Origin: an uncultured Clostridia bacterium
GTDB taxonomy: Bacteria > Bacillota > Clostridia > Oscillospirales > CAG-272
Direction of reading: 5' to 3'
Assembly: GCA_948466345.1 (NCBI GenBank)
Contig: CAOKAC010000004.1
Location: 1-64,000, forward strand
Length of the DNA stretch: 64,000 nucleotides
Shown here: positions 1 through 64,000 of the stretch, piece by piece
Layout: each line of letters begins with the position of its first letter
Position numbering within the stretch: the stretch's first letter is position 1
Translations under genes and position numbers: made by a program
Notes under the pieces: model-generated
Seen by the model: only the letters and a program-made list of their open reading frames with translations
The model's database searches: none
Told to the model about the DNA's origin: nothing

Positions 1-19
1 TCTGTTTCAAACAGGTCAT
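1..19 (-). CDS. Start of a gene after parA, probably parB-like (partial)
   Basis: An ATG at 19-17 overlaps the parA stop codon (ATGA arrangement) and stays open to the window edge, giving only MTCLKQ. Overlapping parA/parB starts are common, so a ParB-family partner is the natural guess. Six codons cannot show it, so this is inference from position only. Confidence 0.35.
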
Positions 20-843
20 CGTATGCGGTCAGCTCGATTTTGCTTTCTCTGCTTTTCGCCAAGCTCTGCCACCTCCTTTCCGAACTGTTCATAAGCTGCG
101 GCTACCTTGCCGCCTTTGTCGTAGGCAAAGATGCTTTTCCCCTCTGCGGTGGCTTCCACGGCACGGATGGAGTGTGGTATCTGGGTATCGAACACCTTGA
201 TTTTCTGCCCATAGGCACTTCTCACCGTGGCGGTGATTTCCTTGGAGATGTTCGTGCGTGGCATTACCATCGTCATAAGGATGCCGTCAATCCGCAGAGG
301 GGGATTGATTTGCCGTCTGACTTTCGACACGGAGCGAAGCAACAGCTCTAAGCCTTTGGCAGAAAGATAGTGGGGCTGTGTGGGGATAACCACGCTGTCA
401 GCCGCCGCCAGTGCGTTGATGGTGAGCATACCAAGGCTCGGCATACAGTCCACGAGTACATAGTCGTAGTTCTTCCTGACCTCGCTTATGCAGGTTTTCA
501 GCACGCTTTCACGGCTTATGGCGTTAATCAGTCTTACTTCCAAGCCCGACAGCTCGATGTTGGACGGGAGCAGGTCAACGCCCTCACCGTGGTGCAGGAT
601 GCCTTGGGCGACATCAACGGATTTATCGTCTATGATGTCCTGCATGATGGTGGAGAGAGTGACCTGCAAATCGTCTGGTCTGTGGTAGCCGAGGGACATG
701 GTTAGGTTTGCCTGTGCATCGGCATCAATGAGCAGGACTTTCTTGCCCTGCTGTGCCAGAGTTACGCCCAGATTCACCGCCGTGGTGGTCTTGCCGACAC
801 CGCCTTTCTGGTTGGTTAAAGCAATTACTTTGCAGTTTGACAT
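16..843 (-). CDS. parA: ParA family ATPase (partition / mobile-element maintenance)
   Basis: A 275-aa Walker-type ATPase of the ParA/Soj family, which drives DNA segregation with a ParB partner. The deviant Walker A motif KGGVGKTTTAVNLG follows the first beta strand (VIALTNQ), and the Walker B-like LVDCMPSLG and the LLIDADAQAN switch are present. I chose the ATG at 843 because AGGAGG lies 9 nt upstream; the open frame runs 25 codons further without an initiation signal. Its stop overlaps the start of another gene. A 7-bp hairpin (871-893) sits in its leader. With the small protein at 1021 and the truncated remnant at 1324 it seems to belong to an integrated element rather than to the core chromosome. 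A chromosomal soj is less likely, as no rsmG/mnmG neighbours are seen. Confidence 0.9.
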   Translation of the reverse strand: MSNCKVIALTNQKGGVGKTTTAVNLGVTLAQQGKKVLLIDADAQANLTMSLGYHRPDDLQVTLSTIMQDIIDDKSVDVAQGILHHGEGVDLLPSNIELSGLEVRLINAISRESVLKTCISEVRKNYDYVLVDCMPSLGMLTINALAAADSVVIPTQPHYLSAKGLELLLRSVSKVRRQINPPLRIDGILMTMVMPRTNISKEITATVRSAYGQKIKVFDTQIPHSIRAVEATAEGKSIFAYDKGGKVAAAYEQFGKEVAELGEKQRKQNRADRIR

Positions 844-870
844 AGGGTGCGTCCTCCTTTCGCATAGATT

Positions 871-893
871 TAGCCGCTTTGTCAAGGCGGCTA
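871..893 (-). promoter_or_regulatory. Hairpin in the parA leader
   Basis: TAGCCGC (871-877) pairs with GCGGCTA (887-893) around a 9-nt loop, about 10 nt upstream of the parA Shine-Dalgarno sequence. It could affect parA translation or bind a regulator; this is inference. Confidence 0.35.
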
Positions 894-963
894 TGTAAAA
901 TGCTATACTAAACCACACACTTTTGAATCCATCAATGATGTGATTTTATAAATGGCAGGGCGC

Positions 964-1006
964 AAAAAAGCCGCTTACTCTTAGTTGAATTAAGAATAAG
1001 CGGCTT
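964..1006 (-). terminator. Rho-independent terminator after the 59-aa gene
   Basis: Read on the minus strand, AAGCCGCTTA (1006-997) pairs with TAAGCGGCTT (977-968). An inner five-pair stem extends the hairpin, and a run of six T follows (969-964). It lies 15 nt after the stop at 1021. Confidence 0.85.
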
Positions 1007-1020
1007 CATAACGATGCGCC

Positions 1021-1200
1021 TTACATATATTCAATTTTTACTTTCTTTATCGGGGCATTGGCTACCTTGAAGATAAGCTCGTCAACGCAGTCCCCATATT
1101 TGCCCTGCTGTATGAGCTGATTTTTCAACTCCACAAGGCTATGTAAAAGTAATGATTTTTCCCTGCTGTCTACATATAAGTGTGTTTTCTTTTCCCTCAT
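1021..1200 (-). CDS. Small conserved protein of a mobile element, function unknown
   Basis: A 59-aa protein with basic and hydrophobic patches that begins MREKKTHLYVDSREK and ends VKIEYM. From memory, close relatives are small hypothetical proteins in clostridial conjugative elements; no function is known to me. The ATG at 1200 is preferred to the in-frame GTG at 1209 because AAAGGAC is correctly spaced from the ATG and too close to the GTG. The gene has its own terminator and lies between parA and the truncated remnant at 1324. Confidence 0.6.
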   Translation of the reverse strand: MREKKTHLYVDSREKSLLLHSLVELKNQLIQQGKYGDCVDELIFKVANAPIKKVKIEYM

Positions 1201-1270
1201 ACCGTCCACCGTCCTTTCTTGGGTCTATTATAATCAAAGACGGCTTGATATTCAAAGATGCAAACGAGTG

Positions 1271-1310
1271 AAAAAAATAAGCGTACCACTATTTCTAATG
1301 ATACGCTTAT
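1271..1310 (-). terminator. Terminator after the truncated remnant
   Basis: On the minus strand ATAAGCGTA (1310-1302) pairs with TACGCTTAT (1285-1277). The stem continues as CATTA/TAGTG closed by a GAAA tetraloop, and seven T follow. It is a very stable terminator just after the stop at 1324. Confidence 0.85.
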
Positions 1311-1323
1311 CCTAATTCAGTTC

Positions 1324-1452
1324 TTAATCAAGGTCGATATATACCGTTACGGTAGTTTCTCTCCATTGATTTTTCCTTACATACTGTCCGTTAGCCTTTC
1401 GGTAAGCTGCTGCCTGCTCGAAAGACAGCGGTAATTCAAAGGAAAGAGAACT
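1324..1452 (-). pseudogene. 5'-truncated gene remnant abutting ppdK
   Basis: About 42 codons with good coding character (it contains FEQAAAYRKANGQYVRKNQW and ends TVTVYIDLD) followed by a proper terminator. There is no ATG, GTG or TTG start. In the same frame it runs straight back into the 3' end of ppdK, which is read in another frame. The simplest reading is that the 5' part of this gene was lost when the element joined the chromosome here. I do not recognise the family. Confidence 0.5.
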
Positions 1453-1453
1453 C

Positions 1454-4081
1454 CTACCTACTTTTGATAGCCGCCTGTGCTGCTGCCAGCCGTGCAATCG
1501 GTACACGGAAGGGGGAACAAGACACATAGTCCAGTCCAATCTTGTGGCAGAACTCTACAGAAGTAGGATCTCCGCCATGCTCGCCGCAGATACCGCAGTG
1601 CATAGTAGGACGAACATCTTTACCCAGCTTTACAGCCATTTCCATCAGTTTGCCTACACCGGTCTGATCCAACTTTGCAAAGGGATCGTTTTCGTAAATC
1701 TTAGTGTCATAGTATGCATTCAGGAACTTACCAGCATCGTCACGGCTAAATCCGAATGTCATCTGTGTCAAATCGTTGGTACCGAAGCAGAAGAATTCAG
1801 CTTCCTTTGCGATATCGTCAGCAGTAAGCGCTGCTCTCGGAATCTCGATCATTGTACCTACTTCATACTTGAGATCAGCTCCGGCAGCAGCGATCTCGGC
1901 ATCAGCGGTAGCAACGACTACGTTCTTAACGAACTTCAATTCCTTGACATCGCCAATCAACGGAATCATAATTTCCGGCACGATTGTCCAATCAGGATGT
2001 GCTTTGGAAACATTGATTGCAGCACGAATTACAGCGGTAGTCTGCATTTTTGCAATTTCAGGATAGGTAACAGTGAGACGGCATCCGCGATGTCCCATCA
2101 TGGGGTTGAACTCATGCAGGGATGCGATCAGCGCTTTAATATCCTCAACAGTCTTGCCCTGTGCTTTTGCCAGCGCTTCAATATCAGCTTCCTCAGTAGG
2201 AACAAATTCATGAAGCGGGGGATCCAGGAAACGAATCGTTACAGGGTTGCCTTCCAGCGCCTCGTACAGTGCTTCAAAGTCTCCCTGCTGATAGGGCAGA
2301 ATTTTGTCCAGAGCGGCTTCTCTCTTTTCAACTGTATCGGCACAGATCATTTCACGGAATGCGGCAATTCTGTCTGCCTCAAAGAACATATGCTCTGTAC
2401 GGCACAAGCCGATTCCTTCTGCACCAAGTTCACGAGCTTTTTTCGCGTCTGCAGGAGTGTCAGCGTTTGTACGCACCTTCAGCTTTCTATATTTGTCGGC
2501 CAGTTCCATGATACGACCAAATTCACCAGCGATTTCAGCATCAACAGTGGGGATAATTCCGTCGTAGATGTTACCGGTAGAACCATCGATGGAAATGAAG
2601 TCGCCTTCATGATAGGTTTTTCCAGCAAGCTCAAACTGCTTATTTTCTTCATCCATTTTAATATCGCCGCATCCGGAAACACAGCAGGTTCCCATTCCAC
2701 GAGCGACAACGGCAGCGTGAGAAGTCATACCACCGCGGACAGTAAGAATACCCTGAGAGGCCTTCATGCCGGTGATATCCTCAGGAGAAGTTTCCAGACG
2801 AACGAGAACGACTTTCTCGCCTTTTTCGTTCCATGCCACTGCATCGTCAGCAGTAAATACTACCTTACCGCAGGCAGCTCCGGGAGATGCGCCAAGTCCC
2901 TTGCCTGCAGGATTTGCAGCCTTGAGCGCTTTGGCGTCAAACTGAGGATGGAGCAGAGTGTCCAGGTTTCTGGGATCAATCATTGCAACAGCCTGCTTCT
3001 CGGAGATCATACCCTCGTCTACCAGGTCACATGCGATTTTGAGGGCAGCCTTTGCGGTTCTCTTACCATTTCTTGTCTGCAGCATGTAAAGCTTTTTATC
3101 TTCAATGGTAAACTCCATATCCTGCATATCACGGTAATGGTCTTCCAGGGTTGCGCAGATTCCGATAAACTGCTCATATACTTCAGGCATTACTTCTGCA
3201 AGTTTGGCGATGGGGGAAGGTGTACGCACGCCAGCAACAACGTCTTCTCCCTGTGCATTCATAAGAAATTCGCCCATAAGCTTCTTTTCGCCGGTAGCAG
3301 GATCTCTGGTAAAAGCAACGCCAGTACCGGAAGTATCGCCCATGTTACCAAACGCCATCATCTGCACATTAACGGCAGTACCCCAAGAATAAGGAATGTC
3401 ATTGTCACGGCGATATACGTTGGCGCGGGGGTTATCCCATGAGCGGAATACAGCTTCAACAGCGCCCATAAGCTGTTCTTTAGGATCGGAGGGGAAATCA
3501 GCACCGATCTTTTCTTTATATTCGGCTTTGAACTGGGAAGCCAGTACAGCCAAATCGTCAGCGGTGAGGTCTACGTCTTGTGTGACGCCCTTCTCCGCTT
3601 TCATTTTGTCAATGAGCTCTTCGAAGTATTTTTTGCCGACTTCCATAACTACATCAGAATACATTTGGATAAATCTTCTGTAGCAGTCCCAAGCCCAACG
3701 GGGGTTGCCGCTTTTATCAGCGATAACCTTTACAACGTCCTCGTTCAGACCCAGGTTCAGGATGGTATCCATCATACCGGGCATGGACGCACGCGCGCCG
3801 GAGCGAACGGAAACGAGAAGCGGGTTTTCATGATCACCGAACTTTTTGCCGGTAATCTGCTCCATCTTTTCAATATACTCCATAATTTGCGCTTGAATCT
3901 CGCTGTTGATTTTACGGTCGTCCTCATAGTACTGGGTGCACGCCTCTGTAGAGATTGTGAAACCCTGGGGAACAGGAAGACCGATATTGGTCATCTCAGC
4001 CAGGTTTGCTCCCTTACCGCCGAGAAGCTCCCGCATGCTGGCGTTTCCCTCGGAAAAGAGATAAACATACTTCTTGCCCAT
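1454..4081 (-). CDS. ppdK: Pyruvate, phosphate dikinase
   Basis: An 875-aa enzyme, the usual length, that interconverts pyruvate + ATP + Pi and PEP + AMP + PPi; in clostridia it often serves PPi-linked glycolysis. The N-terminal ATP-grasp part (YLFSEGNASMRELLGGKGAN, GMMDTILNLGLN) is followed by the phosphohistidine domain (GGMTSHAAVVARGMG) and the PEP/pyruvate barrel with its C-terminal motif CGICGEHGGDP. The ATG at 4081 has GGAGG 8 nt upstream; the frame is open 13 codons further without a ribosome site. The last residues (AAIKSR) lie at the apparent junction with the mobile element, so the extreme C-terminus may have been rewritten by the insertion. It is a single-gene transcript. Confidence 0.97.
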   Translation of the reverse strand: MGKKYVYLFSEGNASMRELLGGKGANLAEMTNIGLPVPQGFTISTEACTQYYEDDRKINSEIQAQIMEYIEKMEQITGKKFGDHENPLLVSVRSGARASMPGMMDTILNLGLNEDVVKVIADKSGNPRWAWDCYRRFIQMYSDVVMEVGKKYFEELIDKMKAEKGVTQDVDLTADDLAVLASQFKAEYKEKIGADFPSDPKEQLMGAVEAVFRSWDNPRANVYRRDNDIPYSWGTAVNVQMMAFGNMGDTSGTGVAFTRDPATGEKKLMGEFLMNAQGEDVVAGVRTPSPIAKLAEVMPEVYEQFIGICATLEDHYRDMQDMEFTIEDKKLYMLQTRNGKRTAKAALKIACDLVDEGMISEKQAVAMIDPRNLDTLLHPQFDAKALKAANPAGKGLGASPGAACGKVVFTADDAVAWNEKGEKVVLVRLETSPEDITGMKASQGILTVRGGMTSHAAVVARGMGTCCVSGCGDIKMDEENKQFELAGKTYHEGDFISIDGSTGNIYDGIIPTVDAEIAGEFGRIMELADKYRKLKVRTNADTPADAKKARELGAEGIGLCRTEHMFFEADRIAAFREMICADTVEKREAALDKILPYQQGDFEALYEALEGNPVTIRFLDPPLHEFVPTEEADIEALAKAQGKTVEDIKALIASLHEFNPMMGHRGCRLTVTYPEIAKMQTTAVIRAAINVSKAHPDWTIVPEIMIPLIGDVKELKFVKNVVVATADAEIAAAGADLKYEVGTMIEIPRAALTADDIAKEAEFFCFGTNDLTQMTFGFSRDDAGKFLNAYYDTKIYENDPFAKLDQTGVGKLMEMAVKLGKDVRPTMHCGICGEHGGDPTSVEFCHKIGLDYVSCSPFRVPIARLAAAQAAIKSR

Positions 4082-4167
4082 TAAAACATCCTCCAAAATA
4101 TTGATTTCATATGTTGACAAAATTGAAATAGACGGCTGTCCCGGTGGGGGACGGTGCCATACACATT

Positions 4168-4196
4168 ATTATATCATGTATTTTTACCAATTTCCA
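4168..4196 (-). promoter_or_regulatory. Probable ppdK promoter
   Basis: On the minus strand, a perfect -10 TATAAT (4173-4168) lies 17 bp from a weak -35 TGGAAA (4196-4191). The leader to the ATG is about 80 nt and contains a short GTCCC/GGGAC hairpin. Confidence 0.5.
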
Positions 4197-4299
4197 TACT
4201 TTTATGAAATTTATGGAGAATAACCAAAAAATATTTCTATTAAGGAAATAAAGTGCGTTTTCTGACGAAGGGGATCTGATACAAAGTTTTTATTTGGTA

Positions 4300-4328
4300 T
4301 TGAAAAAAGCGAAAATTTCCTCTATAAT
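4300..4328 (+). promoter_or_regulatory. Promoter of the lipoate ligase operon
   Basis: TTGAAA (4300-4305), a 17-bp spacer and TATAAT (4323-4328), 48 bp before the start codon at 4377. Confidence 0.75.
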
Positions 4329-4376
4329 ACAGATATAGGACGTTTTTTAAATCCCAAATTCCCGAAAGGGGAGGCC

Positions 4377-5369
4377 ATGCTTTTTATCTGTCATGGGGCA
4401 ACCGACCCCTACTTTAATCTTGCGGCAGAAGAATATGTTTTGGAAAAAGGAGAAGGGGCAGCCTTTTTGCTTTGGAGAAACGGACCTTCCGTCATTATCG
4501 GGAAAAATCAAAATGCGTTTGCGCAGCTGCGCCTGCCTTTTGTGCAGGCCAATCATATTCAGGTCGCCAGACGCCTTACCGGCGGCGGAGCGGTGTTTCA
4601 TGACCTAGGCAATATAAATTTTACTTTTATTACAGATGCGTCGGAGCATGATCAAATCGATTTTGCGCGGTTTACCGCGCCGATTATTGCTAATTTAAAG
4701 CAGTTTGGAGTTGCGGCAACTTTAAATGGAAGAAATGATCTACTGGCAGTGGGGCGCAAAATATCTGGGAATGCTCAATGTGTCTACCATACCGACGATG
4801 GCAGACGACGGCTGCTTCATCATGGAACCCTTTTGTTTTCAGCGGATCTCTCCCGCCTATCCGGGGCGCTTCAGGTGAATCGGGAAAAGATGGAGAGTAA
4901 GGGCATCGAAAGTGTGGTCAGCCGGGTGGCGAATATTCGGGAGCTTCCCGGATACAGCGGCCCGGATACGGTGGAGGCTTTTCTGCAAAATTTGGTGGAC
5001 AGCGCTGCCGCCGACTATGGCGCCGCGCGGGAATATACATTAGAGGAGTCTGCTGCGATTCGTCGGCTGGCAGAAAAGAAATACAGTACCTGGGATTGGA
5101 TTTTTGGCCAGTCCGGAGAATATCGTGTGCGCAGAGAAAAGCGGTTTGACTTTGGGAGTGTTTCGGTATCACTGGATGCATACAAAGGTGTGATCCGACG
5201 TATCGCCTTTTTTGGCGATTATTTTGGCGCGGAAGATACGGCGCATCTGGAGGAGCACCTTGTGGGTGTCCAACTGGAGCCGAAAGCGCTTATGGACGCG
5301 TTGGCAGACTGCGAAAGGTACATATATAAAAGCACAAGCAAACAATTGACTGACCTAATATTGGGATAA
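4377..5369 (+). CDS. lplA: Lipoate-protein ligase
   Basis: A 330-aa member of the lipoate/biotin ligase fold that attaches lipoate to lysines of E2 or H-protein lipoyl domains using ATP. The N-terminus ICHGATDPYFNLAAEEYVL, the glycine-rich RRLTGGGAVFHDLGN loop and the lysine-bearing GRKISGNAQC motif are all present. The C-terminal accessory domain (about 250-330) is also present, so it is probably a complete LplA rather than a LipL/LipM-type transferase. GGGGAGG precedes the ATG. It heads an operon with a YerC-like regulator 25 nt downstream and a methyltransferase. No lipoylated partner is encoded in the window, so the target (perhaps GcvH) is unknown. Confidence 0.93.
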   Translation: MLFICHGATDPYFNLAAEEYVLEKGEGAAFLLWRNGPSVIIGKNQNAFAQLRLPFVQANHIQVARRLTGGGAVFHDLGNINFTFITDASEHDQIDFARFTAPIIANLKQFGVAATLNGRNDLLAVGRKISGNAQCVYHTDDGRRRLLHHGTLLFSADLSRLSGALQVNREKMESKGIESVVSRVANIRELPGYSGPDTVEAFLQNLVDSAAADYGAAREYTLEESAAIRRLAEKKYSTWDWIFGQSGEYRVRREKRFDFGSVSVSLDAYKGVIRRIAFFGDYFGAEDTAHLEEHLVGVQLEPKALMDALADCERYIYKSTSKQLTDLILG

Positions 5370-5394
5370 TGAATGACACAGGAAGGTTGAAAAA

Positions 5395-5718
5395 ATGGCA
5401 AAAAAAGAAATGGACTCCAAAATGCAGTATTTATTTGAAGGGATTCTCTCCCTTAAAACGATAGAAGACTGCAACCGTTTTTTTGAAGATATTTGTACAG
5501 TGGTGGAAGTGATTGAAATGTCCAACCGCCTTGCCGCCGCAAAGATGCTTGCAGACAACAATACATATACGGATATTATAGAAAAAACCGGGCTTTCCAC
5601 TGCTACCATCAGCCGCGTAAACCGCTGTCTCAAATATGGCAGTGATGGGTATGCTGCGGTGCTGGACCGTTTGGATGCCGCGGGTGCACATCCTTTTACG
5701 AAGGAAAATGAGGAATGA
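5395..5718 (+). CDS. YerC/YecD family TrpR-like DNA-binding protein
   Basis: A 107-aa all-helical protein of the TrpR-related YerC/YecD family. After an N-terminal helix (YLFEGILSLKTIEDCNRFFEDI) comes a helix-turn-helix (AAAKMLADNNTYTDIIEKTG then LSTATISRVNRCLKYG, about 50-82), the usual end of this family. It is probably a repressor; its ligand and targets are unknown. Its stop overlaps the ATG of the methyltransferase (ATGA), so the two are translationally coupled. Confidence 0.9.
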   Translation: MAKKEMDSKMQYLFEGILSLKTIEDCNRFFEDICTVVEVIEMSNRLAAAKMLADNNTYTDIIEKTGLSTATISRVNRCLKYGSDGYAAVLDRLDAAGAHPFTKENEE

Positions 5719-6473
5719 ACGATCCTTTGTATGCGGCGCTATGGGCCAGCTATGATAAACTGAATGCGGAAACAGATTATGCTATGTGGGCGGATTTTCT
5801 ATGCGCTCTTTTTGAACGGCATTCCGAAATTCCCGTGACCAGCGTGCTGGATCTTGCCTGCGGTACAGGGAGCATGACTTTTGCGATGCACAAGCGGGGA
5901 TACGATATGACTGCGTTGGATCTGAGCCCGGAAATGCTTTCCTGCGCCAGGGAAAAGGCTGAAGAACAGGGAATAGAAGATATTTTGTGGCTGTGCCAGG
6001 ATATGCGTTCTTTTGAACTGTACGGCACTGTCAGTGCGGCGGTATGTTGCCTGGATGGAATCAATCATTTGACGGGTGTACAGGACTTGGAGCGGTGCCT
6101 TTCGCTGGTCCACAATTATCTGGAGCCTGGAGGGTTGTTCGTGTTTGATGTGAACACACCGAAGAAATTTCGTGAATTTTATGCTGACCACGATTATATA
6201 TTAGAGGATGAGGGAATTGTTTGCTGTTGGCAAAACCAGTACGATGCCCGGCGGCAAATTTGTACGTTTTTGTTGTCTGTATTTGAAGAAAGCAAAGATG
6301 GAATGTGGCGCCGTACGGATACATTGCAGCGGGAGCGGTGCTACAGTCGGCAAAAACTTACCCGGGCTTTAGAAACTGCCGGCTTTTCTGTGGAGGGGAT
6401 CTATACAGGATTTAAGATGGAAACGGATTTAGAGGGCGCACACCGATGGTATATTGCGGCACGGCGAAATTGA
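5715..6473 (+). CDS. Class I SAM-dependent methyltransferase
   Basis: A 252-aa Rossmann-fold methyltransferase. Motif I VLDLACGTGSMTFAMHKRG (about 43-61), the acidic residue of motif II (MTALDLSPEML) and motif IV (AAVCCLDGINHL) are clear. A beta-rich insert at about 155-215, with the FDVNTPKKF segment, is typical of the methyltransferase-25-like proteins of Firmicutes. The substrate cannot be told from sequence. It is coupled by a 4-nt overlap to the YerC-like gene and followed by a terminator. Confidence 0.88.
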   Translation: MNDPLYAALWASYDKLNAETDYAMWADFLCALFERHSEIPVTSVLDLACGTGSMTFAMHKRGYDMTALDLSPEMLSCAREKAEEQGIEDILWLCQDMRSFELYGTVSAAVCCLDGINHLTGVQDLERCLSLVHNYLEPGGLFVFDVNTPKKFREFYADHDYILEDEGIVCCWQNQYDARRQICTFLLSVFEESKDGMWRRTDTLQRERCYSRQKLTRALETAGFSVEGIYTGFKMETDLEGAHRWYIAARRN

Positions 6474-6542
6474 GTATGTATTTTAAATGTGCAAAGCAAA
6501 ATGATGGACGACACAACTGTTTGGTTGGAAAAGGTATTGGGA

Positions 6543-6578
6543 AAAGCCTGTATGAAAGGGACTTACACGGGCTTTTTT
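6543..6578 (+). terminator. Terminator after the methyltransferase
   Basis: AAAGCCTGT (6543-6551) pairs, with one T-G pair, with ACGGGCTTT (6567-6575), and T's continue to 6578. It ends the lplA operon before the tRNA promoter. Confidence 0.8.
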
Positions 6579-6616
6579 AATGAAAAAAATATTTTTTAAA
6601 AAAATGAAAAAAGGTA

Positions 6617-6645
6617 TTGACATTAGGTGATGCCTTTGCTATAAT
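6617..6645 (+). promoter_or_regulatory. Consensus promoter of the tRNA cluster
   Basis: TTGACA (6617-6622), 17 bp, TATAAT (6640-6645): a full consensus match, as expected for stable RNA genes. A GCCGCG/CGCGGC hairpin lies between the start site and the first tRNA. Confidence 0.92.
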
Positions 6646-6674
6646 ATAAAAGCCGCGTGGGAAGCGCGGCAAAT

Positions 6675-6750
6675 GGGAGCATAGCTCAGCTGGGAGAGCA
6701 TCTGCCTTACAAGCAGAGGGTCATAGGTTCGAGCCCTATTGTTCCCACCA
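6675..6750 (+). tRNA. tRNA-Val (anticodon TAC)
   Basis: A 76-nt cloverleaf with acceptor GGGAGCA/TGTTCCC, anticodon loop containing TAC, TTCGAGC T-loop and encoded CCA. First of five tRNAs transcribed together. Confidence 0.97.
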
Positions 6751-6753
6751 TAC

Positions 6754-6830
6754 GGCCCGGTAGCTCAGTTGGTTAGAGCGCTAGCCTGTCACGCTAGAGG
6801 TCAGGGGTTCGAGCCCCCTTCGGGTCGCCA
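6754..6830 (+). tRNA. tRNA-Asp (anticodon GTC)
   Basis: A 77-nt cloverleaf, acceptor GGCCCGG/TCGGGTC with G-T pairs, anticodon loop CTGTCAC, TTCGAGC T-loop, discriminator G, encoded CCA. Three nt after tRNA-Val. Confidence 0.97.
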
Positions 6831-6866
6831 TTTTTGTAAATTGCAAAAGAATTTTCGCAGCCATGC

Positions 6867-6942
6867 GCCTCTGTAGCTCAGTTGGTAGAGCAGGAGACTG
6901 AAAATCTCCGTGTCGTTGGTTCGATTCCGACCGGAGGCACCA
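6867..6942 (+). tRNA. tRNA-Phe (anticodon GAA)
   Basis: A 76-nt cloverleaf, acceptor GCCTCTG/CGGAGGC, anticodon loop CTGAAAA, TTCGATT T-loop, encoded CCA. Confidence 0.97.
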
Positions 6943-6945
6943 TAT

Positions 6946-7021
6946 GCGGATTTAGCTCATTTGGTAGAGCGCAACCTTGCCAAGGTTGAGGTGGCGGGTT
7001 CGAGCCCCGTAATCCGCTCCA
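6946..7021 (+). tRNA. tRNA-Gly (anticodon GCC)
   Basis: A 76-nt cloverleaf, acceptor GCGGATT/AATCCGC, anticodon loop TTGCCAA, TTCGAGC T-loop, encoded CCA. Confidence 0.97.
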
Positions 7022-7099
7022 ACGGTTTAGACCGTTCATGATAATGAGGAATTAAAAAAGTTCCTGTCTTTTGAAGGAAATCCCTTCTAAAGAGTAATC

Positions 7100-7131
7100 A
7101 AGCCGCATAGAATAATGCGGCTTCCTTTATC
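7100..7131 (+). terminator. Hairpin between tRNA-Gly and tRNA-Cys, possible weak terminator
   Basis: AAGCCGCAT (7100-7108) pairs perfectly with ATGCGGCTT (7115-7123), followed only by CCTTTAT. It may end most tRNA transcripts or be a processing hairpin, because tRNA-Cys follows 20 nt later without an obvious promoter. Confidence 0.5.
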
Positions 7132-7142
7132 TCCACGATCCC

Positions 7143-7217
<75 letters not shown>

Positions 7218-7251
7218 GAAAAAAGCACTTGCTTTCGCGAGTGCTTTTTTT
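7218..7251 (+). terminator. Terminator of the tRNA cluster
   Basis: AGCACTTGC (7224-7232) pairs with GCGAGTGCT (7237-7245) around TTTC, followed by seven T's. Confidence 0.9.
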
Positions 7252-7333
7252 CATGAAAAGCATTTTGCTGCGGTCTGTGGGAAAGGTATTTTTGCACATA
7301 TCAAAAACTTTACGGACCAGATAGTGAAATATA

Positions 7334-7362
7334 TTGATTTTTCTACTATATATGGTTATAAT
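7334..7362 (+). promoter_or_regulatory. Promoter of the FkbH-ACP-MBOAT-SGNH operon
   Basis: TTGATT (7334-7339), 17 bp, TATAAT (7357-7362). The leader to the start codon at 7522 is about 150 nt. I see no recognisable riboswitch in it. Confidence 0.75.
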
Positions 7363-7521
7363 AGACACATATATCATTGTTGCGCAGTGATTTAGCGGTG
7401 TTGTTGCGCTGTGCTTCGCGCAGTTGTGTCTATTGACGGCTTCTTTGCAAAAATGCTCTTGCAAGCAAGCATTTTTGCTTTACAATATAATGAAAGAAAG
7501 GTATTCTTTGGGAGGACAATA

Positions 7522-9300
7522 ATGCACGAACTTTTAAAATATCCCTTTGATTCGCAAATGCTCCTGAAAAAAAGGCGTAAGATAAAAAAAGAATTGCAGG
7601 AATCGGGCGCTGCCTTCATTCATAAAAAAATTGCAATTTTGGGTGGCTCCACCACCCACGATATCAAAGAAATTTTAGAACTGTTTCTCCTGGATGCCGG
7701 TATTGCGGGAGAGTTTTATGAGTCGGAGTTTGGCCAATATTGGCAGGATGCTATGTTTGGTTCTCCGGAGCTGGACGAATTTGCACCAGACATTGTTTTT
7801 ATTCATACAAGTATTCGTAATATAACGGCGTTTCCACCGGTGCAGTCTACCCAAGAAGAATCGGATGCCCTGTTGGACGCTGAATACAATAGATTTCAAG
7901 TTATGTGGGACAAGCTGAAAGAACGCTGGGACCCTATTATCATTCAAAATAATTTTGAAATGCCTTATTATCGTATTCTAGGCAATCGAGATGCTTATGA
8001 CCATCGGGGCAAAACCAACTTTGTCACCAGACTCAATCAGAAGTTTTACGAATACGCAGCCGTCAACACAACATTTTATATAAATGATATCCAGTATTTC
8101 TCCGCGGATTATGGCCTTTCCAAATATGCGGATCCTCTATACTGGCATATGTACAAATATAGTATGTGTTTGGATGCTATTCCGGAATTTGCATTTAATT
8201 TAGCCGCAATCATCAAATCAATTTACGGAAAAAATAAAAAAGCGCTTGCGTTGGATTTGGACAACACCCTTTGGGGCGGTGTTGTAGGCGATGACGGAGT
8301 GGAAGGGATTGAGATTGGTCACGAAACCTCCATGGGACAGGTTTACAGCGAATTTCAAAACTATGTAAAAGAATTATCCCAGATCGGTATAACGCTGAAT
8401 GTCAACTCCAAGAACGAGATGGAAAATGCCCTTGCCGGATTAAATCATCCGGAGGGAACCCTGCGCTCGGATGACTTTATTGTAATCAAAGCCAACTGGA
8501 ATACCAAGGACAGAAATTTGTCTGAAATTGCATCGGAGCTGAATATTGCTGCAGACAGTATCGTATTTGTGGACGATAACCCAGCCGAACGGGAGATCGT
8601 AAGACAAAGCTTCCCTGACGTTTCTGTCCCGCAGATGTGCGCTCCGGAAAGCTATATCCGCACAATAGATCGTTCTCGCTTTTTTGAGGTCACCCAATTG
8701 TCTGCAGACGATATCAAGCGAAACGAGATGTATCGTGCCAATGTTTTGCGCGCCTCGGAAATGCAGTCATACGCCGATTATGACCAATATCTCCATTCCC
8801 TGGAAATGCATGCGCTGATCCGGGATTTTGAACCGGTATATATTTCACGAATTGCGCAGCTGACTAACAAATCCAATCAGTTTAATCTTACCACGTGGCG
8901 GATATCCAATGCGGAGATGGAGGAGATTGCAAAAGCAGACAAGTATATTCGTCTCTTTGGAAAATTGTCGGATAAATATGGAGATAACGGTGTTGTCACC
9001 GTGATAATTGGAGAAAAGGATGGAGATACGCTGCATATACGGCTTTGGCTGATGAGCTGCCGTGTGCTCAAGCGGAATATGGAGCATGCTATGCTGGACG
9101 CTTTAGTGGCCCAGGCGCAGTCCGAAGGGATCACCCAAATTATAGGATATTATTATAAAACTGCAAAAAACAATATGGTACGGGATTTTTATGGCGCTAT
9201 GGGCTTTGATAAGGTTTTGGAAGACGGGGACGACAGCGTATGGAGTCTGCAAATTGCAAACTATGAAAATCAAAATACAGTAATTGAGGTAGAGGACTAA
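7522..9300 (+). CDS. FkbH-like HAD-IIIC family protein (acyl carrier protein loading enzyme)
   Basis: A 592-aa protein of the FkbH family. The middle domain has the HAD motif LDLDNTLWGG (D245 and D247 by count) and VFVDDNPAEREIVR. The N-terminal third (ILGGSTTHDIKEIL) resembles an SGNH-like region, and the C-terminal 150 residues (LTNKSNQFNLTTW, GVVTVIIGE, ARDFYGAMGF-like end) look like a GNAT fold. Characterised FkbH enzymes take 1,3-bisphosphoglycerate, dephosphorylate it and load a glyceryl unit onto an acyl carrier protein. The ACP gene overlaps this stop (TAATG), fitting that reaction here. The ATG at 7522 is chosen for its GGGAGG site; the frame is open 37 codons upstream. The actual three-carbon unit transferred is not shown by sequence. 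Confidence 0.9.
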   Translation: MHELLKYPFDSQMLLKKRRKIKKELQESGAAFIHKKIAILGGSTTHDIKEILELFLLDAGIAGEFYESEFGQYWQDAMFGSPELDEFAPDIVFIHTSIRNITAFPPVQSTQEESDALLDAEYNRFQVMWDKLKERWDPIIIQNNFEMPYYRILGNRDAYDHRGKTNFVTRLNQKFYEYAAVNTTFYINDIQYFSADYGLSKYADPLYWHMYKYSMCLDAIPEFAFNLAAIIKSIYGKNKKALALDLDNTLWGGVVGDDGVEGIEIGHETSMGQVYSEFQNYVKELSQIGITLNVNSKNEMENALAGLNHPEGTLRSDDFIVIKANWNTKDRNLSEIASELNIAADSIVFVDDNPAEREIVRQSFPDVSVPQMCAPESYIRTIDRSRFFEVTQLSADDIKRNEMYRANVLRASEMQSYADYDQYLHSLEMHALIRDFEPVYISRIAQLTNKSNQFNLTTWRISNAEMEEIAKADKYIRLFGKLSDKYGDNGVVTVIIGEKDGDTLHIRLWLMSCRVLKRNMEHAMLDALVAQAQSEGITQIIGYYYKTAKNNMVRDFYGAMGFDKVLEDGDDSVWSLQIANYENQNTVIEVED

Positions 9301-9539
9301 TGGATACAAATGAAATTTTTGAAAGACTGAACGAAGTATTTAGAGATGTTTTTGACGACGACACCATTACCGTTACGGAGGATACAACCGCAGCGGACGT
9401 GGACGATTGGGATTCTCTCATGCACATCACACTGATTTCTGCAGTGGAAGATGAATTTGATATCAAATTCAATATGAAAGATGTAGTTAGCATGAAGCGG
9501 GTGGGCGATATGGTTGATATCATCCAGCAGGAAGCTTAA
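9300..9539 (+). CDS. Acyl carrier protein dedicated to the FkbH/MBOAT system
   Basis: A 79-aa acidic four-helix carrier. The phosphopantetheine serine is S39 in DDWDSLMHI. The N-terminal half is very acidic (FDDDTITVTEDTTAADVDDWD). It is a stand-alone carrier with no fab genes nearby. Its start overlaps the FkbH stop and an MBOAT acyltransferase follows 15 nt later. The arrangement suggests it shuttles an acyl unit from FkbH to the membrane enzyme, as DltC does in teichoic acid D-alanylation. The role is inferred from context; the ACP call itself is firm. Confidence 0.92.
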   Translation: MDTNEIFERLNEVFRDVFDDDTITVTEDTTAADVDDWDSLMHITLISAVEDEFDIKFNMKDVVSMKRVGDMVDIIQQEA

Positions 9540-9554
9540 CGGCGCCTTGAAATT

Positions 9555-11123
9555 ATGATATTTACGTCGTTTAAGTTTCTTTTATTTATCAGCGCTACGC
9601 TGCTGGGATACTTTATATTTCCGAAAAAATACCGTTGGCTGTGGCTCCTCGGCGCAAGCTATTATTTTTACTTATCGGCAAGTGTAAAATATTCTGTCTT
9701 TTTGATTTTTTCCACAGTCATTACATATTTTGCAGCATTGGCGATAGAGCGGATGGGCGCGGTATCCATCCTTCCCGAATGGACCAAGGAAGAAAAAAAA
9801 CAGGCAAAGAAAAAAGCTGCTGGCAGGCAAAAACTGATCCTGGCAGTGGTACTGTTTGTGAATTTCGGCGTTTTATTTTCGCTGAAATATTATAATTTTG
9901 CCGCTTCCAGTTTTGCGAGTCTTGCGGGCATATTTGGATTGGAGGTATCCCCGTCGGTTTTAAAGATTGCCATTCCCGTGGGCATATCTTTTTATACCTT
10001 CCAAGTAATAGGATATCTGATTGATGTGTACCGTACTACATGCAGCGCCCAGAAGAATTTTCTGAAATATGCATTGTTTGTATCCTTTTTCCCCCAGATT
10101 ATGCAGGGGCCTATTGGAAGATACAACGAGCTGGCTCCCGGTTTGTATGAAGGACACAAATTTGATTACAACCGGGCGGCGTTTGGTCTGCAAAGAATGA
10201 TGTTCGGTTTTTTTGAAAAGCTGGTGATTGCGGACCGTCTTGCTATACTGGTGGATACCGTTTGGGCAAACTACGCTGCGTTTGGGCGGTTGCAGCTGAT
10301 TTTGGCATGCTTTTTTTATGCGGTTCAAATCTATGCAGATTTTGCAGGGTATATGGATATTGCCCTAGGGTGTGCGCAGATTATGGGTATCCCTATGGCA
10401 GAAAACTTTGATGCGCCGTATTTCTCTAGGTCTGTGCCTGAATTTTGGAGAAGATGGCATATGACGCTGGGATCGTGGTTCAAGGACTATCTGTTTTATC
10501 CGGTGCTGCGCAGCGGATGGTGTACGAGGCTTGCAAAGAGTCTGAAAAAGAAATTCGGCAAAACGGTATCTGGAAATGCAACAACTGCCATTGCTTTATT
10601 TTTTGTATGGATGTTTACCGGGCTCTGGCACGGCGCTAGCTGGCACTATGTGGCATGGGGCGTTTACTACGGTGTTTTGATCATACTGTCAATGCTTCTA
10701 GCTCCTTTATTTGACTGGCTGGTTGCAAAGCTGCACCTGGATCGTTCCCGTCCCAGCTATATGTTGGTGCAGGGACTGAAAACCTTTGTTATTGTATGCA
10801 TAGGATATATTTTGTTCCGGTCAGATTCCATGTCGGCTGCCGCCGGTATGATCGGCGCTATTTTCCGTATCGGTACGCCGGTGACCACGCCGCTGTCCAT
10901 GGGACTGGATGAAAAAGATATGCTTGTGGCCACAGTGGGCATCGTGATTTTGTTTATCGTAGATATATTCCGGTATCGAAAGTTCGATGTACGCCAGTGG
11001 ATTGGGGAGCAGGGGCTGTGGCTGCGTTGGATCATTTACTTAGCCGCGATTTTCGCAGTGCTGATCTTTGGTATTTACGGCCCTGCGTACAGCGCTTCGT
11101 CCTTCATATACTTCGATTTCTGA
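9555..11123 (+). CDS. MBOAT family membrane-bound O-acyltransferase (DltB/AlgI-like)
   Basis: A 522-aa polytopic membrane protein with about ten hydrophobic segments. It has the MBOAT core YFSRSVPEFWRRWHMTLGSW (about 290-315) and the catalytic histidine H358 in TGLWHGASWHYVAWG. In AlgI and DltB this enzyme takes an acyl group from a cytoplasmic donor (a carrier protein in DltB) and passes it across the membrane to an extracellular polymer. Sitting after an FkbH/ACP pair and before an SGNH protein, it is the likely export step of the operon. A basic loop (KEEKKQAKKKAAGRQK) lies at about 77-92. The Shine-Dalgarno site is weak, so translation may depend on the upstream gene. Confidence 0.93.
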   Translation: MIFTSFKFLLFISATLLGYFIFPKKYRWLWLLGASYYFYLSASVKYSVFLIFSTVITYFAALAIERMGAVSILPEWTKEEKKQAKKKAAGRQKLILAVVLFVNFGVLFSLKYYNFAASSFASLAGIFGLEVSPSVLKIAIPVGISFYTFQVIGYLIDVYRTTCSAQKNFLKYALFVSFFPQIMQGPIGRYNELAPGLYEGHKFDYNRAAFGLQRMMFGFFEKLVIADRLAILVDTVWANYAAFGRLQLILACFFYAVQIYADFAGYMDIALGCAQIMGIPMAENFDAPYFSRSVPEFWRRWHMTLGSWFKDYLFYPVLRSGWCTRLAKSLKKKFGKTVSGNATTAIALFFVWMFTGLWHGASWHYVAWGVYYGVLIILSMLLAPLFDWLVAKLHLDRSRPSYMLVQGLKTFVIVCIGYILFRSDSMSAAAGMIGAIFRIGTPVTTPLSMGLDEKDMLVATVGIVILFIVDIFRYRKFDVRQWIGEQGLWLRWIIYLAAIFAVLIFGIYGPAYSASSFIYFDF

Positions 11124-11133
11124 GGCAATACCA

Positions 11134-12123
11134 ATGAAAATAAAACTATATAGGATTCTAAAAACAGTATCTTTTCTGGTGCTTTTCTGTATACTCTTTT
11201 CTGGTGTGACTTATGTGCTGCGGCATAAAGGAGAAGCAGAAATTCCACTTCCATTTTATGAGGAAGAAAAGAATTCTTTGGATGTTGTGTTTATCGGATC
11301 CAGTCACTCCATGTGCTCGCTGCTTCCTATGGAATTGTACAAAGATAAGGGGATTGCCTCTTACGTGTTTGCAAGCTCCGCACAAGTAACAGCCCAGTCT
11401 TTTTATCAGCTGCAGGCTGCGCTGAAACGGCAAATGCCGAAATTGATTGTGCTGGATGTATCCGGTGTGATTTACGATGCCAAAATCGGATCAGAAGAAT
11501 TTACCCATGTGCAAATTGACAATATGGAATTTTCCCGAGTCAAGTATCAGGCTATTTTTGATTTGTTTGAACCTGCGGATCGATTGGAATATATATTTAA
11601 TATAATTCGTTTCCACACCCGGTGGAAGGAGGTTGAGAAAGAAGACTTTCTTCCGATTACATCTTATACCAAAGGTGCATTTGTATCCACTGCAGTGAAG
11701 GAACAAGTTTGGGAAAAGCCGGTTCCTGCAGAGGAAAAAGAAGAATTGCCGAAGATTCCGGAAGAATATTTGCGCAAGTCTATAGAACTGTGTCAGGAAC
11801 GGGGCATAGAGGTGCTTTTGTATAACGCGCCTGCTTGTGATTCTGTGGGATTTGCCAGACAATATAATAAGGTTGCTGATATAGCCGATGAATATGGTGT
11901 ACAGTATATAAATTTTATGTATTTGACAGAGGAGATCGGCATAGATCCTACAACAGACTTCCGAGATGAGGCCCACTGCAATGTATACGGCGCCCAAAAA
12001 GTTACAAAATATTTAGGGGATTACCTAACAGAGCGTTATGATCTTCCGGACAGGAGAGAGGATCCGGCGTATGCGGGCTGGGATACCCAGTATGAAGCAT
12101 ATCGGAATGCATATACGTATTAA
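11134..12123 (+). CDS. Membrane-anchored SGNH-type protein (DltD/AlgX-like partner of MBOAT)
   Basis: A 329-aa protein with one N-terminal membrane segment (TVSFLVLFCILFSGVTYVL) and an extracellular domain. SGNH/GDSL features are visible: block I VVFIGSSHSMCS (serine about 57-59) and the C-terminal DEAHC, giving D278 and H281 of the usual D-x-x-H pair. The layout resembles DltD and the SGNH proteins that follow AlgI-type MBOATs. It probably completes transfer of the acyl group to a surface polymer. ATG 11134 is chosen because it precedes the membrane segment directly; it begins 10 nt after the MBOAT stop. The acceptor is unknown. Confidence 0.8.
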   Translation: MKIKLYRILKTVSFLVLFCILFSGVTYVLRHKGEAEIPLPFYEEEKNSLDVVFIGSSHSMCSLLPMELYKDKGIASYVFASSAQVTAQSFYQLQAALKRQMPKLIVLDVSGVIYDAKIGSEEFTHVQIDNMEFSRVKYQAIFDLFEPADRLEYIFNIIRFHTRWKEVEKEDFLPITSYTKGAFVSTAVKEQVWEKPVPAEEKEELPKIPEEYLRKSIELCQERGIEVLLYNAPACDSVGFARQYNKVADIADEYGVQYINFMYLTEEIGIDPTTDFRDEAHCNVYGAQKVTKYLGDYLTERYDLPDRREDPAYAGWDTQYEAYRNAYTY

Positions 12124-12130
12124 TCGAATG

Positions 12131-12160
12131 GGGAAGGCAATGCTTTCCCTTTTCTTATTT
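12131..12160 (+). terminator. Terminator of the FkbH-MBOAT operon
   Basis: GGGAAGGC (12131-12138) pairs with GCTTTCCC (12142-12149) around AAT, followed by TTTTCTTATTT. Confidence 0.88.
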
Positions 12161-12191
12161 AGGGATTGTCGAAATATTCTGTAAAAAGGAA

Positions 12192-12220
12192 TTGCATAGA
12201 AAAACAGAGTATGTTAAAAT
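12192..12220 (+). promoter_or_regulatory. Probable promoter of the GH116-GH2 operon
   Basis: TTGCAT (12192-12197), 17 bp, TAAAAT (12215-12220), about 110 bp before the start codon. No cre-like site was recognised. Confidence 0.6.
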
Positions 12221-12328
12221 AATTGCAATGCATTTTTACATAGTAAAATGGCGTGGAAGGTAGGGAAAAATTTAAATTTTGCTGTTTCGGCTTTGTGCCG
12301 CCCACTGGACGGCAGAACGGAGATTCAA

Positions 12329-14851
12329 ATGAATACATACGAAAATGCCGGCGCGATTTCATTTCCTCTTGGAGGAATGGGTGCAGGCAGTGTAGGGCTT
12401 GCAGGGGATGGTAGACTGATCGATTTTGAATGGTTTCACCGCCCCAATCGCTGCTGTATCAATCCCTTTTCCCATTTCGCAATAAAAACGGAGGCGGAAG
12501 GTATACTGCGGGACTGCCGGATACTGCAGGGCGATATACAGTCCAGCTATATGGGAAATCCCGGTACCGGACGTGAGCTTTGGGTATATGGCAATGGCGC
12601 AGACAGAGGTACAATGGCTGGATTTGTCCATTTTGCAGATACGGTGTTTCAGGGGCCTTTTCCCATTGCCCAGATAGAATATAAGGATCCTGCTTTTCCG
12701 GGCAGCATTCGGCTGCGGGCGATGAATCCTTTTATACCCATGAACGATCGGGATTCCAGTTTGCCGGCGGCGCTTTTTCAATTTGAACTGGAAAACAACA
12801 CGCAGGAGCATCTGGAGTATACGCTGGCCTTTTCTTGTAACAACCTGTTTGCATCCGGTACACAGAATACATATTATACGGAAGACGGTATCAGAGGGAT
12901 ATGCATGACCGGCGGACGTGATCCATCGGATGTTTTGTTTGGTAATGCTGTCGTTGCCGCGTTAGATGGAGCAGTAGAGTACCAGGAGCATTGGTACAGG
13001 GGCGGCTGGTTTGATGAGGTTACCTCTTTTTGGCGGGATTTTTGCACGGTCAAGCCGTTGCAGAACCGAACCTATAGCCAGCCCGGAGAGGGGGCAACGG
13101 ACGTTTGTACGCTGGCGTCTCGCGTGCGTCTTGCACCTGGAGAAAAAACACAGCTTCGGTTTTTACTTACCTGGTATGTCCCATGGGCGGAAAAATATTG
13201 GGACAAGGAACGCCCACGCTGGAAAACGTATTATGCCACTTTATTTGCGGATGCCCGGCAGGTAGCTGCGTATTGCGCCAGAGAGTGGGGCCGGCTTTGG
13301 AAGGAGACCGAACTCTTTGCAAGTGCTCTATTTGCATCATCCCTTCCGGAACCAATGTTGGATGCGATACAGGGAACGCTTGCTGTTTTAAAAAGTACGA
13401 CCTGCTTGCGTTTGGAAAATGGAGCGTTTTACGGCTGGGAGGGTGTAACCGAAAAAAGCGGAAGCTGTGAGGGAACCTGCAGTCATGTTTGGAATTACGC
13501 TTGGGCGCTTGCATATCTGTTTCCCTCGTTGGAGCGCTCTATACGGGAAACGGAGATGCGGTACAATCTGTACTCTGATGGGAAAATGGGAATGCGGACA
13601 ACGCTTCCGCTGGGGGCGTCTCCATGGGGATTTCGTGCCTGCTTGGACGGACAGATGGGGACGGTGCTCAAAATGTACCGGGAATGGAAGCTATCCGGGG
13701 AGGATGCCTTCCTTCGCAGACATTGGGGAGAGGTCAAGCGGATAATCCAGTATGCTTGGAGCGATGAGAATCCGGATCGATGGGATCCGGAGCGTTCAGG
13801 CGTACTTACCGGGAGACAGCATCATACACTGGATATGGAACTGTTTGGCCCTTCTTCTTGGTTGGAAGGCTTATATTTAGCCGCTTTACGCGCAGGCTCA
13901 GAGATGGCGCGTGCAATGGACGATATACCTGCTTCCAAAGAATTTGATATTATTTTTGGCAAGGGTAAAAAATGGATAGAGGATAATCTTTGGAACGGAG
14001 CGTATTATATACAAAAAATTGATTTGCAGGACAAAAGCATTTTAGATGCGTATGAAATGGGAGAGCTGATCAATGCTGACGGTTATTGGAACGAAGAAGC
14101 AGGAGAGATCAAATACCAAATCGGCGATGGATGTGCAATTGATCAGGTCGTAGCAGCGTGGTATGGAGATTTGCTGCGGCTTGGAGAAATATTTGATCCT
14201 GCTCGCAGAAAGGCGGCGCTGCAAAGTATTTATCACAATAACTTCAAATCCATGCGCAGCTTCAATAATCCATGCCGGGTGTTTTGCCTGAACGATGAAT
14301 GTGGTGTGATCATGTGTTCATGGGATGCGGCAGAAAAAAAGCCTGCGCTTCCTCTCACCTATGCGCAGGAGGTTATGACCGGATTTGAATATGCGTTGGC
14401 TTGCAATATGCTTCAATGCGGCATGGAAAAAGAAGCGGAGGACGTTGTTGGGGCAGTGCGGCATCGTTATGACGGATATAAACGAAATCCTTGGGCGGAA
14501 CTGGAATGCGGCGCCAGCTATGCACGCAGTATGGCTAGTTATTCGCTGCTGCTGGCTTATAGTGGGTTTTGGTGTGATATGACAAAAGCGCATATTGCTT
14601 TTCGACCGCTACATAAGGGCAGATATTTTTGGTCGGCAGAAGGTGCATGGGGCACGGCCGTCTGGGAAGACGACCGCTTTATATTGAACGTACTATGGGG
14701 TGAGCTACACTTGTCTTCTATAGAGGTGCCATTGGATACAGTGACGCGATTGGAGACAGGCGGGAAGATGTGTTCGTTTACATGGGAAGAGCAAACGGTT
14801 TTTGCCGATATTTTTTTAAAGGAAAATGAAGATTTACAAATCGTAAAATGA
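12329..14851 (+). CDS. GH116-type glycoside hydrolase (GBA2/DUF608-like beta-glucosidase or beta-glucosylceramidase family)
   Basis: An 840-aa cytoplasmic protein without signal peptide. The N-terminal beta-sandwich begins SFPLGGMGAGSVGLAGDG, the family hallmark. The C-terminal (alpha/alpha)6 barrel contains EGTCSHVWNYAWALAYLFP (about 380) and GDGCAIDQVVAAWYGD (about 600), the regions where GH116 enzymes carry their catalytic acids. I chose the ATG at 12329 because GGAG is correctly spaced; the frame is open 27 codons upstream. GH116 members act on beta-glucosides, beta-xylosides or N-acetylglucosaminides, so the substrate is open. A GH2 gene follows 16 nt later; neither has an export signal, so both likely act on imported oligosaccharides. 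Confidence 0.85.
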   Translation: MNTYENAGAISFPLGGMGAGSVGLAGDGRLIDFEWFHRPNRCCINPFSHFAIKTEAEGILRDCRILQGDIQSSYMGNPGTGRELWVYGNGADRGTMAGFVHFADTVFQGPFPIAQIEYKDPAFPGSIRLRAMNPFIPMNDRDSSLPAALFQFELENNTQEHLEYTLAFSCNNLFASGTQNTYYTEDGIRGICMTGGRDPSDVLFGNAVVAALDGAVEYQEHWYRGGWFDEVTSFWRDFCTVKPLQNRTYSQPGEGATDVCTLASRVRLAPGEKTQLRFLLTWYVPWAEKYWDKERPRWKTYYATLFADARQVAAYCAREWGRLWKETELFASALFASSLPEPMLDAIQGTLAVLKSTTCLRLENGAFYGWEGVTEKSGSCEGTCSHVWNYAWALAYLFPSLERSIRETEMRYNLYSDGKMGMRTTLPLGASPWGFRACLDGQMGTVLKMYREWKLSGEDAFLRRHWGEVKRIIQYAWSDENPDRWDPERSGVLTGRQHHTLDMELFGPSSWLEGLYLAALRAGSEMARAMDDIPASKEFDIIFGKGKKWIEDNLWNGAYYIQKIDLQDKSILDAYEMGELINADGYWNEEAGEIKYQIGDGCAIDQVVAAWYGDLLRLGEIFDPARRKAALQSIYHNNFKSMRSFNNPCRVFCLNDECGVIMCSWDAAEKKPALPLTYAQEVMTGFEYALACNMLQCGMEKEAEDVVGAVRHRYDGYKRNPWAELECGASYARSMASYSLLLAYSGFWCDMTKAHIAFRPLHKGRYFWSAEGAWGTAVWEDDRFILNVLWGELHLSSIEVPLDTVTRLETGGKMCSFTWEEQTVFADIFLKENEDLQIVK

Positions 14852-14867
14852 TCAAGAGGAGAAAATT

Positions 14868-16613
14868 ATGTGGATTCCAAGACCGGAATACCCGCGTCCG
14901 TCGCTCATGCGGGGAGAAGAAACATGGATAAATTTAAATGGAACATGGTCCTTTGAAATAGACAGGGCCAACAGTGGCAAACAGCGTGGACTGCAGAATC
15001 AAGCGCAGTATGCCGGAGAGATTGTAGTGCCCTTTGTGCCGGAATCTGCAGCGTCCGGAGTAGAGGACACAGACTTTATGCAGCGGGTGTGGTACTGCCG
15101 GACTTTTAAACTGCCGGAGCGCTTTGATATTGCAAAAGGTCGGGTCTTACTGCATATAGGCGCAATGGATTATGAAGGCGAAGTGTGGATCAACGGCAAC
15201 ACTGCGGGTAGTCACAAGGGCGGATATGCACCTGCCTCTTTTGATATCACCAAACTGCTGCAAAGCGGAGAAAACCGGATTAACATTACAGTGGAAGATT
15301 CTTTGCGTACGCCGCTGCAGCCCTCTGGAAAGCAGTGTGAACAGTATCATCCATACGCGTGCTTTTATACCCGCTGCACGGGGATTTGGCAGACCGTGTG
15401 GTTAGAGTATGTTCCCGCCATTTACATCCAGAAGGTGAAGATGCTGCCGGATGTGAAAGGAGAAAAGTTAGATGTGCAGGTTACGGTATCCGGGGCAGCG
15501 CAGGTGCAGGCTGTTGTAACCTATCAGGGAGAGCTTGTCGCTGCAGGAGGCGTTACTGCCACAGGCGGTACGGCAGTATTTTCTTTGGCGATTGCCGATC
15601 CTGTTCTTTGGGGGCCGGGAGAGCCGAATCTGTATGATATTGTACTGACTGCCGGAGAGGATCGAGTGGTATCGTACTTTGGAATGCGTAGTGTGGAAGT
15701 AGATGGAAACCGGGTGTTGATCAACGGAAAGCCTCTATTTCAACGTCTGGTCTTGGATCAAGGGTATTATCCCGACGGGATTTATACCGCATTGGATTAT
15801 GCGGCATTCTCAAAAGACATCCACCTGTGTATGGATTCCGGCTTTAACGGTGCCAGAATGCACATGAAGGTATTTGAACCAGGCTTTATTTGGGAGGCAG
15901 ATCACGCAGGGTATCTGCTTTGGGGAGAGTACCCCAACTGGGGATTGGATATTACCAGACATGAGGCCATGGGAATTATGCTGCCGGAATGGCTGGAGAT
16001 TATCGAGAGAGACTGCAATAGTCCTTCTATTATAGGCTGGTGTCCCTTTAACGAATCCTTCCCGGGGACCAATACAGTAATTTATGATATGATATATAAA
16101 ATTACCAAGTTGTTTGATCCTACTCGCCTGGTGCTGGATACTTCCGGCTATGTCCATGCGGGCCAGACCGATATGTATGATGTACATGATTACGAACAAA
16201 ACCCACAGACTTTTGCAGAGCACTATGCGCCGTTGCTGAAAGGAGAAGCTCCTTATTTTAACGATTTAGGAGGCAATGTAGGATACGACGGAAAGCTGCC
16301 TTTCTTTGTATCGGAGTTTGGCGGAGCATTCTTTGACATTGACGCTGTTGCTGAAAACGACGGGCAAAACTCGGGTAATCCATGGGGATATGGCGACGCT
16401 CCTCAAACCTCGGAGGATTTATATCAGAGATTTGCTGCTCTTTGCACGACTCTTTTGGAAAATCCGCATATCTGTGGCCTGTGCTACACACAGTTCACTG
16501 ATGTAGAGCAGGAGATGAATGGTCTTTTTGCTTTTGACCGCCGCCCCAAAATTGAGGTTGAAAGATTGCGTGCTGTTTTGGACCGCAAGGCTGCAATTGA
16601 AAAGGAATTTTAG
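14868..16613 (+). CDS. GH2 family glycoside hydrolase
   Basis: A 581-aa protein with the GH2 order: jelly-roll sugar-binding domain (1-180, WINLNGTWSFEID, GAMDYEGEVWINGNTAGSHK), immunoglobulin-like domain (about 180-280) and a TIM barrel. The acid/base is about E395 in GWCPFNESFPG and the nucleophile about E483 in FVSEFGGAFF. It lacks the extra C-terminal domains of LacZ, giving a short form like beta-glucuronidases and some beta-galactosidases; I cannot assign the sugar. There is no signal peptide. AGGAG precedes the ATG, and it is cotranscribed with the GH116 gene. Confidence 0.9.
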   Translation: MWIPRPEYPRPSLMRGEETWINLNGTWSFEIDRANSGKQRGLQNQAQYAGEIVVPFVPESAASGVEDTDFMQRVWYCRTFKLPERFDIAKGRVLLHIGAMDYEGEVWINGNTAGSHKGGYAPASFDITKLLQSGENRINITVEDSLRTPLQPSGKQCEQYHPYACFYTRCTGIWQTVWLEYVPAIYIQKVKMLPDVKGEKLDVQVTVSGAAQVQAVVTYQGELVAAGGVTATGGTAVFSLAIADPVLWGPGEPNLYDIVLTAGEDRVVSYFGMRSVEVDGNRVLINGKPLFQRLVLDQGYYPDGIYTALDYAAFSKDIHLCMDSGFNGARMHMKVFEPGFIWEADHAGYLLWGEYPNWGLDITRHEAMGIMLPEWLEIIERDCNSPSIIGWCPFNESFPGTNTVIYDMIYKITKLFDPTRLVLDTSGYVHAGQTDMYDVHDYEQNPQTFAEHYAPLLKGEAPYFNDLGGNVGYDGKLPFFVSEFGGAFFDIDAVAENDGQNSGNPWGYGDAPQTSEDLYQRFAALCTTLLENPHICGLCYTQFTDVEQEMNGLFAFDRRPKIEVERLRAVLDRKAAIEKEF

Positions 16614-16621
16614 AAAAGCCG

Positions 16622-16650
16622 TTGACAAAGACGGTCGATTATTGTATACT
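16622..16650 (+). promoter_or_regulatory. Promoter of the lipoprotein gene
   Basis: TTGACA (16622-16627), 17 bp, TATACT (16645-16650), about 110 bp before the start codon. Confidence 0.85.
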
Positions 16651-16761
16651 ATATAAGTAAACTGCCGATGCAGATTAGACACGGGCAGATGCAAAATACA
16701 TGAGTTATACCAGCTTGCGTTCCAGTATCGGCTATACGCGGATAAAAGGATTGGTGTCATT

Positions 16762-17676
16762 ATGAAGAGAATTTTTTGCTTTGTTTTTGCTGTTTTGCTT
16801 AGTGCCTTGACGTTTACCTCCTGTCTGGTGGAAGACGCATACGGACTGTATACTACTGTAATGGATTCAACAAGAGATACCAGCGCTGCTGAGGGATCTT
16901 TTGAAGTAAAAGCAAATGTTACGGTCGGTGGTATGAGTGTGGGCATGACATTTGATGGCAATGTACAGTACATAGTGCATTCTGAAACAGACCTGGATAT
17001 GGCTCTGAATCTTCATATGAATTTGGGGTCGCTGTTTGCAGGCGGCGATCAGGAAATGTCTATGTATTATGTAGACGGTTGGCAGTATACAAGTTCTGCT
17101 GATCAAAAAGTAAAGACGGAAATGCCGTTGGATGAATTGCTCAAAGAGCAGGATTTATCTAAAAATAGTGCGTTCGAGATGTTTAAATTTGATCCCAGTA
17201 TCATCGTAGATTCCGGAACTTCCAAAATAGATGGCGGTAAAAAGATTTTCTTTGAATTGGATGGAGAAAAAGCTTTTGCGTCTCTCAAGGAACAGTACGA
17301 AGAAGCACTGGATACTGAACTGGACATGGATGATCTTGGAAGTCTGTTTAGTGGAGCAGCAGGGGACTTTAATTTAGGGAATATTCAGTATACGCTGTTC
17401 ATAGATAAAGACAATATTCTTTGTGGAGCTTCTGTATTATGTTCTGTAGAATTTGGTGAAGACTATGCCGTAGAGGTAGAGTTCAATTTAAAGGATCTTT
17501 CTTTTGATTCATTTACGGAAATTGATTTGCCAGATGATTTGGATGAATACAGTGAACCTGGTAGTTGGATTGTTGATCCGGATGATTATAGTGGTTTAGG
17601 GGAAAACTATTTTGACGATGATTATAACGACTATGATTATTGGGACAATGATCTTTTCGGCAACATGAATTTTTAA
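16762..17676 (+). CDS. Secreted lipoprotein of unknown function with acidic tail
   Basis: A 304-aa protein with a lipoprotein signal: MKRIF, a hydrophobic stretch and the lipobox LTFTSC (Cys21). The body has alternating strands (SFEVKANVTVGGMSVGMTFD) and resembles small clostridial lipoproteins with a LolA/LppX-like beta-rich fold, but I do not recognise a named family. The last 45 residues are extremely rich in Asp, Tyr and Asn (DDDYNDYDYWDNDLFG) and end at the stop codon. It has its own promoter and is monocistronic. Confidence 0.75.
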   Translation: MKRIFCFVFAVLLSALTFTSCLVEDAYGLYTTVMDSTRDTSAAEGSFEVKANVTVGGMSVGMTFDGNVQYIVHSETDLDMALNLHMNLGSLFAGGDQEMSMYYVDGWQYTSSADQKVKTEMPLDELLKEQDLSKNSAFEMFKFDPSIIVDSGTSKIDGGKKIFFELDGEKAFASLKEQYEEALDTELDMDDLGSLFSGAAGDFNLGNIQYTLFIDKDNILCGASVLCSVEFGEDYAVEVEFNLKDLSFDSFTEIDLPDDLDEYSEPGSWIVDPDDYSGLGENYFDDDYNDYDYWDNDLFGNMNF

Positions 17677-17682
17677 AAACAA

Positions 17683-17708
17683 CCGGGATGGGATTTGTCT
17701 CATCCCGG
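17683..17708 (+). terminator. Hairpin after the lipoprotein gene
   Basis: CCGGGATG (17683-17690) pairs with CATCCCGG (17701-17708). No T-run follows, so it may be a 3'-stabilising stem or a weak terminator; tRNA-Thr begins 9 nt later. Confidence 0.5.
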
Positions 17709-17717
17709 AGTATAAAT

Positions 17718-17792
17718 GCTACTGTGGCTCAGGGGTAGAGCAGCTCACTCGTAATGAGCAGGTCGTCGGTTCAAATCCGACCAGTAGCTCCA
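17718..17792 (+). tRNA. tRNA-Thr (anticodon CGT)
   Basis: A 75-nt cloverleaf, acceptor GCTACTG/CAGTAGC perfect, anticodon loop CTCGTAA, TTCAAAT T-loop, encoded CCA. No separate promoter is evident, so it may be cut from the lipoprotein transcript. Confidence 0.96.
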
Positions 17793-17810
17793 GCGGATAC
17801 TTTGCCGCAA

Positions 17811-17845
17811 AAAAACGTACCTCATAAGAGGTACGTTTTTTCTTT
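17811..17845 (+). terminator. Terminator after tRNA-Thr
   Basis: ACGTACCTC (17815-17823) pairs with GAGGTACGT (17828-17836) around ATAA, flanked by A's and followed by a T-run. Confidence 0.92.
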
Positions 17846-17875
17846 TGGCGGATATATATAATAAAACTGCAAAGA

Positions 17876-17907
17876 CCAAAAGGGACAATGCGTCCCTTTT
17901 GGTCTTT
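17876..17907 (-). terminator. Terminator after spoVM
   Basis: A very long perfect hairpin: about 15 base pairs of AAAGACCAAAAGGGAC against its complement around AATGC. It begins 10 nt after the spoVM stop on the minus strand. A short T-rich tract follows (GCAGTTTTATTAT). It could also act in the other direction for tRNA-Thr. Confidence 0.7.
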
Positions 17908-17917
17908 CTATGTTATC

Positions 17918-17995
17918 TTACCTGCGGTGCAGGCCAAAAAGCCGCCGCAAAATCGGCACAAGAAAACGCGGCGAACGTATTACAGTGATTCTCAT
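17918..17995 (-). CDS. spoVM: Stage V sporulation protein M (SpoVM)
   Basis: A 25-aa peptide that begins MRITVIRSPRFLVPIL and continues RRLFGLHRR. It matches the SpoVM pattern known from Bacillus subtilis (26 aa): a short N-terminus, a KxPKFL-like segment (here RSPRFL) and an amphipathic basic helix that recognises the convex forespore membrane and anchors SpoIVA. It lies just downstream of rsgA, the same neighbourhood as in B. subtilis (prpC-prkC-rsgA...spoVM). A GGAAGAGG purine tract abuts the ATG and GGAGAAAGG lies a little further up. A sigma-E-like -10 (CATATACT, minus strand, 18058-18051) lies upstream without a clear -35. Too short for ordinary ORF calling. Confidence 0.85.
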   Translation of the reverse strand: MRITVIRSPRFLVPILRRLFGLHRR

Positions 17996-18013
17996 CCTCT
18001 TCCATGCCTTTCT

Positions 18014-18033
18014 CCGAAGATGTGAAGCTTCGG
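18014..18033 (-). promoter_or_regulatory. Hairpin in the spoVM leader
   Basis: CCGAAG/CTTCGG with an 8-nt loop lies between rsgA and spoVM, immediately before the spoVM ribosome site. It may stabilise or control the small message. Confidence 0.35.
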
Positions 18034-18066
18034 CAAATACCTTTATTCAAAGTATATGCGGCAAAA

Positions 18067-19023
18067 TCATTTGCGTTCGCTTTGTTCCCGTTTCCACGGG
18101 GGATTTTTTCGGATCTCTTCTAAAATAGAGCAGTAGTGTGCGTGCCGCAGAGGAGAGAGCCCCCCAGCTGCTATTTTTTTTAGTACGGCACAGCCTTCTT
18201 CCCTGGTGTGCATACATTTGGTATAGCGACAAGTTCCAATGCACGGTATAAACTCGCGAAAAGTATATGGCAAGTCTTCCGGCGTAATAGAATGATACCG
18301 AGCAAAATCCAGCATAGAGAAGCCGGGCGTATCCGCAATATAGCAACAGGTTCCTTCCCACTCTACCGGATATAGCTCCGCGTGGCGGGTCGTATGTCTG
18401 CCACGCTTGATTTTTCGACTGATCTCTCCTGTTTTCAATTGCAGATTGGGAAATAAAACGCCCATAAGAGTCGATTTGCCGGCTCCAGATACGCCGGCAA
18501 AAGCGGCTGTCAATCTCCTTTTAGAGGATTCGTCTGCGATGTATTGATGTAGGGAATCTACACCCTCTCCTGTTGTGCAGCTTAGAGGAAATACAGTAAA
18601 TCCACCGATTTTGTATGTTGCAGTGATTTCCGCTGCACTTTCACTATCCGTATCTATTTTATTAATGATAATTACCGGATTAATTTCCTTATCTTCCGCC
18701 GCGCTGATCAGCTTATCTGCCATCAGCAAATCTGGTTTTGGATTAGCTGCAGGGATCACTACAAACAGGTGTGATAAGTTTGCAATAGCGGGGCGAATCA
18801 AGCTGTTTCGACGAGGAAGGATGTGCTGTATTACATATGAGCCTTCTGTCTGCTGCAGCAAAACCTCATCCCCGGGCAAGGGAGTGATGCTCTCGTGACG
18901 AAATGATCCTCTGGCACTGCATAAAATTAAATCCTGGCCACTCGTATTCTGTATACGATCAGGGCGGACTCCGTAGAGCCCGCCCACGCCTTTTAGAATA
19001 ATGCCTCGTATCTCTTCTGTCAT
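18067..19023 (-). CDS. rsgA: Ribosome small subunit-dependent GTPase A
   Basis: A 318-aa circularly permuted GTPase that helps mature the 30S subunit. The N-terminal OB-fold is followed by G4 (NKID in VIIINKIDTD), G1 (GVSGAGKSTLMG), G3 (DTPGFSML) and a C-terminal zinc finger (CIGTCRYTKCMHTREEGC). It lies 11 nt downstream of the PASTA kinase gene, the classic prpC-prkC-rsgA order. RsgA/CpgA is a known PrkC substrate in B. subtilis. AAGGA lies 9 nt before the ATG. Confidence 0.96.
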   Translation of the reverse strand: MTEEIRGIILKGVGGLYGVRPDRIQNTSGQDLILCSARGSFRHESITPLPGDEVLLQQTEGSYVIQHILPRRNSLIRPAIANLSHLFVVIPAANPKPDLLMADKLISAAEDKEINPVIIINKIDTDSESAAEITATYKIGGFTVFPLSCTTGEGVDSLHQYIADESSKRRLTAAFAGVSGAGKSTLMGVLFPNLQLKTGEISRKIKRGRHTTRHAELYPVEWEGTCCYIADTPGFSMLDFARYHSITPEDLPYTFREFIPCIGTCRYTKCMHTREEGCAVLKKIAAGGLSPLRHAHYCSILEEIRKNPPWKREQSERK

Positions 19024-19034
19024 CCGTTAAATCC

Positions 19035-20945
19035 TTAGTTCCTTCCTGCAGGCATAAAATCATTCCAATCCCACTTTTGTGAGTCCGAAGTATCGGACCC
19101 ACTGGTGGAATCATCTGTATCTGTAGTATCTTCATCGTCCGGCGCGGTTGTATCATCTGTAGTATCCTGCTTAGTATCTGACGTTTCCGGTACTGTAGTC
19201 TCTGCCGTTGTTACCGATGGTTTGGTATCTTCTGGTTTTGTAGTCTCTGCTGGATCTTTATCTGGGTTGTTTGGGTCATAGTCTGGTCCTCCACTTACCG
19301 TTAAATTGATTTTTGTGGAGAGCGATACCATACTGTCTTTAGCGTCAGACTGGGCGATAATTGTGCCTCGCTGCGCTTTATCTGCCACATAGGTGATTTT
19401 ACCTGGGCGGAGAGATAGGGAAACCAATTCGGATAGCGCCTCTTTTTCCGACATTCCGATAAAATTAGGCACTGCAATTTCTCCGTCTTTAGGGCCAGCA
19501 CATACATAAACGGTGACAATTTCTCCCGTGTTGATTTTCTCTCCATAAGCGGGGGAGGTTCGTACAACCTGTCCGGACATATATATATCGTCCTGAATAT
19601 ATTCAGTCTGATATAAAAGATCCGCCTGCTTTAGTTTTTGCTTTGCTTCCCGGTAATCCAGTCCTGCAAGGCTTGGAATATCAATTTCCCGCATCCCACG
19701 ACACACTGTTAGGGTAATCTCACAATATTGTTCACCACGGACGACCTTTCGGGAAGAGTCCGCTTCCGGGTGCTGTTCAATGATCTGTCCTGGATCATAT
19801 CCTTCTGTGTAAGCATATTCCACCGTCAGATCATAGACATCTGAACTGGCAAACCAGGCTTCCAACTGACTGGTATAATAAGATCCCACGAAATTATCTA
19901 CAGTAATAGTGGTACCAGTGGATTTAGATGTGGCATCTACTACGCGATTTAGAATATACGCCGCACTGATTGTAAGCAAGATAAAAAAAGAAAGAGCGAC
20001 AGCGGCAATGACAGGAAAAATTGGACTTCCACTGAACAGTAGGGCGAAGCCGCTTTTGCCTTCTTCTCCGTCTTCCTCATGCCGTTTGGGTATACGGAAG
20101 ATTACATTTGGATTTTCCTTCAAACGACGAATTTGTCGGAGCATATCTTCCGCGTTTTGATATCGATATGCCGGATCCTTTTCCATAGCGATGCCAATAA
20201 TCTGTTCCAGACCTTTCGGTATATTGGAATTAAGTTCTAGGAGCGGTTTTGCGATATCGTTTATCTGCATCATTGCCACAGATACGGGGCTATCTGCGGT
20301 AAAGGGAAGAACTCCTGTTGCCATTTCATACATCATTACCCCAAGGGAATAGAGGTCGCTGCGCTGGTCAATTTCTTGACCGCTGGCCTGTTCGGGACTG
20401 ATATAGTATACAGTTCCAATTGCCTTGTCTGTAAGCGTAACCGTTTCTGCATTAGGAAGCTTGGCAATACCAAAATCCGTCACCTTTACGATGCCGTCTT
20501 TCAGCAGCATAATATTCTGCGGTTTGATATCTCGATGCACAATGCCTTTGCTGTGGGCATGGCGAAGTGCTGTAAGAATCTGCTCCGTATAGCTGATGAT
20601 TTCCCGAAGAGTCAGTGCACCGCGTTTGGTCATATAGTTTTTGAGGGTAATCCCCTCCACATATTCCATAACGATATATTTTAAATCTTCTCGAACGCTT
20701 ACATCATAAATGTTGACGATATTGGGGTGAGACATCATAGCAACAGCCTTAGACTCATTAATGAAACGTCGGACGGATTCTTCATCGTTTGCAATTTCAT
20801 CTTTTAACATTTTCACTGCAACAGTCCGCTTCATCAATCCGTCATAGGCACGATACACTACAGCCATACCGCCTACGCCGATAATTTTATCTATTTTATA
20901 GCGACCATCGATAACGGCGCCTACTAACTTTTCATATGCTTCCAT
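19035..20945 (-). CDS. prkC: PASTA-domain eukaryotic-type Ser/Thr kinase (PrkC/Stk1)
   Basis: A 636-aa membrane kinase that senses muropeptides or lipid II and phosphorylates cell-wall, translation and germination proteins. The kinase domain (about 10-275) has the GVGGMAVVY glycine loop, HRDIKPQN catalytic loop, DFG in VTDFGIAK and the APE-like SPEQ. One membrane segment (about 320-342) leads to three PASTA repeats (about 350-545). The tail is long, low-complexity and Thr/Asp/Ser-rich, and ends in WDWNDFMPAGRN. The ATG at 20945 is preferred to the one 12 nt upstream because GGAG is ideally spaced from it. The matching phosphatase prpC is 52 nt upstream. Confidence 0.97.
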   Translation of the reverse strand: MEAYEKLVGAVIDGRYKIDKIIGVGGMAVVYRAYDGLMKRTVAVKMLKDEIANDEESVRRFINESKAVAMMSHPNIVNIYDVSVREDLKYIVMEYVEGITLKNYMTKRGALTLREIISYTEQILTALRHAHSKGIVHRDIKPQNIMLLKDGIVKVTDFGIAKLPNAETVTLTDKAIGTVYYISPEQASGQEIDQRSDLYSLGVMMYEMATGVLPFTADSPVSVAMMQINDIAKPLLELNSNIPKGLEQIIGIAMEKDPAYRYQNAEDMLRQIRRLKENPNVIFRIPKRHEEDGEEGKSGFALLFSGSPIFPVIAAVALSFFILLTISAAYILNRVVDATSKSTGTTITVDNFVGSYYTSQLEAWFASSDVYDLTVEYAYTEGYDPGQIIEQHPEADSSRKVVRGEQYCEITLTVCRGMREIDIPSLAGLDYREAKQKLKQADLLYQTEYIQDDIYMSGQVVRTSPAYGEKINTGEIVTVYVCAGPKDGEIAVPNFIGMSEKEALSELVSLSLRPGKITYVADKAQRGTIIAQSDAKDSMVSLSTKINLTVSGGPDYDPNNPDKDPAETTKPEDTKPSVTTAETTVPETSDTKQDTTDDTTAPDDEDTTDTDDSTSGSDTSDSQKWDWNDFMPAGRN

Positions 20946-20997
20946 ACCGGTCTCCATTTCTTGGTATCATATATGAGGAATTAGCTCGGGACACATA

Positions 20998-21816
20998 TCA
21001 TAAAGTCATAAGCACTGCTGTAATATTGTCTGCCCCGCCGGCGGCGTTTGCCATATCAATCAGTTTTTCTGCGACCTTTCCTAGAGCACGACTGGTCTCA
21101 ATTGAGCCAATATCCTGAATAGCGTCAGCGATTTCTTCCGGTGTAACGTAATTGGTAAGCCCATCAGAACAGAGCAACACCACATATTGATCAGCTTCTT
21201 CATCGCCATTTTCAATTTTGTCTGTAATGTTTTTTGTTGGAAGTCGCGTTACATAGATATCTGCTTCCACCGCATCGTCTGTACCTACAGCTCGAGTAAT
21301 GATATTTCTATTCACAGACTTTCTGGCTTCCTGCTCCGTCATTTTGCCCATGTCAACCAGATACTGTACATAAGAATGATCGTGGGTAATTTGCACAGGC
21401 GCTCCATTTGTGATCAGGTACATTCTGCTGTCACCTACATTGATTGTAAAAAGCACATTACAGTACACCAGTGTGGCCACTAAAGTCGTTCCCATACCGC
21501 GCAGATCATCCTCCGAACCAGAGCGTTCAAATACGGCTGCGTTTGCTGCGTTCATTGCTTCTGCCATGGCATTTTTGATAAGGCGCTCCTCCGCATGGGT
21601 CAAAGTCTCATGGGAGCTAAAGGATTGGACAAAGTCTCCAATAGACTCTAAGAAAACGCCGCATGCGATACTACTGGCGATACCGCCTCCGGCAGCGCCG
21701 CCCATTCCGTCGCATACAACAGCCAGCTGCATTCCGTTACTAAAGCTGTCACACATAAAACTGTCCTGATTGACAGTTCTTTTTTTTCCGATGTCTGTAC
21801 GACCGCAGCAAAGCAT
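20998..21816 (-). CDS. prpC: PP2C-family Ser/Thr phosphatase (PrpC/Stp)
   Basis: A 272-aa metal-dependent phosphatase that reverses PrkC phosphorylation. The PP2C motifs are in order: RTVNQDSF, VCDGMGGAAGG, GDSRMYLI, LLCSDGLTNYV and the C-terminal GGADNITAVL. It is the first gene of the prpC-prkC-rsgA(-spoVM) cluster, with AAGGGGG before the ATG and a good promoter upstream. Confidence 0.96.
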   Translation of the reverse strand: MLCCGRTDIGKKRTVNQDSFMCDSFSNGMQLAVVCDGMGGAAGGGIASSIACGVFLESIGDFVQSFSSHETLTHAEERLIKNAMAEAMNAANAAVFERSGSEDDLRGMGTTLVATLVYCNVLFTINVGDSRMYLITNGAPVQITHDHSYVQYLVDMGKMTEQEARKSVNRNIITRAVGTDDAVEADIYVTRLPTKNITDKIENGDEEADQYVVLLCSDGLTNYVTPEEIADAIQDIGSIETSRALGKVAEKLIDMANAAGGADNITAVLMTL

Positions 21817-21871
21817 ATTATGCCCCCTTTCGGTACAATCTCTGCGCCTTTATAAATGTTTATATAAAACT

Positions 21872-21900
21872 ATTATACATGAAACGGAAGTTCTTGTAAA
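21872..21900 (-). promoter_or_regulatory. Promoter of the prpC-prkC-rsgA operon
   Basis: On the minus strand TTTACA (21900-21895), 17 bp, TATAAT (21877-21872), about 55 bp before the prpC start. Confidence 0.82.
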
Positions 21901-21956
21901 TGATTTTTGCCGGTTTTTTGTTACTTTTCGGTAAACATTTTTCCAAAAAATGCTAC

Positions 21957-21986
21957 AAAAAAGGAAGCATTTAGCTTCCTTTTTTG
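21957..21986 (-). terminator. Terminator after hpf
   Basis: AAAAAAGGAAGC (21957-21968) pairs with GCTTCCTTTTTT (21974-21985) around ATTTA; it is symmetrical and ends the minus-strand hpf transcript. Confidence 0.9.
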
Positions 21987-22006
21987 AGGGATATTATTTG
22001 GTGGAC

Positions 22007-22537
22007 TTATTTCTCTGGCTCGATCATGCCGTAATTGCCATCCTTGCGTTTGTATACCACACAGATCTCTCCAGTATCCATATTATTAAATACAAAGAAA
22101 GTGTGTGCCAACAGGTTCATCTGCAAAATAGCCTCTTCTGGGGTCATAGGTTTAAATACAAAGGACTTGCGCCGGATTTGGAAAGTTTCCTCTGCTTCGT
22201 CAAAAGTGATATCTTCTTCCGTATACTCTGGAATACGAATATTTTCCCGCATGCGTTTCGTAAGTCTAGTTTTATTTTTGCGAATCTGCCGTTCAATTGC
22301 ATCCATGCAGCAGTCCAGTGCATTCATAAATGTATCGTTTTCATCCTCGCCTCGGAACAAAACGCTCCCTTGCTGGATCGTTACTTCTACACATTCGTTT
22401 TCGCGTATACGGGAGAGCTTCACTGTGGCAGACGCTTCTCCTGGGAAGTATTTGTCGAATTTTGAAAGCTTTTTTTCGATATGATCAATCAATACTTGGT
22501 CGACAGATACTTTTCTCGCGTTAATGGTGACTTTCAT
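22007..22537 (-). CDS. hpf: Long-form ribosome hibernation promoting factor
   Basis: A 176-aa protein. The N-terminal domain (1-100; MKVTINARKVSVDQVLIDHI, KLSKFDKYF) binds the 30S decoding region. The C-terminal domain (about 120-176; RRKSFVFKPMTPEEAILQMN, LLAHTFFVFNN) dimerises ribosomes to 100S particles. This is the single long HPF typical of Firmicutes. The ATG at 22537 follows AAGGTGGG; the frame is open 17 codons upstream in an unlikely N-terminus. Monocistronic between two terminators. Confidence 0.96.
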   Translation of the reverse strand: MKVTINARKVSVDQVLIDHIEKKLSKFDKYFPGEASATVKLSRIRENECVEVTIQQGSVLFRGEDENDTFMNALDCCMDAIERQIRKNKTRLTKRMRENIRIPEYTEEDITFDEAEETFQIRRKSFVFKPMTPEEAILQMNLLAHTFFVFNNMDTGEICVVYKRKDGNYGMIEPEK

Positions 22538-22716
22538 GGATATCCCACCTTTTTGTGAATTTGCAGCAGGCGGGCTGCTGGCGGGCATTCCGCCTACCTA
22601 CATTTGTATTGTACCACAGTATAGTAAAAAAGTCTATAGAAATTGTGTAATTTAAATAAACAAAATTTAAATTAATTTCAAATTATAGATATTTCATACA
22701 AATTCATTAAAAATAA

Positions 22717-22746
22717 AAAAAGACTGACAATATTGTCAGTCTTTTT
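22717..22746 (-). terminator. Terminator after rplA
   Basis: AAAAAGACTGACA pairs with TGTCAGTCTTTTT around ATAT on the minus strand, ending in a T-run and lying 11 nt after the rplA stop. Confidence 0.92.
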
Positions 22747-22757
22747 AATCCCCCAAA

Positions 22758-23450
22758 TTAGCCAATTTTAGCGGCATTCACTTTAATGCCAGGACCCATT
22801 GTAGAAGCTACAACGCAGCTCTTGATATACTGGCCTTTTGCAGCGGCAGGTCTTGCTTTGATTACTGCACCCATTAGTGTTTCAAAGTTTTCCTGCAGTT
22901 TTTCGCTTCCAAAAGAAGCTTTGCCGATAGGACAGTGAATAATATTGGTTTTATCCAAACGGTACTCAATTTTACCAGCCTTTGCTTCTGTAACAGCTTT
23001 AGCTACGTCCATTGTAACAGTGCCTGCTTTGGGGTTCGGCATCAATCCCTTAGGGCCGAGCACCTTACCTAAACGACCGATGGTACCCATCATGTCGGGC
23101 GTTGCAATAACAACGTCAAATTCAAACCAGTTTTCTTTCTGAATCTTTTCAACTAAATCGGTATCTCCAACATAATCTGCACCAGCATCCTGAGCAGCCT
23201 TTACGTTGTCGCCTTTGGCAAATACCAGTGTGCGCACGGTTTTACCGGTTCCGTTAGGAAGTACGACAGCGCCTCTAACCTGCTGATCAGCGTGACGAGA
23301 GTCAACGCCCAGACGAATGTGCAGCTCAATGGTTTCATCAAACTTTGCTTTGGATGTTTCGCACACCAGTTTGATTGCCTCATCTGGATCATATGCTTTT
23401 GCGCGGTCAATCATCGCTGCGCTTGCTTTATATTTTTTACCCTTAAACAT
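22758..23450 (-). CDS. rplA: 50S ribosomal protein L1
   Basis: A 230-aa L1 of normal length ([49 protein letters not shown]). It binds 23S rRNA at the L1 stalk and, in many bacteria, represses its own operon. Cotranscribed with rplK (15-nt gap). GGGAGGT precedes the ATG. Confidence 0.98.
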
Positions 23451-23465
23451 GTTCAGCTACCTCCC

Positions 23466-23891
23466 TTATTCCTCTACTGTAACGCCCATTGAGCGTGCGG
23501 TACCAGCAATCATGCGCATCGCTGCTTCGATAGAACCTGCATTCAGGTCGGGCATCTTGGTTTCAGCGATCTGCTTGATCTGGTCTTTGGTGATAGTTGC
23601 TACTTTGGTTTTGTTGGGAGTAGCAGAAGCGGTTTCAATTCCGCATGCCTTCTTGATCAGCACAGGTGCGGGCGGAGTTTTCGTGATGAAAGAGAAGGAA
23701 CGGTCTGCATAAACAGTGATAACGACCGGAATGATCAGACCGATATCGTTTTTGGTTCTTTCGTTAAATTCTTTGGTAAAGTTGGCGATTGCCACGCCGT
23801 ATGCACCCAGCGCAGGACCAACAGGGGGCTGCGGGGTTGCTTTTCCTGCAGGAAGCTGCAGTTTAATGTAGCCAATAATCTTTTTAGCCAT
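23466..23891 (-). CDS. rplK: 50S ribosomal protein L11
   Basis: A 141-aa L11 ([44 protein letters not shown]), needed at the GTPase-associated centre. First gene of the rplK-rplA unit. The 125-nt gap to nusG is structured. GGAGG precedes the ATG. Confidence 0.98.
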
Positions 23892-23955
23892 AATTTATAA
23901 ACCTCCATCTGTGGTTTAGACGGGAGACTGCAAAATTTTCTCCCTCCCACAATAT

Positions 23956-24001
23956 GCGCCCGTAGGCGCTGTACAAAAGAGATAATCTCTTGCTATTGTA
24001 C
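23956..24001 (-). promoter_or_regulatory. Two hairpins in the nusG-rplK gap
   Basis: GCGCC/GGCGC with a four-base loop (23956-23969) and a longer stem with outer GTACAA/TTGTAC and inner AAGAGAT/ATCTCTT (23971-24001). No T-run follows, so this is more likely a leader or processing structure than a terminator. An L1 autoregulatory site is possible but unproven. Confidence 0.4.
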
Positions 24002-24016
24002 AAAAAATTCTCCAGG

Positions 24017-24565
24017 TCACTGTGCGCTGCGCCGGATTTCGTTTACAGATGCTTTAATAGGCATGTCCCGTCCCACAGTAGAAACAATCACAGTAACTTC
24101 GCTTCCATCAGCGGAAATTTCGGAAAGCTGCCCGCTGTAGCCGGTAAAGATACCGCCAATAATCTCAACCATATCACCTACTGTGAAGGCCGCCTTTGCG
24201 GTAACATGCATATCCTCGCCAAGCAAAGATTCCACTTCTTCATCAGTAAGAGGAACCGGCTTGGATCCAGGTCCAACAAAACCTGTAACTCCGCGGATAC
24301 CGCGCACGATATGCCAGCTTTCATCGCACATGATCATTCTGATCAGGACATAAGCCGGTAAAACTTTGGATTCGGATTGTACGGCATCATCGCCATCACC
24401 TTCACTGACGATTTCTACAGGGATGCGGACATCTGTAATCATATCCTGCATGCCTCTGTTTTCTACAATCTTTTCCAGATTTGCTTTCACCTTATTCTCG
24501 TATCCGGAATAGGTATGGGCTACATACCAGCGCATGCCGGCATTCATCTCGTTAATATCGCTCAT
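24017..24565 (-). CDS. nusG: Transcription termination/antitermination protein NusG
   Basis: A 182-aa NusG: NGN domain (RWYVAHTYSGYENKVKANLE, AYVLIRMIMCDESWHIVR, VTGFVGPG) and C-terminal KOW domain (GDMVEIIGGIFTGYSGQLSE). It binds RNA polymerase. Located 13 nt after secE in the conserved rpmG-secE-nusG order. The start is uncertain between the first ATG and one seven codons later, as both ribosome sites are weak. Confidence 0.97.
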   Translation of the reverse strand: MSDINEMNAGMRWYVAHTYSGYENKVKANLEKIVENRGMQDMITDVRIPVEIVSEGDGDDAVQSESKVLPAYVLIRMIMCDESWHIVRGIRGVTGFVGPGSKPVPLTDEEVESLLGEDMHVTAKAAFTVGDMVEIIGGIFTGYSGQLSEISADGSEVTVIVSTVGRDMPIKASVNEIRRSAQ

Positions 24566-24578
24566 TTCGCGCGCCCCG

Positions 24579-24863
24579 TCAGATCAATATACCCAGAATG
24601 TAGATGAACTTAGAGAAGATCAAGTCTACAATTCCGATAGCGGCAGCAAAAATAATCACGACAACTGCTACCATAAGGGTGTTGGAGCGCACAGCTTTGA
24701 AAGACGCCCACACGATTTTTTTCATTTCCGCTTTTACACTGCGAAACCATGCGGCAATACGGGAGTGGAGCGCGGGCTTTTTGCTTTTCGCTTTTTGGGA
24801 CTTTGCGGATTTTTCAGGCTTTGCTCCCTCTAAGCCGGCATCTTTTTTTTCATTTTCAGCCAT
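24579..24863 (-). CDS. secE: Preprotein translocase subunit SecE
   Basis: A 94-aa protein: a lysine/alanine-rich N-terminal extension (1-33), then the SecE signature SVKAEMKKIVWASFKAV and a single membrane span (TLMVAVVVIIFAAAIGIVDLI). It is the small essential subunit of SecYEG. The ribosome site AAAGGAG overlaps the rpmG stop. Confidence 0.96.
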   Translation of the reverse strand: MAENEKKDAGLEGAKPEKSAKSQKAKSKKPALHSRIAAWFRSVKAEMKKIVWASFKAVRSNTLMVAVVVIIFAAAIGIVDLIFSKFIYILGILI

Positions 24864-24875
24864 TGCTTTACTCCT

Positions 24876-25025
24876 TTATTTCGTTTCTTTATGCAGAGTG
24901 TGCTTGCGGCAGAAGCGGCAGTACTTATTCATTTCAAGTCTGTCCGGATCATTTTTTTTGTTTTTCTTTGTGTCATAATTCCGCTGTTTGCACTCGCTGC
25001 ATGCGAGAGTGATTTTTACTCTCAT
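24876..25025 (-). CDS. rpmG: 50S ribosomal protein L33
   Basis: A 49-aa protein starting [20 protein letters not shown] and ending HTLHKETK. Both zinc-binding CxxC pairs are present (CSEC, CRFC), so this is the zinc-containing C+ form. GGGAGGT precedes the ATG. It opens the rpmG-secE-nusG operon. Confidence 0.97.
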
Positions 25026-25156
25026 TTTCGGCACCTCCCTGTGGATTCGGGCATATTACCCGTAAAATTTGGCTTTTAGCCAGTACCTCCCTCCTGGACT
25101 GCAATTTTTGCACAGAAAAACGTACAAAAAAAGAACCCTCAACCAGAGGTAAAAAT

Positions 25157-25185
25157 ATTATAGCACTTCTCCCTTTTTTTGTCAA
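25157..25185 (-). promoter_or_regulatory. Consensus promoter of rpmG-secE-nusG
   Basis: On the minus strand TTGACA (25185-25180), 17 bp, TATAAT (25162-25157): a perfect match. The leader is about 125 nt. Confidence 0.93.
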
Positions 25186-25235
25186 TAGATTTTTTGGTTT
25201 CCAATACTTTCTAAATCGATTTATTTGGGCAATTG

Positions 25236-25264
25236 TTGACAAATTTTTCTCCTCCTATTATAAT
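25236..25264 (+). promoter_or_regulatory. Consensus promoter of the dockerin-protein gene
   Basis: TTGACA (25236-25241), 17 bp, TATAAT (25259-25264), divergent from the rpmG promoter with 50 bp between the two -35 boxes. Confidence 0.9.
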
Positions 25265-25328
25265 AATGGTATGCATTTAAAATTGGGCGGTATCCGGGGG
25301 ATACCTTTGTTGAAGGGAAAGGTGGAAA

Positions 25329-28300
25329 ATGTCTCAGAAACTTAGAAAAACGATGAGTGGTGTTATGGCCCTTTTACTTTTGCTTATGGCGCTTCTGCCT
25401 TTGGGATTGCAGGCTGCCGCTGTGGGCTTTAATGATATTGTTTCTGCAGCTATGGATATTATCCAGCAAAACGAAGGGGCGTATGGATCTGTCACAAAGG
25501 ATGACAATGGAGCGCTTAGTGTGGGATGGATCCAGTGGCACGGCAACCGTGCGTTAAGTTTGCTGCAGACTATTGTGGCGGCCAATACAACCCAGGCTAG
25601 AAATATTCTGGGCAATGCGCTGTATAATGAAATTACTACTACAAGCTCCTCAGGCTGGACGACACGAATTTTGAACAGTGACGAGGCCTCAAGAATTTCG
25701 ACCCTGCTGCAGACTGCAGAGGGGAAAAAGGCGCAGGATGATTTGGCTTTTTCCGATATTTCTACATATATATCCCGCACCATGGGATACGGAGTTACAA
25801 GTCCCAGCGCTCTGGTATATTTTGCTGATTTGGAGAATCAGTGCGGCGCCGGCGGCGCACGCCGTGTGATCAATGCTGCTGCGGCTTTGGTCGGCGGGAA
25901 CTACAGCGCTATCACCTTGGATGTAGCGCATCGGGCAGCTATGGCAGATTCTGTGGCCGGCAAGTATCAAGTTCGACGCAATAAGGTATATAATTATGCG
26001 CTTCTTCTGGGATGGGACACCTCTTCTATTACAGATGGATGTGAGATTTGGAAGGTAGAAGCAGGAACCACGCTGAATGTACGCAGCGGCCCCGGTACAT
26101 CTTTTCCCACGCAGGGTTCGGTTTCAGGCGGTACTTCGTTGTTTATTACCCAAAAAGTTCGTGTAAACGGCTCTACCTGGGGAGAATGCAATTTAGGCTG
26201 GGTGCACTTGGGATATTGTAACTATGTAAGCGGCAGCGTTCCTGCGCGGGTGTATTTTGACGCTGACGGTGGCAGCTTTGGATCTGCGAATGCAAGTACA
26301 AGATTCACCCATTATAATGAAATTCGCCAGGCCCACGCGCTGGTGGTTTATACTCCTCTTTATGGATCCAGTACGGGAACGAACATCCACGGAACAGAAG
26401 CGGCTGTAGACGTAAACGGAAAGATAATCAGTGTAACAGGGTATGGGCATGGCAATATGTCTATTCCCAAGCATGGTTTTGTTGTGTCAGGAAACGGCAA
26501 CATGTCTGACTGGCTTTATAACAATATTAGGGTGGGGGATTATATCTCCATGGATCCTGCAACAAAAACGATACGTATATATCGCTCCTATGAAGCGTAT
26601 TTGCAGGATGGTAAGTCGGTGATGCCGGGAAATAATGTGGGCACGCTGCCAACCCCTGTAAAATCGGGTTATGTATTTGACGGTTGGTATACAGCGAAAA
26701 CCGGCGGTACGCGGGTGAATGCCGACACAAAGTATACGGAAAGAGTTTGCACAACCTTGTATGCCCGGTGGAGAGAATATCAAAACTGCACGATAACTTA
26801 TAATACAAATGGAGGCGCTTTAAACGGTGCGCAGCAGCAGAATATTAATGGCGTGGATATTGGACGAGGTGAGAATTATCTAGTAGTGTTTACTAAGGGA
26901 AACACTACGGGGACGAATGTCTACGGTTCGGAGGCCATTGTAGAAGCGGACGGACGCGTCAGCGCCGTTACTCCATATGGTGTTGGAAACAGTAAAATTC
27001 CTGCAGGCGGATTTGTTTTATCCGGACATAACAATATGTCCTTCTGGATGACCAATTCGATTCGAGTTGGAAACTATATTACCTATGATGCAAATAAAAA
27101 GACGGTAACAATATGTGATTCTGCTGAAACATATGCCATTTTTAAAAAGCAGATTCGAGAGGGAAGCGCCATTGGTGTGCTGCCATCAGCTTCTCGTGAA
27201 CATTATACGTTTACGGGCTGGTATACGGCAGATGGCGCAAAGGCGACAGAGAATACCATAATGCCTGTGGGCGGACTGACGCTGACTGCTGCGTGGGAAA
27301 GAATACAGGCAACGCTTACTTTGGATCCGGGGGCCGGTTCCCTTGCTAAAATTCCAAAGGCGCAGAGAACGGCTACGTCTGTGAATACGGGGCGCCCGGA
27401 AAATGCAATGATTATCTACACACCAGCAAATGGTCAGTCTACGGGCACCAATATTCACGGAATTGAGTATGTAATAGACCAGTCCGGCAAGGTAATCCAG
27501 GCGCCTGGATATGGTGTGGGAAGTACGAGAATCCCCGCTGGATGTCAGGTTTTATCCGGACATGGAGACTCGGCCTGGTGGATGCAGGCAAATATTGCAC
27601 TGGGGGACTATGTCATTATAGATATGCAGACGTTGTCCGTTACGGTGTATACGCCTACTGAATATCACAAGACGAATACCATACGGGTCAATCATGGGGA
27701 ACGAATCGGAGCTTTACCGGTTCCAACGCTTACAGATATGGAGTTTGCAGGTTGGTATACGGCAGATGATGTTCTTATAACTTCTGAAACTATATCCAAT
27801 TTTAGCGGGAAGGTAACTTTGTATGCGCGCTATAGTGATCCTTTTTATCATCTAAGCTTTGATGGAGGGTCTGGAACAGGCGCACCGGGGTCGATAAACT
27901 TTAGAAAAGGAGAGTCGGTGATAATCCCAAGTACGGTACCGAATGGCGGATGCTATGCATTTCTTGGCTGGGCAACGAAAGCAGGCGGAACGGTTGCTTA
28001 TCGTCCGGGGGATACATACGCTGGAGGCAGTGCCGTGCTGTATGCCGTTTATGCCAAGGACCATGGATTTACCAAAACGTGCACCGCTGTATATACGGAG
28101 CTTGATAAAAACGGAGACTGCATATATACATATACTTGTGGTGTGTGTGGGTACGTGGGAACCTTTGTTCGGCCGGCGGGACAGGCCCTGACAGAGACTT
28201 CTATTTATGAAACCGTCAACGGAGATTATTTAACGGCGTATATCTCTTTTGGGAAGACGGTATCTCTATCGGGATTTGCTTATGTTTTGCAGTATGACCC

Positions 28301-28751
28301 CGGGCAGCTTTCTTTCTACAGCTATTCTTCCGATATTCCCGGTGTGCAGGTGGAACAATATGAGGCGGACGGCGTAGGATATATACGTCTGCAGTGTACC
28401 AGCTTGCCGGCGGAATCCTATATAAAGGTTTTCTTTACCGGCGCATCTGGAGGGGACCCAAATCACTATATGCGTGTGGCGCAGACGGAGGGAACAATGG
28501 CTGACGGGGTTCCGGGGGCTTTCCGACTTGCCGAGCATACGACAGTAATCGGTTCCTCTGTGCTAGGAGACGTGAACGGAGACGGTGAAACGACCATGAC
28601 GGATTTCATACTTTTGTCACGCGCTGTCGCCGGTAATGCAGTTCCGAGGTATCCGGATATCAACGGGGACGGTATTTTGTCTTCAGCAGACTTAGTTGTC
28701 CTTAAATATATTTTGTCGGGGCAGATTACGGCCGTATATCAGATTGCCTGA
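25329..28751 (+). CDS. Large secreted multidomain protein: lysozyme-like domain, SH3, repeats, cohesin-like domain, dockerin
   Basis: A 1140-aa exported protein with signal peptide (1-about 30, VMALLLLLMALLPLGLQAAA). Domains in order: a helical lysozyme/transglycosylase-like region (about 35-230; ENEGAYG-like QQNEGAYGSVT, SVGWIQWHGNRALSLL); bacterial SH3 (about 240-298; LNVRSGPGTSFPTQ); three copies of an 80-residue module (about 335-417, 514-595, 689-774; STGTNIHGTEAAVD, SGHG) alternating with GWYTA repeats of the InlB B-repeat type (about 446, 624, 802, 872); a cohesin-like beta domain (about 958-1050; LSGFAYVLQYDPGQLSFYSY); and a type I dockerin (about 1078-1136; GDVNGDGETTMTDF, DINGDGILSSADL). 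It is probably a surface or matrix protein acting on wall or glycan. No sortase motif. The module names are from recognition, not search. Confidence 0.82.
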   Translation: MSQKLRKTMSGVMALLLLLMALLPLGLQAAAVGFNDIVSAAMDIIQQNEGAYGSVTKDDNGALSVGWIQWHGNRALSLLQTIVAANTTQARNILGNALYNEITTTSSSGWTTRILNSDEASRISTLLQTAEGKKAQDDLAFSDISTYISRTMGYGVTSPSALVYFADLENQCGAGGARRVINAAAALVGGNYSAITLDVAHRAAMADSVAGKYQVRRNKVYNYALLLGWDTSSITDGCEIWKVEAGTTLNVRSGPGTSFPTQGSVSGGTSLFITQKVRVNGSTWGECNLGWVHLGYCNYVSGSVPARVYFDADGGSFGSANASTRFTHYNEIRQAHALVVYTPLYGSSTGTNIHGTEAAVDVNGKIISVTGYGHGNMSIPKHGFVVSGNGNMSDWLYNNIRVGDYISMDPATKTIRIYRSYEAYLQDGKSVMPGNNVGTLPTPVKSGYVFDGWYTAKTGGTRVNADTKYTERVCTTLYARWREYQNCTITYNTNGGALNGAQQQNINGVDIGRGENYLVVFTKGNTTGTNVYGSEAIVEADGRVSAVTPYGVGNSKIPAGGFVLSGHNNMSFWMTNSIRVGNYITYDANKKTVTICDSAETYAIFKKQIREGSAIGVLPSASREHYTFTGWYTADGAKATENTIMPVGGLTLTAAWERIQATLTLDPGAGSLAKIPKAQRTATSVNTGRPENAMIIYTPANGQSTGTNIHGIEYVIDQSGKVIQAPGYGVGSTRIPAGCQVLSGHGDSAWWMQANIALGDYVIIDMQTLSVTVYTPTEYHKTNTIRVNHGERIGALPVPTLTDMEFAGWYTADDVLITSETISNFSGKVTLYARYSDPFYHLSFDGGSGTGAPGSINFRKGESVIIPSTVPNGGCYAFLGWATKAGGTVAYRPGDTYAGGSAVLYAVYAKDHGFTKTCTAVYTELDKNGDCIYTYTCGVCGYVGTFVRPAGQALTETSIYETVNGDYLTAYISFGKTVSLSGFAYVLQYDPGQLSFYSYSSDIPGVQVEQYEADGVGYIRLQCTSLPAESYIKVFFTGASGGDPNHYMRVAQTEGTMADGVPGAFRLAEHTTVIGSSVLGDVNGDGETTMTDFILLSRAVAGNAVPRYPDINGDGILSSADLVVLKYILSGQITAVYQIA

Positions 28752-28774
28752 CAAGTTTACGGAGATAAGAAAAC

Positions 28775-29869
28775 ATGACGGACTATTCTATAACACTTCC
28801 TTCCTATACAGTGGGTGTGCAGGCGTATGAAGCAATTTCCGGCATATGCAGAAAATTAGGCCGGCAGGCGGTGATTATCGGCGGCCGGCGGGCCCTAGAT
28901 GCAGCAGAAGCGAAGATTCGTGTGGGGATGGGGGCAGATATTTTTGCCCCTCCGGCATTACTGTATGGCGGAGAAGCTTCCGAAGAAAATATTACCGCTT
29001 TGGCGGCAGCAAAGGAAGTGCAGGCGGCGGATATGATTTTCGCTGTGGGCGGCGGAAAGGCGTTGGATACCTGCAAAGCGTTGGCGCAGCAGATGGATAA
29101 GCCGGTTTTTGCGTTTCCTACCATCGCTTCCACTTGCGCCGCTACTACAGCTGTATCTATTCTATATCATCCGGACGGATCCTTTTCATGTCCATGCTTT
29201 TTGAAGCAGCCTCCAATGCATACTTTTATAGATACTTCCGTACTGACTGCCGCACCGGCGCGGTATATGTGGGCCGGCATGGGAGATACTTACGCCAAAT
29301 ATTACGAAAGCACTGTATCCGCCAGGGGAGAGATATTGTCTCATTATCATGCGCTGGGTATAGCGACTGCGCGGATGTGTGTAGATCCTATTTTGTGCTG
29401 GGGCGCGCAGGCTTTAGAGGATAACCGTGACGGACTGGCAACCGATCCGTTCGAGCAGGTGGCGCTGGCAATTATTGTGACCACGGGGATTGCATCGATT
29501 TTGCTTACGGCAGAGCATACGATAGATTATAATACCGGTCTTGCGCATGCCGTGTTTTATGCGCTTACCACGTACCCCCATATAGAAAAGAATCATCTCC
29601 ATGGGGAAGTGGTCGGTTTTGGTGTTTTGCTTTTGCTTCTTGCGGACGGGCAGAAAGAGGCTTTTGCTGCGCTACATCGGTTTATGAAATCAGTAGGGCT
29701 TCCTACATCTCCTAAGGAAATTCAGCTTACCCGAGAAGAGGTGCTGGACGTAATCCCGAAGGTATGCGCCATGCCGGATATTGCGCATAATCCCTATCAG
29801 ATTTCCGTACAGCTTTTGACGGATGCTTTTGAGAAGCTGGAAAAGTATAATACAACTGAAAAAATATAA
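28775..29869 (+). CDS. Iron-containing alcohol dehydrogenase, glycerol dehydrogenase-like
   Basis: A 364-aa member of the Fe-ADH/GldA/dehydroquinate-synthase-like superfamily. The nucleotide-binding GGGKALDTCKALA (about 91-103) and the metal-site region (MGDTYAKYYES; GLAHAVFYALTTYPHIEKNHLHGEVVGFG with two histidines) are present. GldA-like enzymes oxidise glycerol or reduce short keto compounds with NAD; the substrate here is uncertain. It lies 23 nt after the dockerin-protein gene with a GGAG site and is probably cotranscribed, though no functional link is obvious. Confidence 0.85.
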   Translation: MTDYSITLPSYTVGVQAYEAISGICRKLGRQAVIIGGRRALDAAEAKIRVGMGADIFAPPALLYGGEASEENITALAAAKEVQAADMIFAVGGGKALDTCKALAQQMDKPVFAFPTIASTCAATTAVSILYHPDGSFSCPCFLKQPPMHTFIDTSVLTAAPARYMWAGMGDTYAKYYESTVSARGEILSHYHALGIATARMCVDPILCWGAQALEDNRDGLATDPFEQVALAIIVTTGIASILLTAEHTIDYNTGLAHAVFYALTTYPHIEKNHLHGEVVGFGVLLLLLADGQKEAFAALHRFMKSVGLPTSPKEIQLTREEVLDVIPKVCAMPDIAHNPYQISVQLLTDAFEKLEKYNTTEKI

Positions 29870-29870
29870 T

Positions 29871-29905
29871 AAAAAAACTGCGGACATTTGTCCGCAGTTT
29901 TTTTG
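29871..29905 (+). terminator. Bidirectional terminator between convergent genes
   Basis: ACTGCGGAC pairs with GTCCGCAGT around an A/T loop, flanked by A7 and T7, so it can serve the dehydrogenase (+) and the permease (-). Confidence 0.92.
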
Positions 29906-29908
29906 TAT

Positions 29909-32020
29909 TTATGGACCATAGGCAATGGCGTCCCACTGCTCCGTTGCAAACTGTTTTGGCAGAGGAAAATAAACCAAATTACGACCTGTTCTCCACATTC
30001 CATTTATAAGAGTGCTGTAATCATAGTAAATGCTGATATACGTTTCAGCACAGGGCGTGCCTTCTGTATTTTCCAGTTGTGTGCCTAGCTGATACATCAT
30101 TTGCGCAACTTGTTGCTGACTTATTTGTGGGTTTGTCCAATCTGTAAAATCGATGTACCGGGTTTCACGCTGACCGGATTCTGTGACGTAACTGTATTCT
30201 GCTATAATTGTATGGTATCCGGATGCAGCATCAAGCTTGCGCTCCCCTTTCAGCAATTGAATAGCTTCTTTGGCAGCGGCGCCGCTGCCGTTGTAATTTT
30301 CCTTTATAAGCAGAGACAGCGTTTTCGGCGTCACATCATAGGAGAGGGGAATCGTTGCCTTTGTCAGTCCTTGTGTGCTGCTTTCTGTTGCATAAGAAAT
30401 AAGCGCCTCGTATGACAGATTGGTGTTAATAAACTGATACCATGCTTCGAATCCGGCAGTATGAATTTCTTCCTGCAGGCAATCGAGAATAGCATTCCAG
30501 TTCCATTCCGTCTGATCTGTGATAAATTCATGAGATCCAAGCTGTACATTTTCTGTTCCGGACAGTGCCGGCGGAATGGACAAATATTTTTCTCTGTATT
30601 CCGGCAGTTGAGATAGCTGGTCCAGCAGACTATTCATTGTTTTCCTTGAAAGAAAGATTCGTCGATACCGAGTAATAGCGCCGGTCTTGATTGCCACGAC
30701 CCGATTTATGCTTTCAAAATAGGGCGTGTCGCGATCAAATTTTTCCATGTTTTCATTTAAGACATTTGCGACGATAGATAAAATTTCGGGGTCATCAATG
30801 GATATATTCTGCACTTGCCGTTCACAGTAATTGCCGACAGTATTCCAGGAATCTCCATATGGGATAAAATAATCATCGATCATAAACTGTACACTGGTAA
30901 TTTCGTCAGCCTGCGGACGAAAAGAGGCGGAAAATGAGGTAATAGTGCTTACTGTGCCCACAAAGGCTAGATTCAGCAGCACAACGATTCCTAGGGAGGG
31001 AACAATCTTTAAAAGATTTTTCCAGCTTCGGGTGGAAAGCAGTTCGTAAATAAAATATATAAGCACTGCGAGAATGTAAAAAAAGACAGCCAGCGATAAA
31101 TTTTCTCTTCCTGTAAGCAGCATACAGGTTGCTATAAAGGAAAATGTCAAGGTAAGTGAAATTCGGATTCCTGCTTGTATGCTGCGCCGGGGTGCGCTTT
31201 TCGCCGCGGTCTCACTTTTCCGACGAACAAACAGTATAGCGGCAAGTGTGCCCATAACTAGAGCAACCAGAAGAGAATACAAATCACAGGCCAGATTGTT
31301 TTGCAAGGGAGAGATAGCTTCAGAGCCAAGCCGTGCGACTGCGGCCAGATAGTCTACCAGTATATTATATTTTGTGGATAAAATTGCCATAAAGTATTCT
31401 TCTACCACAAAGGAAAGTTTGGCTGTGATCGTATTTACAAGCAGGATAATGATAAAGCGGGGTAAAAAAAGGATCAATCCGGAAGCAGTGACATTTGCTA
31501 GCAGGGTTCCTGTAAAGCTGCATCCAAGAAGTACTGCCGACACAGTCATCAGCGTCATCACTGTCATACTCAGCAATATGTCGGCAAAACCAGCATAGGA
31601 AATCACATATACTGCACGAAATATCAAATGCATCAGTAAGCTTACGCCGCCGGAGAGAATCAAAATGGAAAATATCCACGTAAGAATCGAGGCGGTGTAG
31701 CTGAGAAAAATACAAATTCTTGTATAAGGCAGTGCGTGGTAAAAATCAGCATATTTACGCTTATTGAATCCGGAAAATACGATCAGCGCCATAATGGGGG
31801 CGGCAACAATTGGCAGAGCCATTAACGGTTCCATCAGACTGCTGAAGCTAACCGCCAGCGGGTACTGGACATTTTCTACATAATGTAAATAGTCTATATA
31901 TTCCAAAATGGGAACGGCGACGAGAAACACCAAATACAGGCTTAACACAATAAAGCCGAACATCCGCAGCTGCCGTATGCCTTCTGTATATATACCGCCA
32001 CAAAACCATTTCTTTTTCAT
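29909..32020 (-). CDS. ABC transporter permease with extracellular domain (ABC-2 type, DUF6449-like)
   Basis: A 703-aa membrane protein. It has about six to eight membrane segments in the first 290 residues (FIVLSLYLVFLVAVPILEYI; PIVAAPIMALIVFSGFNKRK), two more at about 285-360, and then a soluble C-terminal domain of about 340 residues. It belongs with the GntR-ABC-permease operons of clostridia. It follows the ATPase gene by 46 nt. The cargo is unknown; such systems often answer cell-envelope stress or peptides. AAAGGGG precedes the ATG. Confidence 0.8.
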   Translation of the reverse strand: MKKKWFCGGIYTEGIRQLRMFGFIVLSLYLVFLVAVPILEYIDYLHYVENVQYPLAVSFSSLMEPLMALPIVAAPIMALIVFSGFNKRKYADFYHALPYTRICIFLSYTASILTWIFSILILSGGVSLLMHLIFRAVYVISYAGFADILLSMTVMTLMTVSAVLLGCSFTGTLLANVTASGLILFLPRFIIILLVNTITAKLSFVVEEYFMAILSTKYNILVDYLAAVARLGSEAISPLQNNLACDLYSLLVALVMGTLAAILFVRRKSETAAKSAPRRSIQAGIRISLTLTFSFIATCMLLTGRENLSLAVFFYILAVLIYFIYELLSTRSWKNLLKIVPSLGIVVLLNLAFVGTVSTITSFSASFRPQADEITSVQFMIDDYFIPYGDSWNTVGNYCERQVQNISIDDPEILSIVANVLNENMEKFDRDTPYFESINRVVAIKTGAITRYRRIFLSRKTMNSLLDQLSQLPEYREKYLSIPPALSGTENVQLGSHEFITDQTEWNWNAILDCLQEEIHTAGFEAWYQFINTNLSYEALISYATESSTQGLTKATIPLSYDVTPKTLSLLIKENYNGSGAAAKEAIQLLKGERKLDAASGYHTIIAEYSYVTESGQRETRYIDFTDWTNPQISQQQVAQMMYQLGTQLENTEGTPCAETYISIYYDYSTLINGMWRTGRNLVYFPLPKQFATEQWDAIAYGP

Positions 32021-32066
32021 CGTTTATACCCCTTTCCATACATTTCACGGTAATTTAGTAGAAGCG

Positions 32067-32960
32067 TCAATCTAGATGAAAGGTATACCCAAGGGCCTCC
32101 ATTTCATATGTGAATACCTCTTCCAGAGAGAGGGGAAGGGCTTCCAGCAGCGCCGGTTCCATGGCACGCAGCATTTCCAATGTTTCTTCTCGACTGCCCC
32201 GTACAATTAAATTTGCAACGGAGCCGTGCTTGGAGAAATGCACCAGGTCCAGGCAGTCAAATTTTGATTGATCGTATGCTTCATGAAAGGCGATTTGAAT
32301 TTTAAACTGAGAAGTTTTCAGCTGTTGAATATCACTTTCAAGGACTAGACCACCCCGATGCAGCAGCGCCAGCTGATCACAGGTGTCCTCTAATTCTCGC
32401 AGAGAATGGGAAGTAATGATAGCCGTCGCACCTCGATCCAACACATCCTGACAGATTAATCCCTTAATATAACTGCGTACAACAGGGTCCATCCCATCAA
32501 AGGTTTCATCAAAGAAAATATATTTGGGACAGACAGCCAATGTTAAAATTGTAATTGCCTGCCGCCGCATGCCCTTGGAAAAGGTGTTGATGCTTTTGCC
32601 GCGGTCTAGTCCCAGTTCCTTGGCCAGTTTCGCGTATTTTTCCCAATGGAAACATGGGTATAGGGACTGATACAAAGCCGCCATACGATCCATATTGGCG
32701 CCGTTTATATAATACAAGTCATCGGGTATAAAGGCAATTTGGCCTTTCGATACAGGATTTTCATATATTGACTTGCCATCCATCGTTACAGATCCGCTGT
32801 CGGCCTTATAAACTCCGCAAAGCACACGCAAAAAGGTGGACTTCCCCGCTCCGTTTGAACCTACGAGTCCATATATACAGCCGTCCTCAATGGTACACGA
32901 TATATTTTTCAACGCTGTATAGGTCTCAAATTTTTTTGTGAGATTTTCTACTTGGATCAT
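32067..32960 (-). CDS. ABC transporter ATP-binding protein
   Basis: A 297-aa ATPase: Walker A GSNGAGKST, Q-loop region at IAFIPDDL, signature FSKGMRRQ, Walker B YIFFDETFDGMD and switch His in ITSHSLRELEDT. The C-terminal 80 residues form the usual YtrB/BcrA-type extension. The signature is degenerate (FSKGM for LSGGQ), as in other GntR-linked ABC-2 systems. Second gene of the GntR operon. Confidence 0.93.
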   Translation of the reverse strand: MIQVENLTKKFETYTALKNISCTIEDGCIYGLVGSNGAGKSTFLRVLCGVYKADSGSVTMDGKSIYENPVSKGQIAFIPDDLYYINGANMDRMAALYQSLYPCFHWEKYAKLAKELGLDRGKSINTFSKGMRRQAITILTLAVCPKYIFFDETFDGMDPVVRSYIKGLICQDVLDRGATAIITSHSLRELEDTCDQLALLHRGGLVLESDIQQLKTSQFKIQIAFHEAYDQSKFDCLDLVHFSKHGSVANLIVRGSREETLEMLRAMEPALLEALPLSLEEVFTYEMEALGYTFHLD

Positions 32961-33028
32961 GACTTACCATACCTTTCCTAAACAATTGAAAGATAGTCTG
33001 CGCTTTATGTGCATTTGGGGAAGCAAGG

Positions 33029-33406
33029 TCATTTTTGCCGGCCCCCCTGGATTGCATTTTCTACAGCATCGTTCAATTCTTTTCTGGTAACCCCGGCCGC
33101 CCAGAGTTCTGCCACAAGCTCCTCTAAAAGCAGCAGCTTTTTTCTGCTGTTGGCACGCAGTGTTTCTAAGGCTTTTTCCGTGACAAAACATCCTCTGCCA
33201 GGGACAGTGGAGATAATTCCGCGCAGATCCAGTTCGCCATACGCCTTTTGAATTGTATTTGGATTGACAGACAACTCTATAGAGAGGCTTCGCACAGAGG
33301 GAAGCTGGTCACCGGAATGGAGAATTCCGCCCAAAATAAATTTTTCCGCCTGAGAAATAATTTGTTCATACACTGGTGTTCTGGACATAGCATCTATTTG
33401 GAACAT
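33029..33406 (-). CDS. GntR family transcriptional regulator (YtrA type)
   Basis: A 125-aa repressor: N-terminal winged helix-turn-helix (PVYEQIISQAEKFIL, GDQLPSVRSLSIELSVNPNT, IQKAYGELDLRGII) and a short two-helix tail, the YtrA subfamily layout. The ATG at 33406 follows AAAGGAGC; the frame is open further up without need. A perfect palindrome just downstream of its promoter is the likely autorepression operator. Genes downstream are the ABC ATPase and permease. Confidence 0.93.
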   Translation of the reverse strand: MFQIDAMSRTPVYEQIISQAEKFILGGILHSGDQLPSVRSLSIELSVNPNTIQKAYGELDLRGIISTVPGRGCFVTEKALETLRANSRKKLLLLEELVAELWAAGVTRKELNDAVENAIQGGRQK

Positions 33407-33454
33407 ACAGGCTGCTCCTTTCTGCGTAGTTGGACTGTTTTCACAGCACTGTAC

Positions 33455-33474
33455 CATCTGTAATAGTACAGATG
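33455..33474. promoter_or_regulatory. Palindromic operator for the GntR regulator
   Basis: CATCTGTA-ATAG-TACAGATG, a perfect 8-4-8 inverted repeat at the expected transcription start of the gntR promoter. Confidence 0.75.
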
Positions 33475-33475
33475 A

Positions 33476-33504
33476 ATTTTACAGGAGTTTTTGCAGAAAG
33501 TCAA
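33476..33504 (-). promoter_or_regulatory. Promoter of the gntR-ABC operon
   Basis: On the minus strand TTGACT (33504-33499), 17 bp, TAAAAT (33481-33476), directly next to the palindrome. Confidence 0.85.
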
Positions 33505-33590
33505 GGCCTTTTTGTTATTTTCCTTAAATTTTAATCTGTATTGATGTGGACAGGGCGTGTTTATATATAGTAGGAGTAACGCTCAAATTA

Positions 33591-33624
33591 CAAAAAACAA
33601 AAGTCTCCCCATCCGGGGAGACTT
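33591..33624 (-). terminator. Terminator after the membrane-protein gene
   Basis: AAGTCTCCCC pairs with GGGGAGACTT around ATCC, followed on the minus strand by TTTTGTTTTTTG. The stem overlaps the stop codon at 33623. Confidence 0.9.
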
Positions 33625-34153
33625 ATTTTAGCCCTTTGATTTTCAGTCGCTTGCGCAGGCGCAGTACATATACGGAAATAAAGGAGGTGAGGGCGATATC
33701 ATAAATGACAAAAAAGACATTTCCCGCAGCAAAGATTACTGGCCATGAGGCAGAGAGAAAATCCTGCGAGTGCAGCACGAACATAGCCAGCAGAATGCAT
33801 ACTGTCAAGGCGCTATTAAAATAAAGAAGCTTCAGCGCCCAAGAGACAATTTTTCCAAACCGTTCAAACAAGGATTTGATAATGGGATACAGTGCACCCA
33901 GTACCAAATATTCCAAAGCTACAAATTTGTCCGGCAGCAGAAGGAGACACAGTATGCTTGTCACCGCACCGGTGAGCCAAGGATAAAGTCCGCCGATTTC
34001 CAACACTACAAACGCGATTCCAAGGGCGCCAACGATTACTGCGCACAAGTCAAAGATGCCGCTGAGCGCACCTATATACAGTACTGCCAAACTAAGTCCG
34101 GACAAAATGGCGCACAGTGCGATTCGTTTTGTCTGCTTATGACTACTTCCCAT
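33623..34153 (-). CDS. Predicted multi-pass membrane protein, ECF S-component-like
   Basis: A 176-aa protein with five or six membrane segments (IALCAILSGLSLAVLYIGAL, VIVGALGIAFVVLEIGGL and others) and a basic C-terminus (RLRKRLKIKGLK). The compact hydrophobic layout and the N-terminal AILSGL segment resemble S-components of ECF vitamin transporters, but no substrate motif is recognised. The ATG at 34153 has AGGAGG; the longer frame upstream is a shadow of the J-domain gene. Last gene of the DUF5685/J-domain cassette. Confidence 0.7.
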   Translation of the reverse strand: MGSSHKQTKRIALCAILSGLSLAVLYIGALSGIFDLCAVIVGALGIAFVVLEIGGLYPWLTGAVTSILCLLLLPDKFVALEYLVLGALYPIIKSLFERFGKIVSWALKLLYFNSALTVCILLAMFVLHSQDFLSASWPVIFAAGNVFFVIYDIALTSFISVYVLRLRKRLKIKGLK

Positions 34154-34166
34154 ATCGGCCTCCTGC

Positions 34167-34784
34167 CTAACAGCAGCGGATACAGTCGCCGCCCATACAT
34201 TCGCAGCAGGAATCCAGGCACCATAGTGTTGTGCAAATCGAACACAAATCGGTGTCTCCTGTATTTCTGGTGTTGTATGCGCCGCCAAATCCGCCTGCCC
34301 GTCCAGCCATCTGTGCCCGGACATTGTGATATTCCGTATTGTTGGGATCCATATAACAGGCAGTTTCAATAAATCTTTGGGCGTCGTAGAAATGTCCGCG
34401 CTGTGCCAGCACACATCCTTTCAAGAAGTTCCATTCTGCGTTGCGATCTGCTACAGATAAGGAATCCAATCGCATTTCCGCTTCGGAGTACCGGCGCTGA
34501 TTAATGAGATTTCGAATTTCTACATACCGGCTGTCCGTAGTGGTACCACTGCCGTAGTTAGTGTTGTTATAGGAAGAAGAGCTGCTGCCCTTCCCGGAAC
34601 GCTCTGTTTGAATTTGATCATACGCTTCATTGATCTCCTTCATTTTTTCTTCAGCCAGTTCAGCTAGATTCGTATCGGTATAATTGTCCGGATGATACTT
34701 GCGGGCAAGCTCCCTGTATACTTTTTTGATTTCATCGTCTGTTGCGTCGCGGGAGACGCCCAGGACCTTATAGGGGTCTGTCAT
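34167..34784 (-). CDS. J-domain protein with cysteine-rich tail
   Basis: A 205-aa protein. The N-terminal J domain (1-65; [20 protein letters not shown], then ARKYHPDNY with the HPD triad) would stimulate a DnaK. A Ser/Gly/Asn linker follows, then a TPR-like helical segment (about 95-150; [33 protein letters not shown]), and a C-terminal tail with nine cysteines in the last 24 residues ([20 protein letters not shown] then CIRCC), likely metal-binding. It is not a standard DnaJ: no G/F-zinc-finger-CTD layout. Its ATG overlaps the stop of the DUF5685 gene. Confidence 0.85.
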
Positions 34785-35644
34785 GCGGATGAACCATGCC
34801 TTTCCTTCGTTTTACATTTCCCCTGGAAAATCCGGTCGGCTTCCAGAGGCATACCTTTATATAAAATATTTTCAATAAGACCAAGTAATTCACTGCGGCC
34901 GGAGAAATCCATCAAATTTACGGCGGCCTCTAACTTGGATAAATCCAAACGCACTGCCACGGACAAGCATTCCGGAGCAATAGGGTCAATATTCAACGGA
35001 TTGTAGCTGCCGCTTTTTTGATCCTGTTCCCGGTCGTCCGCCGCATCCAATACATAAATGAACCGGCCTGTGGAAAAGCCAATGGCGGCGGCAATTTTTT
35101 GCGCGGCACCGGTAAGCCCCCACGAGAAGACGTTGGAGAGCAGGTCGCCGAAGCAATCTGCGGCATCATCCAGGGAGCCGCATTGCGCAGCTTCCAACGC
35201 ATGCAATCGTTCCAACGACTGCGCCAGCGAATCTCCTGGCCCATCTCCCCTAGGAAATGCTTTTTTGCACATGCGTCTCGCCGCCGGATGGAGCAAATGA
35301 GAACGTAGCGCCGGTCCTTTTGTATCTTGTATGTCGTCTGCAATTTTGGCTTCTGTGAGAAGCGCAGCGGCACGGGCACAGTAGGCCAATGCGCTGTTTT
35401 CCAGCAGAACGGCACGCTTTTTCAGGGGATGGACGCCGCACCGGCAGGGACGCGCGCTGTAAGCTGTCTCTTCCAAAACCATACGAACGGCGGCAAGAAA
35501 GACAAAATCATAGCTTAAAGTAAGCCGGGAGGCGCATCCTGTGTGTTTGCCCATAGACTGGCACAGGCCGCAATACACTGCCCGGTACAATTCATGTTCC
35601 CGGACACGCAGATCCGGTACGTAAGGACGAATATACCCGAACAT
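34781..35644 (-). CDS. DUF5685 family protein, function unknown
   Basis: A 287-aa mostly helical protein that starts [20 protein letters not shown] and has a cysteine pattern [14 protein letters not shown] near the N-terminus plus further cysteines at PCRCGVHP. I recognise it as the clostridial DUF5685 family. Its predicted helical bundle with scattered Asp-rich segments loosely recalls a polyprenyl-synthase-like or heme-binding fold, but that is speculation. AAAGGAG precedes the ATG at 35644. First gene of a three-gene cassette with the J-domain protein and a membrane protein. Confidence 0.8.
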
Positions 35645-35671
35645 TTGCCTCTCCTTTCTGCCTTTACAGAT

Positions 35672-35699
35672 TATCATACCACACTTTGGGAAAAAAACA
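35672..35699 (-). promoter_or_regulatory. Possible promoter of the DUF5685 cassette
   Basis: TATGAT preceded by TTGTTT at 16 bp on the minus strand, about 30 bp before the start codon. The -35 is weak. Confidence 0.4.
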
Positions 35700-35772
35700 A
35701 TAAATAATCTGTGAATATTGCAATGCACCTAATAACGTGACCTGCCTTGCGATACGATGCAGAGAATATCAG

Positions 35773-35813
35773 CAAAAGACGGCAAGGAGGGGAGTGCCTC
35801 CCTCCTTGCCGTC
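35773..35813 (-). terminator. Terminator after sipL
   Basis: GACGGCAAGGAGGG pairs over 14 bp with CCCTCCTTGCCGTC; the minus strand continues TTTTGC. It ends 13 nt after the sipL stop. Confidence 0.82.
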
Positions 35814-35825
35814 TGAATTAGTGTT

Positions 35826-37367
35826 TCATTTAATAATCAGCGGCTTTCCATCACATATGGCATCTCGCTGCGTTTTGTTGATCCGTTCCACTTCTGCGCC
35901 GTTTGCACTGCATCGCTTGGCAATTTCCCAAACACGCTGGCCTGCTTCAGGAAAACAGATTCGGATGCTGGATTCTTCCGTATCCCGCTTTGCATATTTA
36001 TCTAAAATTGCTTCTGTAACAGGGCTGTGCTGCGTTTTCTGCACTGCGTGAACTGCAATGGACAGTTCCGCCACCGCATGGATTTGATTGCCTTCTATTC
36101 TACCAGATGTGTCGGCGGAGCAGCAGACAGCCTGCCAGATAATATCCTGAGGTGCAGCTTCGTCCTGGGTACGCAGTTCATATTTCAAAGGAATGGTAAA
36201 CTCTTCGCTTGCCACGTCTCCTTCGGAAGCAATCAGTGCTTTAATGCCGCAATTGCCGCTAAAAATAAGTTTGTGATCCTTGCACTCTACCTTTTCTATT
36301 ACAGGCTGGGCGCTGATATCGATGAGATAATCATTTGCACCTGCTTTGGATTGACGCTGGCCGCTGCCGTTTAGACTCAGTGCACCGTTGGTGCAGCAGA
36401 GTAAACTCAGCACTCCAAGCTCGCTGTGCTTTGCTTCTAAATCATATTCTGTAGAATACACATCCTGCGTCACAGGAACCTGCGTGACCTTGGACCACAG
36501 ACCATTTAAATCATATTCCGCATCCATATGGATTACACCGGTTTCCTCGTCCGCTTGTACGGATACGGAAGCTACCCGTCCCCATGCAGTGGCGGCATCT
36601 CCCTCTTCAGCTCCTTCGGCAGTCAGTACTTCCTCAAAGGGGATACTCCCCCGCAGAATGGTATAAAGTCCATCAGGAGCAAGCGCCAAGCAGCGGATAC
36701 AAATATCTCCCTTTACCTGAATCGCATCCTTTTTTGCGGTGGCATCTGTAACATTAACCGTTCCGTCGCAGGAAATAAGCTTTGTGCCGGCACGTTCCCG
36801 CAGTTCTCCAGTAGCGGAACCGGTGGCGGAAGTGTATCCGCGCTTTACTGTGCTAACTATATCCGGCAGCGTTTCTAAGGTGGCAAGATCTTCTGCATTG
36901 GCGCGTTCTCCGTCCGTATCTGCTGCGCGGCAGGAATACACATTTGCCGCATCTGCCATAATGCGGGTGCGCAGTCTAGTTTTCAGAGACACACTGCGGG
37001 GAGCCAGTACCCGGCATTGGGGAGATTCCGCCGTCGTTTCCACGTGGATCGCCGCTCCGCCTCCCTGCGGCTCGGATGGCAGTTGACTGTTGCCGCTGTA
37101 TTCACATGCGTAAGGAACACATACAAGACTGCCGTCGTCTCCGATATACAAGATAGAAAAAGCAATGGTGCCCCCGAATTCCAGCAGATTTCCAGAGAGA
37201 AATTTGGAATCCGGCAGCGCTTTTGCACTGACGCTTACCAGCCGGCGAATTTCCGGATAATAGTCCGGCATCGTATATTCTCCGCCGCCCTCTCCGGTGA
37301 CGGGCAAGTCATATTGAGAGGAATACAAAATCGCCTCCTCATTTTTCAAAAGTCCCGGTTTGTCCAT
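35826..37367 (-). CDS. sipL: SPOCS (DUF3794)/LysM sporulation protein, SipL-like
   Basis: A 513-aa protein with repeated SPOCS/DUF3794 domains (about 30-410; two are clear, KFLSGNLLEFGGTIAFSILY and LSCDGTVNVT-type segments) and a C-terminal LysM (about 460-513; ICFPEAGQRVWEIAKRCSAN then KPLIIK). Clostridioides difficile SipL, which binds SpoIVA to start coat assembly, has the same layout and about the same length (519 aa). ATG 37367 is chosen over the TTG two codons up because GGAGG is correctly spaced. A sigma-E-like promoter upstream supports a mother-cell role. A paralogous SPOCS-LysM protein cannot be excluded. Confidence 0.8.
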   Translation of the reverse strand: MDKPGLLKNEEAILYSSQYDLPVTGEGGGEYTMPDYYPEIRRLVSVSAKALPDSKFLSGNLLEFGGTIAFSILYIGDDGSLVCVPYACEYSGNSQLPSEPQGGGAAIHVETTAESPQCRVLAPRSVSLKTRLRTRIMADAANVYSCRAADTDGERANAEDLATLETLPDIVSTVKRGYTSATGSATGELRERAGTKLISCDGTVNVTDATAKKDAIQVKGDICIRCLALAPDGLYTILRGSIPFEEVLTAEGAEEGDAATAWGRVASVSVQADEETGVIHMDAEYDLNGLWSKVTQVPVTQDVYSTEYDLEAKHSELGVLSLLCCTNGALSLNGSGQRQSKAGANDYLIDISAQPVIEKVECKDHKLIFSGNCGIKALIASEGDVASEEFTIPLKYELRTQDEAAPQDIIWQAVCCSADTSGRIEGNQIHAVAELSIAVHAVQKTQHSPVTEAILDKYAKRDTEESSIRICFPEAGQRVWEIAKRCSANGAEVERINKTQRDAICDGKPLIIK

Positions 37368-37399
37368 GCACAATACCTCCGATCAAATTCTTCAAAAAA

Positions 37400-37429
37400 T
37401 ATATATGCGGACAATGCTGCATCCATGAC
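37400..37429 (-). promoter_or_regulatory. Sigma-E-like promoter of sipL
   Basis: On the minus strand GTCATGGA (37429-37422), 14 bp, CATATATA (37407-37400). This compares with the sporulation sigma-E pattern of GTCATATT, about 14 bp, CATACAAT. No sigma-A promoter is seen in the same gap. Confidence 0.55.
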
Positions 37430-37509
37430 TAAATTAAAAAACTTCTCTATGCGGCTCTGCATTTTACTGCGAAAAGGCAGGCAGGCTCGTTTTGTGTCGG
37501 ATTTGCATA

Positions 37510-37538
37510 TTGACTTTACGGGGGAAAATCCATATAAT
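37510..37538 (+). promoter_or_regulatory. Promoter of the aspartate kinase gene
   Basis: TTGACT (37510-37515), 17 bp, TATAAT (37533-37538), giving a short leader to ATG 37575. Confidence 0.87.
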
Positions 37539-37574
37539 AATACTGTTACATTCTAAAAGATGGAGTTATATATC

Positions 37575-38903
37575 ATGAACGCAGATCCTGTAAAAGTTGT
37601 AAAGTTCGGTGGTTCTTCTCTGGCAGACGCAGAGCATTTCTGCCGGGTGCAGAGTATTATCATGGCGGATCCTGCCCGCCGCTATGCGGTTCCTTCTGCT
37701 CCCGGCAGGCGGTTTGACGACGATATAAAAGTAACCGATATGCTATACCATTGTTATAATCTGGCATCGGAGGGGGAGGACTTCTCAGATGCATTTACTA
37801 AAATTGAGCAGCGGTATCAGGATATTATCCGTGACCTGGAGTTGGACCTGGATTTGTCTGAAGAATTTGCAGCAATTAAAAATGCGTTTCATTATCATGC
37901 CGGAAGTGATTACGCCGCTTCCAGAGGCGAGTATTTGAATGGATTGATTTTGGCAAAGCTGATCGGATATGATTTTTTAGATGCTGCCAAAGTGATTAAG
38001 TTTTACGATGACGGTTCCTTTGATGCGGAAAAAACCAATATCATTCTTTCGGACCGGCTCACCCGTCATGAACGGGCGGTAATTCCCGGTTTTTACGGGT
38101 CCATGCCCAACGGAACTATTAAGACCTTTGCGAGAGGCGGTAGCGATATTACTGGATCGATTGTGGCCAGGGCTGCCGGTGCTGCCTTGTATGAAAACTG
38201 GACGGACGTATCCGGCTTTCTGATGGCGGATCCTCGTATTGTAAAAGATCCCTGCGCCATTGAGGTAATTACATATCAGGAACTGCGGGAGCTTTCCTAT
38301 ATGGGCGCCGGCGTTCTGCATGAGGACGCGATTTTTCCGGTACGCTTTGCGGGGATTCCAATCAATATCCGCAATACCAATAAGCCGCAGGATGCGGGTA
38401 CGATGATCGTTCCCGCTGCCGCAGAATATGATCGGGAGAAGGTGATCACCGGTATTGCCGGAAAAAAAGGATTCTCGGTTCTGCAGATTGAAAAGGATCA
38501 AATGAACACAGAAGTCGGCTTTGGCAGACGCGTGCTGGAGGTCATCGAAAAAGAAGGCGCTACCTTTGAACATCTTCCGTCGGGAATTGATACAATGGGT
38601 GTGATCCTTTCTGCCGATATGAGTGAGCACACTCGGAAAAACATTTTAGACGGCATCTGTGAGGCCTGCGATCCGGAGGCAATTTCTTTTGAAGATGGTA
38701 TCGCTCTGATTGCCGTTGTAGGGCGGGGCATGGTACGCGCTAAGGGAACAGCGGCGCGGGTGTTCCGTGCCATTGCCGAGGCGGACATCAATATACGTAT
38801 GATCGATCAGGGTTCCAGTGAGCTGAGTATTATTATCGGCGTCAATGAAACAGATTTCGAAAAAGCGCTGCATGCGATTTATGCAGAATTCGTACCGCAG
38901 TAA
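37575..38903 (+). CDS. Aspartate kinase
   Basis: A 442-aa monofunctional aspartokinase: first step to lysine, threonine and methionine. KFGGSSLADAEHF near the start, FARGGSDITGSIVA and the VDPRIV-like ADPRIV segment form the catalytic domain (1-about 290). Two ACT domains follow (FSVLQIEKDQMNTEVGFGRR; IALIAVVGRGM, AEADINIRMIDQGSSELSII) for feedback control. It is of the LysC/ThrA-like class III with a helical insert at about 55-115. I chose ATG 37575 for its spacing from GGAG; an ATG five codons earlier is possible. No other lysine genes are nearby. Confidence 0.95.
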   Translation: MNADPVKVVKFGGSSLADAEHFCRVQSIIMADPARRYAVPSAPGRRFDDDIKVTDMLYHCYNLASEGEDFSDAFTKIEQRYQDIIRDLELDLDLSEEFAAIKNAFHYHAGSDYAASRGEYLNGLILAKLIGYDFLDAAKVIKFYDDGSFDAEKTNIILSDRLTRHERAVIPGFYGSMPNGTIKTFARGGSDITGSIVARAAGAALYENWTDVSGFLMADPRIVKDPCAIEVITYQELRELSYMGAGVLHEDAIFPVRFAGIPINIRNTNKPQDAGTMIVPAAAEYDREKVITGIAGKKGFSVLQIEKDQMNTEVGFGRRVLEVIEKEGATFEHLPSGIDTMGVILSADMSEHTRKNILDGICEACDPEAISFEDGIALIAVVGRGMVRAKGTAARVFRAIAEADINIRMIDQGSSELSIIIGVNETDFEKALHAIYAEFVPQ

Positions 38904-38910
38904 AAAAAGA

Positions 38911-38946
38911 ACCCCACGAAATCGTCAATTTCGTGGGGTAGTTTTT
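38911..38946 (+). terminator. Bidirectional terminator between aspartate kinase and HIT gene
   Basis: ACCCCACGAAAT pairs with ATTTCGTGGGGT around CGTCA, followed by AGTTTTT and preceded by A7. It sits between convergent genes. Confidence 0.9.
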
Positions 38947-39286
38947 ACCCTAATGCAGCAGACAGTTTTCTGCCGCCAAGCAAGTGGAAGTGGATATGCA
39001 GCACGGTTTGATCCGCATCCGGTCCACAGTTGCAGATTACGCGATACCCGCCCGCGAGCCCGGCCTGCGCTGCAATGTGAGGGATTTTTTCAAAAATTCT
39101 TGCGATACAGGCGCTGTTTTCTCCTGTGACATCGTTCATAGAAGAGGCGATATGCTCCTTGGGGATAATCAAAATATGGACCGGCGCCATTGGATTTATA
39201 TCGTGAAATGCGTAGATCATTTCATCTTCGTATACTTTGTTAGACGGAATCTCGCCGGAGACGATTTTACAAAACAGGCAGTCCAT
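38945..39286 (-). CDS. HIT family protein (HINT-type nucleotide hydrolase)
   Basis: A 113-aa histidine-triad protein of the HINT/PKCI branch. CLFCKIVSGEIPSNKVYED at the start and the triad HIHFHLLGGRKL at the end are present; it has a CxxC for zinc. Such enzymes hydrolyse AMP-lysine-type phosphoramidates. Single gene with a good promoter; GGAGAA lies before the ATG. Confidence 0.95.
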   Translation of the reverse strand: MDCLFCKIVSGEIPSNKVYEDEMIYAFHDINPMAPVHILIIPKEHIASSMNDVTGENSACIARIFEKIPHIAAQAGLAGGYRVICNCGPDADQTVLHIHFHLLGGRKLSAALG

Positions 39287-39317
39287 AAGGGTTCTCCTTA
39301 ATTATTATTTTTCAATT

Positions 39318-39346
39318 AGTATAGCACGGAAAGAAATAAAATGCAA
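39318..39346 (-). promoter_or_regulatory. Promoter of the HIT gene
   Basis: On the minus strand TTGCAT (39346-39341), 17 bp, TATACT (39323-39318), 32 bp before the start codon. Confidence 0.8.
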
Positions 39347-39357
39347 GAAGGTGCATT

Positions 39358-40455
39358 ATGAAAAGAACATATACAGAAAAGGATTGCCTTTGGCAACAGC
39401 TTGCAGACAGCAAACGTCCCATTTTTTTATATGGCACAGGAAACGGTGCGGATAAGATTTTAGACACGTGCATAAAATATAAAATTCCCATAGAAGGGGT
39501 ATTTGCCAGCGACGGATTTGTACGCAGCAGAACCTTTCGGGATATGCCAGTACAGTCTCTTCGGGATATTGAAGCCAACTATGGTATGGATTTTATCGTA
39601 CTTCTGGCTTTTGGAACGACACATTCCAGTGTGTGGGAAGGAATACAGAAAATTGCTGGGCGGCATACCTTGCACATTCCAGAGGTTCCTCTGTTCGGTG
39701 GGGAGCTTTTTGATTTTGCATATTATAAGGAACATTTAACGCAGTTGGAAGAGGCATATGGGCTTTTGTCCGATACGTATTCTAAAGAGTTGTTTGAAGA
39801 TATGATTTCCTTTCGCTTGACAGGGGATCCTGCATTTTTAGCAAAAACCGAGCCTGTTCAGGACAGTATTGCATTTTTACTGGGCCATGAGAAAATTCAT
39901 ACTATACTGGACTGCGGGGCTTATACGGGAGATAGCGCAAAAATATTTGCTGATATACTTCATCCACAAAAAATATTCGCTGTAGAACCGGATCCAAAAA
40001 CCTATCAAAAATTGTGCCAGTATACATCCGAAGAAAACCGATGTACGATCGTGCCTATCCATGGTGCGGTGGGGGAGCGGGATGGCGTGACTGATTTTAT
40101 CACTGCGGGCAGCCGCGCCAGCGGCGCTGGCGCTAGCGCGGGAGGAAGGGCAAAGCGTAGAGTAAAAACGCAAGAGATTTCCTGCTGCACTATTGATACG
40201 CTGCTGAAAGAAAAAGGCAGCATTGATTTGATCAAGCTGGATGTAGAAGGCGAAGAGGCCCGTGCTCTTACGGGTGCAATAAATACGATTTGCGCATATC
40301 ATCCCGCATTGGCGGTATCTCTGTATCACAGAACAGAAGATTTGTTCGTGCTGCCAACTGTGCTTCAAAAGCTATATCCTAGCGCAAAGTTTTATTTGCG
40401 CAGGCCTCCCTGCATACCGGCGTGGGATTTGACGCTGTATGTGATACCGGAATAG
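39358..40455 (+). CDS. FkbM family methyltransferase
   Basis: A 365-aa protein. The first 120 residues (FLYGTGNGADKILDTC) form a Rossmann-like nucleotide-sugar-type domain often fused to FkbM enzymes. The FkbM methyltransferase domain follows (about 170-365; TILDCGAYTGDSAKIFADIL, IFAVEPDPKTYQKL, IDLIKLDVEGEEARAL). FkbM enzymes O-methylate sugars or polyketides. A low-complexity Gly/Ala/Ser/Arg stretch (SRASGAGASAGGRAKRR, about 252-268) interrupts it, encoded by a GC-rich palindrome. Monocistronic; it ends at a strong terminator. Substrate unknown. Confidence 0.88.
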   Translation: MKRTYTEKDCLWQQLADSKRPIFLYGTGNGADKILDTCIKYKIPIEGVFASDGFVRSRTFRDMPVQSLRDIEANYGMDFIVLLAFGTTHSSVWEGIQKIAGRHTLHIPEVPLFGGELFDFAYYKEHLTQLEEAYGLLSDTYSKELFEDMISFRLTGDPAFLAKTEPVQDSIAFLLGHEKIHTILDCGAYTGDSAKIFADILHPQKIFAVEPDPKTYQKLCQYTSEENRCTIVPIHGAVGERDGVTDFITAGSRASGAGASAGGRAKRRVKTQEISCCTIDTLLKEKGSIDLIKLDVEGEEARALTGAINTICAYHPALAVSLYHRTEDLFVLPTVLQKLYPSAKFYLRRPPCIPAWDLTLYVIPE

Positions 40456-40467
40456 GATTCATAAAGT

Positions 40468-40500
40468 AAAATAAAAGACGCCAATGGCGTCTTTTATTTT
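40468..40500 (+). terminator. Bidirectional terminator between convergent genes
   Basis: AAAATAAAAGACGCC pairs perfectly over 15 bp with GGCGTCTTTTATTTT around AAT. Confidence 0.93.
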
Positions 40501-41276
40501 CGAATTAGCCAGGCCGTCGCCAACAAGAATGCGGCGGCGCAGAATGAAGCTGCAACGGCAATGCCGTTGCCAAGGCTTATATAAGTTATAGAGGAAAGCC
40601 CTTGTATTACTGCAAAAATCAGCAGACAGACACTTGCGGGCGCGGCCATTGCAGACATAGACTTTCCTTCTGTCAACATATAGAGAAGCCCGTATATATA
40701 GTGCCGTATCGGAATCAAAAGTTTTGTCAGAAAAAATATTGCAACGGCTGCGGCAAGGAGCGTAACAAATGCAGATCCTACCGCCGCGATTCCTCCAAGG
40801 GAGACTACAGTATCCAGCAGTCTACCCAGTGCAGCTACGGGGATTATGCCGGTGCCGTATTCTGTAGACACACCGGCCAGATAGGTCAACCAAGTATCCC
40901 CGGTAAAGAACCCTATGATTAAAACAGCGACAGATAGGAGCGCAAGCAGTCCGGCAAGCGCCAGCATTACATAATGGAGACATTTCAATATGATAGAATA
41001 TAGCCGCAACCCGGCTGTGACTTTCTCTGGAGATGCTTTTTTTGCACAGGTGATCCACCCGGCAATGGTGAATAAAATCCAGAACAATCCCATACGACCG
41101 CTGCACAAATATAGAAATGCAGTAACGGTAACCATTACACAAATACTGCGAAACAGCAGGGAATCAAAAATCGCCTGAACGGATTTTTGCAGAACTTGGA
41201 CGGTATTCGTTTGCCCGCATTTAGGGCAGGCGGACAGCGTATCTGTATATATAAATCCGCATTTGGAACAGGTCAT
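40494..41276 (-). CDS. Zinc-ribbon membrane protein, function unknown
   Basis: A 260-aa protein. An N-terminal zinc ribbon (MTCSKCGFIYTDTLSACPKC, two CxxC pairs) is followed by about six membrane segments (SICVMVTVTAFLYLCSG, FWILFTIAGWITCAKK, VMLALAGLLALLSVAVLIIGF and others). Such proteins are common and uncharacterised in clostridia. It has a perfect promoter that overlaps the end of the upstream flavin reductase gene. Family not recognised beyond this architecture. Confidence 0.75.
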   Translation of the reverse strand: MTCSKCGFIYTDTLSACPKCGQTNTVQVLQKSVQAIFDSLLFRSICVMVTVTAFLYLCSGRMGLFWILFTIAGWITCAKKASPEKVTAGLRLYSIILKCLHYVMLALAGLLALLSVAVLIIGFFTGDTWLTYLAGVSTEYGTGIIPVAALGRLLDTVVSLGGIAAVGSAFVTLLAAAVAIFFLTKLLIPIRHYIYGLLYMLTEGKSMSAMAAPASVCLLIFAVIQGLSSITYISLGNGIAVAASFCAAAFLLATAWLIRK

Positions 41277-41332
41277 TTTGTTCTCAACCTCAACAATCTA
41301 CCGTCAAAAGGATCTGGCGGCTATTACAATAT

Positions 41333-41361
41333 ATTATAACCCGTATAGAAAAATTTGTCAA
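41333..41361 (-). promoter_or_regulatory. Consensus promoter of the zinc-ribbon protein gene
   Basis: On the minus strand TTGACA (41361-41356), 17 bp, TATAAT (41338-41333). The -35 lies within the last codons of the flavin reductase gene. Confidence 0.88.
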
Positions 41362-41963
41362 TTATTCCGTTTTGCTTTACTCTTACCATTTTGCATCTTT
41401 TTCTGCTTTTTTCGAACAGAAAAGCCAAAGGACTGCATCCGCTTGCCTAGGGAATAATACGCGCCGTGTGCGAAAGCAGCAAGTTCAGCGCGTTCTAAAT
41501 GCAGCTTTCCAACGGCATCGATGAGCGATTCTTCTACGTCTACGGCTACAATGTCTGCTAGAAACATGTCGTGGCTGCCCAATGGGATGATTTGATCTAC
41601 CTTACATTCTAAGGCCAGCGGGCACTGGGCAATCAAAGGCGGAGCAACTGCAGACGCCGGTTCTTTTGTCAGATTCCACCGAGCAAACTTGTCCACCTTG
41701 CGTCCGGTATGAATACCGCACCAGTCAGCGGCGCGAATCAGCGATGTGGGCGTTAGATGTATGACAAATTCGCCGCTATCTTTGATAATAGGGTAAGAAT
41801 GACGTCCGGGGCGGACGGAAATATACGTTTTGGGCGGAATCGTGTTGCATATGCCGGTCCACGCAATCGTAATGATATTGGCCTCTTCCATAGTCCCGCA
41901 GGTTACCAGCACCGGGGGCAGCGGACCTAACAGGGTCCCCCCCTTCCAGGTGATTTTTGACAT
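41358..41963 (-). CDS. Flavin reductase family protein (FMN-binding)
   Basis: A 201-aa split-barrel flavoprotein. VLVTCGTMEEANIITIAWTG, SVRPGRHSYPIIKDSGEFVI and LECKVDQIIPLGSHDMFLAD are the FMN-binding and dimer segments of the family. It likely uses NAD(P)H to reduce FMN or an electron acceptor; partner unknown. A very basic tail (RKKQKKMQNGKSKAKRNN) follows the domain. AAAGGGG precedes the ATG by 10 nt. Confidence 0.9.
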   Translation of the reverse strand: MSKITWKGGTLLGPLPPVLVTCGTMEEANIITIAWTGICNTIPPKTYISVRPGRHSYPIIKDSGEFVIHLTPTSLIRAADWCGIHTGRKVDKFARWNLTKEPASAVAPPLIAQCPLALECKVDQIIPLGSHDMFLADIVAVDVEESLIDAVGKLHLERAELAAFAHGAYYSLGKRMQSFGFSVRKKQKKMQNGKSKAKRNN

Positions 41964-42004
41964 GCGTAGAAATCCCCTTTCTGTTACCGAATCTTTTTCG
42001 TTTC

Positions 42005-42033
42005 TTTATAGTATTTTACTGCAAATATGTAAA
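42005..42033 (-). promoter_or_regulatory. Promoter of the flavin reductase gene
   Basis: On the minus strand TTTACA (42033-42028), 17 bp, TATAAA (42010-42005). Confidence 0.75.
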
Positions 42034-42062
42034 CAGCACAAGAATAATTCCAAAAAAATCGC

Positions 42063-42091
42063 TTGCAAAATAAAGCTTTTCTGTATATAAT
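42063..42091 (+). promoter_or_regulatory. Promoter of the glycosyltransferase gene
   Basis: TTGCAA (42063-42068), 17 bp, TATAAT (42086-42091), 35 bp before ATG 42126. Divergent from the flavin reductase promoter. Confidence 0.8.
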
Positions 42092-42125
42092 TGAAATGGA
42101 AAACCTATCAGAAAGGATAGTAACC

Positions 42126-43151
42126 ATGGATAAATTGATTACATTTGCAATTCCATGCTATAATTCCGGCACATTTATGCATCATTGCATCGAATCCTTG
42201 CTGGGCGCCGGCGACGATATTGAAATTATTATTGTAAACGACGGTTCTGCCGATGATACCGGCGCGGTGGCTGACGCATATGCTGAAAAATATCCGGATA
42301 TCGTTCGAGTCATTCATCAGGAAAACGGCGGTCATGGAGAGGGCGTCAATCAAGGAATGCGTAATGCAAGAGGCATGTATTATAAAGTGGTAGATTCCGA
42401 TGACCGTTTAGACCCGGACGCGCTTAAAAAGTTTCTTACCCGTTTGCGGGAAACGGTGCAGAAGGGACAGGATGCGGATATGTATGTGTGCAACTATGTA
42501 TATGTACGCATCGATACCGGTAGTCGACGTACCATGAGCTACCGGCATATTTTTCCCAGCGAACAGCTATGTACTTGGGAGGACACAAAGCCTTTTGGAC
42601 CGTCTCAGTATTTGATGATGCATTCGGTGGTATATCGTACAGCTCTGCTGCGGGAGCATGCGATTGCTTTGCCTAAGCATACTTTTTACGTGGATAATTT
42701 GTATATGTACGAGCCGTTTCCGTATGTGAAACGCATTTATTATATGGATCTGGATTTGTATTTGTATTATGTAGGCAGTGACGAACAGTCTGTCAGCGAA
42801 AAAAATATGATTAAACGGATCGACCAGCAGATCAAAGTTGCTAAGCTAATGATCCAATGCCACGATTTGAATCAGATTAAACAGAGCAGCCGGCGGCTTT
42901 ATCGATATATGCTGCATGAACTTGCTATGATGATCAACATCTGCTGTGTGTTTTTGTTGATTGGCAACACACCGGAAAACATTGAAAAGCAAAAAGAACT
43001 TTGGCGGTTTCTCCGGGAACAGGACATCCATACATATCGAAAGCTGAAATATAGCTCTCTCTCTGCGTTTATGAATCTGCCTGGAAAGCTAGGCAGAAAA
43101 ACAACGGTAGGAATGTATCGCCTTGTACATAAGATCTACAAATTCAATTAA
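42126..43151 (+). CDS. Family 2 glycosyltransferase
   Basis: A 341-aa GT-A fold enzyme. FAIPCYNSGTFMHHCIESLL at the start, NDGSADDTGAVADAYAEKYP, the HQENGGHGEGVNQGMRNARG loop and the DxD-like VVDSDDRLDPDALK are present. The C-terminal half is helical and basic without clear membrane spans. Probably it builds a surface glycan; donor and acceptor unknown. The ATG at 42126 follows GAAAGGATAG; the frame is open 21 codons further up but that would include the promoter. Confidence 0.92.
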   Translation: MDKLITFAIPCYNSGTFMHHCIESLLGAGDDIEIIIVNDGSADDTGAVADAYAEKYPDIVRVIHQENGGHGEGVNQGMRNARGMYYKVVDSDDRLDPDALKKFLTRLRETVQKGQDADMYVCNYVYVRIDTGSRRTMSYRHIFPSEQLCTWEDTKPFGPSQYLMMHSVVYRTALLREHAIALPKHTFYVDNLYMYEPFPYVKRIYYMDLDLYLYYVGSDEQSVSEKNMIKRIDQQIKVAKLMIQCHDLNQIKQSSRRLYRYMLHELAMMINICCVFLLIGNTPENIEKQKELWRFLREQDIHTYRKLKYSSLSAFMNLPGKLGRKTTVGMYRLVHKIYKFN

Positions 43152-43154
43152 GAT

Positions 43155-43188
43155 AAAATATTCCCCGGCATTTGCCGGGGAATATTTT
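43155..43188 (+). terminator. Bidirectional terminator between convergent genes
   Basis: AAAATATTCCCCGGC pairs over 15 bp with GCCGGGGAATATTTT around a four-base loop. Confidence 0.93.
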
Positions 43189-43189
43189 G

Positions 43190-44077
43190 TTAGTCCATAC
43201 GTTGGTCACCCCAGAAAAACAACGCTACAGTACCAGGGCCTGTATGGCTGCCGATGGTGGTGCCTACACTATAAATCTGCACAGGGCCGTCTAACAGCGG
43301 GAAATGTTTTTCAACAAGCTCCGCTACGGCTTTGGCGTCTTCTATGCACGCAGAATTGGAAATAAAGCATTTTCCGTTATAACCCAGTCCGCCTTTTGCG
43401 TGGGCTTCCATTTTCTTTACGATTTCCTGGATTACGCTGCTTTTTCCCCGAACTTTATGCCGTGGAATGAGCCGCCCGCGGTTGTCCATATTAAGCAGAG
43501 GGCAGATTTTTAACATGGTGCCAAACCAGCCAGCGGCTTTGGAGATCCGTCCGCCTTTAACATAGAAGGTCAAATCTGTGGAGAAAAACCAGTGGTGCAG
43601 TTCCAGACGGTGGTCTTGCGCCCACTGATACAGGGTATCAATGTCCATTCCATCGTCTCGCAGGTCTGCCAGACGATCCATCAGCAGTCCATATCCAGAG
43701 GATGCTCCCAACGAATCTACAATATAAATTTTTCGCTCCGGATATTTTTCGGAAAGCTCCCGCCCGGCAATTACGGCGGAGTTGTATACACCGGATATTC
43801 CTGTAGAAAGGGTTATGTGAAGGATATCCAGTCCTGCTTCCAGAAAAGGGGTAAAATACTCTATAAACTCGTCTGCGTTAATTTGTGACGTCTTTGTCTC
43901 TGCACCCTGTGCCATTGCTTTATAGAAGTCGTCAAAAGAAAGGGACTTTCCCAAATCGTCGTCGTAAGCTTTTCCGTCAAGAAAATAATGGAAACAGATA
44001 TAATGGATGTCTCGCTTTCTAAAGTGTTCTTCGCTTAAATCCGCTGTGGAACAGCAGCTTAAAATGTAGTTGGACAT
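43190..44077 (-). CDS. DegV family fatty-acid-binding protein
   Basis: A 295-aa DegV/FakB-type protein. SCCSTADLSEEHFRKRDIHY, TKTSQINADEFIEYFTPFLE and the ITLSTGISGVYNSAVIAG loop that binds the fatty acid carboxylate are present; the C-terminal domain ends in VGTTIGSHTGPGTVALFFWG. FakB proteins present fatty acids to the FakA kinase; no fakA is in the window. ATG 44077 follows AGAGGT. Residue SCCSTAD replaces the more usual DSTAD. Confidence 0.93.
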   Translation of the reverse strand: MSNYILSCCSTADLSEEHFRKRDIHYICFHYFLDGKAYDDDLGKSLSFDDFYKAMAQGAETKTSQINADEFIEYFTPFLEAGLDILHITLSTGISGVYNSAVIAGRELSEKYPERKIYIVDSLGASSGYGLLMDRLADLRDDGMDIDTLYQWAQDHRLELHHWFFSTDLTFYVKGGRISKAAGWFGTMLKICPLLNMDNRGRLIPRHKVRGKSSVIQEIVKKMEAHAKGGLGYNGKCFISNSACIEDAKAVAELVEKHFPLLDGPVQIYSVGTTIGSHTGPGTVALFFWGDQRMD

Positions 44078-44098
44078 GAAGCTACCTCTTTCACATAT

Positions 44099-44126
44099 TT
44101 TATATTTGTTTAAAGTACGTTTACAA
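44099..44126 (-). promoter_or_regulatory. Possible promoter of the DegV gene
   Basis: On the minus strand TTGTAA (44126-44121), 16 bp, TATAAA (44104-44099), about 22 bp before the start codon. Confidence 0.55.
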
Positions 44127-44239
44127 TATTGTAACATGGAAGTGAAAAATAAGCAATGTATTTTCCTTTTTATTTTACGACGATCTGTGTGTAGTAAAAC
44201 AGCATGTCAAATGGGATTTTTTGGCGGAGTAAAAGACAC

Positions 44240-44268
44240 TTGACCTTCATCGAAAAAAATAGTATAAT
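44240..44268 (+). promoter_or_regulatory. Promoter of the M23 protein gene
   Basis: TTGACC (44240-44245), 17 bp, TATAAT (44263-44268), about 75 bp before the start codon. Confidence 0.87.
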
Positions 44269-44343
44269 AAATATATATGTCAACTTTGCTGTTATTATCC
44301 GAACCATTTTCTTTCAAAAAGAAAGAAAAGAAAGGATTTTTAT

Positions 44344-45990
44344 ATGAAAAATAAATTTGTGCTGATTCTTCTGACGGTGGCAATTTTTATACCATCGATT
44401 GTTTCTGTCGTATACTATAACAAAGCGAACGGCGGGGCCGCGGATACCCGTAACACGCTGTCTGTAACGATGAAGGACATTGCGGGTAATACTTTTGTTT
44501 TTGATAGAAACGACGGCGAAAAATCCATTGAGACAATTGCCTCTTTTCTAGATATGAATAACAATGCAACGGAGATTGCCAGCATTCCGTCTACCATTGA
44601 AAATAATGATTTTTATCAGGTGACTGTCAGCACTTCCGCCAAAGATGCCGGATACAAATATTATTTTACTTTGATTAGCGCCGACTGCTATTTTATTGAT
44701 GGCAATGGTAAGGCATACCAGATTGCAGAAAAAGACGCGCAAGCATTTTTGGAAAGCCCTTATGCAGCCAGTCTGTACGAGAACGGCACGCCGCCGGTGC
44801 TTTCTTTTGGCGGGGAGCATACAGCAAAGCCTTCCGCCTCCAAATGGAGTTTTAAAAACAGTACAGGTGCATTTACAGAGGCGGATACTACATTTTCCGT
44901 AACAGAAAAAATTGAAACATATACCATGGAAGGCGGTATGGTAATGAATTTTTCTGTGAAGCCGGATTATTTTGGTGTGAAAATTACAGATAAGAGCACA
45001 AATCAGGTAGTATTTGACGATCTTTATGAAAATATCGCATCGCTGACAATTACCGATTCCATGCAAGTGCATGCAGAGGTTTCCGCTAAATGGTATGAAG
45101 ACGCTGAACGGGATTTCTATGGAGAACAGACATATACTTTTGATGCTGCGCTGAATGCGCCGGCTGCATTTTATGCTGGGGCTACTACGTTGCAGATTGG
45201 AGAATTTATCTGCGTCACAGGCACCAACGTAAGCGCTCCGGAAAATATTACTTTCAGCAGCGAACCTTCTATCAATTATACGCCAGTGTTCTGTAAAGAC
45301 AGCAGTTCTGGCGAGGTGCACGCGCTGATTCCTTTTAACTGGGATTTGACTGCCGGAAATTATACGCTGAATTTTGCATATGGCGGTGCATCGCAGCAAA
45401 TCAACATCAATCTTACACAACGAACGAATCCTTTCCGGGACCGTACGATTAATATAGACAGTAATATTGCTGCCACATATGGATCTGCCGCAGCGCTCCA
45501 GCGATGCCAGGAAACGCTGGAACCCATTGCCCAAAAGGCTTCCGCTATCCGGTATTGGGAAGGCAGTTTTCTGCCTGGTGCGGACGAGGGCGCTCTGAAA
45601 AACGGATTTGGCCATAACTTGAAGGTAGCTGGAACAGATATACAGTATCGACATACTGGTATTGACTACGCGTTGCGAGCAGGGACGGATATTCAGGCTG
45701 TCAATGCGGGCGAGGTGCTGTATGCTGGGTATCTCGATTACAGTGGCTATACAGTTGTAATTGAACATGGCTACGGACTGAAGAGCTGGTATTGTCATAT
45801 GACCAGTGCGTCTGTTGCCGTTGGCGATAAAGTGGAAAAGGGTGTCGTAATCGGAACTGCCGGATCTTCAGGTTTTACCGGAGAAGCAGGCGTCCATATT
45901 GGAATGACGGTGTTTGATGTACCTGTATGTCAGTATACCCTTTGGGATAGCGGTACAAATAAAGGGATTCCTGTATACACTGCGGAATAA
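44344..45990 (+). CDS. Membrane-anchored M23/LytM-domain protein with a degenerate zinc site
   Basis: A 548-aa protein. An N-terminal membrane anchor (FVLILLTVAIFIPSIVSVVYY) is followed by about 380 residues of beta-rich extracellular sequence with no family I recognise, then a C-terminal LytM/M23 domain (about 415-548). The HxxxD motif is intact (H437, D441 in RHTGIDYA), H485 is in WYCHM and H518 in GVHIGMTV. The usual HxH is HxG: glycine 520 stands where the third zinc ligand should be. It may therefore be a non-catalytic LytM protein like division or sporulation regulators. AAAGGA precedes the ATG; terminator follows. Confidence 0.85.
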   Translation: MKNKFVLILLTVAIFIPSIVSVVYYNKANGGAADTRNTLSVTMKDIAGNTFVFDRNDGEKSIETIASFLDMNNNATEIASIPSTIENNDFYQVTVSTSAKDAGYKYYFTLISADCYFIDGNGKAYQIAEKDAQAFLESPYAASLYENGTPPVLSFGGEHTAKPSASKWSFKNSTGAFTEADTTFSVTEKIETYTMEGGMVMNFSVKPDYFGVKITDKSTNQVVFDDLYENIASLTITDSMQVHAEVSAKWYEDAERDFYGEQTYTFDAALNAPAAFYAGATTLQIGEFICVTGTNVSAPENITFSSEPSINYTPVFCKDSSSGEVHALIPFNWDLTAGNYTLNFAYGGASQQININLTQRTNPFRDRTINIDSNIAATYGSAAALQRCQETLEPIAQKASAIRYWEGSFLPGADEGALKNGFGHNLKVAGTDIQYRHTGIDYALRAGTDIQAVNAGEVLYAGYLDYSGYTVVIEHGYGLKSWYCHMTSASVAVGDKVEKGVVIGTAGSSGFTGEAGVHIGMTVFDVPVCQYTLWDSGTNKGIPVYTAE

Positions 45991-45995
45991 TGTGA

Positions 45996-46034
45996 GCCAA
46001 AAAAGGGAGGACTGCCTCCCTTTTTGGCGTTTTC
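45996..46034 (+). terminator. Terminator after the M23 gene
   Basis: GCCAAAAAAGGGAGG pairs with CCTCCCTTTTTGGC (one-base offset) around a short loop, followed by GTTTTC. Confidence 0.8.
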
Positions 46035-46118
46035 TATAAAGTCGTGTGCTGTTGCAAGCGTACACAGAATACCTGCAATAGGAAGCAGATGAATCAGTAT
46101 TAAACGGAGGTGTGGATT

Positions 46119-46802
46119 ATGATGATCAGCGGACTGCAAAAGCTTACCCTGTTGGACTTTCCGGGGAAAACTGCCTGCACAGTGTTTTTTGGCGGATGTA
46201 ATTTTCGTTGCCCTTTTTGCCATAATGCGTCTCTGGTGCGCGGGGATAGCGAACGTATTACAGTGGAAAGTTTCTTTGCCTTTCTGCAGGGACGCCGGGG
46301 CATCTTAGACGGGGTAGCCGTTACGGGCGGTGAACCACTGCTTCAGCCGGAGCTTCCTGCGTTTCTGCGTCGGATCAAGGACATGGGATTTCAGGTGAAG
46401 CTGGATACCAACGGCAGTTTTTATGAGCGCCTGCGGGAATTGGTGGAAAAAGGACTGGTAGATTATGTGGCAATGGATATTAAATCTTCCAAGGAAGGGT
46501 ACGCGCGGGCGACAGAATGTGCGGTAGATATGGATAGTATATGCAAAAGCGCGGCGTATCTATTGGAGGGACATATAGAATACGAGTTTCGTACTACGGC
46601 GGCTAAGGGAATTGTAAGCCCGCAGGATTTCCGAAGGATCGCACTGTGGATTCGGGGCGCGGAACGGTATTTTATTCAAGGCTTTGTAGATTCAGGTGAC
46701 TTGCTTGGCAGTGGGGCAAAGGCTTACTCCCGGGAGGAAATGGAAGAGCTTTTGCGCGACATTTTGCCTTATGTCCCTTCCGCCGCTCTGCGCGGCGTTT
46801 GA
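46119..46802 (+). CDS. Radical SAM activating enzyme (anaerobic NrdG/PflA-like)
   Basis: A 227-aa radical SAM protein. LTLLDFPGKTACTVFFGGCN leads to CNFRCPFC (the CxxxCxxC iron-sulfur site), then VAVTGGEPLLQPEL and LDTNGSFYERL. I recognise it as the form annotated anaerobic ribonucleotide reductase activating protein (PflA-like, TIGR02495 type). It would make a glycyl radical on a partner enzyme; none is encoded nearby. Two adjacent ATGs are possible starts; 46119 has GGAGG 8 nt upstream. The GTG at 46110 lies too close to that site. Confidence 0.9.
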   Translation: MMISGLQKLTLLDFPGKTACTVFFGGCNFRCPFCHNASLVRGDSERITVESFFAFLQGRRGILDGVAVTGGEPLLQPELPAFLRRIKDMGFQVKLDTNGSFYERLRELVEKGLVDYVAMDIKSSKEGYARATECAVDMDSICKSAAYLLEGHIEYEFRTTAAKGIVSPQDFRRIALWIRGAERYFIQGFVDSGDLLGSGAKAYSREEMEELLRDILPYVPSAALRGV

Positions 46803-46873
46803 CGCTTTGGGAAACGTGCAGAAAAAGCAAATTCCATGTAGATAATTTGTATAAAATGACAGAGGGGATTTGA

Positions 46874-46902
46874 TTGACATGAAAATGGCTCTATGTTACA
46901 AT
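46874..46902 (+). promoter_or_regulatory. Promoter of the purine operon
   Basis: TTGACA (46874-46879), 17 bp, TACAAT (46897-46902), just before the riboswitch. Confidence 0.9.
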
Positions 46903-46914
46903 AAAACTATAGAA

Positions 46915-47012
46915 AAAACGCTTTCGCAACTGACGGAAAAGGCCTGCCGCCGGCAGCGTCTGGCGGGGAACCGCAATGGAACGAAAGCGAACATGGCCGT
47001 CCGTCTGGGTAT
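46915..47012 (+). ncRNA. ZTP (pfl) riboswitch controlling the purine operon
   Basis: P1 is a perfect 8-bp stem, CGCTTTCG (46919-46926) with CGAAAGCG (46982-46989). Inside are ACTGACGG, a CTGCC/GGCAG hairpin, a GCGG-GGAA-CCGC hairpin and TGGAACG. After P1 comes CCGTCTGGGTA. This is the ZTP layout (ACUGGCGG ... GGGGAGCG ... CCGCCUGGGC). The pseudoknot strands have changed together: GACGG here pairs with CCGTC. ZTP riboswitches sense ZMP/ZTP, which builds up when 10-formyl-THF is short. Placement before purE and a terminator fits transcriptional control. Boundaries are by eye. Confidence 0.82.
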
Positions 47013-47052
47013 GTCTTATTCTGCGGGATAAGACTGCCTTTTTTGTTTTTTT
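47013..47052 (+). terminator. Riboswitch-controlled terminator before purE
   Basis: GTCTTATTC (47013-47021) pairs with GGATAAGAC (47026-47034), followed by long T-runs. The 5' arm begins right after the riboswitch CTGGGTA segment, so ligand binding can decide whether it forms. Confidence 0.85.
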
Positions 47053-47090
47053 ACTTAATTTACCTTGTATAATTTGTTTGGAGGATACAT

Positions 47091-47585
47091 ATGAAAAAAG
47101 TTGCCGTAATTATGGGAAGTGACAGCGATTTGCCAGTAGTGGGCAAAGCTATCGACACGTTGCAGGATTTGGGCATTCCAACAGAAGTACATGTATTCAG
47201 TGCACATAGAACGCCTCAGGCTTGCGCCGCTTTTACAAAAGGTGCAAGGGAAAACGGCTTCGGCGCTATTATCGCCGCCGCTGGCAAGGCTGCTCATTTG
47301 GCAGGAGCGATTGCTGCAAATACTACGCTGCCTGTTATTGGCATTCCTGTAAAAAGTTCTACGTTGGATGGGCTGGATGCATTGCTTTCTACCGTTCAAA
47401 TGCCGGCGGGACTTCCTGTGGCAACTGTCGCCATTGATGGGGCGGCAAACGCGGCTCTGTTGGCAGCGCAGATCCTGGCTGTGGAGGATGCTGCTGTGGC
47501 GGACAAGCTGGAGGCTCTTCGGGAGAAAAACACAAAAGCAGTGCTGCAAAAAGATGCGGAAATAAATGCAAAATATCATAACTGA
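47091..47585 (+). CDS. purE: N5-carboxyaminoimidazole ribonucleotide mutase / AIR carboxylase (PurE)
   Basis: A 164-aa protein: [54 protein letters not shown] and [18 protein letters not shown]. It catalyses CAIR formation. The loop reads [10 protein letters not shown] rather than the classical GAGGAAHLPG. No purK lies in the operon; purK may be elsewhere, or this PurE may work on AIR and CO2 directly. First gene of the operon, with TTGGAGG 7 nt before the ATG. Confidence 0.96.
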
Positions 47586-47608
47586 TTTTACATAAGGGAG
47601 ATTTAAAA

Positions 47609-48319
47609 ATGGAAAAAAGAGAGCAGATGTATGAGGGCAAAGCAAAAAAGGTTTTTGCTACAGACGATCCGAACCTGTGTATCGTATCTTACAAAGATGA
47701 TGCCACTGCCTTCAACGGTTTGAAGAAAGGTACTATTGCCGGCAAAGGCGTGATCAACAACCGGGTAACGAATTACCTGATGGGCAAGTTGGAAGCGGAA
47801 GGAATCCCCACCCATTTTGTAGAGGAACTGAGTGAGCGGGATACGTTGGTTCGCCGTGTATCTATCGTACCATTGGAAGTAATCGTACGCAATATTGCGG
47901 CAGGCTCTTTTTCTAAACGGTTCGGTGTGCCGGAGGGAACGGATCTCCAATGCCCAACCTTGGAATTTTGTCTCAAGGATGATGATTTGGGTGACCCTAT
48001 GGTCAATGAGTATCATATTTATGCATGCGGATGGGCAACGAAGGAAGAAGTGGAAACCATCAAGGATATTACGTTCCATGTGAATAAATATCTGAAAAAC
48101 TACTTTGCAGCAATTGGCATTCTTTTGGTAGACTTTAAGCTGGAATTTGGCAAAACGGCAGATGGTAAAATCGTTCTTGCGGACGAGATTTCTCCGGACA
48201 CCTGCCGCTTCTGGGACATGGAAACCAGAGAAAAGCTGGATAAGGATCGTTTCCGTCGGGATCTTGGCAATGTAGAAGATGCATATCAGGAAATTTGCAG
48301 AAGGCTTCTGGGCGAATAA
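47609..48319 (+). CDS. purC: SAICAR synthetase
   Basis: A 236-aa Pur[61 protein letters not shown] and [14 protein letters not shown]. It condenses CAIR with aspartate using ATP. It lies 23 nt after purE; ribosome site AAGGGAG. Confidence 0.98.
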
Positions 48320-48373
48320 AATAAAGCAAAATCGGATCGCCGGACAACCCGGCGGAGAAAGGGATCGGCTTAG

Positions 48374-49828
48374 ATGAGCAATCTACATGAAGAGTGCGGT
48401 GTATTCGGCATTTATTCTCCCCAACCTGGGGACTTGGCCCATTCTGTATATTATGGGCTGTTTGCACTTCAGCACAGAGGACAGGAGTCCTGCGGAATTG
48501 TAGTAAACGATGATGGGATTTTTAATTCCTACAAAGATGTGGGTCTGGTAAACGATGTGTTTACTCCCGACATTTTAAAAGGGCTTGGCAAAGGCTGCAT
48601 GGCGGTAGGACATGTGCGCTATGGTACTACTGGCAGCGATGGACGGCTAAACGCACAGCCTATTGTGGTGGATCATGTGAAAGGGCGGATGGCGCTGGCG
48701 CACAACGGTAATCTGGTAAATTCCTATGAACTGCGCACGGCTTTGGAATTGGAAGGCTCCATTTTCCATACGACCAGCGATACAGAAGTGATTTCCTATA
48801 TTCTGACCAAAGAGCGGCTGGCCTCCGCTTCGATTGAAGAAGCGGTCAGTCGGACGATGTATAAGATCCAGGGGGCGTATTCCCTGGTGATCATGTCTCC
48901 TTCAAAATTGATTGCGGCTAGAGATCCCAGAGGATTTCGGCCTCTGTGCTTTGGCCAGCGGGAGGACGGCAGCTATATCGTTGCCAGCGAATCCTGTGCT
49001 CTGGATTCTGTAGGAGCTACATTGGTGCGGGATATTGAGCCCGGCGAAATTGTTATTTTTGATAAAAACGGTGTACGCACACTTCGTGAACATTGTGGAA
49101 CTGCACCGCGCAGTCTATGTGTATTCGAGTATATCTATTTCTCCCGTCCGGATTCTATAGTGGACGGATATAGTGTTCATGGCGCAAGGGTACGGGCAGG
49201 AGAATTCTTGGCTAAAGAAAGTCCTGTGGAAGCGGATATCGTAATCGGTGTGCCTGACTCCGGCTTGGATGCGGCGCTAGGCTATTCCCGTGAATCCGGA
49301 ATCCCTTACGGTCTCGGATTTCTCAAAAATAAATATATTGGCCGTACCTTTATTGCGCCCGGCCAGGAAATTCGAGAAGATAAGGTCAAAATTAAGCTGA
49401 ATCCCATTTCCGAAACGGTAAAAGGTAAGCGAGTGGTAATGATCGACGACTCTATTGTCCGGGGAACTACCTGTGCTAGAATCGTGAAGCTCCTGCGGGA
49501 AGCGGGCGCTAGGGAGGTACATGTACGTATTTCCAGTCCACCGTTTGTTGGTCCGTGTTATTATGGCACAGATATCGATTCTAAAGATGCCCTAATCGCG
49601 TGCAGGCATACGCTCCCAGAAATTTGTGAGATTCTCGGAGCCGATTCACTGGCATATCTCAGCATGGAAAACGTTAAAAAGCTTTGCGGCGATGAAGAAT
49701 TGGGTTACTGCAACGCCTGCTTTGACGAAAGATATCCTACAGATATTCCAAAGGAAACCGGTAAAAGTCGATTTGAACGGAAGATATCCGAGGGAATTAA
49801 TCCGGAAAAGTCTCCTATTAAATCTTAA
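48374..49828 (+). CDS. purF: Amidophosphoribosyltransferase
   Basis: A 484-aa PurF that makes phosphoribosylamine from PRPP and glutamine. The N-terminal nucleophile is a cysteine eight residues in (EECGVFGIYSP), reached after a short propeptide. The PRTase motif is VVMIDDSIVRGTTCARIV. Cysteines in SLCVFEY, IACRHTL and YCNACF match the four ligands of the Bacillus-type [4Fe-4S] cluster, making it the oxygen-labile iron-sulfur form. The 54-nt gap from purC is the largest early in the operon. Confidence 0.97.
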   Translation: MSNLHEECGVFGIYSPQPGDLAHSVYYGLFALQHRGQESCGIVVNDDGIFNSYKDVGLVNDVFTPDILKGLGKGCMAVGHVRYGTTGSDGRLNAQPIVVDHVKGRMALAHNGNLVNSYELRTALELEGSIFHTTSDTEVISYILTKERLASASIEEAVSRTMYKIQGAYSLVIMSPSKLIAARDPRGFRPLCFGQREDGSYIVASESCALDSVGATLVRDIEPGEIVIFDKNGVRTLREHCGTAPRSLCVFEYIYFSRPDSIVDGYSVHGARVRAGEFLAKESPVEADIVIGVPDSGLDAALGYSRESGIPYGLGFLKNKYIGRTFIAPGQEIREDKVKIKLNPISETVKGKRVVMIDDSIVRGTTCARIVKLLREAGAREVHVRISSPPFVGPCYYGTDIDSKDALIACRHTLPEICEILGADSLAYLSMENVKKLCGDEELGYCNACFDERYPTDIPKETGKSRFERKISEGINPEKSPIKS

Positions 49829-49853
49829 GCATCAAAAGGATTGGGGAAAATAT

Positions 49854-50894
49854 ATGAAAAGTGCAAGTGAAAGCTACAAAGCTGCCGGCGTGGATATTAC
49901 CGCCGGTTATAAAGCGGTAGAACTGATGAAGCGGCATATCGGCCGTACAGTGACAGATGGTGTAGTTAGCGGCATCGGCGGATTCGGCGGCCTTTTCCGT
50001 CCAAGCTTTGCCGGCATGGAGGATCCGGTGCTCGTATCCGGCACAGACGGGGTAGGTACGAAACTGCGTCTGGCATTTTTGTTGGATCGCCATGATACGG
50101 TTGGCATCGACTGCGTGGCTATGAGCGTAAACGATATTATCTGCTGCGGCGCGGCGCCTATGTTCTTTCTGGATTATATTGCCTGCGGCAAAAATGTTCC
50201 CGAAAAGATTGCCTCTGTAGTAGCGGGGATTGCGGAAGGATGCGTTCAGTCCGGTGCGGCCCTCATTGGCGGCGAAACTGCTGAGATGCCCGGCTTTTAT
50301 CCGGAAGATGAATATGATTTGGCAGGCTTTGCTGTGGGCATCGTGGACCGGGCTAAGATTATCGACGGCAGCCGTGTGGAAAAGGGAGATGCGCTGATTG
50401 CGCTTCCTTCCAGTGGCGTGCATTCCAATGGATTTTCTCTGGTGCGTAAGGTATTTGATCTGGAGCATTGCCGAACCCTTACCGATTCTGTGCCGGAGCT
50501 TGGAGGAGCCAGCCTTGGCGAGACGCTTTTGGAGCCTACCAGAATTTATGTGAAACCCATGCTGTCGTTGTTTGAAAAAGCAGATGTGCGGGCGGTTTCC
50601 CATATCACCGGCGGCGGATTTTATGAAAATATTCCTAGAAGCATTCCAGCAGGTTTTACTGCGAAAGTGGAAAAGAGCGTGGTACGTACACCGGCAATTT
50701 TTGATTTGATCGCCAGCCGGGGCGATGTGCCCGAACGGGATATGTTTAACACTTACAATATGGGTGTAGGCATGTGTGTTACCGTAGCGAAAAAGGACGC
50801 AGATATTGCAGTGTCGGTTCTCCAGGACGCAGGCGTTGATGCATACATATTCGGGGAAATTGCGCAAGGGAACGAGGGAATCGTTCTTTGCTAA
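49854..50894 (+). CDS. purM: AIR synthetase
   Basis: A 346-aa PurM: YKAAGVDITAGYKAVELM, GGFGGLFRPSF, GTDGVGTKLRLAF, GAALIGGETAEMPGFY, SSGVHSNGFSLVRK. It closes the imidazole ring from FGAM with ATP. ATG 49854 is 25 nt after purF and follows AAAAGGATTGGGG; the longer open frame would overlap purF. Confidence 0.98.
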   Translation: MKSASESYKAAGVDITAGYKAVELMKRHIGRTVTDGVVSGIGGFGGLFRPSFAGMEDPVLVSGTDGVGTKLRLAFLLDRHDTVGIDCVAMSVNDIICCGAAPMFFLDYIACGKNVPEKIASVVAGIAEGCVQSGAALIGGETAEMPGFYPEDEYDLAGFAVGIVDRAKIIDGSRVEKGDALIALPSSGVHSNGFSLVRKVFDLEHCRTLTDSVPELGGASLGETLLEPTRIYVKPMLSLFEKADVRAVSHITGGGFYENIPRSIPAGFTAKVEKSVVRTPAIFDLIASRGDVPERDMFNTYNMGVGMCVTVAKKDADIAVSVLQDAGVDAYIFGEIAQGNEGIVLC

Positions 50895-50911
50895 GGAGAG
50901 ATGGCAGGAGA

Positions 50912-51547
50912 ATGAACAGCGATAAAATTAAAATTGCGGTACTGGTTTCCGGCGGTGGAACCAATCTGCAGGCGCTGATCGACGCTCAGCGGGACGGCTG
51001 TCTGCGCAGCGGAGAGATTGCTCTTGTAGTGTCCAGCAATCCGGGGGCATATGCTATCAATCGTGCGGCGGATGCAGGAATCGAAGCAGTCACTGTATGC
51101 AGAAAAGAAGTGGGAGATCAATTTGAAGCACAGTTAATCCGGACACTGGAGAAGCACCAAATTGAAATGATTGTACTAGCTGGATTTATGAGTATTTTGT
51201 CGGCGGACTTTATCTCCCGTTTTACAGACCGTATCATCAATATCCATCCGTCTTTGATCCCCTCCTTTTGTGGTAAGGGAATGTATGGACTGCATGTACA
51301 TGAAGCTGCACTAGCGTACGGAGTGAAGGTTAGCGGCGCTACTGCGCATTATGTAAACGAAATTACAGATGGGGGAAAAATTATTCTGCAGAAAGCTGTG
51401 CGTGTGCGTCAGGACGATACTCCAGAAAGTCTGCAAAAGCGAATTATGAAGCAAGCGGAATGGAACATTCTCCCCCGTGCGGCAGAGCAGGTCGCAAAAA
51501 AATTGTGGAAAGAAAAAAAGGGCGGATCTCGTCCTGCTACAGAATAG
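50912..51547 (+). CDS. purN: Phosphoribosylglycinamide formyltransferase (PurN)
   Basis: A 211-aa folate-dependent GAR transformylase. AVLVSGGGTNLQALIDAQ at the start; catalytic Asn/His in INIHPSLIPSF and Asp in EITDGGKII. The substrate loop reads SFCGKGMYGLHVHEAAL, as in other clostridia. It uses 10-formyl-THF, the folate whose shortage the upstream riboswitch reports. ATG 50912 is chosen over the upstream in-frame TTG. Confidence 0.97.
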   Translation: MNSDKIKIAVLVSGGGTNLQALIDAQRDGCLRSGEIALVVSSNPGAYAINRAADAGIEAVTVCRKEVGDQFEAQLIRTLEKHQIEMIVLAGFMSILSADFISRFTDRIINIHPSLIPSFCGKGMYGLHVHEAALAYGVKVSGATAHYVNEITDGGKIILQKAVRVRQDDTPESLQKRIMKQAEWNILPRAAEQVAKKLWKEKKGGSRPATE

Positions 51548-51560
51548 AAAGGATTGCGTT

Positions 51561-52265
51561 ATGGATAAAATCGGTACATTGCTGAAGGATAATGCATACC
51601 CCGGCCGGGGAATTATTACCGGTATGAGTGCGGACGGCACTAAGGCGGTAGCCGCATATTTTATTATGGGCAGAAGCGCCAATAGCCGTAACCGCATATT
51701 TGCGGCGGAAGGGGAAGATTTAAAAACCAAGGCTTTCGACGAGACAAAGGTAGAAGATCCCTCCTTGATCATTTATTATCCTGTACGTACTTTGCAAAAC
51801 CATCTGATTGTAACCAACGGAGATCAGACAGATACGATTTTTAACTATCTTTCCCAAGGGAAAACGATGGAAGATGCGCTGGCTACCCGGTGTTTTGAGC
51901 CGGACGCGCCGTTATTTACTCCTAGAATCAGCGCGTTGCTCACGTTTGCAAACGAAGCGTTTTCCTATAAAATGAGCATTTTGAAAGCGGCAGACGCTGC
52001 AGGAGACCATTGTGCAAGACAGTATTTTTGTTATGAGGGCGCAGCGGGAGAGGGGCACTTTATCCATACCTATCAATGTGATGGAAATCCCCCTCCGTCT
52101 TTTGCAGGAGAGCCGGAACTGGTAGAAATTCCGAATGGCATTGAGGACTTCACGACACAGATTTGGGAAAATCTCCATCCAGATAATAAAATATCGTTGT
52201 TTGTACGATATATCGATTTTGCCGGCGGTGACACCCAAACCCGTATTTTGAATAAAAATCTGTGA
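51561..52265 (+). CDS. IMP cyclohydrolase (PurO-like, stand-alone)
   Basis: A 234-aa protein: LLKDNAYPGRGIITGMSADG, AAYFIMGRSANSRNRIFAAE, DPSLIIYYPVRTLQNHLIVT, NGDQTDTI. I recognise it as the bacterial branch of the IMP cyclohydrolase family first known as archaeal PurO (PF07826). It would close the second ring: FAICAR to IMP. It stands directly before a PurH-like protein that lacks the usual cyclohydrolase half, which supports the call strongly. The ATG at 51561 follows GAAAGGA. Confidence 0.88.
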   Translation: MDKIGTLLKDNAYPGRGIITGMSADGTKAVAAYFIMGRSANSRNRIFAAEGEDLKTKAFDETKVEDPSLIIYYPVRTLQNHLIVTNGDQTDTIFNYLSQGKTMEDALATRCFEPDAPLFTPRISALLTFANEAFSYKMSILKAADAAGDHCARQYFCYEGAAGEGHFIHTYQCDGNPPPSFAGEPELVEIPNGIEDFTTQIWENLHPDNKISLFVRYIDFAGGDTQTRILNKNL

Positions 52266-52276
52266 GGAATAGGAAT

Positions 52277-53461
52277 ATGAAAGAATTTGAATTGAAATAT
52301 GGATGTAACCCCAATCAAAAACCATCCAGAATTTATATAGAAAACGGCAGCGAACTGCCCATTGAAATTTTAAACGGTAAGCCCGGATATATCAATTTTC
52401 TGGATGCTTTTAACAGCTGGCAGCTTGTGAAGGAGCTAAAAGATGCGTTGGGCATGCCGTCGGCTACTTCCTTTAAGCATGTCAGTCCGACTTCTGCCGC
52501 GGTGGGTATTCCTCTGCCTCTTTCTTTGAAGCGTGCTTGCTTTGTAGACGATATTGAGGGGCTGGATGATTCGCCTCTGGCCTGTGCATATGCAAGGGCC
52601 AGAGGAACGGACCGTATGTCCTCCTTTGGAGACTGGATTGCCCTCAGTGAGGTATGCGATGTGACGACAGCGCGGTTGATTCAGCGTGAGGTTTCCGATG
52701 GGGTCATTGCTCCTGGATACGAACCTGAGGCACTGGAAATTCTGCGCTCTAAAAAAAAGGGTAACTATAATATTGTGCAAATCGACCCGAGCTTTGTGCC
52801 GGCAGAAAAAGAAAAAAAGCAGGTATTCGGTATTACTTTTGAGCAGGGAAGAAACAATTTTGTAATTGATGAGGCGCTGCTTTCCAATATTGTAACGGAA
52901 AATAAAATCCTTCCTGAAGAAGGGAAGCGCGATTTGATCATTGCGCTCATTACGCTGAAATATACCCAGTCTAACTCTGTCTGCTATGCGGTAGACGGAC
53001 AAGCAATCGGGGTGGGTGCTGGTCAGCAGTCCAGAATCCACTGCACCCGCCTTGCGGGGCAGAAGGCCGACATCTGGCATCTGCGCCAGCATCCGAAGGT
53101 GCTGGAACTGCCTTTCCTGGAATCTGTGCCTCGTGCTGTACGGGACAATACCATTGATGTGTATATTTCGGAAGACAGCGACGATGTATTGGCAGACGGA
53201 AAATGGCAGCAGTTTTTCTCTGTTTGCCCGGATGCTTTGACGGTTAAAGAGAAAAAAGAATATCTTGCGGGAATCAGCGGAGTCGCTCTTGGCAGCGATG
53301 CCTTCTTCCCCTTTGACGACAACATCATTCGGGCGCATCGCAGTGGTGTATCCTACATTGCGCAGCCTGGCGGCAGCGTGCGGGATGATATCGTTATCTC
53401 CTCCTGTAATACGTATGGAATCACTATGGCGTTTACCGGTATGCGCTTATTCCATCATTAA
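52277..53461 (+). CDS. purH: AICAR formyltransferase (PurH C-terminal domain only)
   Basis: A 394-aa protein with only the transformylase part of PurH: FELKYGCNPNQKPSRIY at the start, ATSFKHVSPTSAAVGIPL carrying the catalytic Lys-His pair, GAGQQSRIHCTRLAGQK and ALGSDAFFPFDDNI. The MGS-like cyclohydrolase domain (about 190 residues) of normal PurH is missing; that activity is likely supplied by the gene just upstream. Transfers formyl from 10-formyl-THF to AICAR. The start is the ATG at 52277 following TAGGAATATG spacing, 11 nt after the previous stop. Confidence 0.94.
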   Translation: MKEFELKYGCNPNQKPSRIYIENGSELPIEILNGKPGYINFLDAFNSWQLVKELKDALGMPSATSFKHVSPTSAAVGIPLPLSLKRACFVDDIEGLDDSPLACAYARARGTDRMSSFGDWIALSEVCDVTTARLIQREVSDGVIAPGYEPEALEILRSKKKGNYNIVQIDPSFVPAEKEKKQVFGITFEQGRNNFVIDEALLSNIVTENKILPEEGKRDLIIALITLKYTQSNSVCYAVDGQAIGVGAGQQSRIHCTRLAGQKADIWHLRQHPKVLELPFLESVPRAVRDNTIDVYISEDSDDVLADGKWQQFFSVCPDALTVKEKKEYLAGISGVALGSDAFFPFDDNIIRAHRSGVSYIAQPGGSVRDDIVISSCNTYGITMAFTGMRLFHH

Positions 53462-53474
53462 TTTATGTATTTCT

Positions 53475-53503
53475 GCCGGACACAGGCATTTCCTGTGTCC
53501 GGC
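53475..53503 (+). promoter_or_regulatory. Intercistronic hairpin between purH and purD
   Basis: GCCGGACACAGG pairs perfectly over 12 bp with CCTGTGTCCGGC around CATTT. No T-run follows, so it is more likely an mRNA-stability or processing stem than a terminator. purD starts 52 nt later. Confidence 0.6.
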
Positions 53504-53554
53504 CCATTGCGTTGTGGAAGCATGATCAAAAATAGAAAGGATATCCAATTTTAT

Positions 53555-54832
53555 ATGAATATCTTAGTAGTAGGCGGCGGCGGAAGAGAGCACGCCATTA
53601 TTAAAAAATTACGGGAAAGTCGGCGGGTCGAGAAAATTTATGCGCTCCCCGGCAACGGCGGTATTGCTGCAGATGCGGAATGTGTGGCCATCGGGGCGAA
53701 AGACATTGATGGTATCACTCGGTTTGCAGTGGAGAATAAAATTGACTTTGCTGTGGTAGCACCGGACGATCCGCTGGTTCTTGGTGCGGTAGACAGTCTG
53801 GAAGCGGCGGGAATCCCTTGCTTCGGCCCGGATAAAAAAGCCGCAGTCATTGAAGGCAGCAAAATTTTTTCCAAAAACTTAATGGCCAAATATAATATCC
53901 CTACAGCTGCATACCGTACTTTTACCAATGCGGAAGAAGCACTGGAGTATATCAAAACTGCGCCCATGCCTACCGTGATCAAAGCGGATGGCCTGGCGCT
54001 TGGCAAGGGCGCAGTGATTGCAGAAAATCTGCAGGCAGCCCAGGAAACGGTTCGAGCTATGATGGAAGAGAAAATTTTTGGCGAAAGCGGCACATCCATC
54101 GTAGTGGAGGAGTTTCTCACCGGACCGGAAGTATCTGTGCTCGCCTTTACAGATGGAGAAACACTGATTCCCATGATATCTTCCATGGATCATAAACGTG
54201 CTTTAGATGGGGACAGGGGGCTTAACACTGGGGGAATGGGTACGATTGCTCCCAACCCTTACTATACAGAAGCGGTGGCACAGGAATGTATGGAAAAGAT
54301 TTTTCTGCCTACGATTCGGGCAATGCAGGCGGAAGGGCGACCCTTTAAAGGATGTCTGTACTTTGGCCTGATGCTTACGGCAGATGGGCCTAAGGTAATC
54401 GAATATAACTGCCGTTTCGGCGATCCGGAAACCCAGGTAGTACTGCCGCTGTTGGAGACCGATTTGCTAACCGTTATGGAAGCAGTCCACGATGGCACCC
54501 TTTCCCAGGTGCCGGTGGAATTTTCAAAAGACAGCGCCTGCTGCGTTATCTTGGCATCCAATGGATATCCGGGAAAATATGAAACAGGCTTTCCAATTAC
54601 TGTGCCAGAACATCTGGATGCTCAGGTATTCTTTGCAGGAGCAAAACTGCAGGACGGAATATTGTGCAGCGCCGGCGGACGAGTGCTTGGCGTCACTGCC
54701 AGAGCATCTGATTTGCAGAAAGCAATTCATGACGCATATGCATCGGCTGGTAAAATTACTTTTACAAATGCATACTGCCGCAGAGATATAGGCCATAGGG
54801 CGCTGCAGGCATTATCCTGCGCTGCAGAATAA
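53555..54832 (+). CDS. purD: Phosphoribosylamine-glycine ligase
   Basis: A 425-aa ATP-grasp enzyme: NILVVGGGGREHAIIKKL, APDDPLVLGAVDSLEAAGIP, FGPDKKAAVIEGSKIFSKNL, IKADGLALGKGAVIAEN, NTGGMGTIAPNPYYTE and YNCRFGDPETQVVLPLLETD. It forms GAR. The start at 53555 gives the canonical N-terminus; AAAGGA lies upstream at a longer than usual distance. Confidence 0.98.
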   Translation: MNILVVGGGGREHAIIKKLRESRRVEKIYALPGNGGIAADAECVAIGAKDIDGITRFAVENKIDFAVVAPDDPLVLGAVDSLEAAGIPCFGPDKKAAVIEGSKIFSKNLMAKYNIPTAAYRTFTNAEEALEYIKTAPMPTVIKADGLALGKGAVIAENLQAAQETVRAMMEEKIFGESGTSIVVEEFLTGPEVSVLAFTDGETLIPMISSMDHKRALDGDRGLNTGGMGTIAPNPYYTEAVAQECMEKIFLPTIRAMQAEGRPFKGCLYFGLMLTADGPKVIEYNCRFGDPETQVVLPLLETDLLTVMEAVHDGTLSQVPVEFSKDSACCVILASNGYPGKYETGFPITVPEHLDAQVFFAGAKLQDGILCSAGGRVLGVTARASDLQKAIHDAYASAGKITFTNAYCRRDIGHRALQALSCAAE

Positions 54833-54856
54833 ATACCGGAGGAGACGAAAGGCGAT

Positions 54857-57800
54857 ATGGTATTCAGACTATATGTAGAAAAGAAAAAAGATGTTGCCGT
54901 AGAAAGCGCGGCGCTTTTATCCGATGTCCGCGGATTTTTAGGGATTGAAAATCTTACGGGCGTGCGTATTTTGAACCGGTATGATGTGGAAAACATTCCA
55001 GCAGATGTATTTGAAGCATGCAAATACACTGTTTTTGCTGAACCCCAGTTGGACATTATTACAGACGAAATTATGGCGCCAGCAGACAGTACCGTTTTTG
55101 CTGTAGAATACTTGCCGGGACAGTTTGATCAGCGGGCAGATTCTGCCGCGCAGTGTGTGCAGATTATTTCCCAGGGAGAGAAGCCGCTGGTGCGCACTGC
55201 TAAAGTATACGTGCTGGAGGGGGTTCTTACAGACACAGATGTACATGCGCTAAAACAGTATCTGATCAATCCGGTGGAGAGCAGAGAGGCATCTCTGGAC
55301 TTGCCCTCCACCCTGGAGGCAACCTATGCCGTACCCAGTCAGGTGGAAACGCTTACCGGATTTACCGCGTTGGACGAGGCGGGACTTAAGGCATTTATTG
55401 AAAAATACCGTCTTGCTATGGATTTGGACGATATCCGTTTCTGCCGGGATTATTTTGTCGCAGAGCAGCGGGATCCTACCATTACGGAAATCCGTATGAT
55501 CGATACCTATTGGTCTGATCATTGCCGGCATACTACATTCCTTACAGAAATCGACCATGTGACTTTTGCAGATGCAGAGCTGGAGGCGCTGTATCAGGAC
55601 TATTTAAATATACGCAAAGAACTTGGCCGCACGAAACCGATTTGCCTGATGGATATTGCCACGGTGGCAACCCGATATTTAAAGGCGCAAGGGAAGCTCC
55701 CACGTCTGGACGAAAGCGAAGAGATCAACGCTTGTACCGTGAAATTTAAAGTGCATACAGAGCAGGGCGAGGAAGATTTCCTGCTGCTCTTTAAAAATGA
55801 GACGCACAACCATCCCACAGAGATTGAGCCGTTTGGCGGCGCAGCTACCTGTATCGGCGGTGCAATCCGTGATCCGCTGTCCGGACGTTCCTATGCTTAT
55901 GCCGCTATACGCGTTACAGGCGCTGCGGACCCTACACGTCCGGTTGCAGATACGATTCCTGGAAAGCTCCCGCAGAAAAAGATCGTCACCACTGCCGCGG
56001 CAGGATATTCCAGCTATGGTAACCAGATTGGTCTGGCTACCGGACAGGTGGACGAGCTGTATCACGACGGATATGCCGCAAAGCGGATGGAGATTGGTGC
56101 GGTAGTCGCTGCCGCTCCCGCGAAAAATGTGCGCCGGGAACGGCCACAGCCCGGCGATATCGTTATCCTACTTGGAGGACGTACTGGCCGGGATGGATGC
56201 GGCGGTGCAACCGGTTCTTCCAAATCGCACACGGCAGCGTCTCTAGAAACCTGTGGTGCAGAGGTGCAGAAAGGCAACGCGCCGGAAGAACGCAAGCTTC
56301 AGCGTTTGTTCCGCAATGCACAGGCGTCCCGCATGATTAAGCGCTGCAATGACTTTGGTGCCGGAGGGGTTTCTGTAGCTATCGGTGAACTTGCCGACGG
56401 ACTGGATATTGATTTAAACGCAGTTCCTAAAAAATATGAAGGACTGGATGGTACGGAGCTGGCTATTTCTGAATCCCAGGAGCGGATGGCGGTAGTGGTG
56501 GAGCCCTGCGATGTGGAACGGTTCGTCGCCCTTGCCGGGGAAGAAAATCTGGAGGCGACGGTGGTGGCGACAGTGCAGGCACAGCCTAGACTTACCATGC
56601 ACTGGAACAGTCAGCAGATTGTAAATCTATCCAGAGAATTTTTGAATTCCAACGGCGCTCCTAAGCATATCGACATAGCGCCTGCTGCACCTTCTGCATT
56701 TGACAAAGAAACGCCGGCAGATTTTGTAGGCGGTATGGCAGCATTGGTACAGGATTTAAATGTATGCTCTAAGCAGGGGTTATCCGAACGATTTGACTCT
56801 ACAGTAGGAGCGGGTACCGTATTGATGCCTTTTGGAGGCAAATACCAGCGTACACCAATTCAGGCGATGGTGAATAAAATTTCCCTGGAGCATGGTGATA
56901 CAGATACATGTTCGTTGATGGCATGGGGCGGCAACCCTTATATTTTGGAAAAGGATCCTGCTTCCGGTGCATATTTGGCGGTTGTAGAATCAATTTCTAA
57001 GCTTATAGCAGCCGGCGCGTCTTTTGAAGACGTATATCTTTCCTTCCAGGAGTACTTTGAAAAGCCCGGCAGAGATGAAAAACGGTGGGGCAAGCCTCTG
57101 GCGGCTCTTCTAGGCGCCCTGCGTGCACAGTTGGACTTTTCAGTAGCGTCTATTGGCGGAAAGGATTCTATGAGCGGTACCTTTGAGGATATGGATGTAC
57201 CGCCTACGTTGGTATCTTTTGCGGCTACTACAGACAAAATGAAAAACATTTTGTCTCCAGAATTTAAACAGACAGGCAGCACCGTTCTGTGGCTGCGTCC
57301 CTCTTATGACGATAAGGGAATCCCCCATGCCAAAGATGTTTTAGAAATTTTCAATTTGATTGCTTCGCTTGCAGAAAATGGGCGTATTTGCTGCGCTTAT
57401 ACACTAGGATTCGGTGGTGTAGCGGAAGCGGTATTCAAAATGGCAATTGGCAATGGCATCGGATTTTCCTATGCTGATTCTGTTTCTATGGAAGAGCTGT
57501 TTGCTTACCGGTATGGTTCCTTTATCGTGGAATTGTCCGACGGCGAGATTGAGTCTCCCTATGCAACGCTGTTGGGAAAAACTACAACAGAATCGGCTAT
57601 CATATTTGCTGGAGAAACGGTAAGCTTGGAGGCTCTTATTGAAAAGTATGAGGGGCGTCTGGAAGAGGTATTCCCGAAAAACGCCAATCAGCCTGCCGAG
57701 AAAGTAGATGCATATAACTTTACAGCCACCACCTGGAAAAAGCCTTGTGTCTCTGTTCCTCGACCTACTATGCTTATTCCAGTATTTCCAGGCACAAACT

Positions 57801-58558
57801 GTGAATATGAATCTGCTAAAGCAGTAGAAAATGCCGGCGGAAATGCAGAAATTTTGGTGATCAACAATCTTAGCGCCCAGGGGATTGCAGCATCGGTTGA
57901 AGCCTTTGCCGCAGCGACACGCCAGGCCCAGGGTATCTTTATACCTGGCGGATTTTCCGGCGGAGATGAACCGGACGGAAGCGGCAAGTTTATTACCGCG
58001 TTTTTCCGTAGTGCTGCTGTACGGGAAGCTGTCAGCGAGCTTTTAGAAAAACGGGATGGTTTGATGCTTGGTATCTGTAACGGATTCCAGGCGCTGATCA
58101 AGCTGGGACTGGTGCCCTTCGGCAAAATTATCGATACGGACGATACATGCCCCACGCTGACCTATAATATTATTGGGCGGCACCAGTCTATGCTGGTACG
58201 CACCCGCGTCGCTTCCAATGCGTCTCCCTGGCTGATGAAAACAAAACCCGGCGATGTTTATACGGTGCCGATTTCCCACGGAGAAGGCCGGTTTGTAGCA
58301 TCGGAGGAATTAATTGGCCGCCTTGCAGAAAATGGACAGATTGCTACCCAATATGTGGATTTAGCAGGCAACCCTATGATGACAACGCCGGAAAATCCCA
58401 ACGGATCTGTTTGCGCTATTGAGGGAATCACTTCTCCTGACGGACGCGTGTTAGGCAAAATGGGGCATAGCGAACGAATCGGCAGCGGTCTTTATAAAAA
58501 TGTTCCTGGCGATTATGATATGCATTTGTTCGATGCATTTGTGGAATACTATAAATAA
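54857..58558 (+). CDS. purL: Phosphoribosylformylglycinamidine synthase, single-chain form
   Basis: A 1233-aa protein uniting the synthase with a glutaminase, so no purS or purQ is needed. The N-terminal PurS-like part (1-150), linker with DTYWSDHCRHTTF, ATP-binding part (NETHNHPTEIEPFGGAATCI, GCGGATGSSK) and C-terminal class I amidotransferase (ILIPVFPGTNCEYESAKAVE; GICNGFQALIKLGL with the catalytic Cys; PISHGEGRF) are all present. It converts FGAR to FGAM. GGAGGAG lies upstream of the ATG. Last pur gene of the operon. Confidence 0.98.
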   Translation: MVFRLYVEKKKDVAVESAALLSDVRGFLGIENLTGVRILNRYDVENIPADVFEACKYTVFAEPQLDIITDEIMAPADSTVFAVEYLPGQFDQRADSAAQCVQIISQGEKPLVRTAKVYVLEGVLTDTDVHALKQYLINPVESREASLDLPSTLEATYAVPSQVETLTGFTALDEAGLKAFIEKYRLAMDLDDIRFCRDYFVAEQRDPTITEIRMIDTYWSDHCRHTTFLTEIDHVTFADAELEALYQDYLNIRKELGRTKPICLMDIATVATRYLKAQGKLPRLDESEEINACTVKFKVHTEQGEEDFLLLFKNETHNHPTEIEPFGGAATCIGGAIRDPLSGRSYAYAAIRVTGAADPTRPVADTIPGKLPQKKIVTTAAAGYSSYGNQIGLATGQVDELYHDGYAAKRMEIGAVVAAAPAKNVRRERPQPGDIVILLGGRTGRDGCGGATGSSKSHTAASLETCGAEVQKGNAPEERKLQRLFRNAQASRMIKRCNDFGAGGVSVAIGELADGLDIDLNAVPKKYEGLDGTELAISESQERMAVVVEPCDVERFVALAGEENLEATVVATVQAQPRLTMHWNSQQIVNLSREFLNSNGAPKHIDIAPAAPSAFDKETPADFVGGMAALVQDLNVCSKQGLSERFDSTVGAGTVLMPFGGKYQRTPIQAMVNKISLEHGDTDTCSLMAWGGNPYILEKDPASGAYLAVVESISKLIAAGASFEDVYLSFQEYFEKPGRDEKRWGKPLAALLGALRAQLDFSVASIGGKDSMSGTFEDMDVPPTLVSFAATTDKMKNILSPEFKQTGSTVLWLRPSYDDKGIPHAKDVLEIFNLIASLAENGRICCAYTLGFGGVAEAVFKMAIGNGIGFSYADSVSMEELFAYRYGSFIVELSDGEIESPYATLLGKTTTESAIIFAGETVSLEALIEKYEGRLEEVFPKNANQPAEKVDAYNFTATTWKKPCVSVPRPTMLIPVFPGTNCEYESAKAVENAGGNAEILVINNLSAQGIAASVEAFAAATRQAQGIFIPGGFSGGDEPDGSGKFITAFFRSAAVREAVSELLEKRDGLMLGICNGFQALIKLGLVPFGKIIDTDDTCPTLTYNIIGRHQSMLVRTRVASNASPWLMKTKPGDVYTVPISHGEGRFVASEELIGRLAENGQIATQYVDLAGNPMMTTPENPNGSVCAIEGITSPDGRVLGKMGHSERIGSGLYKNVPGDYDMHLFDAFVEYYK

Positions 58559-58589
58559 AAGGAAACTGTGTAGTAATACCGGTTATATA

Positions 58590-58621
58590 AAGCGCTTCAT
58601 ATTTTTATATGAGGCGCTTTC
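58590..58621 (+). terminator. Hairpin after purL, possible operon end
   Basis: AAAGCGCTTCATAT pairs over 14 bp (one T-G) with ATATGAGGCGCTTT around TTTT. Only TCCTG follows, so termination may be partial. Confidence 0.55.
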
Positions 58622-58731
58622 CTGTCAAAGGAGAGAAAGTTTGAAAACAGGGGAACCACGCCTGGTTATGGTGTTTTCAGTCCTCGTTTGCACAGAAAGA
58701 TACAAATGCAAAGAAAGGAATGGACATAAAA

Positions 58732-60126
58732 ATGGAAAGAAATTTTATACGGGATATCTTGGAAAATTTTGAAAAATACCATAGCAGAGAAGTAGTGCTG
58801 GGCGGATGGATTCGCAGTCTGCGGGATTCAAAGGCTTTCGCATTTATGGATCTGAACGACGGAAGCAGCTTTACCGGTGTGCAGATCGTATTAGAGCGCG
58901 CACGCCTGCCGGAATATGATACGGTTGTGCGGTATCAGGTAGGCGCCGCAGTTGTGGTCCGGGGAGAGGTATTGCTCACTCCAGATGCCAAGCAGCCTTT
59001 GGAAATTCATGCTGCGTCGGTACAGCTGGAAGGAACCGGCGGTGCGGACTATCCCTTGCAGAAAAAACGCCATTCGGTGGAATTTTTACGGCAGATCGCA
59101 TACCTTCGGCCTAGAACCAATTTGTTTTCCGCGGTTTTTCGTGTACGCAGTGAGGCGGCATATGCAGTGCATCAATTTTTCCATGATAGAGGATTTGTAT
59201 ATGTGCATACGCCGATTATTACTGCCAGCGATTGCGAAGGGGCGGGAGAGACTTTTCGTATTACCACCTTGGATGTGAACAATCCACCTCGTACACAGCA
59301 GGGAGAAGTGGACTGGAGCAGGGATTTTTTCGGTATAGGCGCAAATCTTACGGTATCCGGCCAATTGGAAGGAGAAACTTTTGCTCAGGCTTTTGGAAAG
59401 ATTTATACCTTTGGTCCTACTTTTCGTGCAGAGAACTCCAACACGGCCCGGCATGCGGCAGAATTTTGGATGATTGAACCAGAAATAGCTTTTGCGGAGC
59501 TTTCTGATGATATGGCACTGGCTTGGGATATGGTACAGTATATTATCCAGCATGTTTTACAGCAGTGTCCTGATGAAGTTACTTTTTTAAATCAATTTGT
59601 GGACAAAACGCTGCAGGCGCGTTTGGAAGCACTTGCCTGCAGTACTTGCCAACATATAACTTATACGCAGGCAGTGGAGCTTTTAGAGAAAAGTGGGCAC
59701 GCATTCCAATATCCTGTTGCATGGGGACGGGATCTGCAAACAGAGCATGAGCGATATCTTACGGAAGAGGTGTTTCATGGACCCGTGTTTGTAACAGACT
59801 ACCCGCGAGAGATCAAATCTTTCTATATGCGTCTGAACGATGATGAAAAGACGGTGGCCGCTATGGATTTGCTGGTACCGGGCGTGGGAGAGATTATTGG
59901 CGGCAGCCAGCGTGAGGAACGTCTGGATGTATTGCTCTCCCGTATGCGGGAATGTGAATTGGATGAGGCGGACTATGCATGGTATGTAAATCTAAGACGG
60001 TGGGGCAGTACCCGTCATGCCGGGTTCGGCCTGGGTTTTGAGCGGATGGTCATGTATTTGACCGGCGTTTCCAATATTCGGGACGTGATCCCATATCCCA
60101 GGACGGCAGGTAGCGCCCCGTATTAA
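58732..60126 (+). CDS. asnS: Asparagine-tRNA ligase
   Basis: A 464-aa class IIb synthetase. The OB-fold anticodon domain ([35 protein letters not shown]) is followed by class II motif 2 ([20 protein letters not shown]) and motif 3 ([15 protein letters not shown]). I distinguish it from AspRS by the short OB-fold linkage and the AENSNT motif. ATG 58732 is preferred over 58720, because the AAAGGA site touches the earlier ATG. The 172-nt gap from purL has two hairpins. Confidence 0.96.
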
Positions 60127-60144
60127 AATAATAATTTTGTGAAA

Positions 60145-60172
60145 GAAAAAGCCCCCGTTTGGGGGCTTTTTC
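60145..60172 (+). terminator. Bidirectional terminator between asnS and the ABC fusion gene
   Basis: GAAAAAGCCCCC pairs with GGGGGCTTTTTC around GTTT. Confidence 0.93.
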
Positions 60173-60181
60173 AAATTTATT

Positions 60182-63151
60182 TTATTCACTCCGCAGTGCT
60201 TCTACCGGGTCCTTCTTTGCGGCAAGCCGGGAAGGAATCAGACCGGATATCAGTGTGAGAATCATACTGATAGCAATCAGAATAATCCCTGCCTGCCAGG
60301 GCAGGGAAGCTATATTGGGAATCTCAGTGAAATGTTCAATAATCAGACTTGCAGGAATACACAGCAAAACGGTGATACCTATACCAATCATTCCTGCCGC
60401 AAGCCCAACGATCAGCGTTTCTGCGTTGAATACGCGGGATACATCCTGTTTAGAAGCCCCGATAGACCGGAGGATACCGATTTCCTTTGTCCGCTCTAAC
60501 ACAGATATATAGGTGATAATACCAATCATAATGGATGAAACGACAAGAGAGATGGACACAAATGCGATCAGTACATAGGAGATGGCGTTGATAATCGTTG
60601 TGATGGAGGACATGAGAATGGCTATATAGTCCGTATAGGTGATTTGGTCCTGCTCTTCTACGTCGGCATTGTATGCATCGATTATTTCTGCAATTTTGTC
60701 CTTTGCCTCAAAGCTGGAGGCATATATATTGATGGCAGATGGAGTATCCAAATCTACGGCGCTGAGTTTGGCTATGTTTTCATCGTAGGTGGCCTCTGAT
60801 ACGGAAGGGGGCATATGGCTGTCATACATAGCGGCGGCCTGTTGGGAATCTGTCTGAGACAACATAGCATCGAATTGTACGGCAAGCTGTTCGGCAGAAA
60901 GCGATGCCAGTGTGACTTCCGTTTCCCGGGCATACTTTGCAGTAGCCATTTCCGCGATGCTTTCCCGCATCAGCGTTGTGAGCTCCTCGTCTGTCATTTT
61001 GCCAATGTAGCTGCGCACCGTTTCTTCATCTGCGCCGGAAGCTTCTTTATAGTTTTCTATAATAGCTGTTTCCATAGAAGCACGGTCAGGATATGCGGCC
61101 ATATATTGATTTACTGTTTGTTCTAATGTATCGGCAGGAATCTCAGCGGCAATCTTTTTAAACAAATTCGCTTTTTCTTCTATAGAAAGAGATGCGGCGT
61201 ATGCGGCAAACGCCTGCGCTTTTTCATTTGTATCCGGTTCTTTCATAGATCCATCGTCAAAGGGTAGTCCGGTGAACACATCTGTAGACGGATTTTCTTT
61301 TTGCTGAGTTACAATTTCACTTTTGTTGGTTTCATTGATGATATAGCGGGTCAGTTCTGCAGTATATCCTACCGCGCCTTGTATAGAAGTTGCTACAGCG
61401 TCTTCGTTGGGGCGGACGATACCGGAGACTTTTAACTGTATTCCATTTTCGGCGGTAATTTTCATGTAGTCTTCATTGTCACGCATATCTGTCCAAACGC
61501 CGTCTTTGTCATTGTCCGTATAGTAGTCGGAGGGAAGAACAGCATAGAAAGAGAGATCCATCAGCTGGTCGTAGTCCCATGCTTCATCGATAACTTCTGT
61601 TTCTTCGCCCCGCATAGCGGCGGACATGATGTCCTCGATTTCGTCTTGATCTCGCAATCCCAGCGAATACAGATACACATCGCTGAGTTCGTTATTCTTG
61701 CTGATTACAAGGACAACTTCGTCGTAATTGTCCGGCCAAGAGCCTTCCAGCAATTCGTACTGCTCCTTGACTAGTTCGTTGATGGTTTCTCCGTTCCTTC
61801 CCGGCATGATTTCCGACCAAACATTCATTTCCTGCATGGTATACTGAGAATACGGAGAAGAGGCCATTGCCTCATCATCGTAGGAAAAACCCATAGCGCT
61901 ATGCATAGCGCGCATCACGGTTGAAGGGTTGACGGTGATAAAATCTCCCTGGGTGTCGTAGCCATATATCAAAAGGTCCAGTCCATAACCATATTGAATC
62001 GCCGTGATATATTCTTTTAATTCTTCGTTATTATCCAGATAGGTTTTAAAGTCGGTTAGATTGTTGTAAGTATCAATAGAAGAAAGAGAATTGAACATAT
62101 CCTGCATTTGTGATGAGGCATGTACTTTGTTGTCGCTGTACGTTGTTTCGTTAGAATCCATAAATGCAGACAGCATTTTGCCAAGATCAATACTTTCTGC
62201 TTGAATCGTCACGGGATACCCGGACAGGGTATCCTCCTGAACTCGGTTTATGTAAAGCTGAATGCCGTTGGATAGAGATAGGATCAACGCGATACCGATG
62301 ATACCGATGGAGCCTGCAAAGGAAGTCAGAATCGTACGGCCTTTTTTCGTCATCAAATTATTCAGGGACAAGGAGAGCGCTGTGAAAAAAGACATGGAGG
62401 TCTTTTTTCTTTTGCCTTTGTGGCCTGTGTCCTCCACAGGCACTGCCGGCTCCGCTGACTGTATTTCGTCCAGAGCTTTATTGGGCTTATCCGACAAAAT
62501 TTTTCCATCCTGCAGCCGGACGATACGGGTAGCATATGCATCTGCAAGCTCCGGATTATGGGTGACCATAATGACCAGCCTATCCTTAGCGACATTCTGA
62601 AGAAGGTCCATAATCTGAACGCTGGTTTCCGTATCCAGCGCACCGGTGGGTTCATCTGCAAGAATAATTTTGGGGTTGTTTACCAACGCTCTTGCAATGG
62701 CTACCCGCTGCATCTGTCCGCCGGACATTTGAGAAGGCTTTTTGTGAATCTGATCGGCAAGACCTACCTGCGCCAGCACTTCTTTGGCCCTTTTGCGCCG
62801 TTCGCTTTTAGACACGCCGGACAAAGTCAGCGCTAATTCTACATTGGAGAGCACCGATTGATGGGGAATCAGGTTGTAGCTTTGGAAAACAAAGCCCACC
62901 GAATGATTGCGGTATCCATCCCAGTCGCGGTCCCTATATTCTTTTGTGGATATACCATTGATCACAAGATCACCGGATTCGTACTGGTCCAGTCCGCCGA
63001 TTACATTCAGCATAGTGGTTTTTCCTGACCCGCTGGCGCCGAGAATAGCCACAAATTCGTTGCTGCCAAAACACAAGCTTACACCATCCAATGCAGCGGT
63101 TTTTGTGTCCCCTGCAACATACGTTTTCGTAATGTTTTTTAGTTCAAGCAT
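60182..63151 (-). CDS. ABC transporter ATPase-permease fusion (MacB/FtsX-like)
   Basis: A 989-aa protein. The ATPase (1-225) has Walker A GASGSGKTT, signature MSGGQMQRVAIARA, Walker B IILADEPTGALD and H-loop VTHNPELAD, typical of the LolD/MacB branch. After a linker comes one membrane span (about 275-295), then about 550 residues of extracellular sequence, then three C-terminal spans of the FtsX type (about 860-975; YVLIAFVSISLVVSSIMIGI; ISVLERTKEIGILRSIGASK). Such pumps act on peptides, antibiotics or envelope lipids. Its start lies inside the end of the MarR gene. GAGGAGG precedes the ATG. Confidence 0.93.
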   Translation of the reverse strand: MLELKNITKTYVAGDTKTAALDGVSLCFGSNEFVAILGASGSGKTTMLNVIGGLDQYESGDLVINGISTKEYRDRDWDGYRNHSVGFVFQSYNLIPHQSVLSNVELALTLSGVSKSERRKRAKEVLAQVGLADQIHKKPSQMSGGQMQRVAIARALVNNPKIILADEPTGALDTETSVQIMDLLQNVAKDRLVIMVTHNPELADAYATRIVRLQDGKILSDKPNKALDEIQSAEPAVPVEDTGHKGKRKKTSMSFFTALSLSLNNLMTKKGRTILTSFAGSIGIIGIALILSLSNGIQLYINRVQEDTLSGYPVTIQAESIDLGKMLSAFMDSNETTYSDNKVHASSQMQDMFNSLSSIDTYNNLTDFKTYLDNNEELKEYITAIQYGYGLDLLIYGYDTQGDFITVNPSTVMRAMHSAMGFSYDDEAMASSPYSQYTMQEMNVWSEIMPGRNGETINELVKEQYELLEGSWPDNYDEVVLVISKNNELSDVYLYSLGLRDQDEIEDIMSAAMRGEETEVIDEAWDYDQLMDLSFYAVLPSDYYTDNDKDGVWTDMRDNEDYMKITAENGIQLKVSGIVRPNEDAVATSIQGAVGYTAELTRYIINETNKSEIVTQQKENPSTDVFTGLPFDDGSMKEPDTNEKAQAFAAYAASLSIEEKANLFKKIAAEIPADTLEQTVNQYMAAYPDRASMETAIIENYKEASGADEETVRSYIGKMTDEELTTLMRESIAEMATAKYARETEVTLASLSAEQLAVQFDAMLSQTDSQQAAAMYDSHMPPSVSEATYDENIAKLSAVDLDTPSAINIYASSFEAKDKIAEIIDAYNADVEEQDQITYTDYIAILMSSITTIINAISYVLIAFVSISLVVSSIMIGIITYISVLERTKEIGILRSIGASKQDVSRVFNAETLIVGLAAGMIGIGITVLLCIPASLIIEHFTEIPNIASLPWQAGIILIAISMILTLISGLIPSRLAAKKDPVEALRSE

Positions 63152-63633
63152 TTTGGAACCTCCTCATCCTTTTTGTAAACATGCTTTTCTACATTTTGTA
63201 TAATCCGTTTTAACGTCTCGATCCCTTCCAAGACTTCCATAAAATCTTTTCTGGAAATGGTGTGTTCGTTTTCAAAATATGCACGCAGCGTGCGTTCCAC
63301 GCCGGCCAGCGCGGCACGTCCTTTCGGAGTGATAAGCAGCACGACACTCCGCTCGTCTGTTTTGCTGCGGCAGCGCAGAATAAAGCCGTCATTTTCTAAT
63401 TTTTTGCACATAGAGGACACATTTCCCTGATTTAAATCAAGGGCTTTAAAAATACTGCTAATTGTGGGATTTTCCTGATGTGCAATTAAATTCAGCGTAA
63501 CAGAGGATAGGGGCGTGAGACCAAACTGCTGTGTGATAGGTGTCATGATCCGCTCAAAAGAAATCCGCGTCTGGATAAAGTTGGTGACGACTTCCAGCTG
63601 AAACACGCCGTTTCCAAGAGTATATTCGTTCAT
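63139..63633 (-). CDS. MarR family transcriptional regulator
   Basis: A 164-aa winged helix protein: LTPLSSVTLNLIAHQENPTI, SSIFKALDLNQGNVSSMCKK then LENDGFILRCRSKTDERSVV and LLITPKGRAALAGVER. The dimer helices flank the DNA-binding core. It overlaps the ABC gene by 13 nt, so the pair is coexpressed and this is probably the local ligand-sensing repressor. ATG 63633 follows GAGG with 8-nt spacing; a GTG three codons up is less likely. Confidence 0.93.
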   Translation of the reverse strand: MNEYTLGNGVFQLEVVTNFIQTRISFERIMTPITQQFGLTPLSSVTLNLIAHQENPTISSIFKALDLNQGNVSSMCKKLENDGFILRCRSKTDERSVVLLITPKGRAALAGVERTLRAYFENEHTISRKDFMEVLEGIETLKRIIQNVEKHVYKKDEEVPKCLN

Positions 63634-63643
63634 AATCGTCACC

Positions 63644-64000
63644 TCAGATCCGTGTCGTCACGTCAAATCGCCGCGCACAACGAGGGCAGATGACGGAGTG
63701 CGTACCTTTTCGTTTGGGCAATCGGAGCGTCGCTTTGCAGTGGGGGCACGTTTTATAGCGGTAAGTTTTAAAATCCCGAATTTTATTTTTCTGCAGGATC
63801 AAAAAGTTTTTGTTTTTTTTGAAAAAGGAAGTAAATGCTTGATTTTCACGCTGTCGCGCAGCAGTATTTCTGGACATGCAGCGATACAGCATCCAGAAAA
63901 GAAGTACGGTTTCCAATATATAAACCAGTACGCCTGCCGCTATGGAGTCTATAAAGATAATCCGTAGAATCCACAGGATCAGAATCGTTACAAGAAGGCC
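63644..64000 (-). CDS. Membrane protein with C-terminal zinc ribbon (partial, N-terminus outside)
   Basis: At least 119 codons, open to the window edge with no start inside, so the gene begins to the right. Two membrane segments (LLVTILILWILRIIFID; GVLVYILETVLLFWMLYRCM) are followed by a basic linker and a zinc ribbon (KTCPHCKATLRLPKRKG, VICPRCARRF). Such short membrane zinc-ribbon proteins are widespread and uncharacterised in clostridia. It lies 10 nt upstream of marR on the same strand. Confidence 0.75.
   Translation of the reverse strand, partial: GLLVTILILWILRIIFIDSIAAGVLVYILETVLLFWMLYRCMSRNTAARQRENQAFTSFFKKNKNFLILQKNKIRDFKTYRYKTCPHCKATLRLPKRKGTHSVICPRCARRFDVTTRI

Follow-up and report, generated by a model that had tools for sequence, protein, structure and literature searches.

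An uncultured Clostridia bacterium carries a Dlt-like operon with an FkbH-type loader, possibly for glyceryl modification of a surface polymer

Introduction

FkbH normally uses a three-carbon glyceryl group from glycolysis. OzmB was reportedly the subject of the founding biochemistry for this type of chemistry.

According to a 2025 study, polymer acylation by bacterial MBOAT and SGNH proteins has two donor classes: Dlt, which is fed by a carrier, and the other systems, which are fed by acyl-CoA and have no carrier (PMC12148441). PatA transfers CoA-derived acetyl onto the Tyr in its own C-terminal FXYXXF peptide, from which PatB then takes it; in Dlt the same transfer proceeds from DltC via DltX (PMC12148441).

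Here we describe a four-gene operon encoding an FkbH-like protein, an acyl carrier protein (ACP), an MBOAT and an SGNH protein. It lies in the window, a stretch of 64,000 nucleotides from an uncultured Clostridia bacterium (contig CAOKAC010000004.1, positions 1 to 64,000). It is very probable that the MBOAT and SGNH protein export a product that FkbH has placed on the ACP. The full proposal, in which this product is glyceryl and is exported onto an envelope polymer, draws on analogy with described systems and is quite likely.

Results

Operon layout and comparison with described systems

The four-gene set spans positions 7522-12123. All reading frames were intact and on the plus strand (Table 1), bearing out the first-pass annotation, which had placed four genes head to tail with overlaps or short gaps. 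That annotation also named one promoter and one terminator. The promoter was not borne out: a scan of the region gave 14 matches, vs 12.9 ± 4.0 in shuffled sequences, i.e. no excess over chance. The terminator is plausible, with a predicted stem and T run 3′ of the SGNH gene.

Table 1. Positions of operon features in the window.
Feature	Position	Strand	Details
Best promoter-like match	7334..7362	+	TTGATT-17-TATAAT, from promoter scan; within chance for the region
FkbH-type loader	7522..9300	+	592 aa; GGGAGG just 5′; FkbH_N 36-231; HAD domain D245/D247, S296/K297, D351/D352; C-terminal domain with C513 in LMSCRV
ACP	9300..9539	+	79 aa; overlaps FkbH via TAATG; phosphopantetheine site Ser39 in DDWDSL; distinct subfamily, FRDVFDD...MKNVGEM
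MBOAT	9555..11123	+	522 aa; 15-nt gap after ACP; DltB-type fold; catalytic H302/H359; carrier-type segment 312-335; two extra C-terminal helices
FIYFDF, MBOAT residues 517-522	11103..11120	+	FXYXXF acyl-shuttle motif, Tyr519
SGNH protein	11134..12123	+	329 aa; 10-nt gap after MBOAT; predicted membrane-anchored acyltransferase with DltD/PatB-like role; S57, H281 invariant, D278 mostly Asp
Probable intrinsic terminator	12130..12150	+	9-bp stem, then T run

With Dlt, the operon shares a carrier protein, an MBOAT of DltB fold with two catalytic His residues, an SGNH partner, the Tyr of the FXYXXF motif and a carrier-type MBOAT segment. It differs in three respects. A DltA-like ligase is absent from the operon and FkbH is found in its stead; no DltX gene lies between the four genes, the shuttle motif being instead part of the MBOAT itself, whose C-terminus is extended by two extra helices that carry it; and the MBOAT scored far under the equivalog cutoff of the DltB model TIGR04091 (158 vs 375 bits).

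In O-acetylation systems of the PatA/PatB and AlgI/AlgJ/AlgX type, too, the MBOAT ends in a fused FXYXXF motif and has an SGNH partner, and in many relatives of the operon the partner is DHHW/AlgX-like. These systems have no carrier (PMC12148441), whereas the FkbH operon encodes both a carrier and a loader, and its MBOAT lacks the motif PLGG[NS] between its two His residues. The tetronate and methoxymalonyl glyceryl-ACP cassettes resemble the operon in that an FkbH-domain protein with the HAD motifs and Cys adjoins a stand-alone ACP. However, genes for a polyketide synthase, a FabH-like protein or a dehydrogenase are absent from the operon, its FkbH protein has an FkbH_N domain at the N-terminus, and its acyl-ACP is predicted to be used by a membrane exporter. 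Judged by sequence, the system is a hybrid: predicted to be carrier-fed as Dlt is, with a fused shuttle as in PatA, and with FkbH as loader.

FkbH and ACP

The assignment of the first gene to the FkbH-like HAD proteins was confirmed by a match to TIGR01686 (FkbH) at 270 bits (curated cutoff 146.65). The FkbH_N domain matched PF21211, and a PDB sequence search with the protein retrieved BF1531 (3slr). In an alignment of 101 FkbH sequences, D245, D247, S296, K297, D351 and D352 were each at least 95% conserved and C513 was invariant. The equivalent Cys, together with D245, D247, S296, D351 and D352, was also kept in 14 further FkbH proteins across the phylum. The catalytic set, whose alignment had been proposed as a check, is therefore complete and includes the invariant Cys. 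By analogy with described FkbH enzymes, C513 would most likely be the site of a (phospho)glyceryl thioester. The likeliest substrate would be 1,3-bisphosphoglycerate, an assignment transferred from FkbH enzymes of antibiotic pathways that have low identity to this one. One of the 14 further proteins sits inside an open frame of 2141 residues.

The ACP matched PF00550 (PP-binding), and its phosphopantetheine serine is S39, as the first-pass annotation had it. General ACP models matched it only below their cutoffs. The genome also encodes a phosphopantetheinyl transferase. The ACP is encoded alongside the MBOAT and SGNH genes, and it remains with the MBOAT where FkbH is elsewhere.

MBOAT and SGNH protein

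The MBOAT matched PF03062. DltB was its nearest equivalog, its match in a PDB sequence search and the best fold match of its AlphaFold model (pLDDT 87.7). In the model, two additional C-terminal helices (453-474 and 488-506) precede the terminal FIYFDF. The C-terminus, SSFIYFDF, matches the FXYXXF motif of PatA and DltX, a feature absent from the first-pass annotation. That annotation had correctly recognised an MBOAT with a catalytic His; the residue, numbered H358 there, is H359. Among 36 aligned MBOATs, H302, H359, F517 and Y519 were invariant. FXYXXF was considered as a marker of the MBOAT donor and dropped; carrier-type and CoA-type MBOATs both carry it, and it was therefore not used as donor evidence.

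The SGNH protein had no Pfam or NCBIfam match. Its AlphaFold model (pLDDT 82.5) matched TesA-type SGNH hydrolases, DltD and PatB. Its description as a membrane-anchored SGNH protein with GSSHS and DEAH held: the catalytic residues are S57 in GSS and D278 and H281 in DEAH. Across 19 SGNH sequences S57 and H281 were invariant, and the residue at D278 was Asp in 14 sequences and Asn in the other 5. The partners in related loci were of the DltD, DHHW/AlgX and GDSL types; the DHHW protein matched PF14286 and AlgX (PF16822), the latter an SGNH-like acetyltransferase family.

Carrier-type and CoA-type MBOATs

In raw sequence counts that ignore kinship, P(L/M)GG(N/S/K) was found between H302 and H359 in 31 of 41 carrier-free MBOATs from genomes sampled in the family and phylum and in 10/15 of those in the tree set, and was absent from MBOATs with a carrier gene in 65 of 66 cases in the tree set and 4/4 in the genome sample. 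The carrier-free MBOATs are presumably CoA-using. Those without the motif were mostly DHHW-type with an ACP beyond the short flank, or belonged to split operons; the others were one DltB-like protein, one unusual variant in which Asn replaces H302, and one case on a truncated contig. The single plain exception was the FkbH-linked MBOAT of L182, which has a CoA-type segment. In DltB, the helix that binds DltC lies in the region equivalent to this segment (PMC11035591). The FkbH-linked MBOATs fell mainly into two clades, each with a different replacement of the segment, and the DltA-linked MBOAT of the same genome lay inside one of them. On this criterion the operon MBOAT is of the predicted carrier-using, not CoA-using, sequence type.

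Co-occurrence of the gene set

An FkbH scan of GTDB genomes revealed 298 related places. The best 80 of the 298 belonged to Oscillospiraceae and Lachnospiraceae, gut and rumen members among them, and to other Clostridia, plus one record labelled Alistipes. An ACP was found at 71 of the loci from the scan, an MBOAT at 61 and an SGNH-type gene at 63; the remainder were mostly short contigs. The gene-neighbourhood search for the four genes, suggested earlier as a check, gave wide co-occurrence: among the 43 loci where FkbH is flanked by more than 4 kb on either side, ACP was present in 40/43, MBOAT in 40/43 and an SGNH-type partner in 36/43. After dereplication at 80% FkbH identity, the corresponding numbers for wide loci were 20/22, 20/22 and 19/22. 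A genome of the family, about 2 Mb long, encodes 1-4 MBOATs; an MBOAT within 8 kb is therefore expected by chance in about 3% of cases.

The order FkbH-ACP-MBOAT-SGNH was found as in the present operon, and many rumen clostridia had MBOAT-DHHW-FkbH-ACP. In Lachnospiraceae the MBOAT was accompanied by a GDSL-type SGNH protein and by glycosyltransferases, and a further arrangement included split transketolase, MaoC and SDR genes. Because gene content is constant while order and partner type vary, the case for a shared function is stronger than synteny alone would make it.

FkbH stood alone at eight loci (L032, L033, L034, L052, L055, L056, L067 and L082), which correspond to six genomes because L034/L056 and L033/L067 share contigs. 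These loci were considered as counterexamples to the gene link and rejected as such: all six genomes (G109, G057, G193 and those of L055, L082 and L052) encode MBOAT, DHHW and ACP in a separate, unlinked operon, whose ACPs scored 119-137 bits on the profile of FkbH-associated ACPs. Since MBOAT and DHHW keep the ACP as their neighbour in every one of these genomes, the ACP evidently travels with the exporter. In the MBOAT tree, which included two of the six genomes, the MBOATs of G109 and G057 nested among FkbH-linked MBOATs. G009 was split in the opposite way, with FkbH and ACP paired and a carrier-type MBOAT with DHHW elsewhere. Among named strains, Acutalibacter sp. 1XD8-36 has a split set, and Subdoligranulum variabile TSDC17.2-1.1 has FkbH and ACP, with no MBOAT in the stretch covered.

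The FkbH subfamily (at least 316 bits) and the ACP subfamily (E ≤ 1e-12) occurred in exactly the same 13 of 196 family genomes, representing 8 genera. The corresponding Fisher p of 1.5e-20 is only indicative, because the 316-bit cut was chosen after the scores had been seen and some genomes are close kin. When all 27 genomes with an FkbH domain were counted, p was 3e-13.

A second, DltA-type operon on the same contig

The contig also carries, at about 91-95.6 kb, an operon that encodes a DltA-like ligase, a DltC-like carrier, an MBOAT ending in FIYGQF and an SGNH protein. The ligase scored 314 bits on PRK04813, under the cutoff. Identity between the FkbH operon and the DltA-type operon was 39% for the MBOATs and 36% for the SGNH proteins; the carriers were barely alike. 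The simplest reading is that the two operons are one exporter type with two alternative loaders. The absence of PLGG[NS] from the operon MBOAT and the related MBOAT and SGNH protein of the paralogous DltA operon together argue for a Dlt-type exporter with an FkbH loader. The operon had been described as Dlt-like with FkbH in place of DltA. The architecture stood, but 'in place of' calls for a qualification: with a DltA-type operon of its own elsewhere, this genome has the FkbH operon in addition to that system, not instead of it. This second operon of the same build is missing from the first-pass annotation.

Discussion

Proposed mechanism

We infer the acyl group from FkbH chemistry, and the transfer steps by analogy with Dlt and PatA/PatB. 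FkbH would convert 1,3-bisphosphoglycerate into an enzyme-bound (phospho)glyceryl thioester, with C513 the likeliest attachment site; its HAD site would remove the phosphate, and the ACP would receive glyceryl on its Ser39-bound phosphopantetheine. Glyceryl-ACP would then dock at the cytoplasmic face of the MBOAT, where H359 would help to hand the acyl group on to Tyr519 in the FIYFDF peptide at the outer face. The acyl-Tyr peptide would swing to the SGNH protein, whose S57 would accept the group and esterify an envelope polymer. Glyceryl from 1,3-bisphosphoglycerate and an envelope polymer would be the likeliest acyl group and acceptor, and in gut clostridia with the operon a surface molecule probably carries glycerate esters.

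The 2025 study recognises only CoA-fed and DltA/DltC-fed classes; the FkbH operon would therefore be a new loading variant. We lean, with somewhat less assurance than for the full proposal, towards a third loading class, in which 1,3-bisphosphoglycerate would provide both acyl group and energy with neither ATP-dependent adenylation nor CoA, tying glycolysis to surface glycerate esters in many gut clostridia. We found no report of FkbH tied to an MBOAT exporter in the open-access literature searched; open-access papers naming both FkbH and MBOAT concerned cyanobacterial peptides only. One GTDB scan gave about 300 places related to this system, which joins a carrier to a fused shuttle motif and has FkbH where Dlt has its ATP-using ligase. 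FkbH would have a role outside polyketides here. If the group is indeed glyceryl, the surface ester is that of an uncharged hydroxy acid, its cost borne by glycolysis, and one that envelope chemists would not have sought.

Alternative explanations

The same machine may carry another acyl unit on the ACP (lactyl, phosphoglyceryl, hydroxymalonyl, glycolyl or a longer hydroxyacyl), with or without other enzymes. Some related loci have a MaoC-type dehydratase, an SDR and a split transketolase between or beside FkbH, ACP and MBOAT, so the exported group may differ there, and antibiotic pathways oxidise and methylate FkbH products (PMC7489565). No such tailoring gene occurs in the operon at 7522-12123 or in most other loci, however, and for the operon itself we regard another unit as unlikely, though it is the strongest of the alternatives.

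We consider it improbable that the exporter works as proposed on a lipid, a lipoprotein or a secreted small molecule instead of a wall polymer. MBOATs elsewhere do acylate lipids and proteins, the operon contains no acceptor gene, and a search of its own genome for the TagF-like domain PF04464 found none. On the other side, the SGNH partners are of DltD, DHHW/AlgX and GDSL types, and polymer genes (GtrA, GT2, PF04464 and Stealth) adjoin the system in relatives. PF04464 was fused to GT2 in seven related loci, in several of them just upstream of MBOAT or FkbH, and 6 of the 7 also had Stealth phosphotransferase genes. From these neighbours we infer an envelope polymer as acceptor. The operon's own genome encodes three LtaS-sized proteins that have a sulfatase fold and membrane segments at the N-terminus. 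In the lipoteichoic acid (LTA) repeat of C. difficile, glyceric acid is reported on C1 of a sugar and is not described as an ester side group (PMC10642750).

Less probable still is that FkbH and ACP serve a cytoplasmic glycan or metabolite pathway and merely share the locus with an ordinary O-acetyltransferase fed by acetyl-CoA. More distant FkbH-ACP pairs of other Bacillota do occur in glycan loci without an MBOAT. However, the MBOATs here lack the segment typical of carrier-free MBOATs, the ACP stays with MBOAT-DHHW in the six genomes with FkbH elsewhere, and the paralogous operon combines an MBOAT and an SGNH protein of this type with a loader resembling DltA/DltC.

That the ACP is an ordinary fatty-acid carrier, with a fatty acyl group exported and FkbH incidental, is hardly credible: the ACP does score on general ACP models, under their cutoffs, but it forms a distinct subfamily that tracks FkbH genome by genome, unlinked cases included, and the operon has no fatty-acid gene.

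Beyond the proposed export of glyceryl onto an envelope polymer, the presence or absence of PLGG[NS] may separate CoA-fed from carrier-fed bacterial MBOATs.

Genomic setting of the FkbH operon

FkbH and ACP were not found in three genomes of the same genus (G008, G121, and G164), and the FkbH operon is immediately preceded by five tRNA genes. These findings mark the operon as accessory, with a tRNA as its possible point of entry. The two glycosidase genes past the terminator had no evident connection to the operon.

Features of the operon surroundings, the second operon, and related loci
Feature	Location	Strand or position
tRNA genes (Val, Asp, Phe, Gly, Cys)	window 6675-7217	directly upstream of FkbH operon
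GH116-type and GH2-type glycosidases	window 12248-16613	same direction as FkbH operon, past terminator
DltA-type operon (ligase, carrier, MBOAT, SGNH)	contig 4 of same genome, ~91.1-95.6 kb (L179:5089-9606)	-
Split transketolase genes	within L061:8001-16164	between FkbH and ACP
Split transketolase genes	within L068:2288-11004	between FkbH and ACP
Split transketolase genes	within L114:8001-16721	between FkbH and ACP

Acyl group and acceptor

In addition to split transketolase genes, MaoC and SDR genes were present in the related loci L061 and L068 and in further loci, e.g., L090. These genes suggest that in such loci the acyl group is changed before export. A fusion of GT2 with PF04464 (CDP-glycerol glycerophosphotransferase) adjoins the FkbH system in L106, L109, L117, L119, L121, L122, and L129, and provides a lead to the acceptor; Stealth phosphotransferase genes accompany most of these fusion loci.

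DltA-type operon and other MBOAT and FkbH contexts

The MBOAT of the DltA-type operon ends in FIYGQF, i.e., the shuttle motif is fused to the protein; a separate DltX therefore seems dispensable for this operon too. Its ligase scored below the cutoff on DltA models, and any assignment of its amino acid is putative.

A P(L/M)GG(N/S/K) segment between the two catalytic His was found in most carrier-free bacterial MBOATs and was absent from nearly all carrier-linked ones (L131-L163, L199-L219, and the MBOAT tree set). Its presence thus looks like a signature of the carrier-free (CoA-type) class among bacterial MBOATs.

Use of FkbH outside polyketides seems wider than the FkbH-MBOAT system. Distant FkbH-ACP pairs without MBOAT occur in L184, L185, and L186 (other Bacillota), in apparent glycan loci, as judged by eye from nucleotide-sugar, glycosyltransferase, or flagellar neighbours. 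In L048 and L050 (the latter the same gene as L148), Asn replaces the first catalytic His of MBOAT (RRWNMT), and a short FkbH-domain gene (342-353 aa) adjoins; this pairing is perhaps another FkbH-MBOAT system.
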